Shown: piece by piece, positions 1 to 64,000 of the stretch
Numbering within the stretch: the stretch's first letter is position 1
Layout of the letters: each line of letters starts with the position of its first letter
Assembly (NCBI RefSeq): GCF_000381005.1
Contig: NZ_KB908388.1
Coordinates: 1-64,000, forward strand
Direction: 5' to 3'
Source of the DNA: Selenomonas bovis DSM 23594
Lineage (GTDB): Bacteria > Bacillota > Negativicutes > Selenomonadales > Selenomonadaceae
Length of the DNA: 64,000 bases
Made by a program: the position numbers and the translations under genes
The notes under the pieces: generated by a model
Database searches by the model: none
Seen by the model: only the letters and a program-made list of their open reading frames with translations
Told to the model about the DNA's origin: nothing

Positions 1-37
1 CCAGTGTCAGATGACCGTGATTGAGGTCAAAGAAAAC

Positions 38-81
38 GGGGCTATCCGCACGAAAATGCTTTCGTGAGACAGCCCCTTTTT
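38..81. terminator. Bidirectional hairpin terminator downstream of clpB
   Basis: Outer arms GGGGCT (38-43) and AGCCCC (71-76) enclose a second stem CACGAAA/TTTCGTG. A T-run follows on the plus strand. On the minus strand the hairpin is followed by GTTTTCTTT, so it can end clpB, whose stop lies at 94-96, and also a gene entering from the left. Confidence 0.7.
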
Positions 82-93
82 AGAATCCACCAA

Positions 94-2670
<2,577 letters not shown>

Positions 2671-2717
2671 AAATCCCTCCTGAGCAGAAGTTGTTTTCTT
2701 TTGTCTTTCTGAACCTT

Positions 2718-2770
2718 ATTATACTCGTAAAAGTCAAAATGTCAAACATTATTTTGATTTTTTGACTTTT
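2718..2770 (-). promoter_or_regulatory. clpB promoter with flanking 11-bp inverted repeat (candidate stress operator)
   Basis: On the minus strand, -35 TTGACA (2740-2745) and -10 TATAAT (2718-2723) are 16 bp apart. AAAAGTCAAAA (2729-2739) and TTTTGACTTTT (2760-2770) form a perfect 11-bp inverted repeat around the -35. The repeated GTCAAA element recalls CtsR heptads, but the direct spacing is 8 bp instead of the canonical 10, so the regulator is not assigned. Confidence 0.65.
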
Positions 2771-2850
2771 AGGAGAAAAATTCTTGCTATCCTCCGACGA
2801 AATCTGCCATCCAGCATCGCGAAAGCGCAGATGCCCGCTGCGCTGCGCAC

Positions 2851-3252
2851 CTATTTCACGCAGCGAAGTGAGGCGTGCAACCCACGCGCAGCAGGAGCGT
2901 CAGCAACAGCCGCGGCCGCCGCCTCATTTTCTCTTTGTACGAGCAAGAGCACCGGTTGCTTCCTCTTCCGCCGCAGCAGATCTTCCATGTGCAGCTCCCG
3001 TAGGCAAGCGGCCAGATAGCCGCCGCGCCGCGCCCTGCGGATGCGCGCCTCGAGGAGATCTGCCGCCGCTTTTTCCAAGGACAGCAGCCCGCTCTCAGAG
3101 CGTGCCTCCAGCAAAGCATCCGCCAGGTGATAGCGCCGAAGAAGCTTCTCCGCGTACCCATGGAAATACGCCTCCCGCAAGCGCTCCATGAAGCGCACGC
3201 GCGCTGCATGGATGACGCTCTCCAGCCGCTCATTGAACTGCTTCTGCCCCAT
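2851..3252 (-). CDS. Small helical protein of unknown function
   Basis: This 133-residue frame is rich in Arg, Leu, Ala and Glu and looks wholly alpha-helical; I recognise no family. No signal peptide, membrane segment or Cys cluster is visible. The start at 3252 was chosen because AGAGGAG lies 8 nt before that ATG; 20 more codons are open upstream without a matching ribosome-binding site. The gene is co-directional with clpB but separated by the clpB promoter, so it is probably a separate unit. The C-terminal end is low in complexity (Ala-rich), and existence as a real gene is moderately supported. Confidence 0.5.
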   Translation of the reverse strand: MGQKQFNERLESVIHAARVRFMERLREAYFHGYAEKLLRRYHLADALLEARSESGLLSLEKAAADLLEARIRRARRGGYLAACLRELHMEDLLRRKRKQPVLLLVQRENEAAAAAVADAPAARGLHASLRCVK

Positions 3253-3363
3253 GTGCCACACTCCTCTTTCTGCTACGAGCCACTTTTTCCGTCCGATTGT
3301 ACACACCCACATCTCTTTTTTCTATTCGACGTCCAGCCGATAAAACCCTTGTTTCCACGTAAT

Positions 3364-3392
3364 ATGACATCCGCTGGAATCTATGCTAGAAT
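3364..3392 (+). promoter_or_regulatory. Promoter of the secreted DUF4367-like gene
   Basis: ATGACA (3364-3369), 17-bp spacer, TAGAAT (3387-3392), followed 30 bp later by GGGGGAA and a TTG start. Confidence 0.55.
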
Positions 3393-3421
3393 GAAGTAAA
3401 CTATTGATAGGGGGAATTTTC

Positions 3422-4147
3422 TTGCAGAAGCATTCCGCTGCTGCCGCCATCCTCGCGGCAGCTCTGACCATGAACACCCTGCCGGCCTTTGCCGCGCCGG
3501 CGGAAAATACGGCGGCAGAGTCCGCTGCCATCCTCTCGGAGACGACGAGAACGACAACAGACGCGGCAACCGCAACAAAAACAGCAAAAGCGTCTGCTAC
3601 AGCAAAGGGAGCCACGGCACAGCCTGCCGCCAAGGAATCGCCCACTGCCGCCACACCTGCCGCAGCGGACACCCCTGCCGCAGCGGAGCCGAATCCGCTC
3701 ATCCCTTATACTTCCTACGATGAGATGTACTCTGTCCTCGGTTTCCGCCCGCTCATCCTGCCCAAGAGTTCCGGCTATGAACTCACGGATGCTTTCGTCA
3801 TCGACGGGGAAACGAGCGATATGCGCTATACCTCTCGCTACGGCTTGCCGGAGCAGCGCGCGACGTTCTCCGTACGTACGACGCGGAAGGCGAATATCAA
3901 GGGCCGCGATGCCGCGACGATAGCCACCGCACTCTCCGGCATATATTCCGTTTCCTGGCTGCCCTATACGCAGGACGGCATGCCGCTGCTCCTCGCCGAG
4001 ATCAGCCCCACGGAATTTGCGGCTTGCTGGACGCAGGGCGACTATGTTTTCTCCTGTGACGGCCAGGGCATCAACCGCTGGGATTTCCTCTACAACGTCG
4101 CGAGCAATCTCCTTGACCTCACAGCGCATTATTATAGCGACAACTGA
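3422..4147 (+). CDS. Exported protein with a DUF4367-like C-terminal domain
   Basis: The 241-residue product begins with a Sec-type signal peptide (Lys-His, then an Ala/Leu-rich core, probable cleavage after PAFA). A Thr/Ala/Pro-rich, low-complexity linker follows to about residue 95, then a folded domain of about 145 residues opening with IPYTSYDEM. The pattern of that domain (aromatic-rich strands, a W-T-x-G-x-Y motif, terminal LDLTAHY) resembles DUF4367 domains, which in Firmicutes are found on envelope proteins; this match is by eye. TTG at 3422 is preferred over an upstream in-frame TTG because AGGGGGAA is correctly placed for it. It is convergent with lysC and shares a terminator with it. 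Confidence 0.65.
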   Translation: MQKHSAAAAILAAALTMNTLPAFAAPAENTAAESAAILSETTRTTTDAATATKTAKASATAKGATAQPAAKESPTAATPAAADTPAAAEPNPLIPYTSYDEMYSVLGFRPLILPKSSGYELTDAFVIDGETSDMRYTSRYGLPEQRATFSVRTTRKANIKGRDAATIATALSGIYSVSWLPYTQDGMPLLLAEISPTEFAACWTQGDYVFSCDGQGINRWDFLYNVASNLLDLTAHYYSDN

Positions 4148-4167
4148 CGGTTGCTCGATATCATATC

Positions 4168-4216
4168 AAAAGGCATCAGAGCCCCCCCTACTGTGGGAGT
4201 TCCCTGATGCCTTTTT
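4168..4216. terminator. Bidirectional terminator between the exported protein gene and lysC
   Basis: AAGGCATCAG (4170-4179) pairs with CTGATGCCTT (4204-4213), with a T-run on the plus strand and an A-run on the other side giving T on the minus strand. Confidence 0.85.
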
Positions 4217-4237
4217 CGTATCGTTCCGATCCGCTGC

Positions 4238-4726
4238 TCAGTTCTTCGGGAAGAACTCGTCATGGATCGCGTTCACAGCCTCCTTGAGCTCCGAGCCCTT
4301 GACGAGGCAACTGATGCTGATCTCCGACGTGCTGATGATGTCGATGTTGATGCCCGCGCGCGAGAGGGCGCCGAACATGCGCGCCGCCGTGCCCGGATTG
4401 CCGAGCATGCCTGCGCCGACGATGGAGACCTTCGCCACATCCTCCTCGACGAGAACGGCGATGGCGTTGAGCTTGTCCGCCACCTTGTCGACGACCTGCT
4501 TCGCTTGATTGAGGTCGTCAGACGCCACCGTGAAGACCATGTCCGTGACGTTCTTCTCAATGTTGCGGATGCTCTGCACGATCATGTCGACGTCGATGCT
4601 GGCCGCAGCGAGCGCCGAGAAAATCTCATGCGCGATGCCCGGCGTGTTCGGGATGCCGAGCACGGCAATCTTTGCCACCTTGTCGTCATGAGCTACGCCG
4701 CGAATCACAAAATCTTTATCTTCCAT
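4238..4726 (-). CDS. Internal in-frame start for a LysC beta chain
   Basis: Within lysC, the ATG at 4724-4726 is preceded on the minus strand by GGGAGG with 8 nt spacing, a better ribosome-binding site than chance inside a coding region would give. The resulting 162-residue product begins MEDKDFVIRG and holds only the two ACT domains. Bacillus subtilis LysC is known to make such a beta subunit (an alpha2beta2 enzyme) from an internal start at the same place. Here production of beta is an inference from that ribosome-binding site. Confidence 0.6.
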   Translation of the reverse strand: MEDKDFVIRGVAHDDKVAKIAVLGIPNTPGIAHEIFSALAAASIDVDMIVQSIRNIEKNVTDMVFTVASDDLNQAKQVVDKVADKLNAIAVLVEEDVAKVSIVGAGMLGNPGTAARMFGALSRAGINIDIISTSEISISCLVKGSELKEAVNAIHDEFFPKN

Positions 4727-5467
4727 CGTATAATCCTCCCTAATGATCGTTCCGGGTTTCGTCGTAAAGGTCGAGCGCACATGGATGGGGATGTGGAAAT
4801 ACTCGCCCATCTCCACCGAGCGCGGCTGCATGACGCCGGCGCCGAGGCGCGCCATCTCGAGCATTTCGTTGTAGGTGATCTCCTTCATCTTGCGCGCACC
4901 CTTCACGATGCGCGGGTCGGCGCTATAGATGCCGTCGACGTCGGTGAAGATCTCGCAGCTGTCCGCCTTGAGCGCGCCCGCGAGCGCGACGGCCGACGTA
5001 TCGCTACCGCCGCGTCCGAGCGTCACGGGATCACGCTTCTCGTCCGCGCCCTGGAAACCAGCGACGACAACGATGTTGCCCTTGTCGAGCTCCTCCTGCA
5101 CGCGCTCCGGCGTGATATCGACGATGCGCCCCTTCGTGTGGACGGAGTTCGTCTGCATGCCCGCCATCGGACCCGTGAGCGAAATGGCCGGCTGGCCGAG
5201 CGTCTTGAACGCCATCGCGAGGAGGGCGATGGAGACCTGCTCGCCCGTTGTGAGCAGCATGTCCATCTCGCGCGTATACTGGTACGGATCCTTGTTGATG
5301 CCCTGCGCGAGCTTGATGAGGTCGTCCGTCGTGTCGCCCATCGCGGACACGACCATGACGATCTGGTCGCCCGGCTGCTTTTCCTTGAGCACCCGCTTGG
5401 CAACATTCATGATTTTTTCCGTGGTGGCAACAGAGCTGCCACCGAATTTCTTGACAATAAGCGCCAT
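4238..5467 (-). CDS. lysC: Aspartate kinase (LysC alpha chain)
   Basis: Phosphorylates L-aspartate, the first step toward lysine, diaminopimelate, threonine and methionine. The 409 residues begin with KFGGSSVA (7-14), the substrate-binding motif, carry the kinase domain to about residue 245, and end with two ACT regulatory domains (about 265-409). The length is that of the Bacillus aspartokinase II class. AGGGGGAGAATC precedes the ATG. The promoter lies about 240 bp upstream, and a family A hairpin repeat occupies most of the transcribed leader. A second, in-frame translation start inside the gene is annotated separately. Confidence 0.97.
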   Translation of the reverse strand: MALIVKKFGGSSVATTEKIMNVAKRVLKEKQPGDQIVMVVSAMGDTTDDLIKLAQGINKDPYQYTREMDMLLTTGEQVSIALLAMAFKTLGQPAISLTGPMAGMQTNSVHTKGRIVDITPERVQEELDKGNIVVVAGFQGADEKRDPVTLGRGGSDTSAVALAGALKADSCEIFTDVDGIYSADPRIVKGARKMKEITYNEMLEMARLGAGVMQPRSVEMGEYFHIPIHVRSTFTTKPGTIIREDYTMEDKDFVIRGVAHDDKVAKIAVLGIPNTPGIAHEIFSALAAASIDVDMIVQSIRNIEKNVTDMVFTVASDDLNQAKQVVDKVADKLNAIAVLVEEDVAKVSIVGAGMLGNPGTAARMFGALSRAGINIDIISTSEISISCLVKGSELKEAVNAIHDEFFPKN

Positions 5468-5491
5468 GATTCTCCCCCTACAATATCCATC

Positions 5492-5658
5492 TAAGGAACC
5501 GCTGATTAAATGAAGTGCTCCGGATTTACGTGGATGCGCTGTATCTCTCTAGGAGACAAACCGCAGGCATAGCCGAAGCTACGCTGAGGATTTGTCGACG
5601 ACGAGAGGACAGCACAGACGCGTGAAGACGGAGTGCTGAATTAATCAGTGGTTCCTTA
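5492..5658 (+). repeat. Family A hairpin repeat (MITE-like), copy in the lysC leader
   Basis: The ends TAAGGAACCGCTGATTAA and TTAATCAGTGGTTCCTTA are inverted copies with one difference. The interior is also self-complementary: GCGTAGC/GCTACGC-type central stem, CTCTC with GAGAG, and CTGT with ACAG farther out. The whole unit can therefore fold as one long hairpin. Near-identical copies lie at 17314, 18129 and 27266. It carries no coding sequence. It lies between the lysC promoter and the lysC ribosome-binding site, so it is transcribed with lysC. Confidence 0.85.
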
Positions 5659-5703
5659 AGGCCTCGGCGAACCGATACCCTGATTCACAACCAATTACGG
5701 CCT

Positions 5704-5732
5704 ATTATACAAAAAAATCCACCATCTGTCTA
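5704..5732 (-). promoter_or_regulatory. lysC promoter
   Basis: Minus strand TAGACA (5727-5732), 17-bp spacer, TATAAT (5704-5709). The predicted transcript starts near 5697, leaving a leader of about 230 nt that contains the family A repeat. Confidence 0.7.
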
Positions 5733-5984
5733 CATATATAGAGAAATTTGTGTAAACTTATCAACGGTTGATATACACCCTTGTGCGCAACACGCAAACA
5801 TCGTCAAGAAGTGCCATCTGCCCGCATACAAGTTCCCCCGCCAACGGAACGCATTGGCACGCGGTGGGTGTCAGCTATGACGCTGCCGTACGCAGCAGAC
5901 ATCCTGAACGCACAAGCGTACAGCCATCATGACATGCCCGCTTCGGCCCCACATCCCGGACATGCCATGTTCGCGCTTGCAACG
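5733..5984. other. Intergenic stretch with no recognisable gene
   Basis: About 250 bp between the lysC promoter and the terminator of the decarboxylase genes. Open frames here lack ribosome-binding sites and recognisable domains. I see no known RNA motif; it may be decayed sequence. Confidence 0.5.
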
Positions 5985-6030
5985 AAAAGAGCTGCCAACG
6001 GTGCGATGCGATGCGCGCCGTTGGCAGCTC
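5985..6030 (-). terminator. Terminator of the decarboxylase beta/delta operon
   Basis: GAGCTGCCAACGG (5989-6001) and CCGTTGGCAGCTC (6018-6030) form a 13-bp stem, followed on the minus strand by TTTTCGTT. Confidence 0.85.
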
Positions 6031-6046
6031 CTGCGAGATACGATAT

Positions 6047-7177
6047 TTACTTCAGCATCGCGAGCATCGTGCCGGCTGCGACAGCCGTGCCGATGACGCC
6101 AGCGACGTTCGGGCCCATGGCATGCATGAGCAGGTAGTTGCCCGGCTTTGCCTTCATGCCGACGACCTGGCTCACGCGCGCCGCCATCGGGACAGCCGAG
6201 ACACCGGCCGAGCCGATGAGCGGGTTGACCTTCCAGCCCGTCGCGCGGCACATGATCTTGCCAAAGATCACGCCGCCCGCCGTGCCGAAGATGAACGCGA
6301 CGAGACCGAGGAAGATGATGAGCAGCGTCTGCGGCACGAGGAAGCTCTCCGCGCTCATCGTCATGCCCGTGCCCGTAGCAAGGAAGATCGTGACGATGTT
6401 GCAGAGGGAATTCTGCGCCGTGTCAGAGAGGCGATCCATGACGCCCGACTCGCGGAAGAGATTGCCGAGCATGAGCATGCCGAGCAGCGAGGCGATTGGC
6501 GGCAGCAGCAGGCTGATGAGGATGGCCGAGACGATGGGGAAGCAGATGCGCTCGAACTTCGTGACCGTGCGCATCTGTTCCATGACGACCTCGCGCTCCT
6601 TCTGCGTCGTGAGGAGCTTCATGACCGGCGGCTGGATGAGCGGCACGAGCGACATGTAGGAATACGCGGCAACCGCGATGGCGCCGAGGAGATGCGGCGC
6701 CATCTGGATGGAGAGGTAGATGGCCGTCGGGCCGTCCGCGCCGCCGATGATGCCGATGGCGCCTGCCTCCTTCTCCGTGAAACCGAGCATCATCGCGCCG
6801 ACGAGCGAGACGAAGACGCCGATCTGCGCCGCCGCGCCCAGCAGCAACGTCGATGGACGGGCGATGAGCGGGCCGAAGTCCGTCATCGCGCCGATGCCGA
6901 GGAAGATGAGCGGCGGGAAGATCTCGTTCGCGATGCCGTAGTGGATCGCGAGCATGAGACCTGGATCCTCGAGGAATCCCGTGCGCGGGAAGTTCGCGAG
7001 GATGCAGCCGAAGGCAATCGGGCCGAGCAGCAGTGGCTCATACTCCTTGGCAATCGCCAGGTAGAGCAGCACGAGGCCGACGAGGATCATGATGGCGTTG
7101 CCCATCGTGAACGCCGAGAAGCCGCTGTCCGCCCAGACGGCCTGCAGCGAAATGACAAAAGCATTGATGATTTCCAT
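6047..7177 (-). CDS. oadB: Na+-translocating decarboxylase beta subunit (OadB/MmdB/GcdB family)
   Basis: Integral membrane subunit that decarboxylates the carboxybiotin carried by its partner and exports Na+. The 376 residues are almost entirely hydrophobic helices and hold the two family signatures: [10 protein letters not shown] near residue 148, containing the Asp needed for carboxybiotin decarboxylation and Na+ binding, and [15 protein letters not shown] near residue 328. The ATG follows a GGAGG site, 21 bp after the delta gene. The alpha carboxyltransferase and biotin carrier subunits are not in the window, so whether the substrate is oxaloacetate, methylmalonyl-CoA or glutaconyl-CoA cannot be decided. 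Confidence 0.93.
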
Positions 7178-7198
7178 GGTGGTTCCTCCCCTCCTGTC

Positions 7199-7552
7199 TT
7201 ATTCGAGCGTCCGCTGTACGCCGAAGCTCCGGCCGGCGTTCTTCCAGCCGTCACGCTCGATGGGGCGCACGGCGCGGATGGCCGCCGGCCCGTAGCCATA
7301 GCTCGCGAGCGCGGCGGCGATGACAGCGATGACCTCAGGCGATACGCCGTCCGCGGACACAGGCTCGGGAGCGGGCGCCGCAGGTGTCGGCGCTGGCGCC
7401 GGTGCCTCCTTCTGGGGAGCCGCCTTCTCCTTGGTCGGGTCAATCGCGTGAATCAGGTTGATGACCAAACCCAAGGCGATGAGGACGATGAAGACAACCG
7501 TCATGTTGATCAGCATGATGACAAAGGGATTCGTCGTTACTGGCTCTGACAT
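7199..7552 (-). CDS. Decarboxylase delta/gamma subunit (OadG/MmdD family)
   Basis: A 117-residue membrane anchor: one N-terminal transmembrane helix (about 10-32), a Pro/Ala-rich flexible linker (about 45-65), and a short C-terminal domain with SPEVIAVIAAALASYGYG followed by a basic tail. Subunits of this design hold the carboxyltransferase to the membrane beta subunit. Size and architecture match the MmdD delta subunit of Veillonella more than the shorter OadG. It is first in a two-gene operon with the beta subunit and has its own promoter. Confidence 0.85.
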   Translation of the reverse strand: MSEPVTTNPFVIMLINMTVVFIVLIALGLVINLIHAIDPTKEKAAPQKEAPAPAPTPAAPAPEPVSADGVSPEVIAVIAAALASYGYGPAAIRAVRPIERDGWKNAGRSFGVQRTLE

Positions 7553-7595
7553 ACACTCACCTCATTATAGTATTGATAGGAACGTTTTGTACATC

Positions 7596-7624
7596 ATTAT
7601 ATATTATTGTTTATACAATTTGAA
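7596..7624 (-). promoter_or_regulatory. Promoter of the decarboxylase operon
   Basis: Minus strand TTCAAA (7619-7624), 17-bp spacer, TATAAT (7596-7601) in an AT-rich stretch. A second TATAAT lies immediately before the ribosome-binding site but is too close to the start codon to be likely. Confidence 0.6.
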
Positions 7625-7673
7625 ATATTTTCTTTGTATCTGAACTATTACCATAGGTTATTGTTCAAAAATA

Positions 7674-7690
7674 GATAACATCATGTTATC
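7674..7690 (-). terminator. Short terminator at the end of cbiK
   Basis: GATAAC (7674-7679) and GTTATC (7685-7690) form a 6-bp stem overlapping the cbiK stop codon, followed on the minus strand by TATTTTTG. It is weak but well placed. Confidence 0.45.
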
Positions 7691-8468
7691 ACGCCAGTGC
7701 CTCTGCCGCCTTTGCGAGATAGAGCGCGCGGAAAGCGGGATACTCACCGAGGCCGTGCATACTCACGCGCACGGAAAACCCCGCCGTGCGGAGGCGCGAC
7801 GCCCAGGAGTCCGGCTGCTCGCCCGCGAGATCCTGGCGCACATGGCGGCCGCCCGTCAGGAGGAGCGGCGCGAGCAGTACCTCCGATGCCGCCGACGCGC
7901 GCAGGCGCGCGAGTACATCGTCGAAGCGCGGCGTGTCCGACGGCTCGAGCACGCCGACATGGATGGGCAGCCCCTCGCTGTCGATATGCGCCTGCAGCGC
8001 GTCGTAGACGGGGTTGTGGCGGTGCGGCGAACCATGCCCCATGAGCACGAGCTGCTCGCCCGGCCGTACATGGAGATCCATGAGCAGCGCCGTGAGCACG
8101 CGCGGATCGTCCTCCGCGCCCGCGAGCACCGGCGCCGCGAGGCGCAGATCCGCGAGGCGGTCGCGGTACGCCTCGTAGGGCGCGCGGATTTTCGCCTCGT
8201 ACTCCTCGCCCGCTGTCAGATGCGTGGGCAGGATGAGCGCGCGCGTGTAGGCGTCCTGCACGAGGCGCTCTAGTACATCAGGGAGCGCGGGAATCTCGCG
8301 CCCCTCCTGCGCGCGGATCTTCTTGCGCAGGAATGCCGAGGTATACGCCTCCAGCACGTCGTAGTCCTTGAACTTCGCACGCAGGTCGAGCGCGATGCAG
8401 TCGATGGTCCGTGCGCGCTCCGCGGCGTCAGCGACGCCGAAGCTCGTGAGCACGATGGCCTGCCGCAT
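7689..8468 (-). CDS. cbiK: Anaerobic sirohydrochlorin cobaltochelatase CbiK
   Basis: Inserts Co2+ into sirohydrochlorin at the start of oxygen-independent cobalamin synthesis. The 259 residues match the CbiK family in length and carry its markers: an N-terminal TSFGV strand, LPTHLTAGEEYE near residue 90, MGHGSPHRHN near 144 with the metal-binding His, and a third conserved region PLLLTGGRH with the second ligand His. The start codon overlaps the glmM stop by one base, so translation is coupled. No other cob/cbi gene is adjacent; cobO is 9 kb away. The related ferrochelatase function is less likely. Confidence 0.9.
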   Translation of the reverse strand: MRQAIVLTSFGVADAAERARTIDCIALDLRAKFKDYDVLEAYTSAFLRKKIRAQEGREIPALPDVLERLVQDAYTRALILPTHLTAGEEYEAKIRAPYEAYRDRLADLRLAAPVLAGAEDDPRVLTALLMDLHVRPGEQLVLMGHGSPHRHNPVYDALQAHIDSEGLPIHVGVLEPSDTPRFDDVLARLRASAASEVLLAPLLLTGGRHVRQDLAGEQPDSWASRLRTAGFSVRVSMHGLGEYPAFRALYLAKAAEALA

Positions 8469-9817
8469 CAGCCCTGCTCCTTTTTCACGACATCGGCGAT
8501 GCGATGGCAGATGGTATCGAGCTGTGCCTGATCCGGTCCCTCCGCCATGACGCGGATGAGCGGCTCCGTGCCGGACGGGCGCACGAGGATGCGGCCGTCG
8601 CTGCCGAGCTCCTGCTCGCCCGCGGCGATTGCCGCCTTGATGGCCTCGTTCTCCTCCCAGCCGTCCTTCGTCGCGACCTTGACGTTGACGAGCAGCTGCG
8701 GATACGTCGTCATGAGGTTCGTGAGATCAGACGCCTTGCGGCCGCTGCGCTTGAGCGAAGAGAGCACCTGGAGCGCCGTGATGGGGCCGTCGCCCGTCGT
8801 GCTGAAATCCGTGAAGATGATATGGCCGGACTGCTCGCCGCCGATCTTGTAGCCGTTCTTGAGCATATTCTCGAGCACATAGCGGTCGCCGACCTGCGTG
8901 ACCTCCGCACGGCCGCCCGCCGCCTTGATGGCTTTATGGAAGCCGATGTTCGCCATGACCGTCGTCACGACCGTATTGTAGGGCAGCGTGCCCTTCTTGA
9001 TCATATCCTGCGCGCACATCACGAGGATATGATCGCCGTCGATGACCTGTCCCTTCTCGTCGACGCAGAGGCAGCGGTCGGCGTCGCCGTCGTGTGCGAT
9101 GCCGAAATCCGCGTGGTTCTCGAGCACGGCGCGCTGCAGCGACTCGAGATGCGTCGAGCCGCAGTGATCGTTGATGTTGACGCCGTTCGGCAGCGCGTGG
9201 ATGACCTTGACCTTCGCGCCGAGCTCGCGCAGCACGCGCGGCATGACCTCGTAGGCGGCACCGTTCGCGCAGTCGAGTACGACGCTCATCCCGTCGAAAC
9301 GCTCCTTGCAGGTGGAGAGTACGAACTCGATATACTGGTTCAAAAGATCCGTGCGGTATTCGATATGGCCAATCTTGTCGCCCGAGGGACGCGCGAGGTT
9401 GTCATCCTGCTCGAGCTGATGCACGATGGCCTCGAGTTCATCCTCGACCGCGTCGGGCAGCTTGTAGCCGTCGCCGCCGAAGAACTTGATGCCGTTGTCG
9501 TGGAATGGATTGTGCGAGGCGGAGATCACGATGCCCGCCTTCGCCTTGTGACGGCGGGCGAGATACGCGATAGCCGGCGTCGGAATCACCCCCGCGAGCA
9601 TTGCGCGGCCGCCGGCGGAGCAGATGCCGGCCGTGAGCGCCGAGGCGAACATCTCACCGGAAATGCGCGTATCGCGGCCGATGAGGATGAGCGGCTGCTC
9701 GTCCGACTCGCGTCCGAAATACAGCGTCGCCGCCCGGCCGAGACGGTACGCCATCTCCGGCAGCAGGGTCACATTCGCCTCTCCACGGACGCCGTCCGTG
9801 CCAAAAAGTCTTGCCAT
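8468..9817 (-). CDS. glmM: Phosphoglucosamine mutase GlmM
   Basis: Converts glucosamine-6-phosphate to glucosamine-1-phosphate for UDP-GlcNAc, the precursor of peptidoglycan and lipopolysaccharide. The 449 residues start with the family signature LFGTDGVRG and carry the phosphoserine loop ISASHNP near residue 100, the Mg2+ loop DGDADR near 242, and the sugar-phosphate loop RPSGTEP near 407. TAGGAGGAT precedes the ATG. It lies upstream of and overlaps cbiK, an unusual pairing. Confidence 0.97.
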   Translation of the reverse strand: MARLFGTDGVRGEANVTLLPEMAYRLGRAATLYFGRESDEQPLILIGRDTRISGEMFASALTAGICSAGGRAMLAGVIPTPAIAYLARRHKAKAGIVISASHNPFHDNGIKFFGGDGYKLPDAVEDELEAIVHQLEQDDNLARPSGDKIGHIEYRTDLLNQYIEFVLSTCKERFDGMSVVLDCANGAAYEVMPRVLRELGAKVKVIHALPNGVNINDHCGSTHLESLQRAVLENHADFGIAHDGDADRCLCVDEKGQVIDGDHILVMCAQDMIKKGTLPYNTVVTTVMANIGFHKAIKAAGGRAEVTQVGDRYVLENMLKNGYKIGGEQSGHIIFTDFSTTGDGPITALQVLSSLKRSGRKASDLTNLMTTYPQLLVNVKVATKDGWEENEAIKAAIAAGEQELGSDGRILVRPSGTEPLIRVMAEGPDQAQLDTICHRIADVVKKEQG

Positions 9818-9853
9818 GAAAATATCCTCCTAAATCTCAAAAATGCAAAAGCT

Positions 9854-9869
9854 GGGGAGCCCGCTCCCC
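9854..9869 (-). terminator. Terminator after the FAD-dependent enzyme gene
   Basis: GGGGAGC (9854-9860) and GCTCCCC (9863-9869) form a 7-bp stem with a 2-base loop; the minus strand continues AGCTTTTGCATTTTTG. The loop is tight, so confidence is moderate. Confidence 0.5.
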
Positions 9870-9952
9870 TTGCCGCCACGCATCACCCGGCGGCCCTGTT
9901 CAAGCGCAGGCATCCGCCTGCCCCGTACCAGGCGCCTCGGCGCAGCACAGCA

Positions 9953-11551
9953 TCAGACCTCCAGATAAGCGAGCGCCGCTTTCATGCCGTCGACGGCCGC
10001 ACTCATGATGCCACCCGCGTAGCCCGCCCCCTCCCCGATGGGATAGATGCCGGGCGTCCGCTCGGCGAGGAACGTCTGCCGGTCGCGGCGGATCCGCACT
10101 GGCGCTGACGAGCGCGTCTCGATGCCCGTCATCGGCACATCCGGCGCGGCAAAGCCGGGGATGCGGCGGTCGAACTGCGGCAGCGCGTGCGCGAGCGTCG
10201 CACAGACGGCAGGCGGCAGGCAGTCCGCGAGCCGCGCCGTCCGCACGCCCGGCGCGTAGGAGGGCGGCACGAGGAAATCACTGCTCCCCGCGCGCCCCGC
10301 GAGGAAATCGCCGACCGACTGCACGGGCGCAAAATAATCCCCGCCGCCCGCCGCGAACGCGCGCGCCTCATAGTCGCGCTGGAACGCGACGCCCGCGAGC
10401 ACGCCGGGACCGAAATCCTCAGGCGTCACCTGCACGAGCAACGCGGCGTTCGCGACACCGGAGTCGCGGCGGTAGTTGCTCATGCCGTTCGTCACGAGCC
10501 GACCCGCCTCCGAGGCCGCCGCGACGACCTGTCCGCCCGGACACATGCAGAACGAGTACGCGCCGCGCCCCGTCTCACGATCCTGATACGTCAGCGCGTA
10601 GTCCGCGACCGGCAATCGCGGCTGGCCGGCATCCGCGCCGTACTGCGCCCGGTCGATGAAGTCCTGCGGATGCTCGATGCGCACGCCCACAGCGAACGCC
10701 TTCGCCTCCATCGCGAGCCCGCGCGCATAGAGCATCTCATACGTATCGCGCGCCGAATGGCCGATGCCGAAAAATGCTGCATCCGCCGCGACGCGCTCCT
10801 CTCCCGCAACGATGAGCGCGGCGAGCCGTCCGCCCGCGAGCTCCACATCCGTGACCTGCGCGCCGAAGCGCACCTCGCCGCCAAGGCGGCGGATCTCCTC
10901 ACGCAGGTTCTTTACGACCGTGCGCAAAAGATCCGTACCGATGTGCGGCTTATGCAGGTAAAGGATCTCCTGCGGCGCGCCCGCCGCAACGAATGCCTCG
11001 AGCACATCGCGCATGTGCGGATCGCTGATGCGCGTCGTGAGCTTGCCGTCGGAGAACGTCCCCGCGCCGCCCTCGCCGAACTGCACATTCGAGGTGGGCG
11101 AAAAGGCGCCGCCGTGCCAGAACGACAAAATATCGCGATGACGCGTATCGACATCCTGACCGCGCTCCAGGACGAGCGGCGCCTGTCCCGCGCGCGCGAG
11201 CGTGAGTGCCGCGAACATCCCCGCGGGACCAAATCCCACGACAACGGGACGCCGTTCTCCCTTCCCGAGCGGCCGCTCTAGGATGGGCGGCCGCGGCTGC
11301 GGCTGCCGCCGCTCCACCTTGCGGTCGCGCCGCAGCCGCGCGAGCACCGCCCGCTCCTGCCTGACTGCTACATCGAGCACGTAGACAAAGAGGAGCGGCG
11401 CGCCATGATAGCGCCGCGCGTCGACGGCCTTGCGCACGATGGCGACGGAGACGATCTCCTCCGCGCGCACGCCGAGCCTCTGCGCCGCCAACTGCGCGAG
11501 CGGCGTCTCATCGTCAAACGGCACCGAAAAATCTTTAATCCGAAGCAACAA
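9953..11551 (-). CDS. Uncharacterised FAD-dependent dehydrogenase (COG2509 type)
   Basis: Flavoprotein of 532 residues of a widespread but uncharacterised class. A short N-terminal domain (1-95) precedes the FAD-binding Rossmann motif GFGPAGMFAAL near residue 106. GEGGAGTFSDGKL near 158 and the C-terminal GEGAGYAGGIMSAA, which binds the flavin ribityl/phosphate, are typical. Substrate and electron partner are unknown; no partner gene is adjacent. The ATG has GGGGGAGC close by. A promoter is placed about 85 bp upstream. Confidence 0.8.
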   Translation of the reverse strand: MLLRIKDFSVPFDDETPLAQLAAQRLGVRAEEIVSVAIVRKAVDARRYHGAPLLFVYVLDVAVRQERAVLARLRRDRKVERRQPQPRPPILERPLGKGERRPVVVGFGPAGMFAALTLARAGQAPLVLERGQDVDTRHRDILSFWHGGAFSPTSNVQFGEGGAGTFSDGKLTTRISDPHMRDVLEAFVAAGAPQEILYLHKPHIGTDLLRTVVKNLREEIRRLGGEVRFGAQVTDVELAGGRLAALIVAGEERVAADAAFFGIGHSARDTYEMLYARGLAMEAKAFAVGVRIEHPQDFIDRAQYGADAGQPRLPVADYALTYQDRETGRGAYSFCMCPGGQVVAAASEAGRLVTNGMSNYRRDSGVANAALLVQVTPEDFGPGVLAGVAFQRDYEARAFAAGGGDYFAPVQSVGDFLAGRAGSSDFLVPPSYAPGVRTARLADCLPPAVCATLAHALPQFDRRIPGFAAPDVPMTGIETRSSAPVRIRRDRQTFLAERTPGIYPIGEGAGYAGGIMSAAVDGMKAALAYLEV

Positions 11552-11612
11552 GCTCCCCCTTTCCGATTGAAAACGCCATCACTTCACGACCAAAATACGA
11601 AACTACAGACTT

Positions 11613-11641
11613 AGCCTACTCTAAATCAAGAGAAAAGTCAA
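11613..11641 (-). promoter_or_regulatory. Promoter of the FAD-dependent enzyme gene
   Basis: Minus strand TTGACT (11636-11641), 17-bp spacer, TAGGCT (11613-11618). Confidence 0.5.
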
Positions 11642-11754
11642 TCCAGAGCAAGCGCTCGCCGCATACAGCAACGGGGCCGCCGCGTATGCGACAGCCCCGC
11701 AAAAACACAGATGAGACGCTCCCGCGCCACAGCCGTTACCAGCTGCAAGCCGCT

Positions 11755-12669
11755 TTATTTCGCCGCCGCGACCTTCGCCGCGTGGCGTTTCTCCGACCAG
11801 CCGCGGAACACGATCCAGAGCGGGCTCGCGATGAAGATGGACGAATAGCAGCCGACGCCGAAGCCGACGAGCAGCGCGAACGCAAAGTCCTTCGTCGTCT
11901 CGCCGCCGAAGAAATAGAGCGCGAACGTCGTGAAGAGCACAGTGAACACCGTGTAGAGCGAACGCGTGAGGGTCTGGTAAACGCTCGTGTTGACGAGCGC
12001 GTTCACGTCGCCATTCCTGCGGAAATGCAGGCGCAGGTTCTCGCGGATGCGGTCGAAGATGACGATGGTATCGTTGATCGAGTAACCGACGATGGTCAGA
12101 AGCGCCGCGATGAACGAGGAGTCGATCTGCCGCTGCGTGAGCGAGAAGACCGAGAGCACGATGAGGATATCGTGGATGAGCGCGAGCACAGCCGCCACAC
12201 CGAACTTCCACTCGAAACGATAGGCGACGTAGAGGATGATGAGCGCCCAGGAGATGACGAGCGCCTCGAGCGCGTTCGTGATGAGCTCGCCGCCGATGGT
12301 CGCGCCGACCTTCTCCTCACGCAGCACCGTATAGTCGCCGACGTCCTGCTTGAGTGTCGCCATGACTTCCTTGCGCTGTTCCTCCTCGAGATCCGTCGTG
12401 CGGATCATCACGTCCTCCGAGGAAGTGACATCCGACTGCGCGCCGGAGAGCTGAATGGTGCTGCCGTCGAGGCCGTACTTCGCGAGACTCGTGCGCACCT
12501 CGGCGATCGTGACCGGCTGCGCGAACTTGAGGTCGATGATCGTGCCGCCCGTGAAGTCGATACCGAAATTGAAGCCCCGCACGAACATGCAGATGATACC
12601 GGGAATGATGATGAGCGCGGAAATAAGGAACCAGATTTTCCGATGGCCCGCAAGATCGAATTTAGGCAT
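11755..12669 (-). CDS. secF: Protein translocase subunit SecF
   Basis: Membrane partner of SecD that uses the proton motive force to help SecYEG export proteins. The 304 residues have the SecF plan: one N-terminal helix, a periplasmic domain beginning with FGIDFTGGT, then five transmembrane helices with the conserved IGYSINDTIVIFDRIREN near residue 205. The ATG lies 8 bp inside the secD end, so the two are translationally coupled. Separate secD and secF genes, as here, contrast with the fused secDF of Bacillus. Confidence 0.97.
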   Translation of the reverse strand: MPKFDLAGHRKIWFLISALIIIPGIICMFVRGFNFGIDFTGGTIIDLKFAQPVTIAEVRTSLAKYGLDGSTIQLSGAQSDVTSSEDVMIRTTDLEEEQRKEVMATLKQDVGDYTVLREEKVGATIGGELITNALEALVISWALIILYVAYRFEWKFGVAAVLALIHDILIVLSVFSLTQRQIDSSFIAALLTIVGYSINDTIVIFDRIRENLRLHFRRNGDVNALVNTSVYQTLTRSLYTVFTVLFTTFALYFFGGETTKDFAFALLVGFGVGCYSSIFIASPLWIVFRGWSEKRHAAKVAAAK

Positions 12670-13918
12670 TCTTCTTCAAATCCTCCTTTTTCCAAAGCAT
12701 GAAGCCCGTCGCGCCGTAGGCGGCAGGATTGCTGAAGAGCTTCGAGGCAATCATCAGCTTCAGCATGTACTGCGTGAGCGTGATGGCCGTGAACATCGAG
12801 AGCAGCGTGCCGAGGCCGAGCGTGATGGCGAAGCCGCGGATCGTGCCCGTGCCGAGGAAGAAGAGCACGCCCGCCGCGATGAGCGTCGTGACATTCGAGT
12901 CGAAGATCGTCGTGAACGCGCGCTTGAAGCCAGAATCCATCGAGAGCCGCAGCGTCTTGCCCTGGATCTGGTACTCCTCCTTGAAATGCTCGAAAATCAG
13001 CACGTTCGCATCGACCGCCATGCCGATGGAAAGGATGATACCCGCGACGCCCGGCAGCGTCAATGTCGCATCGAGGACGTAGAGCAGCGCGAGCAGCATG
13101 ATCGTATAGGCCATGAGCGCGACGTCTGCGATGAAGCCGGAGACGCGGTAAAAGAGCAGCATGAAGAGCAGCACGGCGCCGATGCCGACGGCAAACGCGA
13201 ACTCCGATTTATCCTTGGAGTCCTGGCCGAGGGACGGGCCGACCGTGCGCGTCTCGATGATGTTGACCTTCACGGGCAGCGCGCCGCTCCGGAGGACGAC
13301 CGCGAGATTCTGCGCCTCCTCGAGCGACTTCTGGCCGGAGATCTCCGCCTTGCCGCCGAGGATTGGCTCGCGCACGTTCGGCGCTGTGAGCACCTCGCCG
13401 TCGAGCAGGATGGCAATCGTGCGGCCGACGTTCTTCGAGGTGAGATCCGCGAACTTCTTCGCACCCTCATCCGTGAACTCGAGGTTGACGACGTTCTGTC
13501 CATTCTGCTGGTTCGTCGCCGCCTGCGCGTCTTTGAGGTCGGTACCTGTGAGCACCGTGTTGCCGTCCTCGTCTTTGAACTCGAGCATCGCCGTCTTGCC
13601 GATGGTCTTGATGGCGGCATCCGGATCCTTGACACCCGGCAGTTCGATGATGACGCGGCGCTCGCCCTCGCGCTGGATGATTGGCTCGGTGAGGCCGAGC
13701 GCGTTGACGCGCTTCTCCATGATGGTGACGACGCGGTTCATCGCGTCGTCATTGACCTTCGCGATATCCGTATCCTCGGCCTCGAGCACGACATGCGTGC
13801 CGCCCTGCAGGTCGAGGCCCTGGCGAATGGAGTTCGCCAACGGACGGACGAAAGCGAGGAAAATGCCGACAATCGCCACGACACAGACGATGAGCTTCAG
13901 GAGACTGTCTTTTCTCAA
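12662..13918 (-). CDS. secD: Protein translocase subunit SecD
   Basis: Membrane component of the Sec holotranslocon that acts on the outer face of the membrane. It has an N-terminal helix, the GLDLQGGTHVVLE motif near residue 38, a large periplasmic domain (about 50-235), and five C-terminal helices including GMAVDANVLIFEH. Two TTG codons can start it. The one at 13927 directly abuts AAAGGA, which is too close; the TTG at 13916-13918 has 9 nt spacing and is chosen, giving 418 residues. No ATG is available nearby. A promoter lies upstream, but read-through from the tgt-yajC genes is also possible. Confidence 0.95.
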   Translation of the reverse strand: MRKDSLLKLIVCVVAIVGIFLAFVRPLANSIRQGLDLQGGTHVVLEAEDTDIAKVNDDAMNRVVTIMEKRVNALGLTEPIIQREGERRVIIELPGVKDPDAAIKTIGKTAMLEFKDEDGNTVLTGTDLKDAQAATNQQNGQNVVNLEFTDEGAKKFADLTSKNVGRTIAILLDGEVLTAPNVREPILGGKAEISGQKSLEEAQNLAVVLRSGALPVKVNIIETRTVGPSLGQDSKDKSEFAFAVGIGAVLLFMLLFYRVSGFIADVALMAYTIMLLALLYVLDATLTLPGVAGIILSIGMAVDANVLIFEHFKEEYQIQGKTLRLSMDSGFKRAFTTIFDSNVTTLIAAGVLFFLGTGTIRGFAITLGLGTLLSMFTAITLTQYMLKLMIASKLFSNPAAYGATGFMLWKKEDLKKNA

Positions 13919-14001
13919 CTGATTCAATCCTTTCTCATGGAGCGCAGCAGCGCTCCTATTTATTTATGAATGAAGGAATCACCGACCACGCCAGCGCTCC
14001 C

Positions 14002-14030
14002 CTTCTATGATGCCAAAACAATATAGTCAA
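14002..14030 (-). promoter_or_regulatory. Possible secD promoter
   Basis: Minus strand TTGACT (14025-14030), 17-bp spacer, TAGAAG (14002-14007). A GGAGCGC/GCGCTCC hairpin (13938-13955) follows in the leader just before the ribosome-binding site. Confidence 0.45.
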
Positions 14031-14037
14031 CAGGCTG

Positions 14038-14403
14038 TCAGTGTGCCGGCTCTGTCGCGGACGCATCCTGCTGCGTTTTCAAGAACGCGATGACCTTCTC
14101 CCGCACGGCGTCTGCGTCGAGCGCGTCCGTCTGAATATAGAGGTCCGCGTGCGCGCGGGCATCGGCGAGCCGCTTGTGCTGGACGGCGAGCCGATCCTCG
14201 CCCCAATAGACAAGGCGGCGCTTGTGGATGGCCGGGAGCGTCGCGTCGATCATCACGAGCACGTCGGGATGGTGCTTGTTCCAGAAATCATGGATGCAGG
14301 AATGCTCCTGCGCCACATTGTAGGCGTCGTAGCCCGCCGCCCGCAGCCCCGCTACGAGCGTCGTCTTTCCCGACGCGCAGACACCGACGATTGCAATCCG
14401 CAT
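14038..14403 (-). CDS. Small P-loop nucleotide-binding protein
   Basis: A 121-residue protein starting MRIAIVGVCASGKTTL, with a clear Walker A motif (GVCASGKT). The rest resembles small nucleoside/adenylate-kinase-like folds (a DVLVMIDATL strand, then an Arg-rich segment), but no substrate-specific signature is recognisable. GGGAGG lies 9 nt before the chosen ATG; 13 extra codons are open upstream. It follows the SpoIIE-type phosphatase by 35 bp and precedes secD, so it is probably in the tgt-yajC-secDF transcription unit. Function unknown. Confidence 0.7.
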   Translation of the reverse strand: MRIAIVGVCASGKTTLVAGLRAAGYDAYNVAQEHSCIHDFWNKHHPDVLVMIDATLPAIHKRRLVYWGEDRLAVQHKRLADARAHADLYIQTDALDADAVREKVIAFLKTQQDASATEPAH

Positions 14404-14438
14404 ACTGCCATACCTCCCAAAGAGCCCGCACGAGCCCC

Positions 14439-15146
14439 TCAAAACGGATAAACGGCCTTGAGCTCCTCGATCTTCGCACCCGGGGAATCCTCCGTAATGC
14501 CGAGCACGACGACCGTCATATCATCCGACGCCTTCTCCTTGTCGAGGAAGAGCGCGTACTCCATGATGCTGCGCGCTATGTAGTCCACATCCTCCGCCGT
14601 GTTCTTGCGGATGATTTCCATGATTTTCTCAAAGTCCGCATCATGTCCCGTATGCTTCCGGCCCGCATGCGCGATGCCGTCTGTATACGAGACGACGAGC
14701 ATGCCCGGCGTGAAGGGCACCTCGTACATGCGCGGCTTCATGTGTCGGTGCACGCCGATGGGCGCGACCTCGTCGTCGTAGACGCTCTCGTACTCCGGCG
14801 TCACGACGATAGTCGGACAGTTGGAGTTGCGACTGATGACGACCGTCTCCGACTCGAGATCCGCGCTGATGACCGTGAGCGTGCAGGAGACCTTGCGATC
14901 CTTCATCGCGTAGAGATAGTCGTGCACAGCGCGCGCGACAGCGCCGTCGCGCGCGCCGTCGCCGATGAGCTGCGTCGCCTTCGTGACGACCCAGCTGCTC
15001 GTATGATGTGCCGCGAGGCCATTGCCCTGCCCGTCCGCGATGATGGCGGAGATGCCGCCGTGCGGACGCTCCGCGAGATCGCAGGTATCACCGCAGTACT
15101 CATTGGCATACTTGGCGGTCTTCGCCATGCCAATCTTGATTTCCAT
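14439..15146 (-). CDS. SpoIIE/PP2C-type serine phosphatase
   Basis: Stand-alone catalytic domain of the metal-dependent SpoIIE phosphatase group, 235 residues, with no sensor or membrane domain. The metal-binding acidic residues are visible: IADGQGNG near residue 37, SYTDGIAHA near 160, and SDDMTVVVL near 215. Such proteins usually reverse phosphorylation of anti-anti-sigma-like partners, but no STAS-domain or kinase partner is adjacent. It starts 6 bp after the stop of the folate cyclo-ligase gene and is co-directional with yajC and secD, so it is probably co-transcribed with them. Confidence 0.85.
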   Translation of the reverse strand: MEIKIGMAKTAKYANEYCGDTCDLAERPHGGISAIIADGQGNGLAAHHTSSWVVTKATQLIGDGARDGAVARAVHDYLYAMKDRKVSCTLTVISADLESETVVISRNSNCPTIVVTPEYESVYDDEVAPIGVHRHMKPRMYEVPFTPGMLVVSYTDGIAHAGRKHTGHDADFEKIMEIIRKNTAEDVDYIARSIMEYALFLDKEKASDDMTVVVLGITEDSPGAKIEELKAVYPF

Positions 15147-15152
15147 AGACTC

Positions 15153-15749
15153 TCACCGTTTCTTCCTGCAAACCAGATGACGCGACTCCGTGATGATCTC
15201 CGCCACGTCGATGTCATGTGCCGCCATCGGCACCTCAGCGGTGAGGAGCGCGTCGAACGCAAGCGCGATGCGGTACGCGCCGCGCGCCCGCGCGCCGAGA
15301 TAGCGGTCATAGTAGCCACCGCCGAGCCCGAGGCGCGCCCCCTCCGCGGTGAACGCCGCCCCCGGCACGATGGCGAGGTCGATCTCCTCCGGCGCGACAG
15401 CGCGGCGCAGATGCTCCGGCACATTGCGGATGCCATAGGCGCCGCGCTCGAGCACCGCGAGCGATGGAAGCTCTACGGCCTCCATCGTGCCGCGCCCCGT
15501 GATCCAGGGGATGGCGACGCGCTTGCCGTCTGCAAGAGCGTGCGCGAGCAGTCCGTCGAGCTGCACCTCCTCCGGCATCGACGCATAGGCGAATACCGTC
15601 CGCGCCGCCTGGTACCGCGGCAGCGCGCAAAGCGTCCCGCACATGGCGCGGCTCGCCGCCTCCCGCTCCGCCTCCGGGATGGTGCGTCGACGGCGCGTCA
15701 TCTCCGTGCGCAGGCGGCGCTTGGCCGCGAGCAGCAATTCTTCATTCAT
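15153..15749 (-). CDS. 5-formyltetrahydrofolate cyclo-ligase
   Basis: ATP-dependent conversion of 5-formyl-THF to 5,10-methenyl-THF, which returns inactive folate to one-carbon metabolism. The 198 residues are typical in size. The N-terminal basic helix AAKRRLRTEMTRRRR binds ATP phosphates, and GLGGGYYDRYL near residue 143 is the family signature. Its ATG overlaps the yajC stop codon (ATGA), so the two are coupled. Confidence 0.95.
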   Translation of the reverse strand: MNEELLLAAKRRLRTEMTRRRRTIPEAEREAASRAMCGTLCALPRYQAARTVFAYASMPEEVQLDGLLAHALADGKRVAIPWITGRGTMEAVELPSLAVLERGAYGIRNVPEHLRRAVAPEEIDLAIVPGAAFTAEGARLGLGGGYYDRYLGARARGAYRIALAFDALLTAEVPMAAHDIDVAEIITESRHLVCRKKR

Positions 15750-16024
15750 TGTTCTGCATCCTTCGTGACTTTGCCGTTGATGGCCGCGCGCGCGAACGTG
15801 ATCTTCGTCCCCGGCGCGACCTCAAGCGTCGCCGTCTTCTTGTCAAGCGCCGTGATCTTCCCGTAGATGCCGCCGATCGTGACGACCTCGACGCCGATCT
15901 CGAGGCTGTCGAGCAGCGCTTTGCGCTTCGCGGCCTGCTTCTTCTGCGGACGATACAGCATGAAATAGAAGAGCGCGACCATCACCGCGATCATCAGAAC
16001 TGTGCTCTGGACTTCCTGTGTCAT
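15746..16024 (-). CDS. yajC: Preprotein translocase subunit YajC
   Basis: Small accessory subunit of the SecDF complex. The 92 residues have one N-terminal transmembrane helix (about 8-25) ending in the family signature FYFMLYRPQKKQ, then a compact cytoplasmic domain with GVEVVTIGGIYGKI. The ATG at 16024 has AAGGGG upstream; longer in-frame readings lack a plausible start. It follows tgt by 58 bp, a gene order common in bacteria, though secD and secF come only after three inserted genes. Confidence 0.95.
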   Translation of the reverse strand: MTQEVQSTVLMIAVMVALFYFMLYRPQKKQAAKRKALLDSLEIGVEVVTIGGIYGKITALDKKTATLEVAPGTKITFARAAINGKVTKDAEQ

Positions 16025-16082
16025 AAGATACCCCTTTCTGCTTTGGGCGCCCCAACACATGGGCACCCCGCAAGCCTTCTTG

Positions 16083-17270
<1,188 letters not shown>

Positions 17271-17313
17271 TTAAAGGAAAGAAAAGAATTGACCGTCCGT
17301 TGCAGTGATTCCT

Positions 17314-17478
17314 TAAGGAATCGCTGATTAAATGAAGTCCTCCGGATTTACGCGGATGAGCTGTATCTCTCTAGGAGACAACCCGGAGACGTCGCGAGCT
17401 ACACTGAAGATTATAGGGCGACGAGAGGACAGCGCAGACGCGTGAAGATGAAGTGCTGAATGAATCAATACTTCCTTA
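17314..17478 (+). repeat. Family A hairpin repeat, copy at the 3' end of cobO
   Basis: About 165 bp, from TAAGGAATCGCTGATTAA to TGAATCAATACTTCCTTA. It differs from the 5492 copy at scattered positions and is abutted on the left by TGCAGTGATTCCTTA, which looks like the right end of a further decayed copy. Its last three bases form the cobO stop codon on the minus strand. Confidence 0.8.
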
Positions 17479-18036
17479 AAACTCTATGCCACGCTGCGCC
17501 TTGATGCCAGCTTGATACGGGTGCTTCACGAGGCGCATCTCCGTCACGAGATCTGCGCGGGCGATGATTTCTGGCGCGGCATCTCGTCCTGTGAGCACGA
17601 GATGGAGTGCGGCGGGACGCGCTTTCAGCAGGTCAATCACATCTTCCACGCGCAGCAGGCCGAATTTCACGGCATAGTTGATCTCGTCGAGCACGATGAG
17701 GTCATAGCGGCCGCTCACGATGGCCGCGTGCGCATCGGCAAGCGCTTCCTTTGCCGCGCGGCGGTGTTCCTCTGGTGGCACATGACCGCGCATGGTGAAG
17801 CCCCTGCCGCACGACCGCATTTCCATGCGCCCGTCTGCCGCCGCGAGCGCCGCGAAGCCCTTGCGCTCTCCATAGTCGCCGCCGCTCTTGATGAATTGCA
17901 GCACGAGGACGCGCAGCCCATCTCCCCAGGCGCGCAGCGCGAGCCCGAGCGCGGCCGTCGTCTTGCCCTTGCCGTCTCCCGTATGGACGATCACGAGCCC
18001 ATGTACATCATTTCCGCTTTTTTTCTCCCTCTCCAT
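17476..18036 (-). CDS. cobO: Corrinoid adenosyltransferase CobO (BtuR/CobA type)
   Basis: ATP:cob(I)alamin adenosyltransferase that attaches the 5'-deoxyadenosyl group to corrinoids. The 186 residues contain the P-loop GDGKGKTTAALG near residue 21, the LVLQFIK strand, and VLDEINYAV near 118, all family markers. GGAGG is 8 nt before the ATG. The stop codon lies at the outer end of a family A repeat, so the C-terminus (IKAQRGIEF) may have been set by insertion of the element. Family A copies lie on both sides of the gene. Confidence 0.95.
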   Translation of the reverse strand: MEREKKSGNDVHGLVIVHTGDGKGKTTAALGLALRAWGDGLRVLVLQFIKSGGDYGERKGFAALAAADGRMEMRSCGRGFTMRGHVPPEEHRRAAKEALADAHAAIVSGRYDLIVLDEINYAVKFGLLRVEDVIDLLKARPAALHLVLTGRDAAPEIIARADLVTEMRLVKHPYQAGIKAQRGIEF

Positions 18037-18092
18037 TGGAAAATCCTCCTCCAGACCGCTGAGACAAGAAGCGCACCGGTATCACGCATCTA

Positions 18093-18130
18093 CGCGAATT
18101 CAGAGTGCTGAATTAAACAGTGGTTCCTTA
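18093..18130 (+). repeat. Family A repeat, truncated right end
   Basis: GTGCTGAATTAAACAGTGG and the TTCCTTA end match the right terminus of family A; the part to its left is only loosely similar. It directly abuts the full copy at 18129, sharing the TTAAGG junction. Confidence 0.65.
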
Positions 18131-18292
18131 AGGAGACGCTGATTAAATGAGGTGCTCCGGATTTACGTGGATGCGCTGTACTCTTCGGAGACAAACCGCT
18201 GGCGTAGCCGAAGCTACGCTGAGGTTTGTCGACGACGAGAGGACAGTGCAGACGCGTGAAGACGGAGCGCCGAATTAAACAGTGGTTCCTTA
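18129..18292 (+). repeat. Family A hairpin repeat, copy between cobO and the SGNH hydrolase gene
   Basis: A 164-bp copy running from TAAGGAGACGCTGATTAA to TTAAACAGTGGTTCCTTA. The central stem GCGTAGC/GCTACGC is intact. It ends 7 bp before the palindrome of the next gene. Confidence 0.85.
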
Positions 18293-18298
18293 AGCACT

Positions 18299-18335
18299 GC
18301 ATTTTATGATATACTAGGATTATATCATAAAATGC
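18299..18335 (+). promoter_or_regulatory. Perfect 15-bp palindrome at the start of the SGNH hydrolase gene (candidate operator)
   Basis: GCATTTTATGATATA (18299-18313) and TATATCATAAAATGC (18321-18335) are exact inverted copies around a 7-base centre. The element contains TATACT and lies 14 bp before the TTG start, where a repressor would block transcription. It has no following T-run, so it is not a terminator. Confidence 0.6.
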
Positions 18336-18349
18336 AGGAGCCGAAATCG

Positions 18350-19963
18350 TTGAAAAAGTTCTTTGTCTTCTTACTGCTCATCGCAGGGCTCTGCCTCGTG
18401 AGCATCTTCGCCATAGAAAAAAGTGACCCCCTCGGCCTGCGCGGCCAGGCACTCCGTGCCTCCTTCCATGAAGAAGTCCAGGGACGCCTGCGCCTCACCT
18501 GGAAAAAATCTCCCTACCCGTGCCGTTATCGCATCGACACCTATACTAAGACGACGGGCCGCGTAGACGGCTCTCCTGAGTATCACCTACTCCATACGGA
18601 AACAACCTTTACAAACAGCTATGTCGTACCGACAGGTGCCATTCCGATGTATTACCGCGTGACGCCCATCGGACTCTTCGGAGCGCTCGTCGCGCCCTCG
18701 GAGCCTATCGCGAACCCAGATTACACGACGCCGCCCGTGCCCGTGACGATCTCTCACTACACGCCGAGCGCTCCTGCAAGCTCCATGCCATTCCTGCTCT
18801 GGCACACGGTTCCCGGCGCCGTCTGCTACGAGGTCGAACTCCTCTCCGAACCGCCGCAGACGGAGGGCGGCATCGCCCTATCGCCAAACGGCCACCTCGA
18901 AAGTACGCGCGAAGTCTTCACGAACGGCTGGCAGGCCGACCTGCGGAAATACCAGCAATTCACACAGCTCTACTGGCGCGTACGTGCGCTCGGCCTGCAT
19001 CTCGAGCCCATCGGAGAATTCTCGAAGGCAGAGCCGCTGACCATCGATTGGGCGCTCACGCCGCCAGATGCACCGCTGCTCAACGAGTATGACCGCATGC
19101 CGGATTTCTCTATGCCGCTCTACCCCGTCTACAGCTGGATTCCACTGCACGGCATCACGCATTACGAGGTAGAACTCCTCACACAGCCGCCCGCTGACGA
19201 GCATGGCACGGAGCCATCGCCGCAGTGCGCCTGGCACCGCGAGGTGCACAGCGCAGCGAACTGCTACGACGAATACGCGCGTCCCTACGCCGGCGACTAT
19301 TACTGGCGCGTGCGCGCACTCGGCCCTGACGGAAAGACCATCGGCCATTACTCCGACACGGCGCATTTCGTCATGCCGGAGCGCACGCACGTCCGTGTCG
19401 CGCTCTTCGGCGACAGCATCACGCACGGCGGGGGAGCCGTCTCCTACCCGCCCTCGGCGCTCGAGTACAGCTATGCGACATACCTCGACTTCCCCGCGGT
19501 CAACATCGGGCGCAGCGGCGACACGAGTCGCATGACGCTCGCGCGCTTCGAACAAGATGTCCTGCCGCTGCGACCGCAGAACCTTATCATCCTCACCGGT
19601 TCGAATAGCCTGCGCGACCCCGGCATCAAGGCCGACGACGTCATAAAGGATCTCGCGCGCATCAAGGCGCTCTGCGAGGCGAACGACATCCGGCCCGTCT
19701 TCCTCACGCTCATGCCCATCCATCCGGCGAACATCCGCTACGCGTTCCATACGGAAACCGATCCGCTCTGGCACGACAAGCTCAACCATATCAACGGCTA
19801 CATCAAAGCGCAGCCCTACCATATCGACCTCGAACCGTATTTCTACGACCAGCGTCAGATGTACCTCGATCCCGGGCTCTCCATCGATGGTCTCCATCCT
19901 GATATCTTAGGAAAGATGCTCATGGGCGAAATCATCAATGCGCACAAGGACGTCCTGGAATGA
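18350..19963 (+). CDS. Membrane-anchored SGNH/GDSL hydrolase with repeated N-terminal sandwich domains
   Basis: The 537-residue product starts with KKFF and a single hydrophobic helix (about 4-22), a signal anchor or signal peptide, so the enzyme acts outside the inner membrane. Residues about 30-340 hold repeated beta-sandwich-like units recognisable by YEVELLSEPP and YEVELLTQPP and by the paired YWRVRALG strands. The C-terminal SGNH esterase domain has block I GDSIT (Ser near 356), NIGRSGDTS, the Asn block TGSNSLRD, and DGLHPD with catalytic Asp 513 and His 516. Substrate unknown; acyl groups on a surface polysaccharide are plausible. TTG at 18350 has AGGAG 9 nt upstream; an ATG at 18332 lies inside the palindrome and has no ribosome-binding site. 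Confidence 0.85.
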   Translation: MKKFFVFLLLIAGLCLVSIFAIEKSDPLGLRGQALRASFHEEVQGRLRLTWKKSPYPCRYRIDTYTKTTGRVDGSPEYHLLHTETTFTNSYVVPTGAIPMYYRVTPIGLFGALVAPSEPIANPDYTTPPVPVTISHYTPSAPASSMPFLLWHTVPGAVCYEVELLSEPPQTEGGIALSPNGHLESTREVFTNGWQADLRKYQQFTQLYWRVRALGLHLEPIGEFSKAEPLTIDWALTPPDAPLLNEYDRMPDFSMPLYPVYSWIPLHGITHYEVELLTQPPADEHGTEPSPQCAWHREVHSAANCYDEYARPYAGDYYWRVRALGPDGKTIGHYSDTAHFVMPERTHVRVALFGDSITHGGGAVSYPPSALEYSYATYLDFPAVNIGRSGDTSRMTLARFEQDVLPLRPQNLIILTGSNSLRDPGIKADDVIKDLARIKALCEANDIRPVFLTLMPIHPANIRYAFHTETDPLWHDKLNHINGYIKAQPYHIDLEPYFYDQRQMYLDPGLSIDGLHPDILGKMLMGEIINAHKDVLE

Positions 19964-19990
19964 CAGCGGACGCAGCTGCTCTTTTTACAA

Positions 19991-20046
19991 AAAACACCCT
20001 TCCCGCGTGCCACGACACATGTTGCAGCACGCGGGAAGGGTGTTTT
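19991..20046. terminator. Bidirectional terminator, 19-bp stem
   Basis: AAAACACCCTTCCCGCGTG (19991-20009) pairs perfectly with 20028-20046, with T-runs on both strands. It separates the convergent SGNH hydrolase and DapF-like genes. Confidence 0.9.
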
Positions 20047-20057
20047 CACTTTCGCGC

Positions 20058-20480
20058 TCAGCCCACGAGACGCTCTGCCCGCTCGTCCGCCTCGCGCATA
20101 CGCAGTGCAAAAGACGCCGTCACACGGAACTCGACGCGCGCGACCTCTCCGCCCTCGAATGCCTCGACGAATGCGCGATCACCAAACGCATGCGCAATCT
20201 CAGCCGGACTCGCCGCGAGATGTTCCTCTGCGAGATAGCGGACGAGCACCTTGTAATCTGCAGGCTCTGCCTTTGCCGCCTCACCTTCCGGCGTATAGAC
20301 GAGCAACGACGGCTCTGCCTTGGTGCCCGTGAATACAAGGATGCGGTCAGCACCAACGCCCTGACGGCGATCAGCCAACAGGCGGACGCCTGCCGTCCCC
20401 GGCAGGTAGCTCCCCTCCGCGCTTGCATTCAGCACCAGATACTCTTTCCCGTCCACCGTATAACTCATCACCATCATCAT
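20058..20480 (-). CDS. Half-size diaminopimelate-epimerase-like protein
   Basis: The 140-residue product contains LNASAEGSYLPGTAG and RLLADRRQGVGADRILVF, close in form to the N-terminal lobe of DapF-type epimerases (cf. the DRxxGIGADG motif). Full DapF is about 275 residues with two lobes and one catalytic Cys in each; this protein has no Cys at all, so it cannot work by the usual two-base mechanism. It could be a decayed or repurposed single lobe. AGGGAGG is 8 nt before the first of several ATG codons. It shares a terminator with the SGNH hydrolase gene and stands alone. Confidence 0.6.
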   Translation of the reverse strand: MMMVMSYTVDGKEYLVLNASAEGSYLPGTAGVRLLADRRQGVGADRILVFTGTKAEPSLLVYTPEGEAAKAEPADYKVLVRYLAEEHLAASPAEIAHAFGDRAFVEAFEGGEVARVEFRVTASFALRMREADERAERLVG

Positions 20481-20560
20481 ATCGGACGCCTCCCTTTCAT
20501 TTCATGGGTTCATTATACCAAGCACTTTACGCCATAAAAACAATAATCCTGCTGTATTGA

Positions 20561-20589
20561 TTGCAAAAAATGCTCACAGATTCTATAAT
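20561..20589 (+). promoter_or_regulatory. Promoter of the AraC-family gene
   Basis: TTGCAA (20561-20566), 17-bp spacer, TATAAT (20584-20589). A leader of about 125 nt follows with no known RNA motif. Confidence 0.65.
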
Positions 20590-20722
20590 AGACACGAATA
20601 ACGCCAGGGGAAGTCCAACGTCTGGATACATCCAGATAATTCTTCCCTGTCAAGCAATCATCTGCCAGCGGCATCTCGGCAGTCGCTTCTCGCGTGCCGA
20701 TGCCGCCAAGCAAGGAGCAGCC

Positions 20723-21565
20723 ATGGATACTTACGAAAAAAAGGGGTACCTGCTACGCGACTTTCGCGTCTTCCGCCTGAAGGACGCTCGCCTCGCTCCT
20801 ATCCCTTTCCACTATCACGATTTTCATAAAATCATCCTCTTCCTCAGCGGCAATGCTGAATATATCATCGAAGGGCGCAGCTATCCTCTCGCCGCCCGCG
20901 ACATCATCTTCGTCTCCGCTGGCGAAATCCATCGCCCCGTACTCCACGCAGGCGCTCCCTATGAGCGCATCGTCATCTACGTCGCACCTGCCTTCCTCGC
21001 GCGCTGCACGCGCGGGCAAGACAACCTCGCCACCTGCTTCCGCAGGGCACGGGAGACCTCGCGCGTCATGCATGCGGGCACGGGGCTCAGCCACGACCTC
21101 CTGTTCCACATGGAGAAGCTCGAGCATACAGCGCACGCGAAGGGATTTGCCAACGGCCTCTACACGGAGATTCTCTTCATCGAGTTCATGATCCTTCTCA
21201 ACCGCGCCCTGCTCGCGCACGAGCTCGGAGAGCTGCACGCCTCCTCTTACGATGAGAAAATCCAGTATATCCTCTCCTATATCAACGAGCACCTAGACGC
21301 CGATCTCTCCATCGACACGCTCGCCGGCAAAATCTACCTCAGCAAGTATTACCTCATGCGCAAGTTCAAGCGAGAGACGGGTTACAGTATCCACCAATAT
21401 ATCACGAGCAAGCGCCTGCTTGCTGCGCGCCATCTGCTTGCTGGCAAAGAGTCTGTCACAGACATCTGCTACAGTTGCGGCTTCCGCGACTACTCTACTT
21501 TCTCCCGTGCCTTCCGCTCGATGTTCCACATGACGCCGAAAGAATGGCGTGAAAAGATGCTTTAA
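20723..21565 (+). CDS. AraC-family transcription regulator with N-terminal cupin
   Basis: The 280 residues comprise an AraC-type cupin sensor (about 20-110; FHYHDFHKIILFLSG is the metal/ligand strand) and a C-terminal double helix-turn-helix DNA-binding domain (about 185-280) ending with the signature GFRDYSTFSRAFRSMFHMTP. AAGGAG is 5 nt before the chosen ATG; the frame is open far upstream but without a start site. The effector is unknown. It lies 150 bp before, and in the same direction as, the polyphosphate genes, but a Pho-box promoter separates them. Confidence 0.93.
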   Translation: MDTYEKKGYLLRDFRVFRLKDARLAPIPFHYHDFHKIILFLSGNAEYIIEGRSYPLAARDIIFVSAGEIHRPVLHAGAPYERIVIYVAPAFLARCTRGQDNLATCFRRARETSRVMHAGTGLSHDLLFHMEKLEHTAHAKGFANGLYTEILFIEFMILLNRALLAHELGELHASSYDEKIQYILSYINEHLDADLSIDTLAGKIYLSKYYLMRKFKRETGYSIHQYITSKRLLAARHLLAGKESVTDICYSCGFRDYSTFSRAFRSMFHMTPKEWREKML

Positions 21566-21582
21566 CTTGCCCCATTGCTTTC

Positions 21583-21636
21583 TTTACGAAAGATTTACAT
21601 TCCGTTTACAAATCTGCGGTCTCAGCGGCGTATCCT
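21583..21636 (+). promoter_or_regulatory. Pho box (three TTTACA repeats) and promoter of the polyphosphate operon
   Basis: TTTACG (21583-21588), TTTACA (21594-21599) and TTTACA (21605-21610) repeat exactly every 11 bp. This matches the PhoP binding rule of Bacillus (TT-A/T/C-ACA repeats with 5-bp gaps). A -10 TATCCT (21631-21636) follows 20 bp later, so the box lies at about -60 to -33 relative to the predicted start, as in PhoP-activated promoters. Confidence 0.7.
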
Positions 21637-21715
21637 TTATCTTATGGCCATCCGGCAGGATTTTCCTTTTCCGTGGCGAAATGGTCATAAAGAACATAAG
21701 AAAGGATTGGATGGC

Positions 21716-23239
21716 ATGGCTGCGAAAAATCTTTTCGGCGTCATCTACATGTCGACCGCCAAACTCGAGATGCTCATCGTGAGCCTAAAACCGCTGCACG
21801 TCGTGGAGCACATGGCTTCGGCAAAGTTCGTGCAGCGCATGGACAAGTCAAAAATCTACCAAAACGAGCTGGGGAAGATCATCTTCTCCCTCCAGGGGTT
21901 TCAGCAGGTGCTCAAAGACTACGGCGTGAAACGCTACCACTTCTGGGCCAGTCAGCAGCTCATCGACGATGTCACGGCGCGCTATCTCGCCGAGCAAATC
22001 GAGGTGCGCACAGGACTCGCGGTGACCTGGCTGAGCACGAGCCAGATCAACTTTCTGCGCGCGACGGCGCTCATGGGCGGCACGAAGCTCTTCCACAAGA
22101 TTGCGGAGCGTTCGACGTATCTGCTCTCCATCGGTTCGGTCGCCGCGACGCTCTCGCATTTCGACCACGGCCAATTCGTCCACGCCTGGAACATCGGTCT
22201 AGGGTATCTCGAAATCGACCAACTGACGAATGACCTCCGCCATGCCGCGACCGATGTCAGCGGCATCATCAGCGACTACATCAGCTCGAAGCTGCAGGCG
22301 CTGCGCCACCGCCTGGAGGCAGAAGGGCGGGAGGCGAACCTGATTCTCCAGGATTTCTCCCATTTCAACGATATGCTGCTGCAGCCTGGCGAGGACATCG
22401 CGCCGATGACGCAGCAGCAGTTCCAGGCCATCGAGCAGGACAACCTGCACGCGTCGCAGGAGTATCTGCGCCACCATTTCAAAATGGATGAGACAGCGGC
22501 CTCGCGCGTGATTCCCTCTCTGCTGATAATCCGCCAGATCATCTCCATGACGCATGCGGGCCACCTCTATCTGACGCGCCTCAACATCCTGAACGGTCTC
22601 GCGCTGCACCAGGCGGCGAAGGACGGTTTCCTCAAGACAGACTTCGACGGCATCATCCGCACGGTGGCGGAGAACCGTGCGCGGCGCTATCAGTCGGACG
22701 ACGCGCACCGCGCCATCACATTGAAACTCGCGCTACACCTCTACGACCAGCTCAGGAAGCTGCACCGCCTCGGGCAACGTGAGCGCCTGCTGCTCGAAAT
22801 CGGCGTGCGGCTCGAAGATCTGGGGAATTTCATCCAGGCGCACGGGCACTACCGCCACTCCGCCTACATCATCGAGGCGAATCCCGTCATCGGCCTCTCA
22901 GACGATGAGAACGAAATCATCGCGGAGATTGCGCGCTATCACAGCGCTGAAGCGCCCGAGGTCCGCCAGCACCATTACAGCCACCTCGGCGCAGATATCC
23001 AGATGACAGTCGCCAAGCTCGTCGCCATCGTGCGACTGGCCGACGCGATGGACGACTCCCGCCAGCAGAAAATCAAGAGCATCAGCGTCTCCGTCCGCGA
23101 GGACGCTGTCACCATCACGGCCCACTCTATGGAGAACCTCGCGCTCGAGGAATGGGCCTTCCAGCGCAAGGCAAAGCTGTTCCGCGAGGTCTACGGCATC
23201 CCCGCCGTGCTCAAGCAGAGGAGGAGTCTCAAGAAATGA
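21716..23239 (+). CDS. Ppx/GppA-family protein with degenerate active site and C-terminal HD-like domain
   Basis: The 507 residues follow the layout of Ppx/GppA phosphatases: an actin-like N-terminal half (about 1-300) and an HD-like helical C-terminal half (about 310-507, with RYHSAEAPE and VRLADAMDDS). By-eye alignment with the canonical ppx at 25689 shows the nucleotide/phosphate loops lost: DLGSNS is YMSTAK here, GEREA is TSQIN, DTGGAST is SIGSVAA. In the HD half, the expected His-Asp pair appears as Glu-Asp (VRLEDLGNF), while HYRHSAYII is kept. It is probably not an exopolyphosphatase; a binding or regulatory role is inferred. AAGGA precedes the ATG, and the stop overlaps the ppk1 start (ATGA). 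Confidence 0.8.
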   Translation: MAAKNLFGVIYMSTAKLEMLIVSLKPLHVVEHMASAKFVQRMDKSKIYQNELGKIIFSLQGFQQVLKDYGVKRYHFWASQQLIDDVTARYLAEQIEVRTGLAVTWLSTSQINFLRATALMGGTKLFHKIAERSTYLLSIGSVAATLSHFDHGQFVHAWNIGLGYLEIDQLTNDLRHAATDVSGIISDYISSKLQALRHRLEAEGREANLILQDFSHFNDMLLQPGEDIAPMTQQQFQAIEQDNLHASQEYLRHHFKMDETAASRVIPSLLIIRQIISMTHAGHLYLTRLNILNGLALHQAAKDGFLKTDFDGIIRTVAENRARRYQSDDAHRAITLKLALHLYDQLRKLHRLGQRERLLLEIGVRLEDLGNFIQAHGHYRHSAYIIEANPVIGLSDDENEIIAEIARYHSAEAPEVRQHHYSHLGADIQMTVAKLVAIVRLADAMDDSRQQKIKSISVSVREDAVTITAHSMENLALEEWAFQRKAKLFREVYGIPAVLKQRRSLKK

Positions 23240-25392
23240 GCGAGATAAAGAAAAAATACACGAAGCCCGAATATTATACGAACCGCGAGCTGAGCTGGCT
23301 GGATTTCAACGCCCGCGTGCTCGAAGAGGCCCGGAATACCGGCAACCCGCTGCTCGAGCGCCTGAACTTCCTCGGCATCACGCAGAGCAACGTCGACGAG
23401 TTCTTCATGGTGCGCGTCGCCTCGCTCTACAAGCTCGCCGCCGGCGGCGTGCAGTCCGTGGACAGCTCGGGCATGACGGCTGCGGCGCAGATCCGCGCCA
23501 TCTCGAAGTGCGAGCATGAGGCCGTGGCCGAGCGCTACAACATTTACAACAAATCCCTGCTGCCAGAACTAGAACGCGAGGGCATCCACATCCGCCGCAT
23601 CAAGGAACTGACAGACCGGCAGTACGACGTCCTCCGCCGCTTCTACGACGACGAGATCTATCCCGTACTCACACCGATGGCGGATGATTCCTCGCGTCCC
23701 TTCCCCTTCCTGAAAAACGACTCGCTGAACATCGCGGTACAGCTCGTCGATGACACCACGCAGGACAAGAAATTCGCGACCGTGCGCGTGCCGGATGTCT
23801 TCCCCCGCTTCATCCCGCTCACGGAGGAGGAAAATGCCTTCATCCTCGCGGAGGACGTCATCCGCGAGTTCCTCCACACGCTGTTCCACGGCTTCACGAT
23901 TGAGAGTGCCTCTGCCTACCGCGTGACGCGCGATATGGATCTCGACGTGGCGGATCAGGACGCGCCCGACCTCCTGCGCGCCGTGCAGACGCAGCTGCGC
24001 GCCCGCGAGCATGGCTCCGTCATGCGCCTCGAGGTCGAGGCGGGCATGGAGCCAGAGCTCTGCGATCACCTCATCGAACGGCTCGGCGTCGACGAGAACG
24101 CCATCTACCACATCCACGGCCCGATCGACCTGACCTTCCTCAAGAAGCTGCCGGGGACCATCGATGGCCATGACGCGCTGCGCTACCAGCCGTTCGAGAG
24201 CTACAAGCATCCCGACCTCACGATGGACGGCAACATCTTCGAGCACATCCGCGCGCAGGACTACCTCATGCAGCACCCCTACGACTCGTTCAGCTCCGTC
24301 GTGAACTTCATCCACCAGGCAGCCACCGACCCGGACGTCCTCGCGATTAAAATGACGCTCTACCGCGTCTCCTCCGGCTCCCCCATTATCAAGTATCTCG
24401 GGCAGGCCGCGCAGGCCGGCAAGCAGGTCACAGTCCTCGTCGAGGTCAAGGCGCGCTTCGACGAGCAGAACAACGTGCGCTGGTCGCGCCAGCTCGAGAA
24501 GATGGGCTGTCATGTCATCTACGGCCTCGTCGGCCTCAAGACGCACTCCAAGATCGCGCTCGTCATCCGCCGCGACGAGGACGGCATCCGCCGCTACCTG
24601 CATCTCGGTACGGGCAACTACAACGATGTCACCGCGCATTTCTACACGGACATGGGGCTTTTCACCTCGGACCGCGACCTCGGCGTCGACGCCTCGAACC
24701 TCTTCAATATGCTCTCCGGCTACTCGCGGCCGCCGTATTTCCACAAGCTCCACATCTCGCCGCGCTACATCCGCAAGTTCATCTACGAAAAGGTCGACGC
24801 GGAGATCGAAGCCGCCAAAGCGGGTCGGCCAGCCCTCATCAAGATGAAGATGAACTCTCTCTCCGACCCGGATGTCATCGCCAAGCTCTACGAGGCCTCG
24901 GCCGCGGGCGTCAAGATCCAGCTCATCGTGCGCGGCATCTGCTGCCTGCGCACGGGCATCCCGGGCGTCAGCGACAATATCGAGGTGCATTCCATCGTCG
25001 GGCGGTTTCTCGAGCACAGCCGCATCTACTATTTCTATCATGACGGCAACGAGGACGTCTACCTCGCGTCCGCCGACATGATGACGCGCAACCTCGACCG
25101 CCGCGTCGAGCTCCTGTTCCCCGTGGAGCAGGAGGATCTGCATCAGCGCACCATGCGGATCTTCGAGATCATGTGGGCGGACAACGTACAGGCGCGCCTG
25201 CTCGTCTGCGACCGCTTCACGCACATCAACCGCCGCAACCAGGAGCCGCTGAGCAGTCAGGACCGCTTCATCGACCAGGCCGCCCGGCAGATTGAAAAGC
25301 AGAAAGCCGCCCGCCGCGAGGCCAAGGAAACCCCGGGCGTCTTCACGCCCATGCAGCGCCACGAAGAAACCATCGAATCCCCCAGCCGCTGA
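23236..25392 (+). CDS. ppk1: Polyphosphate kinase Ppk1
   Basis: Reversibly polymerises the gamma-phosphate of ATP into inorganic polyphosphate. The 718 residues show the four-domain plan: an N-terminal helical domain opening with NRELSWLDFNARVLEEA, a head domain, and two phospholipase-D-like catalytic domains. The autophosphorylated His lies in KTHSKIALV (about His 437), and the second catalytic His in FLEHSRIYYF (about His 594). LHLGTGNYND is the ATP-site signature. The ATG overlaps the stop of the preceding gene, so synthesis of the two proteins is coupled. A Ser/Pro-rich tail ends the protein. Confidence 0.97.
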   Translation: MSEIKKKYTKPEYYTNRELSWLDFNARVLEEARNTGNPLLERLNFLGITQSNVDEFFMVRVASLYKLAAGGVQSVDSSGMTAAAQIRAISKCEHEAVAERYNIYNKSLLPELEREGIHIRRIKELTDRQYDVLRRFYDDEIYPVLTPMADDSSRPFPFLKNDSLNIAVQLVDDTTQDKKFATVRVPDVFPRFIPLTEEENAFILAEDVIREFLHTLFHGFTIESASAYRVTRDMDLDVADQDAPDLLRAVQTQLRAREHGSVMRLEVEAGMEPELCDHLIERLGVDENAIYHIHGPIDLTFLKKLPGTIDGHDALRYQPFESYKHPDLTMDGNIFEHIRAQDYLMQHPYDSFSSVVNFIHQAATDPDVLAIKMTLYRVSSGSPIIKYLGQAAQAGKQVTVLVEVKARFDEQNNVRWSRQLEKMGCHVIYGLVGLKTHSKIALVIRRDEDGIRRYLHLGTGNYNDVTAHFYTDMGLFTSDRDLGVDASNLFNMLSGYSRPPYFHKLHISPRYIRKFIYEKVDAEIEAAKAGRPALIKMKMNSLSDPDVIAKLYEASAAGVKIQLIVRGICCLRTGIPGVSDNIEVHSIVGRFLEHSRIYYFYHDGNEDVYLASADMMTRNLDRRVELLFPVEQEDLHQRTMRIFEIMWADNVQARLLVCDRFTHINRRNQEPLSSQDRFIDQAARQIEKQKAARREAKETPGVFTPMQRHEETIESPSR

Positions 25393-25446
25393 GCCGCCCG
25401 GCGCACAGACGCAGCCACCAGGACGGACGAGCGGCAATACCATAGG

Positions 25447-25555
25447 AAACTCAACGCACAAACGTCCACTTTGTGGACATTGTGCGCCCGCCCTTGCAGT
25501 AAATCCAGCCAATCGCGCTGCGCCTGCGGCTTGCGTTCTTGGGGATTTACATAGT
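25447..25555 (+). repeat. Family B repeat, first tandem copy
   Basis: AAACTCAACGCACAAAC opens the unit, followed by the hairpin GTCCAC-TTT-GTGGAC. Farther on, GTAAATCC and GGATTTAC form an outer inverted repeat around a GC-rich core. It is followed at once by a second copy with a period of 109 bp. It does not code: other copies carry frame-breaking indels. Confidence 0.85.
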
Positions 25556-25664
25556 AAACTCAACGCACAAACGTCCACTTTGTGGACATTGTGCGCCCGT
25601 CCTTGCAGTAAATCCAGCCAATCACGCTGCGCCTGCGGCTTGCGTTCTTGGGGATTTAATAGTA
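25556..25664 (+). repeat. Family B repeat, second tandem copy
   Basis: Nearly identical to the unit at 25447-25555; it ends 10 bp before the ppx ribosome-binding site. The pair fills most of the ppk1-ppx gap. Confidence 0.85.
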
Positions 25665-25688
25665 AAAATCAGTAAGGAGGTCATCAAC

Positions 25689-26813
25689 ATGGAAAATTTT
25701 GTCGTCATCGATCTCGGCTCGAACTCCATCCGCCTGCGCATCACGCAGATCACCGAGGGGAATTTTCTGCGCGTCACGCACCAGCTCAAGGAATACGTCC
25801 GCCTGTCGGAGAACATGGGCCCGGAGCGCATCCTCCAGAAAGTACCCATGGACCGCACGCTCGAGGCCCTGAAAAAATTCAAGGGCATCATCGACGGCCT
25901 GCCGAACACCCATGTCGTCGCCATCGGCACGGCCGCGACGCGTCAGGCCAAGAACCAGAAGGAATTCCTCAAGCGCGTCAAAAACGAGACAGGGCTCAGC
26001 CTGGAGGTCATCTCCGGCGAGCGGGAGGCCTACCTCGACTACCTTGGCGCCGCCCACACCCTGCCGCTGCACAACTGCCTCCTCATGGATACCGGCGGCG
26101 CGAGCACCGAGCTCATCCTCGTGCAGGACGGCAAGCCCGTGAACCTCACGAGCCTGCCGTTCGGCTCCGTCACGATCTCTCAGCGCTTCCACCTCGAGGA
26201 CCGCATCACAGCGGCCAGCCTGTTCCAGGCGATGACCGTCGTCGAAAAGGCCCTCTCCAACCTCGACTGGCTCCTGAGCGCCCACAAAATCCCGCTCGTC
26301 TGCCTCGGCGGCTCGAACCGCACCCTCGCGAAGATCGCGCGCAACCGCTGGCACACTGATGCGGGCGACGTCCCCGACATCCACGGCTTCACACTGCCGG
26401 CCGATGACGCGACGGACATCATGACCGACCTCATCTCCCGTGACCGCGCGGGGCGCGAAGACATCTCCGGCCTCACGAGCGACCGCTCCGACGTCATCGT
26501 CGGCGGTCTGACGCCGCTCGTGCTCATCCTGCGCATCTGCCACATCGGTGAGATCGTCTTCTCGAACCACGGCCTGCGCGAAGGCTGCCTCTTCGAATAT
26601 CTCGCCAAGCGCCAGGCAGAGCACAAGGCCGCGCCGCCGGCCTTCCACATCCCCGCGCCGCCCCAGGCGACCATCGTCACCATCGATGACATCGCGAGCG
26701 GCCGCATCGCCCCGCCCCCCGGCACCAACGCATCAGAAATCACGCCGAGCAAGCACAGCAAGAAAAAGGCGAAGAAGAACAAGAAAAAGAGCGGCGGCGG
26801 CAAAAAGAAATAA
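25689..26813 (+). CDS. ppx: Exopolyphosphatase / pppGpp phosphohydrolase (Ppx/GppA), canonical
   Basis: Removes terminal phosphates from polyphosphate or converts pppGpp to ppGpp. The 374 residues have intact actin-fold motifs: VIDLGSNSIRL at the start, GTAATRQAKN near 80, SGEREAYLDYLG near 112 with the catalytic Glu, and DTGGASTEL near 138. Only the N-terminal phosphatase half is present (about 300 residues), followed by a Pro/Ala linker and a strongly basic tail of Lys, Ser and Gly, possibly for binding polyphosphate or RNA. AAGGAGG lies 8 nt before the ATG. It lies downstream of ppk1 behind two family B repeats. Confidence 0.94.
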   Translation: MENFVVIDLGSNSIRLRITQITEGNFLRVTHQLKEYVRLSENMGPERILQKVPMDRTLEALKKFKGIIDGLPNTHVVAIGTAATRQAKNQKEFLKRVKNETGLSLEVISGEREAYLDYLGAAHTLPLHNCLLMDTGGASTELILVQDGKPVNLTSLPFGSVTISQRFHLEDRITAASLFQAMTVVEKALSNLDWLLSAHKIPLVCLGGSNRTLAKIARNRWHTDAGDVPDIHGFTLPADDATDIMTDLISRDRAGREDISGLTSDRSDVIVGGLTPLVLILRICHIGEIVFSNHGLREGCLFEYLAKRQAEHKAAPPAFHIPAPPQATIVTIDDIASGRIAPPPGTNASEITPSKHSKKKAKKNKKKSGGGKKK

Positions 26814-26883
26814 GGAACTGCGGAGCAAGAATGCGCATCAAATCGTCCGTCATCCCCCTTCATCGTCCGTCAAGGAAAAATAC

Positions 26884-26912
26884 TTGCGCCCATCCTGTCT
26901 TTGTGCTATACT
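26884..26912 (+). promoter_or_regulatory. rpmB promoter
   Basis: TTGCGC (26884-26889), 17-bp spacer, TATACT (26907-26912). Confidence 0.65.
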
Positions 26913-26998
26913 ATCCATATTGTGTGCGAGAGCGTCCTGTTCTCCACGAACCATTTGAAATCAAAACCCAGATTTCAACGTAAGGAGGTGTAACACAC

Positions 26999-27190
26999 AT
27001 GGCACATGTTTGCGAAGTCTGCAACAAAGGTGAGCTGTCTGGCAACAACGTCAGCCACTCCCACCTGAAGACGAAGCGTTCCTGGAAGCCGAACATCCAA
27101 CGCGTCCGCGCAGTGGTTGACGGCGAGGTGAAGCGCATCAACGTCTGCACGCGCTGCCTGCGTTCCGGCAAGGTGGAACGCGCCCTCTGA
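26999..27190 (+). CDS. rpmB: Ribosomal protein bL28, zinc-binding form
   Basis: Large-subunit ribosomal protein of 63 residues. It keeps both CxxC pairs (CEVC near residue 5 and CTRC near 50), so it is the zinc-containing form of L28; many bacteria also keep a zinc-free paralogue for zinc starvation. KTKRSWKPNIQ is the rRNA-binding core. TAAGGAGGTG is an excellent ribosome-binding site. It is a single-gene unit with its own promoter and terminator. Confidence 0.97.
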   Translation: MAHVCEVCNKGELSGNNVSHSHLKTKRSWKPNIQRVRAVVDGEVKRINVCTRCLRSGKVERAL

Positions 27191-27223
27191 TTCATGGTTT
27201 TGCGCAAAATCAAGAATTTGATA

Positions 27224-27265
27224 AAGAAGAGGTACGAGCCGATGGCTCGTACCTCTTCTTTTCTT
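27224..27265 (+). terminator. rpmB terminator
   Basis: AAGAAGAGGTACGAGCC (27224-27240), loop GAT, GGCTCGTACCTCTTCTT (27244-27260), then TTCTT. The 17-bp stem is perfect. Confidence 0.92.
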
Positions 27266-27433
27266 TTAGGAACCGCTGATTAAATGAGGTGCTCCGGATT
27301 TACGTGGATGCGCTGTATCTCTCTAGGAGACAAACCGCAGGCGTAGCCGAAGCTACGCTGAGGATTTGTCGACGACGAGAGGACAGTGCAGACGCGTGAA
27401 GACGGAGTGCCGAATGAATCAGTGGTTCCTTTA
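27266..27433 (+). repeat. Family A hairpin repeat, copy between rpmB and ligA
   Basis: A 168-bp copy from TTAGGAACCGCTGATTAA to TGAATCAGTGGTTCCTTTA, with interior nearly identical to the 5492 copy. It sits between the rpmB terminator and the ligA stop codon (3 bp away), so it would be in the ligA 3' untranslated region. Confidence 0.85.
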
Positions 27434-27436
27434 TTT

Positions 27437-29446
27437 TCAAGGGAGCAGCGCCCGCAGGCCCGCCTCGTCGAGCACGGGGATGCCGAGCGTCTGCGCCTTC
27501 TGGAGCTTGCTGCCTGCGGCCTCGCCCGCGACGAGGTAGTCCGTCTTCTTTGAGACAGAGCCTGTGACGCGGCCGCCGTGCGCCTCGATGAGCGCGGCGC
27601 ACTCCTTGCGTCCGAGCGTCGGCAGCGTGCCCGTGATCACGAATGTCTTGCCGCCGAGCGTATCGTCGAGCGCCGCTGCCTGCTCCGCCTCCATACGCAC
27701 GCCCTGCGCGGCCATATCGGCAATCTGCCGCCGATTCTCCTCGTCGGCAAAGAACTGCACGATGGCGCGCGCGCTGATGTCTCCCATGTCGCGAACCGCG
27801 AGCAGCGCCGTCTCATCCGCCGCCATGAGCGCCTGTACTGAATGGAAGTTGCGCATGAGCTCGCGCGCCGCCGCACGGCCGATGCCCGGAATGCCGAAAC
27901 CTGTGACGAGCCGCTCGGGCGCATTTTCCTTGCTCGCCTCGATGGCCGCGAGCAGCTTGTCCGTATTCTTCTCCTTGCCGACGATGCCCTCCGCGAGCAG
28001 CGCATCCCTGTGCTCGCGCAGATGATAGATATCCGCGATGCTCTGCAGGTAGCCCTTTTCGATGAGCGCATGCACCGCGGCCTCGCCGAAGCCCTTGATA
28101 TCCATCGCGCCGCGGCTCACGAAGTTCAGCAGGTGGTTCTCGAGCTGCGCGGGGCAGCTCGGATTCTGACACTTGATATCCGCCGTGTCCTCCATGCGCA
28201 CGGCAGGCGCGCCGCAGACGGGGCAGCGGTCGCCGATGCAGAACGGCACCGTGCCAGAGGGACGCTTCTCCCTCACGACCTCCTTGATTTTCGGGATGAT
28301 CTCGCCGGACTTATAGACGCGCACCGTATCGCCGACGCGCACGTCGAGCGCGTCGATGAAGTCCTGGTTGTGCAGCGTCGCGCGCTCGACGCTCGTGCCG
28401 CAGAGGCGGATGGGATCGAACACAGCGGTCGGCGTGATCCTGCCTGTGCGCCCGACGGAGAGCTGAATGTCGCGGATGACCGTCTCCTTTTCCTCTGGCG
28501 GGTATTTATAAGCGATGGCCCAGCGCGGAACCTTGCTCGTCGCGCCGAGCTTCTCGCGATCGCTGAGGCTGTTGAGCTTCACGACCGCGCCGTCGATATC
28601 ATAGGGCAGGCTGCCGCGGCGCTCGCCGATGGCCTCGATGGCTGCCCAGACCTCATCCGCCGTATGGCAGACGCGATAGCCCTGGATCGTTTTGATGCCC
28701 TGGCTGTGCATGTAGTCGTAAGCCTCCGTATGCGTCGCGAACGTCCGCCCCTCTGCCTTCTGCAGATTGAAGACGAAAAGCGACAGCCCCCGCTCCTTCG
28801 TGATGCGGCTGTCGAGCTGGCGCAGCGTCCCCGCCGCGCAGTTGCGCGGATTCGCGAACGGACGCAGGCCGAGCAGCTCCTGCCGCTCGTTCACGCGGTC
28901 GAAGGCCGCCTTTTCCATATAGACCTCGCCGCGGATCTCAAAGTACGGCAGCTTGTCCGCGAGATGCTGCCGCACATCGGCGATCACGCGCGCGTTCTCC
29001 GTGACGTCCTCCCCCTGCACGATGCCGTCACCGCGCGTGATGGCCCGCTCGAGCTCGCCGTCTCGATAGCGCAGCGCCAGCGAGAGACCGTCGATCTTCT
29101 CCTCGACGACGAACTCCGGTGCCGCAAGCTCCTGCTGCAGCTCCGCCACGAACGCGTCGATCTCCGCACGCGAGAAGACATCCGCGAGCGAGAGCATCGG
29201 CACATCGTGCTTCACGAGCACGCCCGCCGTACGCATCGCCTTGCCGCCGACCAGCTGCGTCGGCGAATTCTTCGTGATGAGCTCCGGATACGCCTTTTCG
29301 ATTTCCTTGAGCCGGAGCATGAGCTGGTCATACTCATAGTCCGAGATCTCCGGATTGTCTTCGTTATAGTAACGGTTATTATGGTAGCGAATCTGCTTGC
29401 GCAGGGACGCAAGCTCGCGCTTGACCTCTTTCATATCGTTTGTCAT
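27437..29446 (-). CDS. ligA: NAD+-dependent DNA ligase LigA
   Basis: Seals nicks in replication and repair using NAD+. The 669 residues include the NAD-binding Ia domain (HNNRYYNEDNPEISDYEYD), the adenylation site EEKIDGLSLA (Lys 117), an OB fold, the four-Cys zinc finger (CPVC about 408, later CQNPSC), helix-hairpin-helix repeats (GFGIPGIGRAAA), and a C-terminal BRCT domain (about 595-669) with GGKTFVITGTLP. The ATG has GAGGAG 12 nt upstream. An extended -10 promoter lies about 45 bp away. Confidence 0.98.
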   Translation of the reverse strand: MTNDMKEVKRELASLRKQIRYHNNRYYNEDNPEISDYEYDQLMLRLKEIEKAYPELITKNSPTQLVGGKAMRTAGVLVKHDVPMLSLADVFSRAEIDAFVAELQQELAAPEFVVEEKIDGLSLALRYRDGELERAITRGDGIVQGEDVTENARVIADVRQHLADKLPYFEIRGEVYMEKAAFDRVNERQELLGLRPFANPRNCAAGTLRQLDSRITKERGLSLFVFNLQKAEGRTFATHTEAYDYMHSQGIKTIQGYRVCHTADEVWAAIEAIGERRGSLPYDIDGAVVKLNSLSDREKLGATSKVPRWAIAYKYPPEEKETVIRDIQLSVGRTGRITPTAVFDPIRLCGTSVERATLHNQDFIDALDVRVGDTVRVYKSGEIIPKIKEVVREKRPSGTVPFCIGDRCPVCGAPAVRMEDTADIKCQNPSCPAQLENHLLNFVSRGAMDIKGFGEAAVHALIEKGYLQSIADIYHLREHRDALLAEGIVGKEKNTDKLLAAIEASKENAPERLVTGFGIPGIGRAAARELMRNFHSVQALMAADETALLAVRDMGDISARAIVQFFADEENRRQIADMAAQGVRMEAEQAAALDDTLGGKTFVITGTLPTLGRKECAALIEAHGGRVTGSVSKKTDYLVAGEAAGSKLQKAQTLGIPVLDEAGLRALLP

Positions 29447-29488
29447 GCTGCTCTCGTTCTCCTCTCCCGTTCGGGGTGTTACTTCCTT

Positions 29489-29497
29489 ATTATACCA
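29489..29497 (-). promoter_or_regulatory. Extended -10 promoter for ligA
   Basis: Minus strand TGGTATAAT, a TG-extended -10, without a recognisable -35. Confidence 0.5.
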
Positions 29498-29527
29498 TAG
29501 GGCCGAGGCGGGCAGGGCGGGAAAAGA

Positions 29528-29556
29528 TTGCTTTCCGTGAAAAAATGACGTATAGT
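29528..29556 (+). promoter_or_regulatory. Promoter of the VOC-fold gene
   Basis: TTGCTT (29528-29533), 17-bp spacer, TATAGT (29551-29556). The leader to the ATG is about 180 nt and contains short hairpins (GGAAT/ATTCC) but no motif I recognise. Confidence 0.55.
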
Positions 29557-29745
29557 AACATCAGGGAAAGACGCTGCCCAGCACTGCCTACGGTCGCGTC
29601 TCCTGATTGCTACGCGCCTTTCGCGCCGCCCGCGAAGCATCCGCCCTGCCGAGGGAATTTTCCTGCCCCCGGGCGGCTGGCATGCGGCTTCACGAATGGA
29701 ATCCCCGATTCCTTCGGCGCTTTTCAAACTCTGGAGGTATGTCAA

Positions 29746-30111
29746 ATGAAATTCCGTTTCGCACATAACAACTTCAACGTCCTCGACCTCGAGCGCAGCC
29801 TGAAATTCTACAAGGAGGCGCTCGGCTTCGAGGAATCCCGCCGCCTGAACGCTCCTGATTTCACGCTCGTCTACCTCTCCGACGGCGGCCAGACGCCGCA
29901 CGAGCTCGAGCTCACCTGGCTCCACGACCGCAAGAAGCCCTATGACCTCGGCGAGAACGAATTCCACCTCGCCGTCACAGCGGACGACTTCGACGCCGCA
30001 CACAAGAAGCACCAGGAGATGGGCTGCATCTGCTACGAAAACCTCGCGATGGGCATCTACTTCATCGCTGATCCGGATGGCTACTGGATCGAGATCCTGC
30101 CGCAAAAGTAA
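29746..30111 (+). CDS. gloA: Glyoxalase I-like VOC-fold protein
   Basis: Probable lactoylglutathione lyase relative that isomerises the hemithioacetal of methylglyoxal. The 121 residues show two beta-alpha-beta-beta-beta VOC modules. The metal/catalytic positions typical of GloA are visible: His in FAHNNFNVLDLERSLKFY, Glu in HELELTW, His in NEFHLAV, and Glu in DGYWIEILP. TGGAGG lies 8 nt before the ATG; an upstream in-frame ATG would add over 100 unrelated residues and is rejected. Whether the natural thiol is glutathione or another low-molecular thiol is unknown. Confidence 0.88.
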   Translation: MKFRFAHNNFNVLDLERSLKFYKEALGFEESRRLNAPDFTLVYLSDGGQTPHELELTWLHDRKKPYDLGENEFHLAVTADDFDAAHKKHQEMGCICYENLAMGIYFIADPDGYWIEILPQK

Positions 30112-30125
30112 ATACCATAACGCGC

Positions 30126-30160
30126 AAACGGCTGCTGCGGAACCTCCGCAGCAGCCGTTT
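30126..30160. terminator. Bidirectional terminator between gloA and rarA
   Basis: AAACGGCTGCTGCGGA (30126-30141), loop ACC, TCCGCAGCAGCCGTTT (30145-30160); a perfect 16-bp stem with flanking A and T residues. Confidence 0.85.
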
Positions 30161-30187
30161 GTTGCCTTCCCCCGTTCAGTCTCTCTT

Positions 30188-31510
30188 TTACGATTTTTCG
30201 TGTTTCCGTTTCCATGCTTTTATTTCCTTCAGCCGCTGCGCAAAGCGGCCTTCCAATCCTTCCTGAGTGGGGTGGTAATAGCTCCGCCCCCGCAGGGATT
30301 CCGGCAGGCATTCCATGTTGGTGAGCTTGTCCCGTGCATCATGGGCATACTGGTAGCCCTTGCCGTAGTCCAGATCCTTCATCAGGCGGGTCACACCATT
30401 GCGCAGGTGCAGCGGCACGGGTTCGGCCTGACGCTCTGCGGCATCCTTGCGGGCCATGCCATAAGCCACATAAAGCGCATTGGACTTGGGCGCCAGGGAC
30501 ATATAGACCACGGCCTGCGTGAGATGCACCGTACACTCAGGCATGCCGATGAAATGACACGCCTGATACGCCGCCACGGCAATCTCCAAGGCCCTCGGGT
30601 CGGCAAGTCCGATGTCCTCGCTGGCAAAGCGGGTGATTCTCCGTGCTACATAGAGAGGATCCTCTCCTCCCTCCAGCATCCGTGCCAGCCAGTACACCGC
30701 CGCATCAGGATCGGAGTTGCGCATAGACTTGTGCAAAGCAGAGATGATGTTGTAATGCTCCTTCCCATCCTTATCATAGAGAAGCAGTTTGCGGGAGGTG
30801 CATTGCGCTACATCTTCCTCCGTAATCGTCAGTTTCCCGTTTTCATCCGTAGCATTCAGTGCTGCCATCTCCAGGGTGGAAAGCGCCTTGCGTGCATCGC
30901 CATTGGCGAAAGCTGCCAATTTTTTCAGCAGAGCAGGTGCGATCTCCACCTGCTGTCCGCCAAAGCTCCGCTCATCTCTCAGGGCACGCTGCAGGAGGGC
31001 TTCGATATCCGCCTCTGACAAGGCTTTCAGCACGAAGACCTTGCAGCGGGATAAGAGTGCGCCATTGACCTCGAAAGAAGGATTCTCCGTAGTGGCACCG
31101 ATCAGGATAATGCTGCCCTTCTCCACGAAGGGCAGGAAAGCATCCTGCTGAGCCTTGTTGAAGCGGTGAATCTCATCGACAAACACGATGGTCTGTTCGC
31201 CGTAAAGCCTGTTGCTTTCGGCCTTTTTCATAACCTCGCGGATCTCCTTGATCCCGCTGGTCACCGCCGAGAAATTGATGAAGCGGGCCTTGGTCATTCG
31301 GGCGATGACGCCAGCCAGGGTGGTCTTGCCCACGCCCGGCGGCCCCCAGAAGATCATAGAGGAAATGCTGTCCTGCTCAATGAGCTTCCGCAGCACCTTG
31401 CCCTTGCCCAGCAGATGCTGCTGTCCCACGATTTCCTCCAAGTTGCGGGGCCTGATCCGTGCCGCCAGCGGCTCCGGCACTTCCTTTTCAAAAAGAGACG
31501 ACGTTTCCAT
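30188..31510 (-). CDS. rarA: Replication-associated recombination ATPase RarA (MgsA)
   Basis: AAA+ ATPase that acts at stalled or gapped forks, related to clamp loaders and RuvB. The 440 residues have RPRNLEEIVGQQHLLG, Walker A GPPGVGKT (56-63), Walker B VFVDEIHRF, the sensor GATTENPSF, and a C-terminal tetramerisation region with YYHPTQEGLE. AGGAG is 7 nt before the ATG at 31510; 14 further codons upstream lack a site. Codon usage and base composition are less GC-biased than in neighbours and resemble those of the uvrA-like gene upstream, 101 bp away and in the same direction. Confidence 0.95.
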   Translation of the reverse strand: METSSLFEKEVPEPLAARIRPRNLEEIVGQQHLLGKGKVLRKLIEQDSISSMIFWGPPGVGKTTLAGVIARMTKARFINFSAVTSGIKEIREVMKKAESNRLYGEQTIVFVDEIHRFNKAQQDAFLPFVEKGSIILIGATTENPSFEVNGALLSRCKVFVLKALSEADIEALLQRALRDERSFGGQQVEIAPALLKKLAAFANGDARKALSTLEMAALNATDENGKLTITEEDVAQCTSRKLLLYDKDGKEHYNIISALHKSMRNSDPDAAVYWLARMLEGGEDPLYVARRITRFASEDIGLADPRALEIAVAAYQACHFIGMPECTVHLTQAVVYMSLAPKSNALYVAYGMARKDAAERQAEPVPLHLRNGVTRLMKDLDYGKGYQYAHDARDKLTNMECLPESLRGRSYYHPTQEGLEGRFAQRLKEIKAWKRKHEKS

Positions 31511-31611
31511 AAGCTCACTCCTGCACCAAAATCCAGCTTCCATCATTTTCATAAAAAGGTATTTGCCTGTCCCTCAAGGCAACGTCTTCCTGAAAACAGC
31601 CTCACACGGTA

Positions 31612-34128
31612 TCATCGCTTTTCCATGAATTTGCCAGTCAGGCTGTCCGGATTCTGACGAATGTTATCAGGCGTGCCACACGCGATGATCCGACCGCCTT
31701 CCTTGCCGCCGCCTGGCCCCATGTCAATGATGTAATCGGCATTCTCTATCACATCAAGATCGTGTTCGATGACCACCACCGTAGCACCATGATCTATCAA
31801 TGTCTGAAAAACATGCAGAAGCGTTTTCACATCCTGCGGATGCAGGCCGATCGTCGGCTCATCGAAAACAAATACGGAATCACTCTGTCCTTTCCCCATC
31901 TCACTGGCAAGCTTTAACCGCTGCGCTTCTCCGCCGGACAGCCCCGGCGTTCCCTCGCCGAGCGTCAGGTAGCCAAGTCCGAGGTCGTGCAGCACCCGCA
32001 GGCGCTGCTGCAGCACCCTGAAGCCTTCGAGTACATGCAGAGCCTGATCCACGCTCATATTCATGAGTTCCGGCAGGCTGTATTCGTTACCATCCTTCGC
32101 CCTGCGGAGGATGGTGAACGCCTCTTTGCTGTATCGAGAGCCCCGGCAGTCCGGGCATGGAATCTTCACATCTGGCAAAAACTGGACATCCAGAGAGATT
32201 TCTCCTGTTCCGTCGCAGGTCGGGCAACGGAGTTTTCCTGTATTATACGAGAACGCACCTGCCTTGAAGGCATGTTCCTTCGCATAGTTCGTTTTCGCGT
32301 ATACTTTTCTGAGCTCATCATGGACATTCGCATACGTCGCTACCGTCGAGCGCACATTGATGCCAATCGGCGTGGCATCGATCAGCTTGACCTGCGCAAT
32401 CCCTTCCGCCTCAATGCGTTTGATATGTTCCGGCAGTTTCTGCCCGCTGATTTCGGCCTTCAGTGCCGGAATCAGGCTTTCGAGTACCATCGTTGTCTTT
32501 CCGGAGCCGGAAACGCCCGTCACCACAGTAAGGCGCCCCATCGGGATCCGCACATCCAAGGGATGCACAGTGTGGATAGCTCCCGTTTCCAGATGAATGA
32601 CTCCTTTCTCAAACATGGCTTTCTCCTGCATGACCAGACGGATTCTCGATTGATACTGATCGGAAAGATACGGCCCGATGACGGATTCCGGATTTTCAGA
32701 AACAGCCTCAATCCTTCCCTCGGAAATAACCTCCCCGCCGTCCGCGCCAGCGCCCTTTCCCATCTCGATCATCCAATCGGCATGCTTCAGAACCTGCGTA
32801 TCATGATCGACGAGGATGACAGAGTTGCCGTCCGCCTTCAGATCGTCCATGACACCGGTCAGCCCCTTGAGATTATAAGGATGAAGGCCAATGGACGGCT
32901 CATCGAGAACATAGAGAACACCTGTCGTGCGGTTGCGGACAGCCCTGGCAAGCTGCACACGCTGCCGCTCACCGGTGGAAAGCGTCGAAGCCGCCCGATC
33001 CAGTGATAAATATCCAAGTCCCAAGTCCATCAGCCGCTTTGAGACATCCATGAAGGATTCACAGATTTTTTCCGCCATGGGACGCATCTCTTCCGGGAGC
33101 GATGCCGGAACCCCTTGCACCCAGGGAATCAGTTCCGAAAGCGTCATGGCAGCTGCTTCATCCAACCCGATGCCCTGAAGCCGCGGCGCACGGGCGGCTT
33201 CCGACAGCCTTGTCCCATGGCAATCGGGGCAGACGTCTTCTTCCAGATATTTTTCGAGCCGCTTCATTCCCTTTTCATCCTTGACTTTGGCAAGGGAATT
33301 CTTCACGGAATTGACCGCGCTATAATAGTTGAAATCCATCTCCGCCGGTTCCAGCGTCTTCGGATTAACATAGTGAATGTGGTGTTTTTTCAGCTCGCCG
33401 TGGTAGACGATTTCCTTTTCCTCCGGCGTCAGATCACGAAACGGCACATCTGTGCGCACGCCCATCGTGCGCACAATATCCTTCATCAGCGACCACATGA
33501 GCGTTCCCCAGACAACCACTGCCCCTTCATCAATCGTCTTGGAATCATCCGGCACCAGGGAGGCCTCATTCACAGTCTGGACGACTCCCGTTCCGCCACA
33601 GGTCGGACATGCACCAGTACTGTTGAAAGCAAGTTCCTCCGCTCCGGGGCCATAGAAATTCTCTCCGCAGACCGGACAGGTAATTTCCTGCATGGCAGCA
33701 ACCGAAAGAGACGGCGCGCAATAATGCCCATTGGGACAGCGGTGGCTTGCCAGCCGGGAAAACATGAGCCGCAGACTATTGAGCAGCTCCGACAGCGTTC
33801 CGAACGTACTGCGGATGCCGGGAACGCCCGGTCGCTGGCGCAGTGCCAGCGCCGCCGGTACATATCTGACCTCCTCTACGTCTGCCCGTTCCGCCTGCGT
33901 CATCCTACGGCGCGTGTAGGTAGACAGGGATTCAAGATACCTGCGGGATCCCTCCGCATACAGTGCACCAAGCGCGAGCGACGACTTCCCTGACCCGGAA
34001 ACACCGGCAATCGCTACGATCTCATGCAGCGGGATATCCACATCAATATTTTTCAGGTTATGAACCTTTGCGCCGCGCACCTCGATGCACCTTGGCAGCA
34101 CGTTTCTTTTTTCATCGCGTATGGACAT
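31612..34128 (-). CDS. UvrA-like ABC ATPase lacking the UvrB-binding domain (UvrA2 class)
   Basis: The 838 residues contain both ABC ATPase modules with Walker A GVSGSGKSS (42-50) and a second GVSGSGKTT near 525, and the two signature motifs TLSTGERQRVQLA and LSGGEAQRLKLA. Zinc-finger Cys pairs (CPVC, CPTC, CPDC) are present. Between HRCPNGHYC and CPVCGENFYG only about 20 residues remain where housekeeping UvrA carries the UvrB-binding domain, so it belongs to the shorter UvrA2/DrrC-like class linked to DNA-damaging drug tolerance. AAAGGAG is 6 nt before the chosen ATG. Composition differs from the window average, suggesting transfer together with rarA. Confidence 0.88.
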   Translation of the reverse strand: MSIRDEKRNVLPRCIEVRGAKVHNLKNIDVDIPLHEIVAIAGVSGSGKSSLALGALYAEGSRRYLESLSTYTRRRMTQAERADVEEVRYVPAALALRQRPGVPGIRSTFGTLSELLNSLRLMFSRLASHRCPNGHYCAPSLSVAAMQEITCPVCGENFYGPGAEELAFNSTGACPTCGGTGVVQTVNEASLVPDDSKTIDEGAVVVWGTLMWSLMKDIVRTMGVRTDVPFRDLTPEEKEIVYHGELKKHHIHYVNPKTLEPAEMDFNYYSAVNSVKNSLAKVKDEKGMKRLEKYLEEDVCPDCHGTRLSEAARAPRLQGIGLDEAAAMTLSELIPWVQGVPASLPEEMRPMAEKICESFMDVSKRLMDLGLGYLSLDRAASTLSTGERQRVQLARAVRNRTTGVLYVLDEPSIGLHPYNLKGLTGVMDDLKADGNSVILVDHDTQVLKHADWMIEMGKGAGADGGEVISEGRIEAVSENPESVIGPYLSDQYQSRIRLVMQEKAMFEKGVIHLETGAIHTVHPLDVRIPMGRLTVVTGVSGSGKTTMVLESLIPALKAEISGQKLPEHIKRIEAEGIAQVKLIDATPIGINVRSTVATYANVHDELRKVYAKTNYAKEHAFKAGAFSYNTGKLRCPTCDGTGEISLDVQFLPDVKIPCPDCRGSRYSKEAFTILRRAKDGNEYSLPELMNMSVDQALHVLEGFRVLQQRLRVLHDLGLGYLTLGEGTPGLSGGEAQRLKLASEMGKGQSDSVFVFDEPTIGLHPQDVKTLLHVFQTLIDHGATVVVIEHDLDVIENADYIIDMGPGGGKEGGRIIACGTPDNIRQNPDSLTGKFMEKR

Positions 34129-34208
34129 GAGCGGCTCCTTTCCAATTCCTACGATATATCGAGCGCGGCGCACAAACGCGCGCTGCAGCAGCGCGCGCCA
34201 GCCCTCAT

Positions 34209-34253
34209 AAAAAAAGCCGGACAAGACTGCGGCAAAACCGCCATCTTACCGGC
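34209..34253 (-). terminator. Terminator between trxA and the uvrA-like gene
   Basis: GCCGG (34216-34220) pairs with CCGGC (34249-34253), with inner AAGA/TCTT-type and CGG/CCG pairing, and seven A (34209-34215) give a T-run on the minus strand. CTCAGATG/CATCTGAG (34263-34285) forms a second hairpin ahead of it. Confidence 0.75.
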
Positions 34254-34397
34254 GCGAGATAGCTCAGATGAACGGAGCATCTGAGAAAAGACAAGCGTGC
34301 GTGACGGAAGCTCCCGCGAGGCGTACGGTGCAGTTGTAGAAACTGCTACCTCGCGCTGCGAGCGGCCAGACAGTCCCATCGCAGTCTATCCGCTGTC
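34254..34397 (-). other. trxA 3' region with several stems
   Basis: On the minus strand after the trxA stop, GACAG/CTGTC, GCGAGG/CCTCGC and GCAGTT/AACTGC can pair in series before the terminator. No known RNA family is recognised; it may be a structured 3' untranslated region. Confidence 0.3.
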
Positions 34398-34706
34398 TCA
34401 GGAGAGCAGCGCCTCGACCTGTTCCTTCGGGATGAGGCCCACGGATTGCTTGCCCTGGCGGCCACCCTCGAAGACGATGAGCATGGGGATGCTCATGACT
34501 TGGAACTGCTCCGCGAGTTCCGGCTGCTCATCCACATTGACCTTCCCGACCTTGAGCTCCGGATGCGCTGCCGCCACCTGGTCCACCACCGGGGAGAGCA
34601 TGCGGCACGGGCCGCACCACGGTGCCCAGAAATCGACGAGCACCTTGCCCTCCGCCTTGAGAACCTCCTGCTCGAAATTTTCCTGCGTGAGTTCAACTGC
34701 TGCCAT
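34398..34706 (-). CDS. trxA: Thioredoxin
   Basis: Disulfide reductase of the cytosol. The 102-residue protein is a single thioredoxin fold with the active site FWAPWCGPCRML (WCGPC, Cys 31 and 34) and the cis-Pro in MSIPML. AAAGGAG is 8 nt before the ATG at 34706; 11 more codons are open upstream without a better site. trxB is not adjacent. Confidence 0.97.
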   Translation of the reverse strand: MAAVELTQENFEQEVLKAEGKVLVDFWAPWCGPCRMLSPVVDQVAAAHPELKVGKVNVDEQPELAEQFQVMSIPMLIVFEGGRQGKQSVGLIPKEQVEALLS

Positions 34707-34914
34707 GAATAAGACTCCTTTCTCGGCAGGCGGCGCCATATGCTATCGTCCGCGCCGCCCGTTGCTTTCATCGTCTATCCTATCAATTTCCTCTCCGCTG
34801 CACAGTGATTGGCTCACGCAGGCATCCGGCGGCCCCTAGAGAACCCAGATGGCCGCGCGACCACTGGATCGCAGACGCGTAACAGCAGGAGCGGCATCCG
34901 GCGCCTGCTGGCCA

Positions 34915-35700
34915 TCAGCCGAGTGCGACATCGAGCGCCATCATGAGCGTGAAGCCGACGGCGAAGCAGACGACGCCGACATCGGAATGCGTCCCCTCGC
35001 TCATCTCCGGGATGAGCTCCTCGACGACGACATAGAGCATGGCTCCCGCGGCGAACGCGAGCAGATACGGCAGCACCGGCACGACGAAGCTCGCCGCGAG
35101 GATCGTGAGCGCGCCGCCCACAGGCTCCACAGCACCAGAGAGCACACCGAGCACGAAAGCCCGCGCACGGCTCGCGCCCGACGCCCGCAGCGGCATCGAG
35201 ACAATGGCACCCTCTGGGAAATTCTGAATCGCGATGCCGACGGAGAGCGCGATCGCCGCGCTGAAGGAAATGTCGCCGCCACCCGCGAGCCACCCAGCGA
35301 GCACAACGCCGACCGCCATGCCCTCAGGGATGTTGTGCAGCGTCACCGCGAGCGCCATCATGACGGTCTTCGAGAAATGGCTCTGCGGCCCCTCCGCCTG
35401 CTCTGCATGAAGGTGCAGATGCGGTATCAGGTGATCGAGCGCAAGCAGGAAGAGCGTCCCCACCCAGAAGCCGATGACCGCGGGCAGGAACGACCAGCTG
35501 CCGAGCGACGCGCTCTCCTCCATCGCGGGAATCAGCAAGCTCCAGACAGAGGCTGCGACCATCACGCCCGCAGCAAAGCCCATGAGCGCCTTCTGCACCC
35601 GCGCCGAAAGTTCCTTCTTCATCACGAACACGCACGCAGCACCGAGGCTCGTGCCAAGAAACGGGATGAGGAGTCCCGCCAAAAGTTCTTTTTCTATCAT
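34915..35700 (-). CDS. ZIP-family metal transporter (ZupT-like)
   Basis: Divalent metal uptake permease. The 261 residues form eight predicted membrane helices. The binuclear metal centre motifs are present: HNIPEG near residue 122 and QNFPEG near 159, with a His-rich loop (HLIPHLHLH, 90-98) between helices 3 and 4. Zn2+, Fe2+ or Mn2+ are all possible. The gene has its own ribosome-binding site and stands apart from trxA by about 210 bp with no clear terminator seen. Confidence 0.92.
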   Translation of the reverse strand: MIEKELLAGLLIPFLGTSLGAACVFVMKKELSARVQKALMGFAAGVMVAASVWSLLIPAMEESASLGSWSFLPAVIGFWVGTLFLLALDHLIPHLHLHAEQAEGPQSHFSKTVMMALAVTLHNIPEGMAVGVVLAGWLAGGGDISFSAAIALSVGIAIQNFPEGAIVSMPLRASGASRARAFVLGVLSGAVEPVGGALTILAASFVVPVLPYLLAFAAGAMLYVVVEELIPEMSEGTHSDVGVVCFAVGFTLMMALDVALG

Positions 35701-35723
35701 CGCGCACCTCCTGAAAAAATCAC

Positions 35724-35831
35724 AAAATTACATGCACAAACGTCCACTTCGTGGACATTGTACGCCCGCCCTTAGAGGATTTCCAGCCAATCGCGCTGCG
35801 CCTGCGGCTTGCGCTCTTGGTGATTTACATC
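35724..35831 (+). repeat. Family B repeat, copy between the ZIP gene and bioA
   Basis: Hairpin GTCCAC-TTC-GTGGAC, then the variant centre AGAGGATTTCC and the conserved GC-rich end. It lies directly upstream of the ZIP gene start and downstream of bioA. Confidence 0.8.
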
Positions 35832-35833
35832 AT

Positions 35834-35886
35834 AAAACGCCGACAGTAAGATGTCCCTTTTAGGATACCATACCTGTCAGCGTTTT
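35834..35886 (-). terminator. Probable bioA terminator
   Basis: AAAACGCCGACAG (35834-35846) and CTGTCAGCGTTTT (35874-35886) pair with one internal mismatch; the minus strand ends in GCGTTTTATG. Confidence 0.6.
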
Positions 35887-35908
35887 GTCACGAAATGCTA
35901 TGCCACGC

Positions 35909-37261
35909 TCAGCCCTCGGGCAGGACGGCCGTCACTGCCTCGTGCGCCATCTCGATGGCGAGGCTGAGTTCCTCGCGCGTGATATTGAGCGGCGGATTGA
36001 AATAGAGGATGTCGCCGAGCGGCCGCAGTACGAGGCCGAGCGACAGCGCCTTCTTGTAGATGGCGTAGCCCGTGCGCCGGCGCGCGTCGAGCGGCTCCTT
36101 CGTCGCCGGATCTTTCACGAGCTCGATGGCGTGGATGAGGCCGATGTGGCGGATCTCGCCGACATTCGGATGCGCGCCGAATGTCTTCGCAAGCTCCGCC
36201 GTGAGCCACTTGGCGTTCTGCGCGGCCGTCTCGAGCACATGCTGCTCCTCAAGCACGCGCTGCACGGCGAGCGCCGCCGCGCAGCCGAGCGGATTACCCG
36301 CGTAGGTGTGGCTGTGGACGAACGCGTGCCCCGTGCCGTAATCGTCGTAGAATGCGTCGTAGATCTCATCGGAGACACAGGTCACGGACATCGGCAGGTA
36401 ACCGCCTGTGAGCCCTTTCGAGATGCACATGACATCAGGACTGATGCCCGCCTGGTCACAGGCGAACATCGTCCCCGTGCGCCCGAAGCCCGTTGCGATC
36501 TCGTCAGCGATGAGCTTGACATCGCAGCGGTCGCAGAGCGCGCGCAGTTTTTTGAGATAGAGCGGCGGATAGATGCGCATACCCGCGCTGCCCTGCAGGA
36601 GCGGCTCGACAATCATCGCCGCCGTCTCTTGCGCGTGTGCGGCGAACGCCTGCTCGGCCTTCTCGAAGCACTCGCATGCGCAACTTTCGCGCTGTTTTCC
36701 GTACGGGCACCGATAGCAGTCCGGCGCTTCGACATGGATGTTCTCCATCATCATCGGCTGATAGAGCTTCGCGTAGAGATCCATGCTGCCGACCGAGAGC
36801 GCGCCGATCGTCTCGCCATGGTATCCCTCCGAGAGGCACATGAAGCGCTGCTTCTCCGGCTTCCCGGTCTGATGATAGAACTGAAAACACATCTTGAGGG
36901 CTGCCTCAACCGAGGACGAGCCATTGTCATTGAAATGGAACTTATTGATCCGCGCGGGCGTGATGTCCGCGAGCTTCTCCGCCAGCTCGATGGCAGGACG
37001 ATGGGAAAAATTCGCGAAAATCACATGCTCGAGCTTGTCGATCTGCTCCTTGATAGCCGCATTGATATCAGGATTCGCGTGCCCGAGCAGATTGGCCCAC
37101 CAGGAACTCACGATGTCGAGGTATTTCTTGCCATGGATATCATAGAGCCAGACACCGCGGCCGTGGTCGATGACCATCGGCGGCAGCGTCTCGTAATCCT
37201 TCATCTGCGAGCAGGGATGCCAGATATGCGCGAGATCCCGCTCCTCCCAGGTTTTCGTCAT
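35909..37261 (-). CDS. bioA: Adenosylmethionine-8-amino-7-oxononanoate aminotransferase
   Basis: PLP enzyme that makes 7,8-diaminopelargonate, the third-last step of biotin synthesis, using SAM as amino donor. The 450 residues open with the BioA hallmark HIWHPCSQMKDY and contain SSWWANLLGH, the PLP loop NDNGSSSVEAALK, LIADEIATGFGRTG with the PLP Asp, and the Schiff-base Lys in CISKGLTGG. GAGGAG precedes the ATG. It is the last gene of bioYDA. Confidence 0.97.
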   Translation of the reverse strand: MTKTWEERDLAHIWHPCSQMKDYETLPPMVIDHGRGVWLYDIHGKKYLDIVSSWWANLLGHANPDINAAIKEQIDKLEHVIFANFSHRPAIELAEKLADITPARINKFHFNDNGSSSVEAALKMCFQFYHQTGKPEKQRFMCLSEGYHGETIGALSVGSMDLYAKLYQPMMMENIHVEAPDCYRCPYGKQRESCACECFEKAEQAFAAHAQETAAMIVEPLLQGSAGMRIYPPLYLKKLRALCDRCDVKLIADEIATGFGRTGTMFACDQAGISPDVMCISKGLTGGYLPMSVTCVSDEIYDAFYDDYGTGHAFVHSHTYAGNPLGCAAALAVQRVLEEQHVLETAAQNAKWLTAELAKTFGAHPNVGEIRHIGLIHAIELVKDPATKEPLDARRRTGYAIYKKALSLGLVLRPLGDILYFNPPLNITREELSLAIEMAHEAVTAVLPEG

Positions 37262-37315
37262 TTTCTCTCCTCTTTCCCAATACGAACATTCTCCTACCGG
37301 CGCATCGTGCCTCTC

Positions 37316-38002
37316 TCAAGCATAGAGCGCCGCGAGCTCCGCTGCGTCCATGCGGAGCTCTTTGTCGCCTGGCTGCACACGGGCGAGCACGGGCACCTGC
37401 GTCATCTCCTCGACCATGCGGGCATTGTCCTCCTCCATGAAATCGCCCGGATGGCAATGATTGAAGATGATGCCGCGCACAGGAATCTCCCGCGCGCGCA
37501 AGTGCTCGATGGTGAGCACGACAGCGTTGATCGTGCCGAGCCCCGCATCGGCGATGACGAGCGTGCCGAGGCCGAGGTCTTTCACGAGGTCGTCGAGCAC
37601 GACATGCTGCGTCTCGTCCCAGCGCAGCGGACAGATAATGCCGCCGCTCCCCTCCATCGTGAGATAATCATAGCGCGTGAGCGCCGCTTGGAAATCGCGC
37701 CGCACTTTGTCGAAATCGATGGGCATGCCGCTGCGCTGCGCTGCGAGATGCGGCGAGACAGCCTCCTCGTAAATGTAGGAAACGAGATGAGGCATCGTCT
37801 CGCCGAGCCCCGCGACCTCGTTGACATGGAGCGCATCCCCCGGCAGGAGCCGTCCCGCCGCATCGCGCTCAGCGCCAGAAAGCGCCGCCTTGTAATAGCC
37901 TGCGTGCATGCCCGCGTCACGCAGGCATTTCACAATGAGTCCCGTGACGTACGTCTTGCCGATGTCCGTCCCCGTACCTGTGATGAAAAGACCTTTTCCC
38001 AT
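37316..38002 (-). CDS. bioD: Dethiobiotin synthetase
   Basis: Forms the ureido ring of dethiobiotin from diaminopelargonate, CO2 and ATP. The 228 residues carry the P-loop FITGTGTDIGKTYVT, YYKAALSG with the substrate Lys, and MEGSGGIICPL with the Glu/Gly loop. AAAGGAGG is 8 nt before the ATG. It sits 3 bp after the bioY stop and 54 bp before bioA. Confidence 0.97.
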   Translation of the reverse strand: MGKGLFITGTGTDIGKTYVTGLIVKCLRDAGMHAGYYKAALSGAERDAAGRLLPGDALHVNEVAGLGETMPHLVSYIYEEAVSPHLAAQRSGMPIDFDKVRRDFQAALTRYDYLTMEGSGGIICPLRWDETQHVVLDDLVKDLGLGTLVIADAGLGTINAVVLTIEHLRAREIPVRGIIFNHCHPGDFMEEDNARMVEEMTQVPVLARVQPGDKELRMDAAELAALYA

Positions 38003-38005
38003 CGC

Positions 38006-38599
38006 TCATGCCTCCTTTGCCGCGAGTGGCTCCGCCTTTGCGGGTGCCGGCATCACCCAGAGGCCCGCCGCATGACAGCGCAGACCAAGCGCCGCCGCCG
38101 CCACGCAGAGCAGGAAATCCGGCGGCGCCTGCAGGATGCCGCAGTAAAAAATCGCCGCCCAGAGCGCAATCGGCGCATCGAGAACGAAATTCGAGAATAC
38201 GTAGAACCAGCTGATGCCGAGGAGATAAACGACCGCCATGCCGAGGAGGTTCACGAGCAGCAGGCTGCGGAAGCTCACCTGCGCCACGCGCCGCGCGTAC
38301 CGCCCGCAGAGCCACGCCTGCACCACGAAGCCGATGAGATAGCCGAACGTCGGCTGCAGCACATACGACGGGCCGCCGCCCGAGGCAAAGACCGGCACAC
38401 CGAGCAGGCCGAGCGCGATATAGACGAGGACGGCCAGCGCGCCGAGGCGCGCACCGAGCAGCAGCCCCGCGAGCAGCGTGAACAGGAACTGCAGCGTGTA
38501 GACATCCGTCCCCACAGGGATCCGCACGAACGTGCCGACTGTGATGAGCGCGACAAAGAGAGCGCAGAGCACAAGCTCGCGCGTTTTCATGTGTTTCAT
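38006..38599 (-). CDS. bioY: Biotin transporter substrate-binding subunit BioY
   Basis: S-component of the biotin ECF transporter. The 197 residues have six membrane helices and the BioY features TLQFLFTLLAGLLLG and the Gly-rich loop ASGGGPSYVLQPTFGYLIG. A C-terminal Ala/Pro/Lys extension follows the last helix. Energy-coupling genes are not adjacent. AAAGGAG is about 10 nt before the ATG. As first gene of bioYDA it lies under a BirA operator, so uptake and synthesis respond together to biotin. bioB is not in the window. Confidence 0.95.
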   Translation of the reverse strand: MKHMKTRELVLCALFVALITVGTFVRIPVGTDVYTLQFLFTLLAGLLLGARLGALAVLVYIALGLLGVPVFASGGGPSYVLQPTFGYLIGFVVQAWLCGRYARRVAQVSFRSLLLVNLLGMAVVYLLGISWFYVFSNFVLDAPIALWAAIFYCGILQAPPDFLLCVAAAALGLRCHAAGLWVMPAPAKAEPLAAKEA

Positions 38600-38631
38600 C
38601 GAAAAAACACTCCTTTCATCTCACTCGTATT

Positions 38632-38685
38632 ATCATACACTTAGAAAAAGCTATCGTCAACTATTTTATATATAAGGTTGACGAT
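38632..38685 (-). promoter_or_regulatory. bioYDA promoter and BirA operator
   Basis: ATCGTCAAC (38653-38661) and GTTGACGAT (38677-38685) are perfect inverted repeats 15 bp apart, the spacing and core of BirA boxes. The minus-strand -35 TTGACG (38655-38660) lies inside one half-site, with 17 bp to -10 TATGAT (38632-38637), so BirA bound to biotinyl-AMP would exclude polymerase. Confidence 0.85.
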
Positions 38686-38769
38686 GATGTTCCACGTTCC
38701 GCAATTCTACGACGGTATGATCCAGCTTTCCCGCCGATCCTGTCCGTGTTCATGATTCCAGCATATCAA

Positions 38770-38802
38770 AACGGGCGGCAGACCGTACGTCTGCCGCCCG
38801 TT
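38770..38802 (-). terminator. Terminator of the outer-membrane protein gene
   Basis: AACGGGCGGCAGAC (38770-38783) and GTCTGCCGCCCGTT (38789-38802) form a perfect 14-bp stem; the minus strand continues TTGATATG. Confidence 0.8.
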
Positions 38803-38815
38803 GCTTGGCGTCTGA

Positions 38816-39322
38816 TCAGAACTTCAGAGAAAGCCCGAAGCCGACACCATCCTCGTGGTGTCCTTCATCCGGTTTGAAGTTGTGGTAATTGATGTTCGCG
38901 TCGATGTTCGCGATGAGGTTCTTGTTGATGCCGACCTGCGTCTCGTTGAAATCCTTGCCGGCAACATAGGAAGCATACGCCTCGAAACCGAAAACCTTCG
39001 GCGTGCTCACAGCCGCGCCGATATAGGCGTTGTGCTTGTCACCCGGCAGGTTCCAGCGATAGCCGCCGATGGCCTTGACCTCTGAGCCGATGAGATCGTA
39101 CTGCAGATAGACAGCGTCCTGGTTCTGGTACTCATCACGATCCATGTATTCATAGCCAACGGTCGCCTTGCCCGTGACCTTGTGCTCGATATAGGCACCT
39201 TTCGTGTTCGCGCCGATGGCCGTCTCATGGTTCGCCATCTGGTTGACCGGTGCCGCGAGGGCCGGCACGGTGAGCAGGCTGGCCGCAAGTGTCATAGCTG
39301 CGATGCGTTTCATTTTCTTCAT
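38816..39322 (-). CDS. Small outer-membrane beta-barrel protein
   Basis: The 168-residue product has a clear signal peptide (MKKMKR, hydrophobic core, cleavage after VPALA). The mature part is a run of amphipathic strands with alternating aromatic residues and ends in GFGLSLKF, a C-terminal Phe that the BAM machinery recognises. About eight strands are possible, so it could be a small OmpA/OmpW-type barrel; no family is recognised for certain. It is direct evidence of a diderm cell. The second ATG (39322) is preferred because GGAGG is 7 nt upstream, while the first is only 1 nt away. Confidence 0.75.
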   Translation of the reverse strand: MKKMKRIAAMTLAASLLTVPALAAPVNQMANHETAIGANTKGAYIEHKVTGKATVGYEYMDRDEYQNQDAVYLQYDLIGSEVKAIGGYRWNLPGDKHNAYIGAAVSTPKVFGFEAYASYVAGKDFNETQVGINKNLIANIDANINYHNFKPDEGHHEDGVGFGLSLKF

Positions 39323-39442
39323 GTTCATACCTCCAAAAATTTCTCAAAAGCACTTCTATCTTGCCTGTCCCATGCCTCATGGCTTTTTGGTCAGGCAATG
39401 GAAAACGGGTCAAACCGCCCGGTAATCCCCATAAAGACACAG

Positions 39443-39478
39443 CTCGTAACGCGCTGCCAGAACATCATCCAAATGACA
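39443..39478 (+). repeat. 36-bp direct repeat, left copy
   Basis: CTCGTAACGCGCTGCCAG continuing to AAATGACA. It recurs 73 bp later with one difference and flanks a tRNA-Gly 3' remnant. Confidence 0.8.
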
Positions 39479-39513
39479 CGGGGTCGCGAGTTCGAGTCTC
39501 GTTTTCCGCTCCA
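39479..39513 (+). other. 3' remnant of a tRNA-Gly gene (probable attachment-site scar)
   Basis: GGGGTCGCGAGTTCGAGTC followed by TCGTTTTCCGCTCCA matches the T arm, acceptor strand and CCA of Firmicute tRNA-Gly. The 5' half (expected to begin GCGGAAA) is absent upstream, so this is not a working gene. Phage and integrative elements commonly leave such 3' fragments. Confidence 0.6.
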
Positions 39514-39515
39514 GA

Positions 39516-39551
39516 CTCGTGACGCGCTGCCAGAACATCATCCAAATGACA
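39516..39551 (+). repeat. 36-bp direct repeat, right copy
   Basis: CTCGTGACGCGCTGCCAG continuing to AAATGACA; one base differs from the copy at 39443. Confidence 0.8.
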
Positions 39552-39586
39552 GCGGCGGAAAGGAGTGTAGTGGCAGGGGCAGTTCC

Positions 39587-40087
39587 TCAAGAGGGCCGCC
39601 TGGCTGCCGCGTCCTCCCTGAGGAGCTGCTCTAAAAGCGCCTGCGTCAGATCCTCTTCCGAGTAGACGCGGATGCCGTGCGCCGTGAGCAGCGCGGCGGC
39701 AACACCCATGCCCGGCTGCTTCCTGCCGTCGAAATCGCCGGTATGGACGACGTGAACGCCGCAGGAAGGACTGCTCTCCTTGAGGATGGCCGTCCTGATC
39801 TCGTAGGTTTCAGCGATCTTCAGCACCTTCTGCGCCCCCGCAATCAGGTACTCCGTCGTATCGAGCCCATTCCGGTCGACAGCCTTCCCCTTGCCGACCA
39901 GCAAGGCTGCGCCCGTCACATGGCAGAGTTCCATGGGCGGCCGCGGCACAGGCAGCAGGGCGAAGCACTCTGGGCAGACGGCAAGGAACTGTCCCCTTTC
40001 GTGATACTGCATGATGAGGTCATGCGTGTTCGTGCCACCGTCGTACTTGACGCGATGACCAAGGAGACAAGCACTGACGAGGATCAT
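39587..40087 (-). CDS. DUF523 domain protein
   Basis: The 166 residues begin ILVSACLLGHRVKYDGG and continue with VCPECFALLPVPRPPMEL and LKESSPSCGV, the three conserved blocks of DUF523. The conserved Cys residues (SACLLG, CPEC, SPSCG) suggest a thiol or metal site, but the function of the family is unknown. GAGGGGG lies 9 nt before the ATG, which overlaps the stop of the upstream exonuclease gene, so the two are coupled. Confidence 0.88.
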   Translation of the reverse strand: MILVSACLLGHRVKYDGGTNTHDLIMQYHERGQFLAVCPECFALLPVPRPPMELCHVTGAALLVGKGKAVDRNGLDTTEYLIAGAQKVLKIAETYEIRTAILKESSPSCGVHVVHTGDFDGRKQPGMGVAAALLTAHGIRVYSEEDLTQALLEQLLREDAAARRPS

Positions 40088-40686
40088 CGCCGCCAACCCC
40101 CTCGCCTGGCACCATAGCTCGCGCGTGCCTCTCCGAAGGGAATGAGCCGCACACCGAGCGTGCGCACGAGCGCAGGGAAATCATCCACTGTGCCGAGCTC
40201 ACGCCCCGCACAGAGCGGGATGGCCGCGCAGACGCGCGCATCCTCAAGCGCATCATGATGCTGGAATTTGAGCCCGAGGAACGCGCCCACGGTATCGAGC
40301 TTGTGATTCGCAAGCTCCGGCCACGCCTTGCGCGCGATGGCGACGGTATCTGCATAGAAGAACGTCGGCGCACGCAGGCCCGCTCCTGCCAGGCAAGAGG
40401 CGAGAACGCCCATATCGAACCGCGCGTTGTGTGCGACCACGATCTTGTTTTCCAGATGAGCGGCGAGCTCGGGCCATACGCCCGCAAAGTCTGGTGCCGT
40501 CTCCGTATCCTCGGGCGTGATGCCGTGGATCTTGATATTGAACGCGTTATAACGGTTCTCCGGCGGCCGGATGAGCGCGGAAAAGCTCTGCCGCACTCTG
40601 CCGTCCTTTATCTCGACGACGGCTACACTGCAGGCGGAGTCCCGCGCCGCTGTCGCCGTCTCAAAATCAATCGCCGCAAAGTCCAT
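40084..40686 (-). CDS. DnaQ-like 3'-5' exonuclease (DEDDh)
   Basis: The 200 residues carry the DEDDh exonuclease motifs: FAAIDFETAT at the start (Asp-x-Glu), AHNARFDMGVL near 79 (Asp), and HHDALEDARV near 135 (His and Asp). Proteins of this kind occur as polymerase III epsilon-like or RNase T/oligoribonuclease-like exonucleases; the exact substrate is unknown. The C-terminus is Arg/Gly-rich. The start at 40686 follows GAGG; upstream codons run into nfnB and lack a site. It lies 7 bp after nfnB in the same direction. Confidence 0.85.
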   Translation of the reverse strand: MDFAAIDFETATAARDSACSVAVVEIKDGRVRQSFSALIRPPENRYNAFNIKIHGITPEDTETAPDFAGVWPELAAHLENKIVVAHNARFDMGVLASCLAGAGLRAPTFFYADTVAIARKAWPELANHKLDTVGAFLGLKFQHHDALEDARVCAAIPLCAGRELGTVDDFPALVRTLGVRLIPFGEARASYGARRGGWRR

Positions 40687-40693
40687 GCGCGCC

Positions 40694-42106
40694 TCAGTCC
40701 CTTTCCGCTTTCTTTTCCTTGAGATAGGCATCGATGGCCGCGGCCGCCTTGCGCCCCGCACCCATCGCGAGGATGACCGTCGCCGCACCCGTCACGATGT
40801 CGCCGCCCGCGAAGACGCCGGGCTTCGACGTCGCGCCCGTCTCCTCGTCCGCCGCGATGTTGCCGCGCTTCGTGAGCGCGAGCCCCGGCGTCGTCTGCGC
40901 GATGATGGGATTCGGCCCCGTGCCGATGGCGACGATGACCGTATCGACCGCGAGGGAGAACTCCGAGCCCTCGACGGGGATCGGCCGACGGCGTCCGGAC
41001 GCATCCGGCTCTCCAAGCTCCATGCGGATGCAGCGCATCGCTTTCACCCAGCCGTTCTCATCGCCCTCGATAGCGACGGGGTTCGTGAGCAGGCGGAAGT
41101 CGATGCCCTCCTCCTTGGCGTGCTCTACCTCCTCTGCGCGCGCGGGCAGTTCCGCCTCGCTGCGGCGGTAGACGATGTAGACATGCTCCGCGCCGAGACG
41201 CAGCGCCGTGCGCGCCGCATCCATCGCGACGTTGCCGCCGCCGATGATGGCGGCTGTCTTGCCTACCTTGAGCGGTGTCGCGTAGTCGGGGAAACGGTAC
41301 GCCTTCATGAGATTGCAGCGCGTGAGGAACTCATTGGCGGAGTAGACGCCGCTGAGGCTCTCGCCCGGAATGTTCTGGAACCGCGGCAGACCGGCACCCG
41401 TGCCGATGAAGGCCGCGTCGAATCCCTCCTCGCTGAGGAGCTCGTCCACCGTATAGAGGCGGCCCGCCACGGCGTCCGTCTCGATGGTCACACCGAGCTT
41501 CTCGAGGTTCTCGATCTCCTTCTGCACGACCTTGTCCTTCGGCAGGCGGAACTCTGGAATGCCGTAAGAGAGCACGCCGCCAGCCTTGTGCAGCGCCTCA
41601 AAAATCGTGACCTTGTAACCGCGCTTCGCGAGATCGCCCGCGCAGGAAAGCCCGGAGGGGCCGGAGCCGATGACCGCGACGCGCTGCGCATCTGGGGCTG
41701 CGGCGAAAGGCGCATCCGGCATCTCCTTAGCGAGCGCCCGATCCGCTGCGAACCGCTCGAGACGGCCGATGCCGACCGGCTCGCCCTTCTTGCCGAGGAT
41801 GCAGTATTTCTCGCACTGATTCTCCTGCGGGCAGACGCGGCCGCAGACCGCAGGCAGGGAGTTCGTCTCCTTGATTTTCTCGATGGCGCCGTCATAGTCG
41901 CGTTCCTTGATCTTCGCGATGAACGCGGGGATGTCGACAGAGACCGGGCAGCCCTTGCGGCACTGCGGCACCTTGCAGTGGAGGCAGCGCTCCGCCTCCG
42001 CGACGGCCGTCTCCTCGTCGTAGCCGAGCGCGACCTCCTCGAAATTATGCGCGCGGACCTCCGGCGCCTGCACGGGCATCGGATGTTTCTTGAGTGACAG
42101 AGCCAT
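40694..42106 (-). CDS. nfnB: NADPH-binding large subunit of electron-bifurcating transhydrogenase (NfnB / GltA-like)
   Basis: FAD/[4Fe-4S] flavoprotein of the glutamate synthase small-subunit type. The 470 residues begin with two Cys clusters (CLHCKVPQCRKGCPV and CGRVCPQENQCEKYC) for [4Fe-4S] centres, followed by an FAD motif VIGSGPSGLSCAG near 160 and an NADPH motif IIGGGNVAMDAART near 290. The adjacent nfnA, 2 bp upstream, makes NfnAB (NADH-dependent ferredoxin:NADP+ oxidoreductase) the better call than stand-alone glutamate synthase; no gltB-type gene is present. GGAGG is 8 nt before the ATG. Confidence 0.88.
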   Translation of the reverse strand: MALSLKKHPMPVQAPEVRAHNFEEVALGYDEETAVAEAERCLHCKVPQCRKGCPVSVDIPAFIAKIKERDYDGAIEKIKETNSLPAVCGRVCPQENQCEKYCILGKKGEPVGIGRLERFAADRALAKEMPDAPFAAAPDAQRVAVIGSGPSGLSCAGDLAKRGYKVTIFEALHKAGGVLSYGIPEFRLPKDKVVQKEIENLEKLGVTIETDAVAGRLYTVDELLSEEGFDAAFIGTGAGLPRFQNIPGESLSGVYSANEFLTRCNLMKAYRFPDYATPLKVGKTAAIIGGGNVAMDAARTALRLGAEHVYIVYRRSEAELPARAEEVEHAKEEGIDFRLLTNPVAIEGDENGWVKAMRCIRMELGEPDASGRRRPIPVEGSEFSLAVDTVIVAIGTGPNPIIAQTTPGLALTKRGNIAADEETGATSKPGVFAGGDIVTGAATVILAMGAGRKAAAAIDAYLKEKKAERD

Positions 42107-42108
42107 GA

Positions 42109-42951
42109 TCATTTCCTCCCCAGGCCAATACGGCAAACGTGTTCTTTCTCCACAGCCTCCAGATCGCGGTACATGCGCTGGCGGCTCATAAGCCCCGGGA
42201 AGTCGACGGCATGGCCGTCGAACTCTGGCCCGTCGACGCAGGCGAACTTCGTCTCATCGCCGACCGTCACGCGGCAGCCGCCGCACATGCCCGTGCCATC
42301 CACCATGATGGGGTTGAGCGAGACGACCGTTGGAATGCCGTACGGACGCGTCGCCTCCGCGACGCTCTTCATCATGATGACAGGGCCGATGGCCGTGACC
42401 TGCGCGATCTTCTCGCCGCGCCTTACGAGCTCCTCCACGGCGTTCGTCACGAAGCCCTTGATGCCGTACGAGCCGTCATCCGTCGTCACGAGCACCTCGT
42501 CCGTCACGGCCTTCATCTCCTCCTCCATGATGAGGATATCCTTCGTCTTCGCGCCCATGATGGCGATGACCTTGTTGCCCGCCTCATGCATCGCGCGCGC
42601 GATCGGATACGTCGGCGCGACGCCGATGCCACCGCCCACGACGACCATCGTGCCGTCGAGCTTCCGAATCTCGGACGGGTGGCCGAGCGGCCCGACGAAA
42701 TCGAGCAGGCTGTCCCCCGCCTCGAGCGCCGCGAGCTCCATCGTCGAAGCGCCGATGACCTGGAACACGATGAGGATGCGTCCCGTCTCACGGTTGAAAT
42801 CCGCAATCGTCAAAGGAATGCGCTCCCCCTCCTCATTGACGCGCAGGATGATGAACTGCCCCGGCTCCGCTTTCTTCGCGACGCGCGGCGCAGCGATCTC
42901 CATCGCGTAGACATGCGGGGAAAGCTCTTCCTTTTTCAAAATCTCGTACAT
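42109..42951 (-). CDS. nfnA: NADH-binding small subunit of electron-bifurcating transhydrogenase (NfnA)
   Basis: FAD/NAD-binding protein of the dihydroorotate dehydrogenase electron-transfer (PyrK) type, 280 residues. It has the FAD-binding strand IPLTIADF, the NAD loop VVGGGIGVAPTYPIA near 107, and a C-terminal [2Fe-2S] cluster region GTGMCGGCRVTVG and KFACVDGPEFDG. With NfnB it couples ferredoxin and NADH oxidation to NADP+ reduction by flavin-based bifurcation. AGGAGGAGCC precedes the ATG. A PyrK role is less likely because pyrD is absent and nfnB follows. Confidence 0.88.
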   Translation of the reverse strand: MYEILKKEELSPHVYAMEIAAPRVAKKAEPGQFIILRVNEEGERIPLTIADFNRETGRILIVFQVIGASTMELAALEAGDSLLDFVGPLGHPSEIRKLDGTMVVVGGGIGVAPTYPIARAMHEAGNKVIAIMGAKTKDILIMEEEMKAVTDEVLVTTDDGSYGIKGFVTNAVEELVRRGEKIAQVTAIGPVIMMKSVAEATRPYGIPTVVSLNPIMVDGTGMCGGCRVTVGDETKFACVDGPEFDGHAVDFPGLMSRQRMYRDLEAVEKEHVCRIGLGRK

Positions 42952-43114
42952 GGCTCCTCCTCCTGCCGGGGCGGAAAACCGACCCAGCCTCTCCTACGAT
43001 TGATTCTTCCTTGTCTGTGTGCCTCGATGCACAGGTATCCGACGTGCGGACACCATGCATCACCTCTGCCGCAAATCCCACCGCACTCCGCGCCCCCTCG
43101 CGCGAGCGCACGGC

Positions 43115-43864
43115 TCACATTGCGGGAAAGATGCCCGCGAGATACGCCTCGAGATTCGCCTTGATCGGCATGATGTAGATGCTCTCGTCCCGCTCCTGTG
43201 CAAACGCCATCACGCGCCGCGTGAACTCGATACTCCAGTCGAGCGTCGGCGCGAACTCCTGCGGGAAAACGACCTTGTTCTTCCGCTCCCAATAGCTCTG
43301 GGAACGCTCGGACATCACGGGCGCGACGCCCCAGTAAACATCGAGCCCCGTGAGCATGTCCTCATAGACGGAGAGATAGCGCAGGTCGAAAAACGGCTGC
43401 GTGAAGAAGCCAGCCGCGCCCGCCTGCAGCTTCCGCTTCACGCGGTAAAGCTCATCGCTCATCGAACCGCGGTACTGGTCGATGCCCGCGTAGACCTTGA
43501 CCTCCGGCATCTCCTCGCGGAACTTGCGGATGACATCCGTCGATGTCGTCGGATAGACCTTCTTCGTCATATCCTGTGGCGGATCCCCCTGGATGACGAG
43601 CACCTCGCGGATTTCCTGCGCGCGCAGGAAATCCTTCATCGGCAGTTCCGCAGAGAGATCGATATCCATCGCCCGGATGTGCGGCATCGCCGCCTTGAAA
43701 TATTCCTTAGCCACGGCCGCGCCCTCATAACTCCGCATGGGCAGTCGGAGCAGGTCAGGGATGTTGATGACATCCGCGTGCGCCGCGTGCTGCTTCACGA
43801 CAGCCAGCGATTCACGCAGCGCCGCTTCATCGCGCGGCACGAGCTCGATGGAAATCCGCTTCAT
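43115..43864 (-). CDS. metF: Methylenetetrahydrofolate reductase-family protein
   Basis: TIM-barrel flavoprotein that reduces 5,10-methylene-THF to 5-methyl-THF. The 249 residues show the MetF pattern: SIELVPRDE near the start, VLVIQGDPP near 90 (the conserved GD loop), AGAAGFFTQPFFD near 158, and a closing YIMPIKANLEAYLAGIFP. It is shorter than the usual 280-300 residues and diverges from E. coli MetF. It lies upstream of nfnA and co-directional with nfnAB, suggesting a redox link (NADH, NADPH or ferredoxin supply). AGGTAC is the only weak ribosome-binding site. Confidence 0.8.
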   Translation of the reverse strand: MKRISIELVPRDEAALRESLAVVKQHAAHADVINIPDLLRLPMRSYEGAAVAKEYFKAAMPHIRAMDIDLSAELPMKDFLRAQEIREVLVIQGDPPQDMTKKVYPTTSTDVIRKFREEMPEVKVYAGIDQYRGSMSDELYRVKRKLQAGAAGFFTQPFFDLRYLSVYEDMLTGLDVYWGVAPVMSERSQSYWERKNKVVFPQEFAPTLDWSIEFTRRVMAFAQERDESIYIMPIKANLEAYLAGIFPAM

Positions 43865-44189
43865 ACAAGTACCTCCGAATCAAATGGATATGATAACTCT
43901 ACGATACTACCGTTCATTTTAGTTTGTTTTGACCGATTTTGCAAGCCGCGCACGGAAATGCGCGCCCAATCACAGCAGGGACGGCACCTGCGACCTCATC
44001 CTTTACAGGATAACAGCTTTCTTCCGCAGCCGCTAATACAAAGCTACATGCACAAACGTCCATTTTGTGGGCATTGTGCGCCCGCCCTTACAGTAAAAGC
44101 TGGCCTTCCGCAATAGCGAGAAGCTATCACGAAAAACCAGCGAAAATGACCCCCGAAGAGACTTCCCCGATCCAGCAAATATCCTGCGC
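43865..44189. other. Intergenic region between metF and a LysR gene
   Basis: 325 bp holding AT-rich sequence upstream of metF without a convincing promoter pair, and a truncated family B repeat (44041-44097). No gene or clear terminator is visible. Confidence 0.5.
44041..44097 (+). repeat. Family B repeat, truncated left half
   Basis: AAGCTACATGCACAAACGTC and the hairpin in a variant form (GTCCATTTTGTGGGC) are present, ending at CAGTAAA; the GC-rich right half is missing. Confidence 0.75.
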
Positions 44190-45107
44190 TCACGCCGAGC
44201 GCGAATATTTCGCGATGTAATCGCGCAGCAGATCGAGATACCTCTGGCTCATAAAAGAAAGCGCTACCCCTTGCGGATAGAGATACCCGACCTCCATGTA
44301 TTCGTCGCTCTCGAGCGGCACCGCGACGATCTCCGTGCCGTTCAGGTCGCTCGAGAGGATGCCGGAGGAAATAGTGTAGCCGTTGAGCCCGATGATGAGA
44401 TTGAAGAGCGTCGCGCGGTCCGATACGATGATGCTCTTCGGCACATTCTCCATGCGATGGAGCTCCTCGGCAAAGTAGAGCGAGTTATCCGTTCCCTGCT
44501 CGTATGTGAGCCGCGGATACGGCAGGAGATCTGTGAGGCATACGCGCTCTTTCGCCGCCAGCGGGCTGTCCCGGCGCACGAAGACGTGCGGCGACGCCCG
44601 GAAGAGCGGCACGAAGGAGAGCTCCGCCTTCGCGAGGATATGGCGCATGACCTCCTGGTTGAAGCGGCTCAAGTAGAGCACGCCGAGCTCGCTGCGCCGC
44701 GTGCGCACATCCTCGATGATCTCGCCCGTGCGCGACTCGCGCAGCGAGAACTCGTAGGCAGCCGCCTCGTACTCGCGCACGAGCGACACGAACGCGTTCA
44801 CGACGAACGCGTAATGCTGCGCCGAGACCGCGAACACATGGCGCACCGGCGCGCCGCCCTTGTACGCGCGCTCGAGGAGATCCGCCTGTTCGACGACTTG
44901 CCGCGCGTAGGCGAGGAATTTCGTCCCATCCTCTGTGAGTTTCATGCCGCGGTTCGTCCGCGAGAAAATCGTGATGCCCATCTCTTTCTCGAGCTCCGCG
45001 ATAGCACGCGAGAGACTCGGCTGCGAGAGGTAGAGATGTTGCGCCGCCAGGTGGAGCGAGCCTTTCTCCACGATGGCGACGAGATAGCGCAGCTGCTGCA
45101 GTGTCAT
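44190..45107 (-). CDS. LysR-family transcription regulator
   Basis: The 305 residues have an N-terminal winged helix-turn-helix (TLQQLRYLVAIVEKGSLHLAAQHLYLSQPSLSRAIAELE region, 2-40) and a periplasmic-binding-like effector domain (about 90-300). It is 48 bp downstream of, and in the same direction as, the DASS transporter gene, so it is probably co-transcribed and may regulate that transporter in response to a dicarboxylate. This differs from the usual divergent LysR arrangement. Confidence 0.93.
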   Translation of the reverse strand: MTLQQLRYLVAIVEKGSLHLAAQHLYLSQPSLSRAIAELEKEMGITIFSRTNRGMKLTEDGTKFLAYARQVVEQADLLERAYKGGAPVRHVFAVSAQHYAFVVNAFVSLVREYEAAAYEFSLRESRTGEIIEDVRTRRSELGVLYLSRFNQEVMRHILAKAELSFVPLFRASPHVFVRRDSPLAAKERVCLTDLLPYPRLTYEQGTDNSLYFAEELHRMENVPKSIIVSDRATLFNLIIGLNGYTISSGILSSDLNGTEIVAVPLESDEYMEVGYLYPQGVALSFMSQRYLDLLRDYIAKYSRSA

Positions 45108-45155
45108 AATTCATTCCCTTTCCTTATAGTGGAAGAATCAGATCCGGCCCCCATC

Positions 45156-46622
45156 TCACGAGATGATGCCGAGCCATTTCCAGTACGTATTCGTGAGCAG
45201 GAGGATCACGAGATAGGCGAGTACCGTCAGAGGAATGCCCGTCTTGATGAAATCCTTGACTTCGAACGTCTCCGTGCTGTACGCAATCATGTTCTGCGGC
45301 GCGTTCACGGGCAGGATGAAACCGAAGCAGATCGTATACTGGAGAATCATCACCATGCCGACGACGTTGAGCGCCGTATGCTCCGCCGCGCCCTGCAGCA
45401 CGGAAATGCAGATCGGGATCATCGCGGACGAGAGCGCCGTCGCGCTCGCGAACCCGAGATGGATGAGGATGAGGAAGAGCGCCATCACGGCGATGATGGT
45501 AACGGCCGTCGCGTCATAGAGGCTGAAATGCTGCACGATCTCCTGCGCGATCCACGCGCCTGCCTTCGTCGAGAGGATGGCCGAACCGAGGCTGATGCCG
45601 ACGCCGAAGAGCATGAGCGTGCCCCAACTGATGCGCGACTGCACCTCTTTCCACGTCATGATGCCGATGCCAGGCATCATCATGAGCGTGACCGCGACGA
45701 TGGTCGTCGAGGACGTATCGAACGGATGGACGATCTTCTCCGTCGCCCAGAAGAAGAGCAGCACGACAGAGAGGATGAGCAGTTTCTTCTCATCGGACTT
45801 CATCGGGCCGAGCGCCGCGAGCTCCTGCGCAATCTTCTCGCGTCCGCCCGCGATCTCCTTCATCTCCGGCGGCATGAGCTTCAAGAGGACGAAATAGAGC
45901 AAAGCGCTCATGATGATGGCGAACGGCGCGGCCGCGATGAACCAGTCGAGCCAGCTGATGGTCGTGCCGAGCTGTTTCTCGATGAAGCCGAGCGCGACCA
46001 TGTTCTGCGCGGCTGCCGTCTTGATGCCGACGTTCCAGATGCTGTCCGCCTGCGCAACCGCGATGAGCATGATGGCGGCGAACTTGCTCTTCCGCGGCAC
46101 GCCGAACACGGCGATGATGCCCATGACGATCGGCACCATGCACGAGACGCGCGCCGTCGTGCTCGGCACGAAGAAGCTCAGCACGAATCCTGTGAAGATG
46201 ACGCCCGCGAGCACGTGGTTCGTTTTCGCGCCGATTTTCGAGAGGATGAAGAGCGCGATGCGCTTGTCAAGCCCTGTCTTCATCATGGCCGCCGCGATGA
46301 AGAGCGCCGCGCCGACGAGCGCGAGCGCCGTGCTCGAAAAGCCCGCGAGCGCCATCTTGAGCGCGCCCGACGTGCCGAGCATCTTCGACGGATTGCTCAT
46401 GTTGGGCGCCGTACCGAGCAGGAACGCCATGAGCGACATGATGATGCCGGACGAGACTGGATAGGAGACGGCCTCCGTCATCCAGATGACGACAGAAAAG
46501 ACGAGAATCGCGAGCATGCGATGACCGGCCGTCGACAGCTCAGGCGGCGTCGGCAGCACCATGATGACAATGAGCACGAAGATGCCGAGCGGCAGCCCCA
46601 TCAGCCCGATTTTCTTTTTCAT
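45156..46622 (-). CDS. DASS/SLC13-family anion:sodium symporter
   Basis: Membrane carrier of 488 residues with about a dozen hydrophobic helices. The DASS family features are visible: WMTEAVSYPVSSGI near residue 50, the first SNT-like motif in PSTTARVSCMVP near 155, and the second in LPVNAPQNMIAYST near 445. Members import succinate, malate, fumarate, citrate or sulfate with Na+. A dicarboxylate is likely in this fermentative, sodium-using background, but specificity cannot be read from the sequence. GAGGGATTC precedes the ATG. Confidence 0.92.
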   Translation of the reverse strand: MKKKIGLMGLPLGIFVLIVIMVLPTPPELSTAGHRMLAILVFSVVIWMTEAVSYPVSSGIIMSLMAFLLGTAPNMSNPSKMLGTSGALKMALAGFSSTALALVGAALFIAAAMMKTGLDKRIALFILSKIGAKTNHVLAGVIFTGFVLSFFVPSTTARVSCMVPIVMGIIAVFGVPRKSKFAAIMLIAVAQADSIWNVGIKTAAAQNMVALGFIEKQLGTTISWLDWFIAAAPFAIIMSALLYFVLLKLMPPEMKEIAGGREKIAQELAALGPMKSDEKKLLILSVVLLFFWATEKIVHPFDTSSTTIVAVTLMMMPGIGIMTWKEVQSRISWGTLMLFGVGISLGSAILSTKAGAWIAQEIVQHFSLYDATAVTIIAVMALFLILIHLGFASATALSSAMIPICISVLQGAAEHTALNVVGMVMILQYTICFGFILPVNAPQNMIAYSTETFEVKDFIKTGIPLTVLAYLVILLLTNTYWKWLGIIS

Positions 46623-46741
46623 GATGAATCCCTCCTGTGCAAAATATAGAACAAAAAGCAGCCTTCGCTAGGAAGACTGCTCAAAACACTCTGTTGCGAT
46701 TGCAGCGCGTCGTTGCGCTTTTATGCTCTAGATGCATGTTT

Positions 46742-46771
46742 ATTATATTGAACTTGATATGTTTAGTGTAA
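46742..46771 (-). promoter_or_regulatory. Promoter of the DASS-lysR operon
   Basis: Minus strand TTACAC (46766-46771), 18-bp spacer, TATAAT (46742-46747). Confidence 0.5.
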
Positions 46772-46880
46772 TCGCCGTCGCATAGATTGTCAAGGTGTAA
46801 AGCGAATAAATTTTCTTTCCTCTCCTGATGCGTCCTGCATTTGATATATCATAACGAGAATAGTTCTTTTTAAATTATCA

Positions 46881-46909
46881 TTGTCATAAAAATCGCACTA
46901 AGGTATAAT
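46881..46909 (+). promoter_or_regulatory. cydABDC promoter
   Basis: TTGTCA (46881-46886), 17-bp spacer, TATAAT (46904-46909). The AT-rich sequence just upstream (46840-46880) could hold a redox-regulator site, but no clear palindrome was identified. The 337-bp gap holds only this and the divergent DASS promoter. Confidence 0.7.
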
Positions 46910-46959
46910 GAAGATAGCCTCATCATGTTTTATCTTTTTTCGCAAAGGGAGGGAATCCT

Positions 46960-48324
46960 ATGGAAGCATTGCTCTTGTCCCGATGGCAGTTTGCCATCAC
47001 AACGGTCTACCACTTCCTCTTCGTCCCCGTGACGCTCGGCCTTTCCGTGTTCGTAGCGCTCTTGGAGACGTGCTATGTGCGGACGCGGCGTCCGGCATGG
47101 AAGGCGGCTTGTCGGAAGCTCGTGAAGTTTTTCGGCACGCTGTTCGTCATCAATTTCTCCATGGGCGTCGTCACCGGCATCGTGCAAGAATTCCACTTCG
47201 GTATGAACTGGTCGGAGTATTCCCGCTTCATGGGCGATATCTTCGGCGCGCCGCTCGCGCTCGAGGCACTCACTGCCTTTTTCCTTGAATCGACGATGCT
47301 CGGTGTCTGGCTCTTCGGCTGGGACCGCCTCTCCGAGCGTGCGCACTGCGTGACGATCTGGCTCGTCGCGCTCGCGAGCAATCTCTCCGCGTTCTGGATC
47401 CTCGTCGCGAACTCGTTCATGCAGCATCCCGTCGGCTATGCACTGCGAGGCGGGCGCGCGGAGATGACGGATTTCTTTGCGCTCGTCACGAATCCCTATG
47501 TCGTGGGCGAGTATTCACATACCTTTTTCTCCGGCGTCGCGACGGCGGGCTTCGTCGTACTCGCTGTCTCGGCCTGGAAGGTGCTCCATGACGCCGCCTC
47601 ACGCGCCGCGTTCCGGCAGAGCCTCATGGCGGGAGCGCTCTTCCTGCTCGTGGGCCTTCTCGGCGCCGCGGGCAGCGGCCATCTGCACACGCAGTATCTC
47701 GCACAGGCAAACCCGATGAAGCTCGCCTCGATGGAGGCGCTCTGGGAAACGGCGGATCCCGCGCCCTTCGCCATCGTCGCGGACATTGACGAGCAGGCGC
47801 ACGAGAACCGTGCGGAGCTCGAGGTGCCCGCGCTCTTCTCCTTCATGCTCTACAACCAGCCGGCAGGCGCGGTGCGCGGCATCAATGACCTGCAGGCCAC
47901 GGCGGAGCAGCAATACGGGCCTGGCGACTACCGGCCTGATGTCACGGGGCTCTTCTGGAGCTTCCGCCTCATGGTCGGCATCGGCGGTGCCATGATCGGC
48001 CTCGCTTTTTTGACGTTCCTCCTCGCGTGGAAGGGCGATCCCCTGCGCTTCCCCTGGCTCCTGCGCCTGATTCCCTGGCTGCTGCCGCTCGTCTATATCG
48101 TGAATTCCTGCGGCTGGTACGTCGCCGAGGCGGGACGCCAGCCCTGGATCGTCGTCGGCCTGCAAAAGACAGCGGAAGCCGTCTCCCCGAATCTTTCCGG
48201 TGCGGAGGTATGGCTCACGATGCTCGGTTTCACGGTGACGTATCTGCTACTCGCCGGTGTCGCGCTCTATCTTGCGTTCCGGTTCGTCAGGCATACGGTG
48301 ATTTCTTATGAAGGGAGGGCTTGA
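46960..48324 (+). CDS. cydA: Cytochrome bd ubiquinol/menaquinol oxidase subunit I
   Basis: Quinol-oxidising, heme-bearing subunit of cytochrome bd, which reduces O2 to water with high affinity. The 454 residues have nine helices, the heme b595 ligand in YHFLFVP near residue 18, heme b558 ligands (EYSHTFFSG near 187 and a Met in the RLMVG region), and GWYVAEAGRQPW near 385. The Q-loop is short. AAGGGAGGG precedes the ATG. In an otherwise anaerobic gene set it suggests oxygen scavenging or microaerobic respiration. First gene of cydABDC. Confidence 0.97.
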   Translation: MEALLLSRWQFAITTVYHFLFVPVTLGLSVFVALLETCYVRTRRPAWKAACRKLVKFFGTLFVINFSMGVVTGIVQEFHFGMNWSEYSRFMGDIFGAPLALEALTAFFLESTMLGVWLFGWDRLSERAHCVTIWLVALASNLSAFWILVANSFMQHPVGYALRGGRAEMTDFFALVTNPYVVGEYSHTFFSGVATAGFVVLAVSAWKVLHDAASRAAFRQSLMAGALFLLVGLLGAAGSGHLHTQYLAQANPMKLASMEALWETADPAPFAIVADIDEQAHENRAELEVPALFSFMLYNQPAGAVRGINDLQATAEQQYGPGDYRPDVTGLFWSFRLMVGIGGAMIGLAFLTFLLAWKGDPLRFPWLLRLIPWLLPLVYIVNSCGWYVAEAGRQPWIVVGLQKTAEAVSPNLSGAEVWLTMLGFTVTYLLLAGVALYLAFRFVRHTVISYEGRA

Positions 48325-48326
48325 CG

Positions 48327-49340
48327 ATGGATCTTCATGTTGTATGGTTCATCCTCATCGTCGTGCTTTTTACCGGCTTCTTCATTCTCGAGGGCTTCGA
48401 CTACGGCGTCGGCGGACTCTTGCCCTTCCTTTCCAGAGAGGATCGTGACCGCTCGATGATCCTGCGTACGATCACACCGGTCTGGGACGGCAACGAGGTC
48501 TGGATGATCACGGCGGGCGGCGCGCTCTTCGCTTCGTTCCCGCATGTCTACGCGACGATGTTCTCGACGTTCTACCTCGCGCTGTTTCTGATGCTCTTCG
48601 CGCTCATCCTGCGCGGCGTGGCGTTTGAATTCCGCGGGCGGCGCGAGACGTCCGCCTGGCGCCATTTCTGGGAGGGATGCATCGCCTTCGGCAGCATCCT
48701 GCCGGCGATTCTCTGGGGTGTCGCCGTCACGGATCTCCTGCGCGGCCTGCCCATCAATGACAAGATGATCTATACGGGCGGCTTCCTCGACCTCCTGAGC
48801 CTCTACTCCATCGTCGGCGGCCTCACGTTCCTCTTCGTCTTCCTCTACCACGGCGCATCGTTTCTGACACTGCGCCTCGCGGAGCCGCGCCTCGTCGAGC
48901 GGGCGCGCGCGCTCGGAAAGACCGTCGGACGCATCGCCATCGGCCTCTTCGCGCTCTGCCTGGTGCTGACGTATGTTGAGACGGATCTTTTCACGCGGCC
49001 GCTCGCCGTCCTCGCACTCGTGTGCGCCGCTGTGCTTTTCGTGCTCGCCAATGTCCTGCTCGCGCACAAGCGGGGCGGCGCGAGCTTCGCTCTCTCCTCG
49101 CTCGCGATTGCCCTGACGACGGTCGGCTTCTTCGCAGGGCTTTTCCCGCGGCTCATGGTATCGAGCATTCATCCCGCATACAGTCTGACCATCGAGAACG
49201 CCGCGTCCTCGCCCTACACGCTCTCCGTCATGACGGTCGTCGCGTGCATTTTCGTTCCCATCGTCCTCCTCTATCAGCTCTGGGCCTACCATCTGTTCCG
49301 CGGGCGCGTGACCGCGCAGGATGCCGAGGAGGAATATTGA
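48327..49340 (+). CDS. cydB: Cytochrome bd oxidase subunit II
   Basis: Structural partner of CydA; 337 residues and eight helices, with the family start FILIVVLFTGFFILEGFDYGVG and the conserved WDGNEVWMITAGGA motif near residue 52. GGAGGG lies 7 nt before the ATG at 48327; an in-frame TTG two codons earlier is not needed. It begins 2 bp after cydA. Confidence 0.97.
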   Translation: MDLHVVWFILIVVLFTGFFILEGFDYGVGGLLPFLSREDRDRSMILRTITPVWDGNEVWMITAGGALFASFPHVYATMFSTFYLALFLMLFALILRGVAFEFRGRRETSAWRHFWEGCIAFGSILPAILWGVAVTDLLRGLPINDKMIYTGGFLDLLSLYSIVGGLTFLFVFLYHGASFLTLRLAEPRLVERARALGKTVGRIAIGLFALCLVLTYVETDLFTRPLAVLALVCAAVLFVLANVLLAHKRGGASFALSSLAIALTTVGFFAGLFPRLMVSSIHPAYSLTIENAASSPYTLSVMTVVACIFVPIVLLYQLWAYHLFRGRVTAQDAEEEY

Positions 49341-49350
49341 TTCCAACGCT

Positions 49351-51048
49351 ATGAAAAAGATACCTTGGCTTTTCTCCACGCTGCGCACCGCCAGGCGACA
49401 GAGCAGCATGCTCCTCGCGCTCGAGGCGCTGCGGGCGCTTGCGATTCTTTCGGGCGCGTACCTCACAGCGCGTTGGCTCGACGCTGTTTTCCTGCGGGGC
49501 GCACAGCCAGGCGATACAGCACCAGTCCTCCTGGTGCTGTTTTTCGTCATGGGCGCGGCCGCAGGCGCGAGACGTGAGGAGACGCGCCTGCTCGCGCGCC
49601 TTTCCGCCGCCTCGCGCCTGTGCGTGCGCGCCGCGCTGCACGCGCGCCTGCTCGCACCGGATGCCGCGGCGGAGGCACCTGTCCTGCCGCTCGCGCTCGA
49701 GGCTGTGGACGCGCTCGACCTCTGGTTCTTGCGCGTCATGCCCCTGCTGCTCTCGCTCATCTGCGTCGTGCCCCTGACGCTTGCAGCAGCCTGCGCCTGC
49801 GATCCGCTCACGGCGGGGCTGCTGCTGCTCACGCTGCCCATCGCGCCGTTCCTGCTCTATCTCATCGGCCGTGTGACGAGGGAAGCGAGCCGGATGCAAT
49901 GGCAGCGCATGGAGGCGCTCACAGAGGCGTTCGGCGAGCTGCTGCGCGCGCTGCCGACGCTCAAGCTGTTCGGACGTGCCGCGGCGCAGCGCGCGGAGGT
50001 CACGCGCCTCAGCGATGCCTTTTCCCAGGCGGCGCTGCGTGTCCTGCAGCTCGCCTTCGTCTCCGCGTTCGCGCTCGAGCTCATCACGACGCTCTCCATC
50101 GCCATCGTCGCCGTGAGCATCGGCCTGCGCCTGCTCTACGGGCAGATCGCGTTCGAGACGGCGTTCTTCCTCCTCCTCATCACGCCGGAGTTCTTCCTGC
50201 CACTGCGGCAGGCGGGCACGGCATTCCACAGCGCCATGACGGCCCAGACGGCGGAGGCATCGCTGCGCCGGCTGCTCGCGCCCGCCCGCACTGGCGAGGC
50301 CGGAGGCGATATCCTGCGGGGCGCGTGTGAGACACATCCAGCGGCAGAAAGCACGGCAGGAATGCGGCAGGCGGACGCCCCCGCCTCACAAGGGACAGCC
50401 GCTACACCGACGGTACTCATCCGCACGCTCACCTACACCTATCCGCACCATCCACTGCCCGCCCTCGCGGGGCGCTCGCTCGTGCTCCCCGCGGGGACGA
50501 TAACGGCGGTCACGGGCCCGTCCGGCTGTGGGAAATCGACGCTGCTCCTCACGCTCGCGGGGCTCTGCGCCCCCTACGAGGGCAGCATCACCATCGCGGG
50601 GCGCGAGCTCTCCTCACTCCCATGCGCCGCGCGCACACACCTCATCAGCTACGTGCCGCAGGAGCCTCATATCTTCAGCGGCACGCTCGCGGAGAACATC
50701 GCACTCTTCGCTGCGCCTGACGCGCACCGTCTCGCCGACGCCCGCCGCGCTGCCGCGCTCGATGCCGCGGCGGGTGTCCCCTGGGAGGACAGACAGCAGC
50801 TCGGCGCGGGCGGCGCCGGTCTCTCCGAGGGGCAGAAGAAGCGTCTCGGTCTCGCCCGCGCATTCTACCAGAACCGCCCGCTCGTGCTGCTCGATGAGCC
50901 GACAGCGACGCTCGACCGTGCCGCAGCCGCCCGCGTGCGCGCCGCCCTGCGGCAATACCTCACGGGCAAGACCGTGCTCATCGCGACGCACGACGCGGCA
51001 CTGCTCGCGCTCGCGGATCACCGCATCGACTGGGAGGTGTCACCATGA
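49351..51048 (+). CDS. cydD: ABC exporter CydD (cytochrome bd assembly)
   Basis: Half-transporter that with CydC exports thiols (cysteine/glutathione in E. coli) or binds heme and is required for cytochrome bd assembly. The 565 residues combine six membrane helices (about 15-300) with an ABC ATPase: Walker A GPSGCGKSTLL near 392, signature LSEGQKKRLGLARAF near 497, and Walker B LVLLDEPTATLD. The linker is Ala/Pro-rich. The ATG at 49351 has GAGGAGG 18 nt upstream, longer than ideal, so coupling with cydB (10 bp away) is probable. The stop overlaps the cydC start. Confidence 0.93.
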   Translation: MKKIPWLFSTLRTARRQSSMLLALEALRALAILSGAYLTARWLDAVFLRGAQPGDTAPVLLVLFFVMGAAAGARREETRLLARLSAASRLCVRAALHARLLAPDAAAEAPVLPLALEAVDALDLWFLRVMPLLLSLICVVPLTLAAACACDPLTAGLLLLTLPIAPFLLYLIGRVTREASRMQWQRMEALTEAFGELLRALPTLKLFGRAAAQRAEVTRLSDAFSQAALRVLQLAFVSAFALELITTLSIAIVAVSIGLRLLYGQIAFETAFFLLLITPEFFLPLRQAGTAFHSAMTAQTAEASLRRLLAPARTGEAGGDILRGACETHPAAESTAGMRQADAPASQGTAATPTVLIRTLTYTYPHHPLPALAGRSLVLPAGTITAVTGPSGCGKSTLLLTLAGLCAPYEGSITIAGRELSSLPCAARTHLISYVPQEPHIFSGTLAENIALFAAPDAHRLADARRAAALDAAAGVPWEDRQQLGAGGAGLSEGQKKRLGLARAFYQNRPLVLLDEPTATLDRAAAARVRAALRQYLTGKTVLIATHDAALLALADHRIDWEVSP

Positions 51049-52682
51049 CCTGCCTTTTGCGCCTGCTCTCGCTCGTGCCGCCCTGCACGCTCGCACCAGT
51101 GCTGCTCGTGAGCCTGCTCTCACTCGCGCTCGGCATCGGGCTCCTCGGTGCCTCGGCGTGGCTCATCGCGAGCGCCGCCCTCGAGCCGCCGCTCTACACG
51201 CTCGCCATCGGCATCACCTGCGTCCGCGCCTGCGGCCTCGGACGCGCCGTATTCCGCTATCTCGAACGGTTCCTCTCGCACCGCGCCGCCTTTTCCGGCC
51301 TCACGCGCATCCGCCTCGCCCTCTTCGACCGCGCCGCTGCGCTGCTGCCGCTCGCCGCGGGACCAGCCCGGCAGGGCGCGTTCCTCTACGACCTGCTCAC
51401 GGGCGCGGACGCGCTGCGCGACTTCTTCGTGCGCGCGCTCCTGCCGCCCGTCGCCGTCGGCAGCGCGACGGGCCTCCTCGCGGCGCCGCTCGCACGCCTG
51501 CTCGGCACCAGCGGCTTGCTGCTGCCGCTGCTCTTCGCGCTGCGTCTCTGTCTGCCGCTCGTCGCGGAGAAGAATGGGGAGCAGCAGCGCCGCACCCACG
51601 GCAGCGCCTACCGCTCCCTGCTGCTCGACATGACGGAGGGCCGCGCGGAGCTCGCCGCCGCGGACAGCCGCCCCGCCTGCGCGCGCCTGACATCGTCTGC
51701 GCGCGCACTGCTCGCGTCTGACTGCCGCGCGGCCTGCCGGGCGGCGGACGCGGACGCACGCGCGGCGATCATGGACGCCGCGCTGCTGCTCCTGCTCCTC
51801 GCGCTGCTCGCGCCGCACGTGAGTGCAGGCGACATCTCAGGCGTCACGCTCGCCGTCCTCCTGCTCGTGCTGCAGGCCCTCCTCAGTGCCTGGGGCACAC
51901 TGCCGGACGCCATGCGCCAGCTGCGGCAGAGCCTCGCCGCTGCGCGCCGCCTGCTGCCGGATGCCGCGGAGCGCACGGCAGAGCAGCCGACCGGCAGCCA
52001 GCCAGCAGTCCCCGCAGTACAGACGGCACGCGGCGCCGTCCTGCTGCGCGCCGCGCACCTCTCCTTTGCCTATCCCGGCCGCGCGCCCGTCTTCTCTGAT
52101 CTCTCCTTCACACTGCGGCGCGGCGAACATACAGCCATCGTCGGCGCGAGCGGTGCGGGCAAGACGACGCTTGCCTTGCTCCTGCTCGGCGTCTGGCCGC
52201 CCGCGCACGGTACGCTCGCTCTCGGAGGCACACCCTACCCGGCGCTGCCGCCCGCCGCCATCACACGCGCCATCGCCGCTCTGCCGCAGGGCTCCGTGCT
52301 CTTTTGCCACTCCATCCGCGAGAACTTCCGCCGCTATCGCCCGCACGCATCCGCGACGGACATCCGCGCGGCACTCCGCACAGCTTGCCTGGAGGACGTC
52401 GTCCGCGCCCTCCCGGGCGGCATCGACGCGCCGCTCGGCCCCGATGCCTGCCATCTCTCCGGCGGCCAGCGCTGCCGCCTGCTCACCGCTCTCGCGCTCG
52501 CGGGCGACGAGCCCGTCCTCCTGCTCGACGAGCCGACGGCAGGCCTCGACGCCGCCACCGCTGCGCGCCTGCTCGACGCGCTCTTTGCCCACGCGAAAGC
52601 CACGGGGCGGACGCTCCTCGTCATCACGCACGCACGCGCCATCCTCCCGCGCTTTGCGCAGGTTCTCTCCCTTTCCCCTTGA
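51045..52682 (+). CDS. cydC: ABC exporter CydC (cytochrome bd assembly)
   Basis: Partner of CydD. The 545 residues comprise a membrane domain (GASAWLIASAA and FRYLERFLSH are characteristic CydC segments) and an ATPase with Walker A GASGAGKTTLA near 365, signature LSGGQRCRLL near 467, and VLLLDEPTAGLD. Very Ala/Leu/Arg-rich with strongly GC-ending codons. It overlaps cydD by 4 bp (ATGA). Its stop codon overlaps the -35 of the trpS T-box promoter. Confidence 0.94.
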   Translation: MTCLLRLLSLVPPCTLAPVLLVSLLSLALGIGLLGASAWLIASAALEPPLYTLAIGITCVRACGLGRAVFRYLERFLSHRAAFSGLTRIRLALFDRAAALLPLAAGPARQGAFLYDLLTGADALRDFFVRALLPPVAVGSATGLLAAPLARLLGTSGLLLPLLFALRLCLPLVAEKNGEQQRRTHGSAYRSLLLDMTEGRAELAAADSRPACARLTSSARALLASDCRAACRAADADARAAIMDAALLLLLLALLAPHVSAGDISGVTLAVLLLVLQALLSAWGTLPDAMRQLRQSLAAARRLLPDAAERTAEQPTGSQPAVPAVQTARGAVLLRAAHLSFAYPGRAPVFSDLSFTLRRGEHTAIVGASGAGKTTLALLLLGVWPPAHGTLALGGTPYPALPPAAITRAIAALPQGSVLFCHSIRENFRRYRPHASATDIRAALRTACLEDVVRALPGGIDAPLGPDACHLSGGQRCRLLTALALAGDEPVLLLDEPTAGLDAATAARLLDALFAHAKATGRTLLVITHARAILPRFAQVLSLSP

Positions 52683-52707
52683 CACAGGACGCCCGCTGTG
52701 CTATCCT
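52679..52707 (+). promoter_or_regulatory. Promoter of the trpS T-box transcript
   Basis: TTGACA (52679-52684), 17-bp spacer, TATCCT (52702-52707). The -35 overlaps the cydC stop codon. Confidence 0.7.
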
Positions 52708-52713
52708 CAACGT

Positions 52714-52977
52714 GATTAGAAACCTATGAAGCGAGAGGATGGACAGTACCGCCCCGAAAGAGAGTCCGCGTTGCTGCGAGCGGATGCGGCGGCTGTCCGG
52801 ATGGGTCGCCGAGGGCGCACGGAAAGGCGGTTTCCCGCCGAGTATGCTGCGACGTCTGGCCCGCGTGAGCGGCCGGGGACGCACTGCGTCCCATGAGTGC
52901 ATGGATGTTCCATGAAACAGGGTGGCACCGCGAAGATTTTCGTCCCTGACAGGATTCGTACTGTCAGGGGCTTTTTC
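52714..52977 (+). ncRNA. T-box riboswitch (tRNA-Trp sensing) upstream of trpS
   Basis: The leader has the T-box hallmark GGTGGCACCGCG (52921-52932), the AGAGAG distal element of Stem I (near 52770), and a terminator CCCTGACAG/CTGTCAGGG (52944-52969) with TTTTT (52972-52976) that competes with the antiterminator. Stem I pairs GGACAG and CCGCC with GGCGG and CTGTCC. TGG at 52802-52804 is the likely specifier codon, fitting tRNA-Trp, but its place in the loop was judged by eye. Uncharged tRNA-Trp would permit trpS transcription. Confidence 0.9.
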
Positions 52978-53012
52978 ATACCTGCTCCTGACGATCATGA
53001 GGAGGAACCATC

Positions 53013-54026
53013 ATGGCAGAAGAAGCCAAAGACACGAAAAAGATCATCCTTTCCGGCATCCAGCCGACGGGCGTCTTCACGCTCGGCAACTATCTCGGCG
53101 CCGTCAAGAGCTGGAAGAATCTGCAGGAGGAGTACCTCTGCTACTATTTCATCGCCGACCTCCACTCCCTCACGATCCACATCGACCCGGCGAAGCGGCG
53201 CGCGCAGACGCGCGAGGCGTTCGCGCTGCTCCTCGCCTGCGGCATCGATCCTGAAAAGAGCCTCGTCTTCGTGCAGAGCCACAACAAGTGCCACGCGGAG
53301 ATGGGCTGGATCATGGACTGCTGCTCCCAGTTCGGCGAGCTCTCGCGCATGACGCAGTTCAAGGACAAGAGCGCGAAGCACCCTGACAACATCAACGCCG
53401 GCCTCTTCACCTACCCCGCGCTCATGGCAGGCGACATCCTGCTCTACCAGGCGGACTATGTGCCGGTCGGCGCGGACCAGACGCAGCACCTCGAGTTCAC
53501 GCGCGACGTCGCGACGCGCTTCAACCACACTTATGGCGAGGTGTTCAAGCTGCCCGAGGGCTATTTCCCGAAGGCCGGTGCACGCGTCATGAGCCTGCAG
53601 GATCCGACGAGCAAGATGAGCAAGTCCGACACGAACCCGAAGGCGACCATCTCCATTCTCGACGACGAGAAAACCATCCTGAAGAAATTCAAGAGCGCCG
53701 TCACGGACAGCGAGGCGGAGGTCTGCTACCGCGAGGGCAAGGACGGCATCAACAACCTCATGACCATCTACGCCGCCATCACGCACAAAACGATGGAGGA
53801 CATCACGCGCGAGTTTGCGGGCAAGGGCTACGGCGATTTCAAGACGGCCGTCGGCGAGGCCGTCGCCGAGGAGCTCCGCCCCATCCGTGAGCGCTTCGCA
53901 GCGCTCATGGAGGATCGCGCCTACCTCGACGAGGAGATGAAAAAGGGCGCTGAGCGCGCGGCGAAGATCGCCAGCAAGACGCTCACGAAGGTCAAGAAAC
54001 GCGTCGGCCTGCTGCTCGAGAAATAA
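53013..54026 (+). CDS. trpS: Tryptophan-tRNA ligase
   Basis: Class I aminoacyl-tRNA synthetase charging tRNA-Trp. The 337 residues have the HIGH-like motif TLGNYLG (23-29), GDILLYQADYVPVGADQTQHLE near 137, and KMSKS as SKMSKSD near 203. Length and layout fit bacterial TrpRS. AGGAGGAACC precedes the ATG. Expression is controlled by the T-box directly upstream. Confidence 0.98.
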   Translation: MAEEAKDTKKIILSGIQPTGVFTLGNYLGAVKSWKNLQEEYLCYYFIADLHSLTIHIDPAKRRAQTREAFALLLACGIDPEKSLVFVQSHNKCHAEMGWIMDCCSQFGELSRMTQFKDKSAKHPDNINAGLFTYPALMAGDILLYQADYVPVGADQTQHLEFTRDVATRFNHTYGEVFKLPEGYFPKAGARVMSLQDPTSKMSKSDTNPKATISILDDEKTILKKFKSAVTDSEAEVCYREGKDGINNLMTIYAAITHKTMEDITREFAGKGYGDFKTAVGEAVAEELRPIRERFAALMEDRAYLDEEMKKGAERAAKIASKTLTKVKKRVGLLLEK

Positions 54027-54073
54027 GGCGCGTCTACAAAGACGGATGCGCATCTTTTTGCGGCAAAGCGTGC

Positions 54074-54126
54074 AATTCCCCCTCGGTCGTGGCATAATGA
54101 AGATATGTCACGACCGAGGGGGAATT
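54074..54126 (+). promoter_or_regulatory. 18-bp inverted repeat that can bury the AEC-gene ribosome-binding site / trpS terminator
   Basis: AATTCCCCCTCGGTCGTG (54074-54091) and CACGACCGAGGGGGAATT (54109-54126) pair perfectly across a 17-base loop. The right arm contains the GAGGGGGAA ribosome-binding site for the TTG start at 54130. TTTTCTTG at its edge makes it a possible trpS terminator. CATAAT (54093-54098) in the loop could be a -10. Confidence 0.65.
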
Positions 54127-54129
54127 TTC

Positions 54130-55071
54130 TTGTTCAGCAATTTCATCGTCGCGGTGAGCGCCGTCGTGCCGATCTTCGTGCTCATCGGCATCGGGCTACT
54201 CGTCCAACGCGCACATCTGCTCACGAAAGAGGAGCTCGCGCATACGAACCGTCTCGTGTTCCGCGTCTTCTTTTTCTTCACGCTCTTTTCCAATATCTAC
54301 AATGCGGACTTCGCCGACGGCTTCAACCCGCGCCTCATGCTCTTCGGCGCGGCCGCCGTCACGCTGCTCTTCCTCGGCGGGCTCGCGTTCTCCTGTCTCT
54401 TCGAGCCGCTCAGGAAGCGGCGCGGCGCCATGACGCAGGCGATCTTCCGCAGCAACTTCATCATCCTCGGCCTCCCGCTCGTCGTCAACATCTTCGGCGA
54501 GGACGGCGCGCTCGTGCCGACGATGATGGTCGCCGTCATCATCCCGCTCTACAACATCTACGCCGTCCTCGCACTCGAGACGTTCCGCGGCGGCACGTTC
54601 CGCCTGCTGCCGATCCTGCGCGGCGTGCTGAAGAACCCGATGATCGACGGCATGCTGCTCGGCTTCCTCTGCCGCCTGCTGCCGTTCCCGCTGCCTGATC
54701 CGCTGCTGCGGCCGCTCATGCAGGTCGGCGCCGCGACGACGCCGCTCGCGCTCATCATCCTCGGCGCCTCGTTCCGACGCGGCGGTATCAGCGAGAGCCG
54801 CCGCGACCTCTGGGCCTGCGTCTTCATCCGCCTCATCGCCGCGCCGGCCCTCGTGCTCACAGCCGCCGCGCTGCTCGGCTTCCGCGGCGTCGAGTTCGTC
54901 ACGCTGCTCGCTATCTTCGCAACGCCCTGCGCCGTCGCTTCCTACGCGATGGCACAGCAGATGGGCAGCGACGCCGCGCTCGCCGGCAACACCGTCGTCT
55001 TCACCTCCGCGCTCTCCTGCTTCACCATCTTCGGCTGGATCTTCCTCACGAAGACGCTGGGGCTGTTCTGA
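54130..55071 (+). CDS. AEC-family transporter (auxin efflux carrier-like)
   Basis: Membrane carrier of 313 residues with about ten helices in two inverted halves. AEC features include the N-terminal VVPIFVLIGIGLLVQRAHLL, RSNFIILGLPLV near 113, and the C-terminal TPCAVASYAMAQQMG. Bacterial members move malate, malonate or other organic anions; specificity is unknown. The start is TTG at 54130, preceded by GAGGGGGAA; no ATG is suitably placed. The ribosome-binding site lies in a perfect inverted repeat. Confidence 0.88.
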   Translation: MFSNFIVAVSAVVPIFVLIGIGLLVQRAHLLTKEELAHTNRLVFRVFFFFTLFSNIYNADFADGFNPRLMLFGAAAVTLLFLGGLAFSCLFEPLRKRRGAMTQAIFRSNFIILGLPLVVNIFGEDGALVPTMMVAVIIPLYNIYAVLALETFRGGTFRLLPILRGVLKNPMIDGMLLGFLCRLLPFPLPDPLLRPLMQVGAATTPLALIILGASFRRGGISESRRDLWACVFIRLIAAPALVLTAAALLGFRGVEFVTLLAIFATPCAVASYAMAQQMGSDAALAGNTVVFTSALSCFTIFGWIFLTKTLGLF

Positions 55072-55100
55072 GAAAATGCGGCACACCTGAGGAAACCATC

Positions 55101-56123
55101 ATGGAAAACCATACTGCTCTCACCGTCTGGCCGACCTATCTCGCAGGCTTTCGCTGCGAGCGGCCTGACTGCCCGCTGGGGAGAACGGCGGCAGACGCGC
55201 CCTGCCCTGCCCTGCACGACATCCGCATCCACGCCGTCTGCGAGCGTTCCCTGCGCCTCGACTGCCCGCGGGCCGCGCACTATGTCCTCGCCGCCCCTGA
55301 ATCCTTCCATTTCGAGTCGCAGCGCCTGCCCGCCGCGGCTCTTTCGCCAGCGAACCGGCAGCTCGCCTCGCTGGCCGAGCCGCGGCCGGAGCACGCGTTC
55401 CTGCTCGACCTGCAGCGAACCTCCCTGCGCCTGCTCAAGGCACAGGCGTACCCGCTCGACGCCCGCCTCGTGCTCCTCGGCATCTACCTCGAAGACGCCG
55501 TGGCATACATCGAGGACGGACGCGGCTACAAGCTTGGCGAGCTCGTGAAGAGCTACGCCTCGCCGCTCTTCGCCGCCCGTTTTCACGAGGCGCTCAAAAA
55601 CATCGCTTTCGAACCGCTCGCGCACCTCGATTTCCTGATCGGCATCCTCAAGAAGCTTACAGACGCGCAGGATCTCGCACTCGACGCGGCAGACCTCGCA
55701 CTCGTGCGGCGCGCCTACCGTCTCGACGGCCCCCCTGACCTCGACCGCGTCCGCCGCACCTACGCGCTCAACCGCCGCGCCTTCGAGCGCGCGGCGCTCA
55801 CTCTGCCGCACTTTCCCGAGCGCCTCCTGCTGCACCAGTTCTACACCGAGCTCTATCCCTGCGCCGTTCCCGGCGGCATCATTCACAACTACTGGCTCTT
55901 CGTGCTCAGCTGCAAACTCGCCGAGCTCCTGCTCACCGCACACGCTGCCCTCGAGCGCCAGCAGCTCACCACGGCCCATCTCGCCGAGGCCATCGCCAAG
56001 ACGACCAGGCTGCCGCAGACACGCAGCGGCCTTTCCGTCCTCGAGCGTACACTGGACGGTCGGGAGGACGATTCTCTCCGTCTTTTCCGGCTTCTCTATC
56101 ACATTCCGCAAATGAAAAACTAA
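55101..56123 (+). CDS. Protein of unknown function with N-terminal Cys cluster
   Basis: The 340 residues start with TYLAGFRCERPDCPLG and a third and fourth Cys before residue 55, followed by a long helical region without membrane segments. The N-terminal Tyr/Phe-Cys pattern and helical C-terminus recall the flagellin lysine-N-methylase (FliB) family, whose members begin with a Cys cluster that binds an iron-sulfur centre, but the match is weak and I do not assign it. No flagellar genes are nearby. GAGGAAACC precedes the ATG, 29 bp after the AEC gene, so the two may form an operon. Confidence 0.65.
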   Translation: MENHTALTVWPTYLAGFRCERPDCPLGRTAADAPCPALHDIRIHAVCERSLRLDCPRAAHYVLAAPESFHFESQRLPAAALSPANRQLASLAEPRPEHAFLLDLQRTSLRLLKAQAYPLDARLVLLGIYLEDAVAYIEDGRGYKLGELVKSYASPLFAARFHEALKNIAFEPLAHLDFLIGILKKLTDAQDLALDAADLALVRRAYRLDGPPDLDRVRRTYALNRRAFERAALTLPHFPERLLLHQFYTELYPCAVPGGIIHNYWLFVLSCKLAELLLTAHAALERQQLTTAHLAEAIAKTTRLPQTRSGLSVLERTLDGREDDSLRLFRLLYHIPQMKN

Positions 56124-56212
56124 TTTCTTACTCCCTCTGTCAACCGCAAAATAAGAATTTCGTACAAAATGCGTTATTATTACAAATTTCAGTGTTTTTC
56201 CTTATGATATTA

Positions 56213-56221
56213 TGCTATAAT
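56213..56221 (+). promoter_or_regulatory. Extended -10 promoter of a candidate small RNA
   Basis: TGCTATAAT is a TG-extended consensus -10; the -35 region is poor. Confidence 0.5.
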
Positions 56222-56227
56222 AAAATT

Positions 56228-56328
56228 GGTCATCAAAAAGCCTCCGTGCTTTTTGCCCCGATGGCCAACCCCATGCGCGCCAAGTAGCGGAACAACCCTT
56301 TCCCCGCTGCCTGGCGCGTTCTTTTATT
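56228..56328 (+). ncRNA. Candidate small structured RNA, about 100 nt
   Basis: After the extended -10, GGTCATC pairs with GATGGCC around an inner hairpin AAAAAGC/GCTTTTT (56235-56254). A single-stranded stretch follows, then a terminator GCGCGCCAAGTAGCGG (56275-56290) with CCGCTGCCTGGCGCG (56304-56318) and TTCTTTTATT. No frame with a ribosome-binding site fits, and the next gene is convergent, so this is not a leader. No known family is recognised. Confidence 0.4.
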
Positions 56329-56330
56329 AG

Positions 56331-56430
56331 GTAAATCCCCAAGACCGCAAGCCGCAGGCGCAGCGTGATTGGTTGGAAATCCTCTAAGGGCGATGCACAA
56401 TGTCCACGAAGTGGACGTTTGTGCATGTAG
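56331..56430 (-). repeat. Family B repeat, inverted copy
   Basis: Reverse-oriented copy from GTAAATCCCC to the hairpin GTCCAC-GAA-GTGGAC and CATGTAG. Relative to the 35724 copy it has lost one base in the central part, which breaks any common reading frame. Confidence 0.8.
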
Positions 56431-56504
56431 CATTGTGCAGGCGGTATGGATGCGGCGCACGGGGAACGCGCAGGCAAAAACGTGTCGGAGAAGTCAGGGC
56501 CTCC

Positions 56505-57395
56505 TCAGCTCCCCGGCTCCTCCGCGAAATGACGGATGACGAACTGCTGGAACGTGAGAGCCGCCGGCGAGAGCTGCTTCGTCGTGTTCCAGGCGATCCC
56601 CACGGCGCGCTTGCAGACCGGGAAGGAAATCGGCAGGTAGACGATGCCTAGATGCTCGACACCCGGGATATTCGGGATGATGCTCACGCCGAGCTTTGCC
56701 GCGACGAGACTCGCGAGCGTATTGACGTCGTCCCCCTCGAAAACAATCTGCGGATGGCTGCGCGCGAGCTCGAACGACTGGTCGACGAGCGTACGCAGGC
56801 TGTAATTCGGCTTGAGCGTGATGAGAGGCTCCGACTCGACGTCGCGCAGCGTCACGCTCTCGCGTGCAGCGAGCGGATGATCCTTCGGCACCGCGACGAA
56901 GAGCTCCTCCGACCAGAGGTACATCCAGGCGATATGCTCCGCCGTCGTCATCGTCGAACAGAGGCAGAGATCCGTCTTACCGCGCTCCACCTGGCGCATG
57001 AGGAATTTGCTGTTGTGCTGGTTGAGCTTGATGCGGATGTCGGGATACTTCGCGTGGAACTCCGCGAGCAGCATGGGCAGCAGATACCCGCCGAAGGAAT
57101 GGAAGAACGAAAGGTTCACCGTCCCGCCGTCCTTCTTCTCCGCCTGCGTGAGCTCCTTTTTCGCCGCCGCGAGCTCGCGCAGCACGCGGTCGATGTGATA
57201 GAGGAAATGCTCCCCTGCCTGCGTGAGCTCCGCATGGCGCGCATGACGCACGAAAAGCGGCACACCGAGTTCCGCTTCGAGCTTTGCAATCGAGCGCGAG
57301 AGCGCCGACTGTGACACGGCGCAGGCATCCGCCGCTTTCGTGAAATGCTTGATGCGCGCCATCGCCTGGAAATACTTCAGTTGTGAAATCTCCAT
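56505..57395 (-). CDS. LysR-family transcription regulator
   Basis: The 296 residues have an N-terminal helix-turn-helix (KAADACAVSQSALSRSIAKLE, about 18-38) and an effector domain with FFHSFGGYLLPMLL near 98. AAAGGAG is 9 nt before the ATG at 57395; codons upstream enter family A remnants. It is divergent from the MFS transporter gene, the usual arrangement for a LysR protein and its target, so it probably controls that transporter. Confidence 0.93.
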   Translation of the reverse strand: MEISQLKYFQAMARIKHFTKAADACAVSQSALSRSIAKLEAELGVPLFVRHARHAELTQAGEHFLYHIDRVLRELAAAKKELTQAEKKDGGTVNLSFFHSFGGYLLPMLLAEFHAKYPDIRIKLNQHNSKFLMRQVERGKTDLCLCSTMTTAEHIAWMYLWSEELFVAVPKDHPLAARESVTLRDVESEPLITLKPNYSLRTLVDQSFELARSHPQIVFEGDDVNTLASLVAAKLGVSIIPNIPGVEHLGIVYLPISFPVCKRAVGIAWNTTKQLSPAALTFQQFVIRHFAEEPGS

Positions 57396-57413
57396 GGAAA
57401 TTATCTCCTTTTT

Positions 57414-57516
57414 CAGGAAGCGCTGATGCCTTCCGCACTTCATTTCATCAGCGGTTCCTTTAGGAACCACGGATGAATTCAGCACTCCGTCTTCATTTCG
57501 TCAGCGGTTCCTTTAT
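57414..57516 (-). repeat. Family A repeat, two internally deleted inverted remnants
   Basis: AGGAACCACGGATGAATTC then GCACTCCGTCTTCA is the reversed right end of family A, joined directly to the reversed left end (TTCGTCAGCGGTTCCTTTA). A second similar end pair lies at 57414-57464. Both have lost the central stem. Confidence 0.75.
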
Positions 57517-57666
57517 ACATTTATGTCATCTCATTCATGCATACCAATCATAACACATTTTATGCGTAAAAGAGATAAAACTTACGGATTTTCTCGTATG
57601 ATAACGATTTCTTTCCCATGATTCCGCTTGTATTATGTAATATATACATCAATCTCATTAAAAAGA

Positions 57667-57710
57667 TACATTGGACGCGCATATAACTGCTGGTTATAAT
57701 GGCCAATGTA
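57667..57710 (+). promoter_or_regulatory. Promoter of the MFS gene inside an inverted repeat
   Basis: TTGGAC (57671-57676), 18-bp spacer, TATAAT (57695-57700). ACATTGG and CCAATGT bracket it as part of an 8-bp inverted repeat TACATTGG/CCAATGTA, a possible regulator site. Confidence 0.55.
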
Positions 57711-57907
57711 AAAAGTTTTTATGTACTTCATACATTATCAAACGGAAACAGGTGATTCTCATGAAGGAGGATCTGCAGCTGGAGTTCGGCCTCGATGAGG
57801 CCGCTGCTACGGAGCTCATCGCCGAGACCAGCCCGCACCTCATCATCCCTCGCCGCCTGCCACACGCAGCGGCGCATGCTTTATCTGAAAGAAAGGAGCC
57901 TGCCATC

Positions 57908-59200
57908 ATGTCTGCTGCCATTGCTCCGGCCGCCAAGGCCGAAAGCCTTTGGAACCGCAATTATCTTCTGACCATCGGCGTCAATCTGCTCGTCTACACG
58001 GTGCACTTCTTGCTCATGCTCTGGTCCACCGCCTACGCGATGGAGCACTTCGACGCCTCCATCGGCCTCGCGGGCCTCGCGTCCGGCCTCTTCATCGTCG
58101 GCGCGCTCTTCTCGCGCATCGTCTCCGGCCGCTTCATCGACTTCGTCGGCCGTCGCCGCATGTTCCTCGCGGGATCGGCGCTCTTCTTCCTCATGATCCT
58201 CTTCTATCTCGTCGCACCGACGCTCGCGCTCTTCAATATCGTGCGCTTCATCCATGGCGTTTCGTTCGGCATGACCTCGACGGCGGCCAGCACGATCGTC
58301 GCCGCCATCATCCCGCTCAAGAAAATGGGCCAGGGCATCGGCTATTTCACGCTCGGCGTCACGATTGCCTCCGCCATCGGCCCCTTCCTCGCCATGAACA
58401 TCACGGCGGCGCACGCCTTCACGCTCGGCATCGAGATTGTCGGCGCGCTCGCTGCCTGCATCTTCCTCTTCGCGCTCACGATCAAAGCGCCGGAGCGCAA
58501 CATCCTGCCGCAGGAAAAGGAGGACCTCAAGAAGATTTCCTTCAACCGCTTCTTCTCCATGCGCGCGCTCGGCATCTCGTTCATCGCACTCATGGGCGGC
58601 GTCTGCTACTCGACGGTGCTCTCGTTCCTCGGCGCTTACACGAACAGCATCGGCGTCACGGGCATCGGCGCGACCTGCTTCTTCCTCTGCTTCGCCGCGA
58701 CGTCCTTCATCAGCCGCCCGCTCACGGGTTTCCTGCTGGATAAACGCGGCGGCAACGTCGTCGTCTACCCGGCGCTGCTCTCGATGGCCATCGCGATGGC
58801 CATCATCGCAACGGCTTCCGGCGACATCGCGATGCTCATCGGCGCGCTCTTCCTCGGCCTCGGCTACGGCACGATCACGGCTTCCTGCCACGCGCTCGCC
58901 GTCCACTGCGCGCCGATGCACCAGGTCGGCGTCGCGACGAGCACCTACTTCGTTTTCCTCGACTTCGGCATCGGCGTCGGCCCCTACACGCTCGGCAGCT
59001 TCGTGCCGGCCTTCGGCTTCTCCTTCGTCTATTTCGCCGCCGGCGTCATCAGCCTCATCGGCATCGTGCTCTACTACATCCTCCTCGCCCGCCGCGGTCT
59101 TTTCACGCGCAGCCGCATGGACCGCACCTCGCAGGCGAAAGAGCTCATCGCGGAGCGCCGCCAGCACTTCTACGAGGAAGCGCTCGCGGCCAGCCGCTGA
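57908..59200 (+). CDS. MFS transporter
   Basis: Major facilitator carrier; 430 residues from this start with twelve predicted helices. The MFS loop signature between helices 2 and 3 is present as GRFIDFVGRRRMFLAG, and its counterpart in the second half as GFLLDKRGGN. Substrate unknown. AAAGGAG precedes this ATG. An alternative in-frame ATG at 57761, with AGGTGA upstream, would add 49 residues rich in Glu, Leu and Ala (MKEDLQLEFGLDE...) that look coding-like, so a longer protein is possible. It is divergent from a LysR gene. The 512-bp gap also holds family A remnants. Confidence 0.88.
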   Translation: MSAAIAPAAKAESLWNRNYLLTIGVNLLVYTVHFLLMLWSTAYAMEHFDASIGLAGLASGLFIVGALFSRIVSGRFIDFVGRRRMFLAGSALFFLMILFYLVAPTLALFNIVRFIHGVSFGMTSTAASTIVAAIIPLKKMGQGIGYFTLGVTIASAIGPFLAMNITAAHAFTLGIEIVGALAACIFLFALTIKAPERNILPQEKEDLKKISFNRFFSMRALGISFIALMGGVCYSTVLSFLGAYTNSIGVTGIGATCFFLCFAATSFISRPLTGFLLDKRGGNVVVYPALLSMAIAMAIIATASGDIAMLIGALFLGLGYGTITASCHALAVHCAPMHQVGVATSTYFVFLDFGIGVGPYTLGSFVPAFGFSFVYFAAGVISLIGIVLYYILLARRGLFTRSRMDRTSQAKELIAERRQHFYEEALAASR

Positions 59201-59262
59201 TGACTGCTGATTACTAAAAAAATTTTTCCCGCGCCCTTGCGCGATGCATTGACCCCTCCTCG

Positions 59263-59292
59263 GCCGCTGCTCATCCAGGCAGCGGCTTTTTT
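59263..59292 (+). terminator. MFS gene terminator
   Basis: GCCGCTGC (59263-59270), 8-base loop, GCAGCGGC (59279-59286), TTTTTT (59287-59292). Confidence 0.9.
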
Positions 59293-59344
59293 CTGCCCGT
59301 GAATACGGACGGATACATGCGGTGAGTTCCCTCCTGTCCCATCA

Positions 59345-59373
59345 TTGACGCCCTATAACGAATCTAATATAAT
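59345..59373 (+). promoter_or_regulatory. Promoter of the AGCS symporter gene
   Basis: TTGACG (59345-59350), 17-bp spacer, TATAAT (59368-59373); close to consensus. Confidence 0.75.
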
Positions 59374-59427
59374 AGCTATAGCGATTATTTTTACTTTCAC
59401 CGATTTTCTATTGTCAAGGAGGTACCA

Positions 59428-60831
59428 ATGGATAGTATGAATGCGGCGGTCAATGCCGTCAATGACGTTCTCTGGTCTTATGTACTCATCGTCGTCCTCA
59501 TCGCGTGCGGGCTCTATTTTACCTTTGCCACGCGCTTTGTCCAGGTCAGGATGCTGCCGGAGATGCTGCGGCTCCTCACGGAGGGCATCGGCAAGCAGAC
59601 CGAGGGACATGCCATCAGCTCATTCCAGGCGTTCTGCGTGAGCACCGCCTCGCGCGTGGGCGTCGGCAACATCGCGGGCGTCGCCATCGCGATCGTCACG
59701 GGCGGCCCCGGTGCCGTCTTCTGGATGTGGCTCATCGCCTTCATCGGCTGCGCCACCGGCTTCGTCGAGAGCACGCTCGCGCAGATCTACAAGCTGCCGC
59801 GCGGCAACGGAAAATTCCACGGCGGACCTGCCTACTATATCAAGAACGCACTGCACCAGCCAGGCGTCGCGAAGCTCTTCGCGCTGCTCATCTCCGTGAC
59901 GTTCGGCCTTGTCTACGTCTCCGTGCAGGCGAACACGATCGCGCTCTCCGCACAGACCATCGGCATCGATCCCGCCATCACGGCCGCTTTCCTCTGCATC
60001 TTCACGGCGCTCGTCATCTGTGGCGGCATGCACCGCATCGCCAAGGTCACGGAGTTCCTCGTCCCCATCATGGCTGGTCTCTACTTGCTCGTCGCACTCG
60101 TCATCATCCTCCTGCACCTCAGCGAGGTACCCGCGATGTTCGCCCTGATCTTCCACGATGCGTTCTCCCCGCAGGCTGCCGTAGGCGGCGGCCTGGGCAC
60201 GGCGATGATCACAGGCATCAAGCGCGGCCTCTTCTCGAACGAGGCCGGTGAAGGCTCCGTGCCGAACGCGGCGGCGACGGCGGCGGTCACGCATCCGGTC
60301 AAGCAAGGCCTCGTACAGTCTTTCGGCGTCTACGTCGACACCTGGATCGTCTGCTCGGCGACCGCGTTCATCATCCTGCTCACAGGGCAGTACACCATCG
60401 GCGGCGAATGCACGGGCATCGCGCTCGCGCAGGCATCCCTCGCCTCCGTCTTCGGCAGCCTCGCGCCTGCGGCCGTCTCCCTCATGATCCTCCTCTTCGC
60501 CTTCAGCTCCATCGTGGGCAACTACTACTACGGCGAGATCAACATCGCCTTCTTCGATGGGAACACGCGCAGATACCTCGCAGTCTTCCGCATCTGCGTC
60601 GTGCTCATGGTACTCTTCGGCAGCCTCGCGACGCTGCAGCTCGTCTGGAACCTCGCCGACCTCTTCATGGGCCTGCTCTGCCTGACGAACCTCTACGCCA
60701 TCACGCGCCTCGCGCCCTACGCCCGCCGCGCGCTGCGCGACTACCAAGAAAAACGTGCCCGCAGTGAGGATCCTTCCTTTGCCGCCAGCGATATTGAACT
60801 TACGGACGGTATCTACGCGTGGAAGAAATGA
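59428..60831 (+). CDS. AGCS-family sodium:alanine/glycine symporter
   Basis: Imports alanine or glycine with Na+. The 467 residues have about ten helices and the family signatures: FCVSTASRVGVGNIAGVAIA near residue 69 (usually SxxxxRVGxGNIxGVA), GGPGAVFWMW, FHGGPAYYI, and GLFSNEAGEGSVPNAAATA near 270. The C-terminus is a short polar tail. AAGGAGGTACCA precedes the ATG. It is a single-gene unit with its own promoter and terminator. Confidence 0.95.
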   Translation: MDSMNAAVNAVNDVLWSYVLIVVLIACGLYFTFATRFVQVRMLPEMLRLLTEGIGKQTEGHAISSFQAFCVSTASRVGVGNIAGVAIAIVTGGPGAVFWMWLIAFIGCATGFVESTLAQIYKLPRGNGKFHGGPAYYIKNALHQPGVAKLFALLISVTFGLVYVSVQANTIALSAQTIGIDPAITAAFLCIFTALVICGGMHRIAKVTEFLVPIMAGLYLLVALVIILLHLSEVPAMFALIFHDAFSPQAAVGGGLGTAMITGIKRGLFSNEAGEGSVPNAAATAAVTHPVKQGLVQSFGVYVDTWIVCSATAFIILLTGQYTIGGECTGIALAQASLASVFGSLAPAAVSLMILLFAFSSIVGNYYYGEINIAFFDGNTRRYLAVFRICVVLMVLFGSLATLQLVWNLADLFMGLLCLTNLYAITRLAPYARRALRDYQEKRARSEDPSFAASDIELTDGIYAWKK

Positions 60832-60874
60832 TACTGCGCAGCCTCGCTGCCTCCATGAGCCAGCGTCCATGAAG

Positions 60875-60903
60875 CAAAACCACCAGTCGCACTGGTGGTT
60901 TTG
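60875..60903 (+). terminator. AGCS gene terminator
   Basis: CAAAACCACCAGT (60875-60887), loop CGC, ACTGGTGGTTTTG (60891-60903); a perfect 13-bp stem. Confidence 0.88.
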
Positions 60904-60919
60904 TTGTACCTGTGCTGCA

Positions 60920-61038
60920 CAAAGCTACATGCCTCAACGCACAAACGTCCACTTCGTGGACATTGTGCGCCCGTCCTTGCAGTAAATCCAACTAATCGCG
61001 CTGCGCCTGCGGCTTGCGCTCTTGGGGATTTACACAGT
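60920..61038 (+). repeat. Family B repeat, copy between AGCS and metK
   Basis: AAAGCTACATGCCTCAACGC, hairpin GTCCAC-TTC-GTGGAC, and the full GC-rich right half ending GGATTTAC. It lies between two terminators. Confidence 0.85.
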
Positions 61039-61087
61039 AAAAGGCTATGTACGAAACCAGCAGCTGCCGGTTCGTACATAGCCTTTT
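61039..61087. terminator. metK terminator, 17-bp stem
   Basis: AAAAGGCTATGTACGAA (61039-61055) pairs with TTCGTACATAGCCTTTT (61071-61087), T-runs on both strands. Confidence 0.9.
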
Positions 61088-61134
61088 TCCGTTCAGCGAT
61101 CGTTCAGGAACAGACCGCGCCATTCATCTCATTC

Positions 61135-62325
61135 TCAGATGCCTGCCTCTTTCCTTAGCACATCCGCCTTGTCCGTATGCTCCCAGGGCAGATCAACATC
61201 CGTGCGGCCGAAATGCCCGTAGGCTGCTGTCTGCTTGTAAATGGGGCGACGCAGATCGAGCATCTTGATGATGCCGGCCGGGCGCAGGTCAAAATGCTTC
61301 TTCGCGAGCGCCTCGATGGTCTCCTCCGGCACCTTGTTCGTGCCGAACGTGTCGACCATGACAGAGACAGGATATGCCACACCGATGGCATATGCGAGCT
61401 GGATCTCGCAGCGATCCGCGAGTCCCGCTGCGACGATGTTCTTCGCGACGTAGCGCGCGGCATAAGCCGCGCTGCGATCGACCTTCGTGGGATCCTTGCC
61501 GGAGAACGCGCCGCCGCCGTGGCGCGCCCAGCCACCGTAGGTATCGACGATGATCTTGCGGCCCGTGAGACCGGAGTCGCCCTGCGGGCCGCCGATGACG
61601 AACTTGCCCGTCGGATTGACGAAGATGCGCGTCTTGTCCGAGAGGAGGTCGGCGGGCACAACGGCCTTGATGACCTGCTCGATGAGATCCTTGCGGATGG
61701 TCGCGAGCGCTGCATCCTCATCGTGCTGCGTGGAGATGACGATGGTATCGACAGCGACCGGCTTGCCGTCCTCATAGAGGATCGTGACCTGCGTCTTGCC
61801 GTCCGGACGCAAGTACGGCAACGTACCATCCTTGCGAACCTCTGCGAGACGGCGGGCCAGGCGATGCGCGAGCGCGATCGGCAGCGGCATATACTCCGGC
61901 GTCTCGTTCGTCGCATAGCCGAACATCATGCCCTGGTCGCCCGCACCGATGGCGTCCGCCGCGTCCATCTCGCCCTCGCGCGCCTCGAGCGCCTGGTTGA
62001 CGCCCTGCGCGATGTCAGGCGACTGCTCGTCGAGCGAGACGAGAATGCCGCACGTCTCCGCATCAAAGCCGTATTTCGCGCGCGTATAACCGATGTCCTT
62101 GACCGTCTTGCGGATGATGTGCGGGATATCGACATAGCACTTCGTCGAGATCTCGCCGACGACGTGAACCTGTCCCGTCGTCACGAGCGTCTCGCAAGCG
62201 ACGCGCCCCTCAGGGTCCTGGGCGAGGATCGCGTCGAGAATCGCATCGGAAATCTGGTCCGCCATCTTGTCCGGATGGCCCTCGGTCACCGACTCCGAGG
62301 TAAAGTACATACGTTTCTTGCTCAT
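61135..62325 (-). CDS. metK: S-adenosylmethionine synthetase
   Basis: Makes SAM from methionine and ATP. The 396 residues have [11 protein letters not shown] with the ATP His, [12 protein letters not shown] near 118, and the phosphate-binding [16 protein letters not shown] near 260. AAGGAGG is 6 nt before the ATG at 62325; ten more codons are open upstream without a site. An S-box riboswitch in the leader gives feedback by SAM. Confidence 0.98.
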
Positions 62326-62502
62326 GGTATTCCTCCTTGTCAACAGCACGCGCAATTTACGCGCGCCGCCTCCTCTAGAAGCAACCAGCTGCCGTGCGCA
62401 CTGCCCCTGAACGAGCCGTCGCGCGGCTTCTTCACACTGTCACTTCCAACAAATGAAACCGACCTCAGCCGAACATTCCGTCTCCATTATCAGCCGTGCC
62501 AT

Positions 62503-62645
62503 AAGAAAAAGCCCTCTATAAAAAGAGAGCTTGTCTTTCCACTCTCATCTTATAGGTAGAACCTAACGGAATTGGCACCGTTTTGCTTTCGCAAGGGTTG
62601 CCGCAGCTTCATAGGGCCAGTCCCTCCACTGCTCTGGATGAGTTC
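62503..62645 (-). ncRNA. SAM-I (S-box) riboswitch upstream of metK
   Basis: On the minus strand, starting near 62645: ACTCATCCAGAGCAGTGG, then GGGACTGGCCC, GCGGCAACC, GGTGCCAATTCC and closing GATGAGAG, the full S-box core with P1 formed by CTCATC/GATGAG. The expression platform is a terminator AGCTCTC/GAGGGCT with TTTTTCTT (62503-62531). High SAM stabilises the aptamer and favours termination. Confidence 0.95.
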
Positions 62646-62666
62646 ATATTCAGCTTTGTTGTTTAT

Positions 62667-62695
62667 AGTATAGTGGATATTGCCGCTGACGTCAA
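62667..62695 (-). promoter_or_regulatory. metK promoter
   Basis: Minus strand TTGACG (62690-62695), 17-bp spacer, TATACT (62667-62672), about 15 bp before the S-box. Confidence 0.75.
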
Positions 62696-62720
62696 GGATA
62701 AAAATGAACGGTATTCATCT

Positions 62721-63578
62721 TTATCCATCATGCCGCGCGAGCCATTCCGACCAGCGCGGTGCGCCCGCCCGCCGCTCCCGCGCATACTGCGAGAAGAGTG
62801 AAAGTCCCGCCATGATCTCTGGGCGCAGACGCAGATCCGCCCCGCCCGCTGCCAGCTGATGCGACAGCGCATCAGAAAGCGGCAACTCCGGATGGCGCAG
62901 CAGCTCTGTCAGCACGAGGAAGGTCGTCGTGCGCCCCATGCCCGCCTGGCAGTGGAAATGGAGCCAGGCATCCGGCGGCAGGGCGTCATAAGCTGCGAGG
63001 AAGGCATCGATGGCTGCTGGCTCCGGCCAACGCATATCCGTCGCGGCAATGCGCACGGGGATGAGTCCCGCCGCTGCCGCGGCCTGCGCTTCCGTCTCAT
63101 AGGCCGCGGCGCGGAAGGTGACGGGCCGCATGCCAGAGGCGAGATCGAAGCGCCCCATCGGCGAAGCCGTGACCTCGGTGGAGACGGCTGCGGCGAGCCG
63201 CTGCTGCTCGTCCTGCTGTACGGCTGCCGCGTCGCGGCCGCGATTCGCGGCATTCATCGCGGTATGCCAGCTCACGGCATACGCCTGCCCTGCCATAGTG
63301 AGCAGATAGCCGTGGCTCTCCTGCCGCAGGTCGATGATGTAGATGCGGCGATTTCCCGCAACCGCGCGCAGGCGCGCCGCGAGCGGTCGCAGCCCCTCCA
63401 GCGTCGGCTGGCCGCTCCCCGAGACTGCGAGCGCGGGCAGGACGCGGAAGTTGCCCGGCAACGCATCCACACCAGTAACGGCGTCGAGACGCCAGGCCGG
63501 TGTGACAAAAGGCGCCGCAAGCGCCGTCGGAATCTGCGCGAGCAGGACAAGCAGGGAAAACAGGAAGCGCGCCCCCAT
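62721..63578 (-). CDS. Secreted PTP-like phytase (inositol polyphosphate phosphatase)
   Basis: Cysteine phytase that removes phosphates from myo-inositol hexakisphosphate outside the cytoplasm. The 285 residues start with a signal peptide (MGARFLF, hydrophobic core, cleavage after TALA). The P-loop HCQAGMGRT (Cys 210, Arg 216) is the PTP active site, TDMRWPEP supplies the general acid (Asp 181), and IIDLRQESHGY near 81 is characteristic of Selenomonas-type phytases. The ATG at 63578 has GGGAG 6 nt upstream; the ATG at 63584 overlaps the coaBC stop and is an alternative giving two extra residues. Clustering with coaBC suggests coupled translation. Confidence 0.9.
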   Translation of the reverse strand: MGARFLFSLLVLLAQIPTALAAPFVTPAWRLDAVTGVDALPGNFRVLPALAVSGSGQPTLEGLRPLAARLRAVAGNRRIYIIDLRQESHGYLLTMAGQAYAVSWHTAMNAANRGRDAAAVQQDEQQRLAAAVSTEVTASPMGRFDLASGMRPVTFRAAAYETEAQAAAAAGLIPVRIAATDMRWPEPAAIDAFLAAYDALPPDAWLHFHCQAGMGRTTTFLVLTELLRHPELPLSDALSHQLAAGGADLRLRPEIMAGLSLFSQYARERRAGAPRWSEWLARHDG

Positions 63579-63580
63579 AG

Positions 63581-64000
63581 TCATCTCCCGAGCGCCGCCA
63601 CGACGTGGTCGAGAATCACGTCCGCGAGCTGGCGCTTGCTCATAAGCGGATGCTCCGTACAGACGCCGTCGCGCGCAAGGATGGTCACGCAATTCGTGTC
63701 CGTGGAGAACCCCGCGTCCTTGCGGCTCACATCATTGGCGACGATGAAATCGAGATTCTTCTTCTCGAGCTTGCCGCGCGCGTAGTCGAGCACATGCTCC
63801 GTCTCCGCCGCGAAGCCGACGAGCAGCTGATGCGTCTTCTTCTCCCCGAGCTCCTTGAGGATGTCGGGGTTGCGCACGAGCTCCAGCATGAGGCTGCCCT
63901 CCTGCTTCTTGATCTTCTGTCCGGCGCGCTCCTTGGGCCGGTAGTCGGCGACGGCCGCCGCCTTGATGACAGCATCGGCCGCGTCGAAGGCGCGGAGCAC
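63581..64000 (-). CDS. coaBC: CoaBC, C-terminal part (phosphopantothenate-cysteine ligase domain), cut by the window edge
   Basis: The last 139 residues of the bifunctional coenzyme A enzyme; the 5' part lies beyond 64000. Visible CoaB features are AAAVADYRPKE near the edge (substrate loop), KIKKQEGSLMLELVRNPDIL, VGFAAET, and FIVANDVSRKDAGFSTDTN, which binds CTP and the product. It continues directly into the phytase gene on the same strand with overlapping stop and possible start. Confidence 0.93.
   Translation of the reverse strand: MLRAFDAADAVIKAAAVADYRPKERAGQKIKKQEGSLMLELVRNPDILKELGEKKTHQLLVGFAAETEHVLDYARGKLEKKNLDFIVANDVSRKDAGFSTDTNCVTILARDGVCTEHPLMSKRQLADVILDHVVAALGR

Follow-up and report, generated by a model that had tools for sequence, protein, structure and literature searches.

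The window, by which we mean the whole stretch of 64,000 nucleotides from Selenomonas bovis DSM 23594 that was analysed, contains an exopolyphosphatase-like gene that is directly followed by the gene of polyphosphate kinase 1 and further downstream by a second exopolyphosphatase gene (Table 1). We use the label PpxD for the protein encoded upstream of ppk1 and for its relatives. Open reading frame, coordinates, frame and the ATGA overlap with ppk1 are as the earlier note described them, with the TGA stop codon of ppxD at 23237–23239 and the ATG of ppk1 at 23236–23238. A Shine-Dalgarno-like GAAAGGA is located 5′ of the ppxD ATG at 21716, and the sequence GAGGAGG within the end of ppxD, some 10 nt upstream of the start codon of ppk1, suggests that ppk1 has its own ribosome site in addition to a possible translational coupling. 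Promoter and Rfam scans found nothing. The ppx2 gene starts 296 bases after ppk1 and has all catalytic motifs intact.

Table 1. Features of the ppxD–ppk1–ppx2 region (positions in the window; residue numbers of PpxD unless stated otherwise).
Feature	Position	Strand	Basis or remark
ppxD (Ppx1 of the lactic-acid-bacterial type), putative pseudo-exopolyphosphatase, 507 aa	21716..23239	+	
Former phosphate loop 1, DLGSNS to YMSTAK, residues 11–16	21746..21763	+	alignment
Former catalytic Arg (E. coli R93), now Ile83	21962..21964	+	alignment; residue role from PMC3411833
Former catalytic-Glu loop (E. coli E121), GEREA to TSQIN, residues 108–112	22037..22051	+	alignment
Former metal/phosphate loop 2 (E. 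coli D143...E150), now SIGSVAAT, residues 138–145	22127..22150	+	alignment
Former HD pair of domain III, now Glu367-Asp368	22814..22819	+	alignment
C-terminal domain IV, residues 449–507	23060..23236	+	relative conservation raised in the PpxD clade
Clade signature L-E-x-W-x-F, here LEEWAF, residues 477–482	23144..23161	+	W480 in 98/103 PpxD
ATGA stop–start overlap of ppxD and ppk1	23236..23239	+	
ppk1, polyphosphate kinase 1, 718 aa	23236..25392	+	NCBIfam TIGR03705, 893 bits
ppx2, canonical two-domain exopolyphosphatase, 374 aa, Lys-rich tail	25689..26813	+	PF02541, 193 bits

The gap between ppk1 and ppx2 holds two head-to-tail copies of a 109-bp element (25441–25658) which are 97% identical. 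The element has 63 matches in the genome, often in tandem, and is a dispersed repeat family. The Lys-rich tail of Ppx2 reads SKKKAKKNKKKSGGGKKK (26742–26810), and such tails are also present on the ppx2 copies of the two nearest Selenomonas.

Judged by homology, the window PpxD is a genuine member of the Ppx/GppA superfamily by descent. The family profile matches the Ppx/GppA chains of the PDB with a best E of 1e-44 and covers most of the length of these solved structures, in line with the two-lobe layout proposed before; the four-domain layout is common to PpxD and to E. coli Ppx (PDB 1U6Z) and GppA. Pfam recognizes domain III only (PF21447, E 1.2e-17, 64.7 bits), and the profile of the catalytic lobes, PF02541, does not match the window PpxD at E≤1, whereas the canonical ppx gets 193 bits. 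A structure prediction from three sequences only had a mean pLDDT of 37, and no structural claim is drawn from it.

In an alignment of the window PpxD with E. coli Ppx that was built by way of many relatives, none of the residues D17, R93, E121, D143 and E150 (E. coli numbering) is left, nor is the His of the HD pair. The part that these Arg/Glu and Asp/Glu residues play in catalysis is known from Ppx enzymes (PMC3411833); R93, E121, D143 and E150 correspond to Ile, Ile, Ser and Thr. The replacements read earlier from the sequence were right, namely YMSTAK for DLGSNS, TSQIN for GEREA, SIGSVAA for DTGGAST (residues 138–144) and Glu-Asp for the HD pair; the loss of the catalytic Arg has to be added to that list. 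Compared with E. coli Ppx and GppA every catalytic and metal residue is thus gone, and the protein has neither the DxGSNS and DxGGGS loops, R93/E121 and D143/E150 of an active Ppx/GppA phosphatase nor the HD pair of an HD-domain metal phosphohydrolase. Another relative of Ppx/GppA, Rv1026 (PPX2) of Mycobacterium tuberculosis, has also been reported to be without exopolyphosphatase activity (PMC3411833). Rv1026 differs from the window PpxD in that its catalytic residues are present and that it is active as an ATPase; it is no case of motif loss.

We took a census of these residues in 103 PpxD proteins, 13 of the type found in Lactobacillus and Selenomonas and 90 others. In the 13 proteins D17, G19, R93, E121, D143, E150 and the HD His are gone without exception. 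Among the 90 others R93 is kept in 87, E121 in 88 and D143 in 84 (80 of all 103 proteins retain the three together), the HD pair is mostly retained, D17 is mostly His where it is readable and E150 is mostly Gly (77/90). A single distant member, from Acetoanaerobium, has all five catalytic residues. The PpxD clade thus grades from near-intact to empty proteins. The inactivity claimed in the earlier note fits the total loss in the window's type, for which alone it appears a safe inference from the residues; it is not to be extended to the whole clade, as Acetoanaerobium and most other relatives keep catalytic residues. One could argue that PpxD is still a hydrolase that uses a rebuilt active site or domain III, since fold and length are kept and since the other members are so much less eroded. 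However, lobe site and HD pair are both missing from all 13 proteins of the window's type, and because of the missing HD pair we set the role of a nucleotide or HD hydrolase low and regard the altered enzyme as very improbable.

Despite the loss of the active site ppxD is under purifying selection. For the window, one Selenomonas bovis MAG and another Selenomonas MAG, dN/dS is 0.084–0.094 for ppxD, 0.088–0.101 for ppk1 and 0.146–0.214 for the active ppx2, and thus the dead ppxD is constrained as tightly as ppk1 and more tightly than ppx2. We also considered whether ppxD is a decaying gene that is kept only by its translational coupling to ppk1, as the ATGA overlap and the loss of all catalytic residues might suggest. 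This reading is ruled out by the dN/dS of about 0.09 over 507 codons, and the frame is intact in all relatives of the Lactobacillus/Selenomonas type; we give it practically no credence.

The conservation that was lost from the cleft, relative to the canonical paralogues, has its counterpart in a gain at the C-terminus. Domain IV holds 9 of the top-10% conserved columns in PpxD and none in the canonical paralogues, a gain that ranks 10 of 483 circular shifts. The signature LExWxF is absent from the canonical paralogues, from the Ppx of Bacillales and from E. coli Ppx. As it is also present in the PpxD of Acetoanaerobium, it is no consequence of the erosion. These data bear on the possibility that PpxD is a regulator which binds a ligand such as (p)ppGpp, ATP or Pi in the eroded cleft, does not cleave it and reports to Ppk1. 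Several Ppx enzymes are inhibited by (p)ppGpp (PMC3411833), and the joint retention of R93, E121 and D143 in most PpxD is what a binding site might require, but in the window's type all cleft residues are replaced and the cleft is no longer conserved as in the canonical proteins, so that we consider such a sensor quite unlikely.

The link to ppk1 was followed by genome-wide protein searches in 60 relatives; the taxonomy of the genomes in our coded set was taken from their group codes. Twenty-two relatives have a full-length PpxD homologue together with ppk1, in each case directly upstream of ppk1 and on the same strand, and one further homologue is located at a contig end. Two lineages of ppk1 can be distinguished: ppxD is present in 22 of 25 genomes with the high-scoring lineage A and in none of 15 with lineage B (Fisher p 2e-8, uncorrected for relatedness). 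Lineage B, which has ppk1 without ppxD, includes five congeners of the window, and in the seven loci of this lineage that were inspected a short canonical-type ppx precedes ppk1.

The same gene order, proposed as a check in the earlier note, is found in other Negativicutes: of 79 additional loci that were selected by their ppk1, 69 have ppxD upstream. Genome-wide profile searches, in 249 genomes from the phylum and in 38 from one order, detected the ppxD–ppk1 pair in other classes of Bacillota. Wherever ppxD and an intact flank were found by genome-wide searches, ppxD stands directly before ppk1, and this constant placement argues that the pairing is not due to chance. The gap between the two genes is mostly −11 to +32 bases; at three loci the start of ppk1 is unsettled, and for this reason the called frame begins farther upstream. 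Within the same tree there are also Ppk1 proteins without an adjoining PpxD (family f6 and loci L078, L108/109, L169, L182 and L190), and thus the help of PpxD is not universally required. At L182 (G431:C13) a canonical-type full-length Ppx occupies the ppxD slot, on the same strand and directly before ppk1. Elsewhere in the Negativicutes, canonical ppx is either transcribed divergently or missing from the neighbourhood. A Ppx directly upstream of ppk1 and on the same strand is also known from Bacillales (Cluster I type; L083, L084 and Mesobacillus foraminis); in contrast to PpxD, it groups with canonical Ppx, keeps the catalytic motifs and is without LExWxF.

No PpxD relative was found on viral contigs, and a single scan of genome contigs returned two near copies only. 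A search for Ppk1 residues that co-vary with the presence of PpxD gave nothing above the null. A link of Gly450 of Ppk1 to PpxD, a lead from a small sample, was dropped: in the enlarged set of Ppk1 sequences only 4 of the 7 nested losses show a change of this residue, a count that is equalled or exceeded by more than a third of random draws.

In a tree that includes the pre-ppk1 Ppx of Bacillales, PpxD and the Ppx1 of Lactobacillus form one side of a branch with support of 100, with canonical Ppx on the other. The window's type groups with Ppx1 of L. intestinalis and L. amylolyticus (support 100) and is set apart from the PpxD of other Negativicutes, even of other genera of its own family. A tree in which the Negativicutes are constrained to group with each other is rejected for ppxD (p-AU 6e-16) as well as for ppk1 (p-AU 5e-7); the window ppx2 also falls with Lactobacillus Ppx2, though less firmly (support 99 in one tree and 81 in another). 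With L. intestinalis the window shares 36.8% identity in ppx1 and 64.9% in ppk1, and with the vertical version in the same family 24–28% in ppxD and 47–50% in ppk1. The gene order ppx1–ppk1–ppx2 is common to the window (21716–26813), L. amylolyticus and L. intestinalis; in the latter (L114 9712-12513) ppk1 and ppx2 are separated by two DUF2252 genes. Trees, AU tests and gene order together indicate that the window holds the ppx1–ppk1–ppx2 cluster of lactic acid bacteria, which on this evidence is horizontally shared between Lactobacillaceae and part of the Selenomonadaceae. In GC and GC3 the three genes resemble their neighbours, and hence the transfer does not look recent. Outside the Selenomonas group the nearest relatives of the window protein are thus Lactobacillus Ppx1 proteins and not those of other Negativicutes. 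Elsewhere in the window's genome (L003, G000:C18:26959-27816) a short canonical Ppx is encoded beside pstB and a pstA-like gene and has no adjoining ppk1. In the tree it falls with the Ppx encoded before ppk1 of the other lineage in congeners, and it may be the vertical ppx that stayed in place when ppk1 was replaced.

The genetics of lactic acid bacteria give a hint at the function. According to the review by the Lactobacillus authors (PMC12248826; results of Corrales et al. 2024, doi 10.1128/aem.02290-23), Lc. paracasei BL23 has no polyP once ppx1 is deleted in frame, a copy in trans restores it, and the catalytic residues of that Ppx1 are replaced. Cluster II Ppx1, from Lactobacillaceae, Clostridia and Negativicutes, was suggested there as a possible activator of Ppk1, the mechanism being unknown (PMC12248826). 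The idea of a Ppk1 helper is not new, as the Lactobacillus authors proposed it in 2024–2025 and named the Negativicutes. In our comparison L. intestinalis and L. amylolyticus stand in for the Lc. paracasei protein. The two Ppx1 proteins are about 35–37% identical to the window PpxD, fall into the same clade (support 100), share the gene order and are likewise eroded in both phosphate loops, the catalytic Arg/Glu and the HD His. A difference is that the window PpxD belongs to a rumen Negativicute, whereas the function of Cluster II Ppx1 has been tested only in Lc. paracasei.

Given the grouping with Lactobacillus Ppx1 the same role is the best explanation, and as these nearest outside relatives are needed for building polyP, PpxD is most likely a helper of the polyP maker and not a degrader. 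We consider it likely that PpxD is a non-catalytic helper of the co-translated Ppk1 which is needed for, or raises, net polyP synthesis and which most likely binds Ppk1. PpxD would bind Ppk1 or the Ppk1–polyP complex, probably with its domain III/IV half as contact surface and presumably through domain IV. The ASKHA lobes would be an inherited shell that appears unable to cleave polyP or pppGpp, and Ppx2 would be the actual polyP degrader of the operon. The Lc. paracasei phenotype would also be explained if PpxD bound polyP ends or Ppx2 and guarded polyP from Ppx2, leaving Ppk1 untouched: Ppx2 is co-encoded in most Selenomonas and in both Lactobacillus operons, and for E. coli Ppx it has been postulated that polyP binds in the canyon of domains III/IV (PMC12248826). 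However, the position of the clade is tied to ppk1 and not to ppx2, and the phosphate loops of the window PpxD are gone, which makes such shielding rather unlikely to us. The broader claim of the earlier note, a conserved and catalytically empty Ppx fold tied to Ppk1, agrees with the dN/dS of 0.08–0.09, the tracking of a ppk1 lineage and the Lc. paracasei genetics (PMC12248826).

Genome G134 (L073 5905-6174) has an ORF of 89 residues in the ppxD slot upstream of ppk1. An in-frame internal deletion, with a short AAAATT repeat at the junction, has left it with only the first ∼20 and the last ∼70 residues of ppxD; the complete ppxD occurs in two genomes from its family and is 63% identical over the retained part. 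For the genomes compared, pN/pS of the retained part is 0.28 and that of ppk1 is 0.26. As one nearly invariant Gly is changed and as the ORF is known from a single genome, it may be a remnant in decay. The idea that the Ppk1-assisting activity resides in domain IV with LExWxF, that neither the two ASKHA lobes nor the HD domain is needed for it and that the ORF of G134 is a minimal natural Ppk1 activator is tentative, and we would rather doubt it. Stand-alone proteins that consist only of the Ppx domain III/IV part are encoded at L066 3572-4147 and L081 3794-4606, the former adjoining the canonical ppx of a ppxD–ppk1 locus.

The graded erosion, the shift of conservation to domain IV with its LExWxF signature and the two-ended remnant of G134 are added here to what was proposed for Lactobacillus. 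That work raised the question of how a dead exopolyphosphatase makes polyP synthesis possible, and domain IV, W480/F482 and the natural remnant of 89 residues supply a handle by which this question can be tested. The ppxD–ppk1 pairing is spread across the Bacillota, and the helper travels with its own lineage of ppk1, as would be expected if the two proteins are matched to each other.
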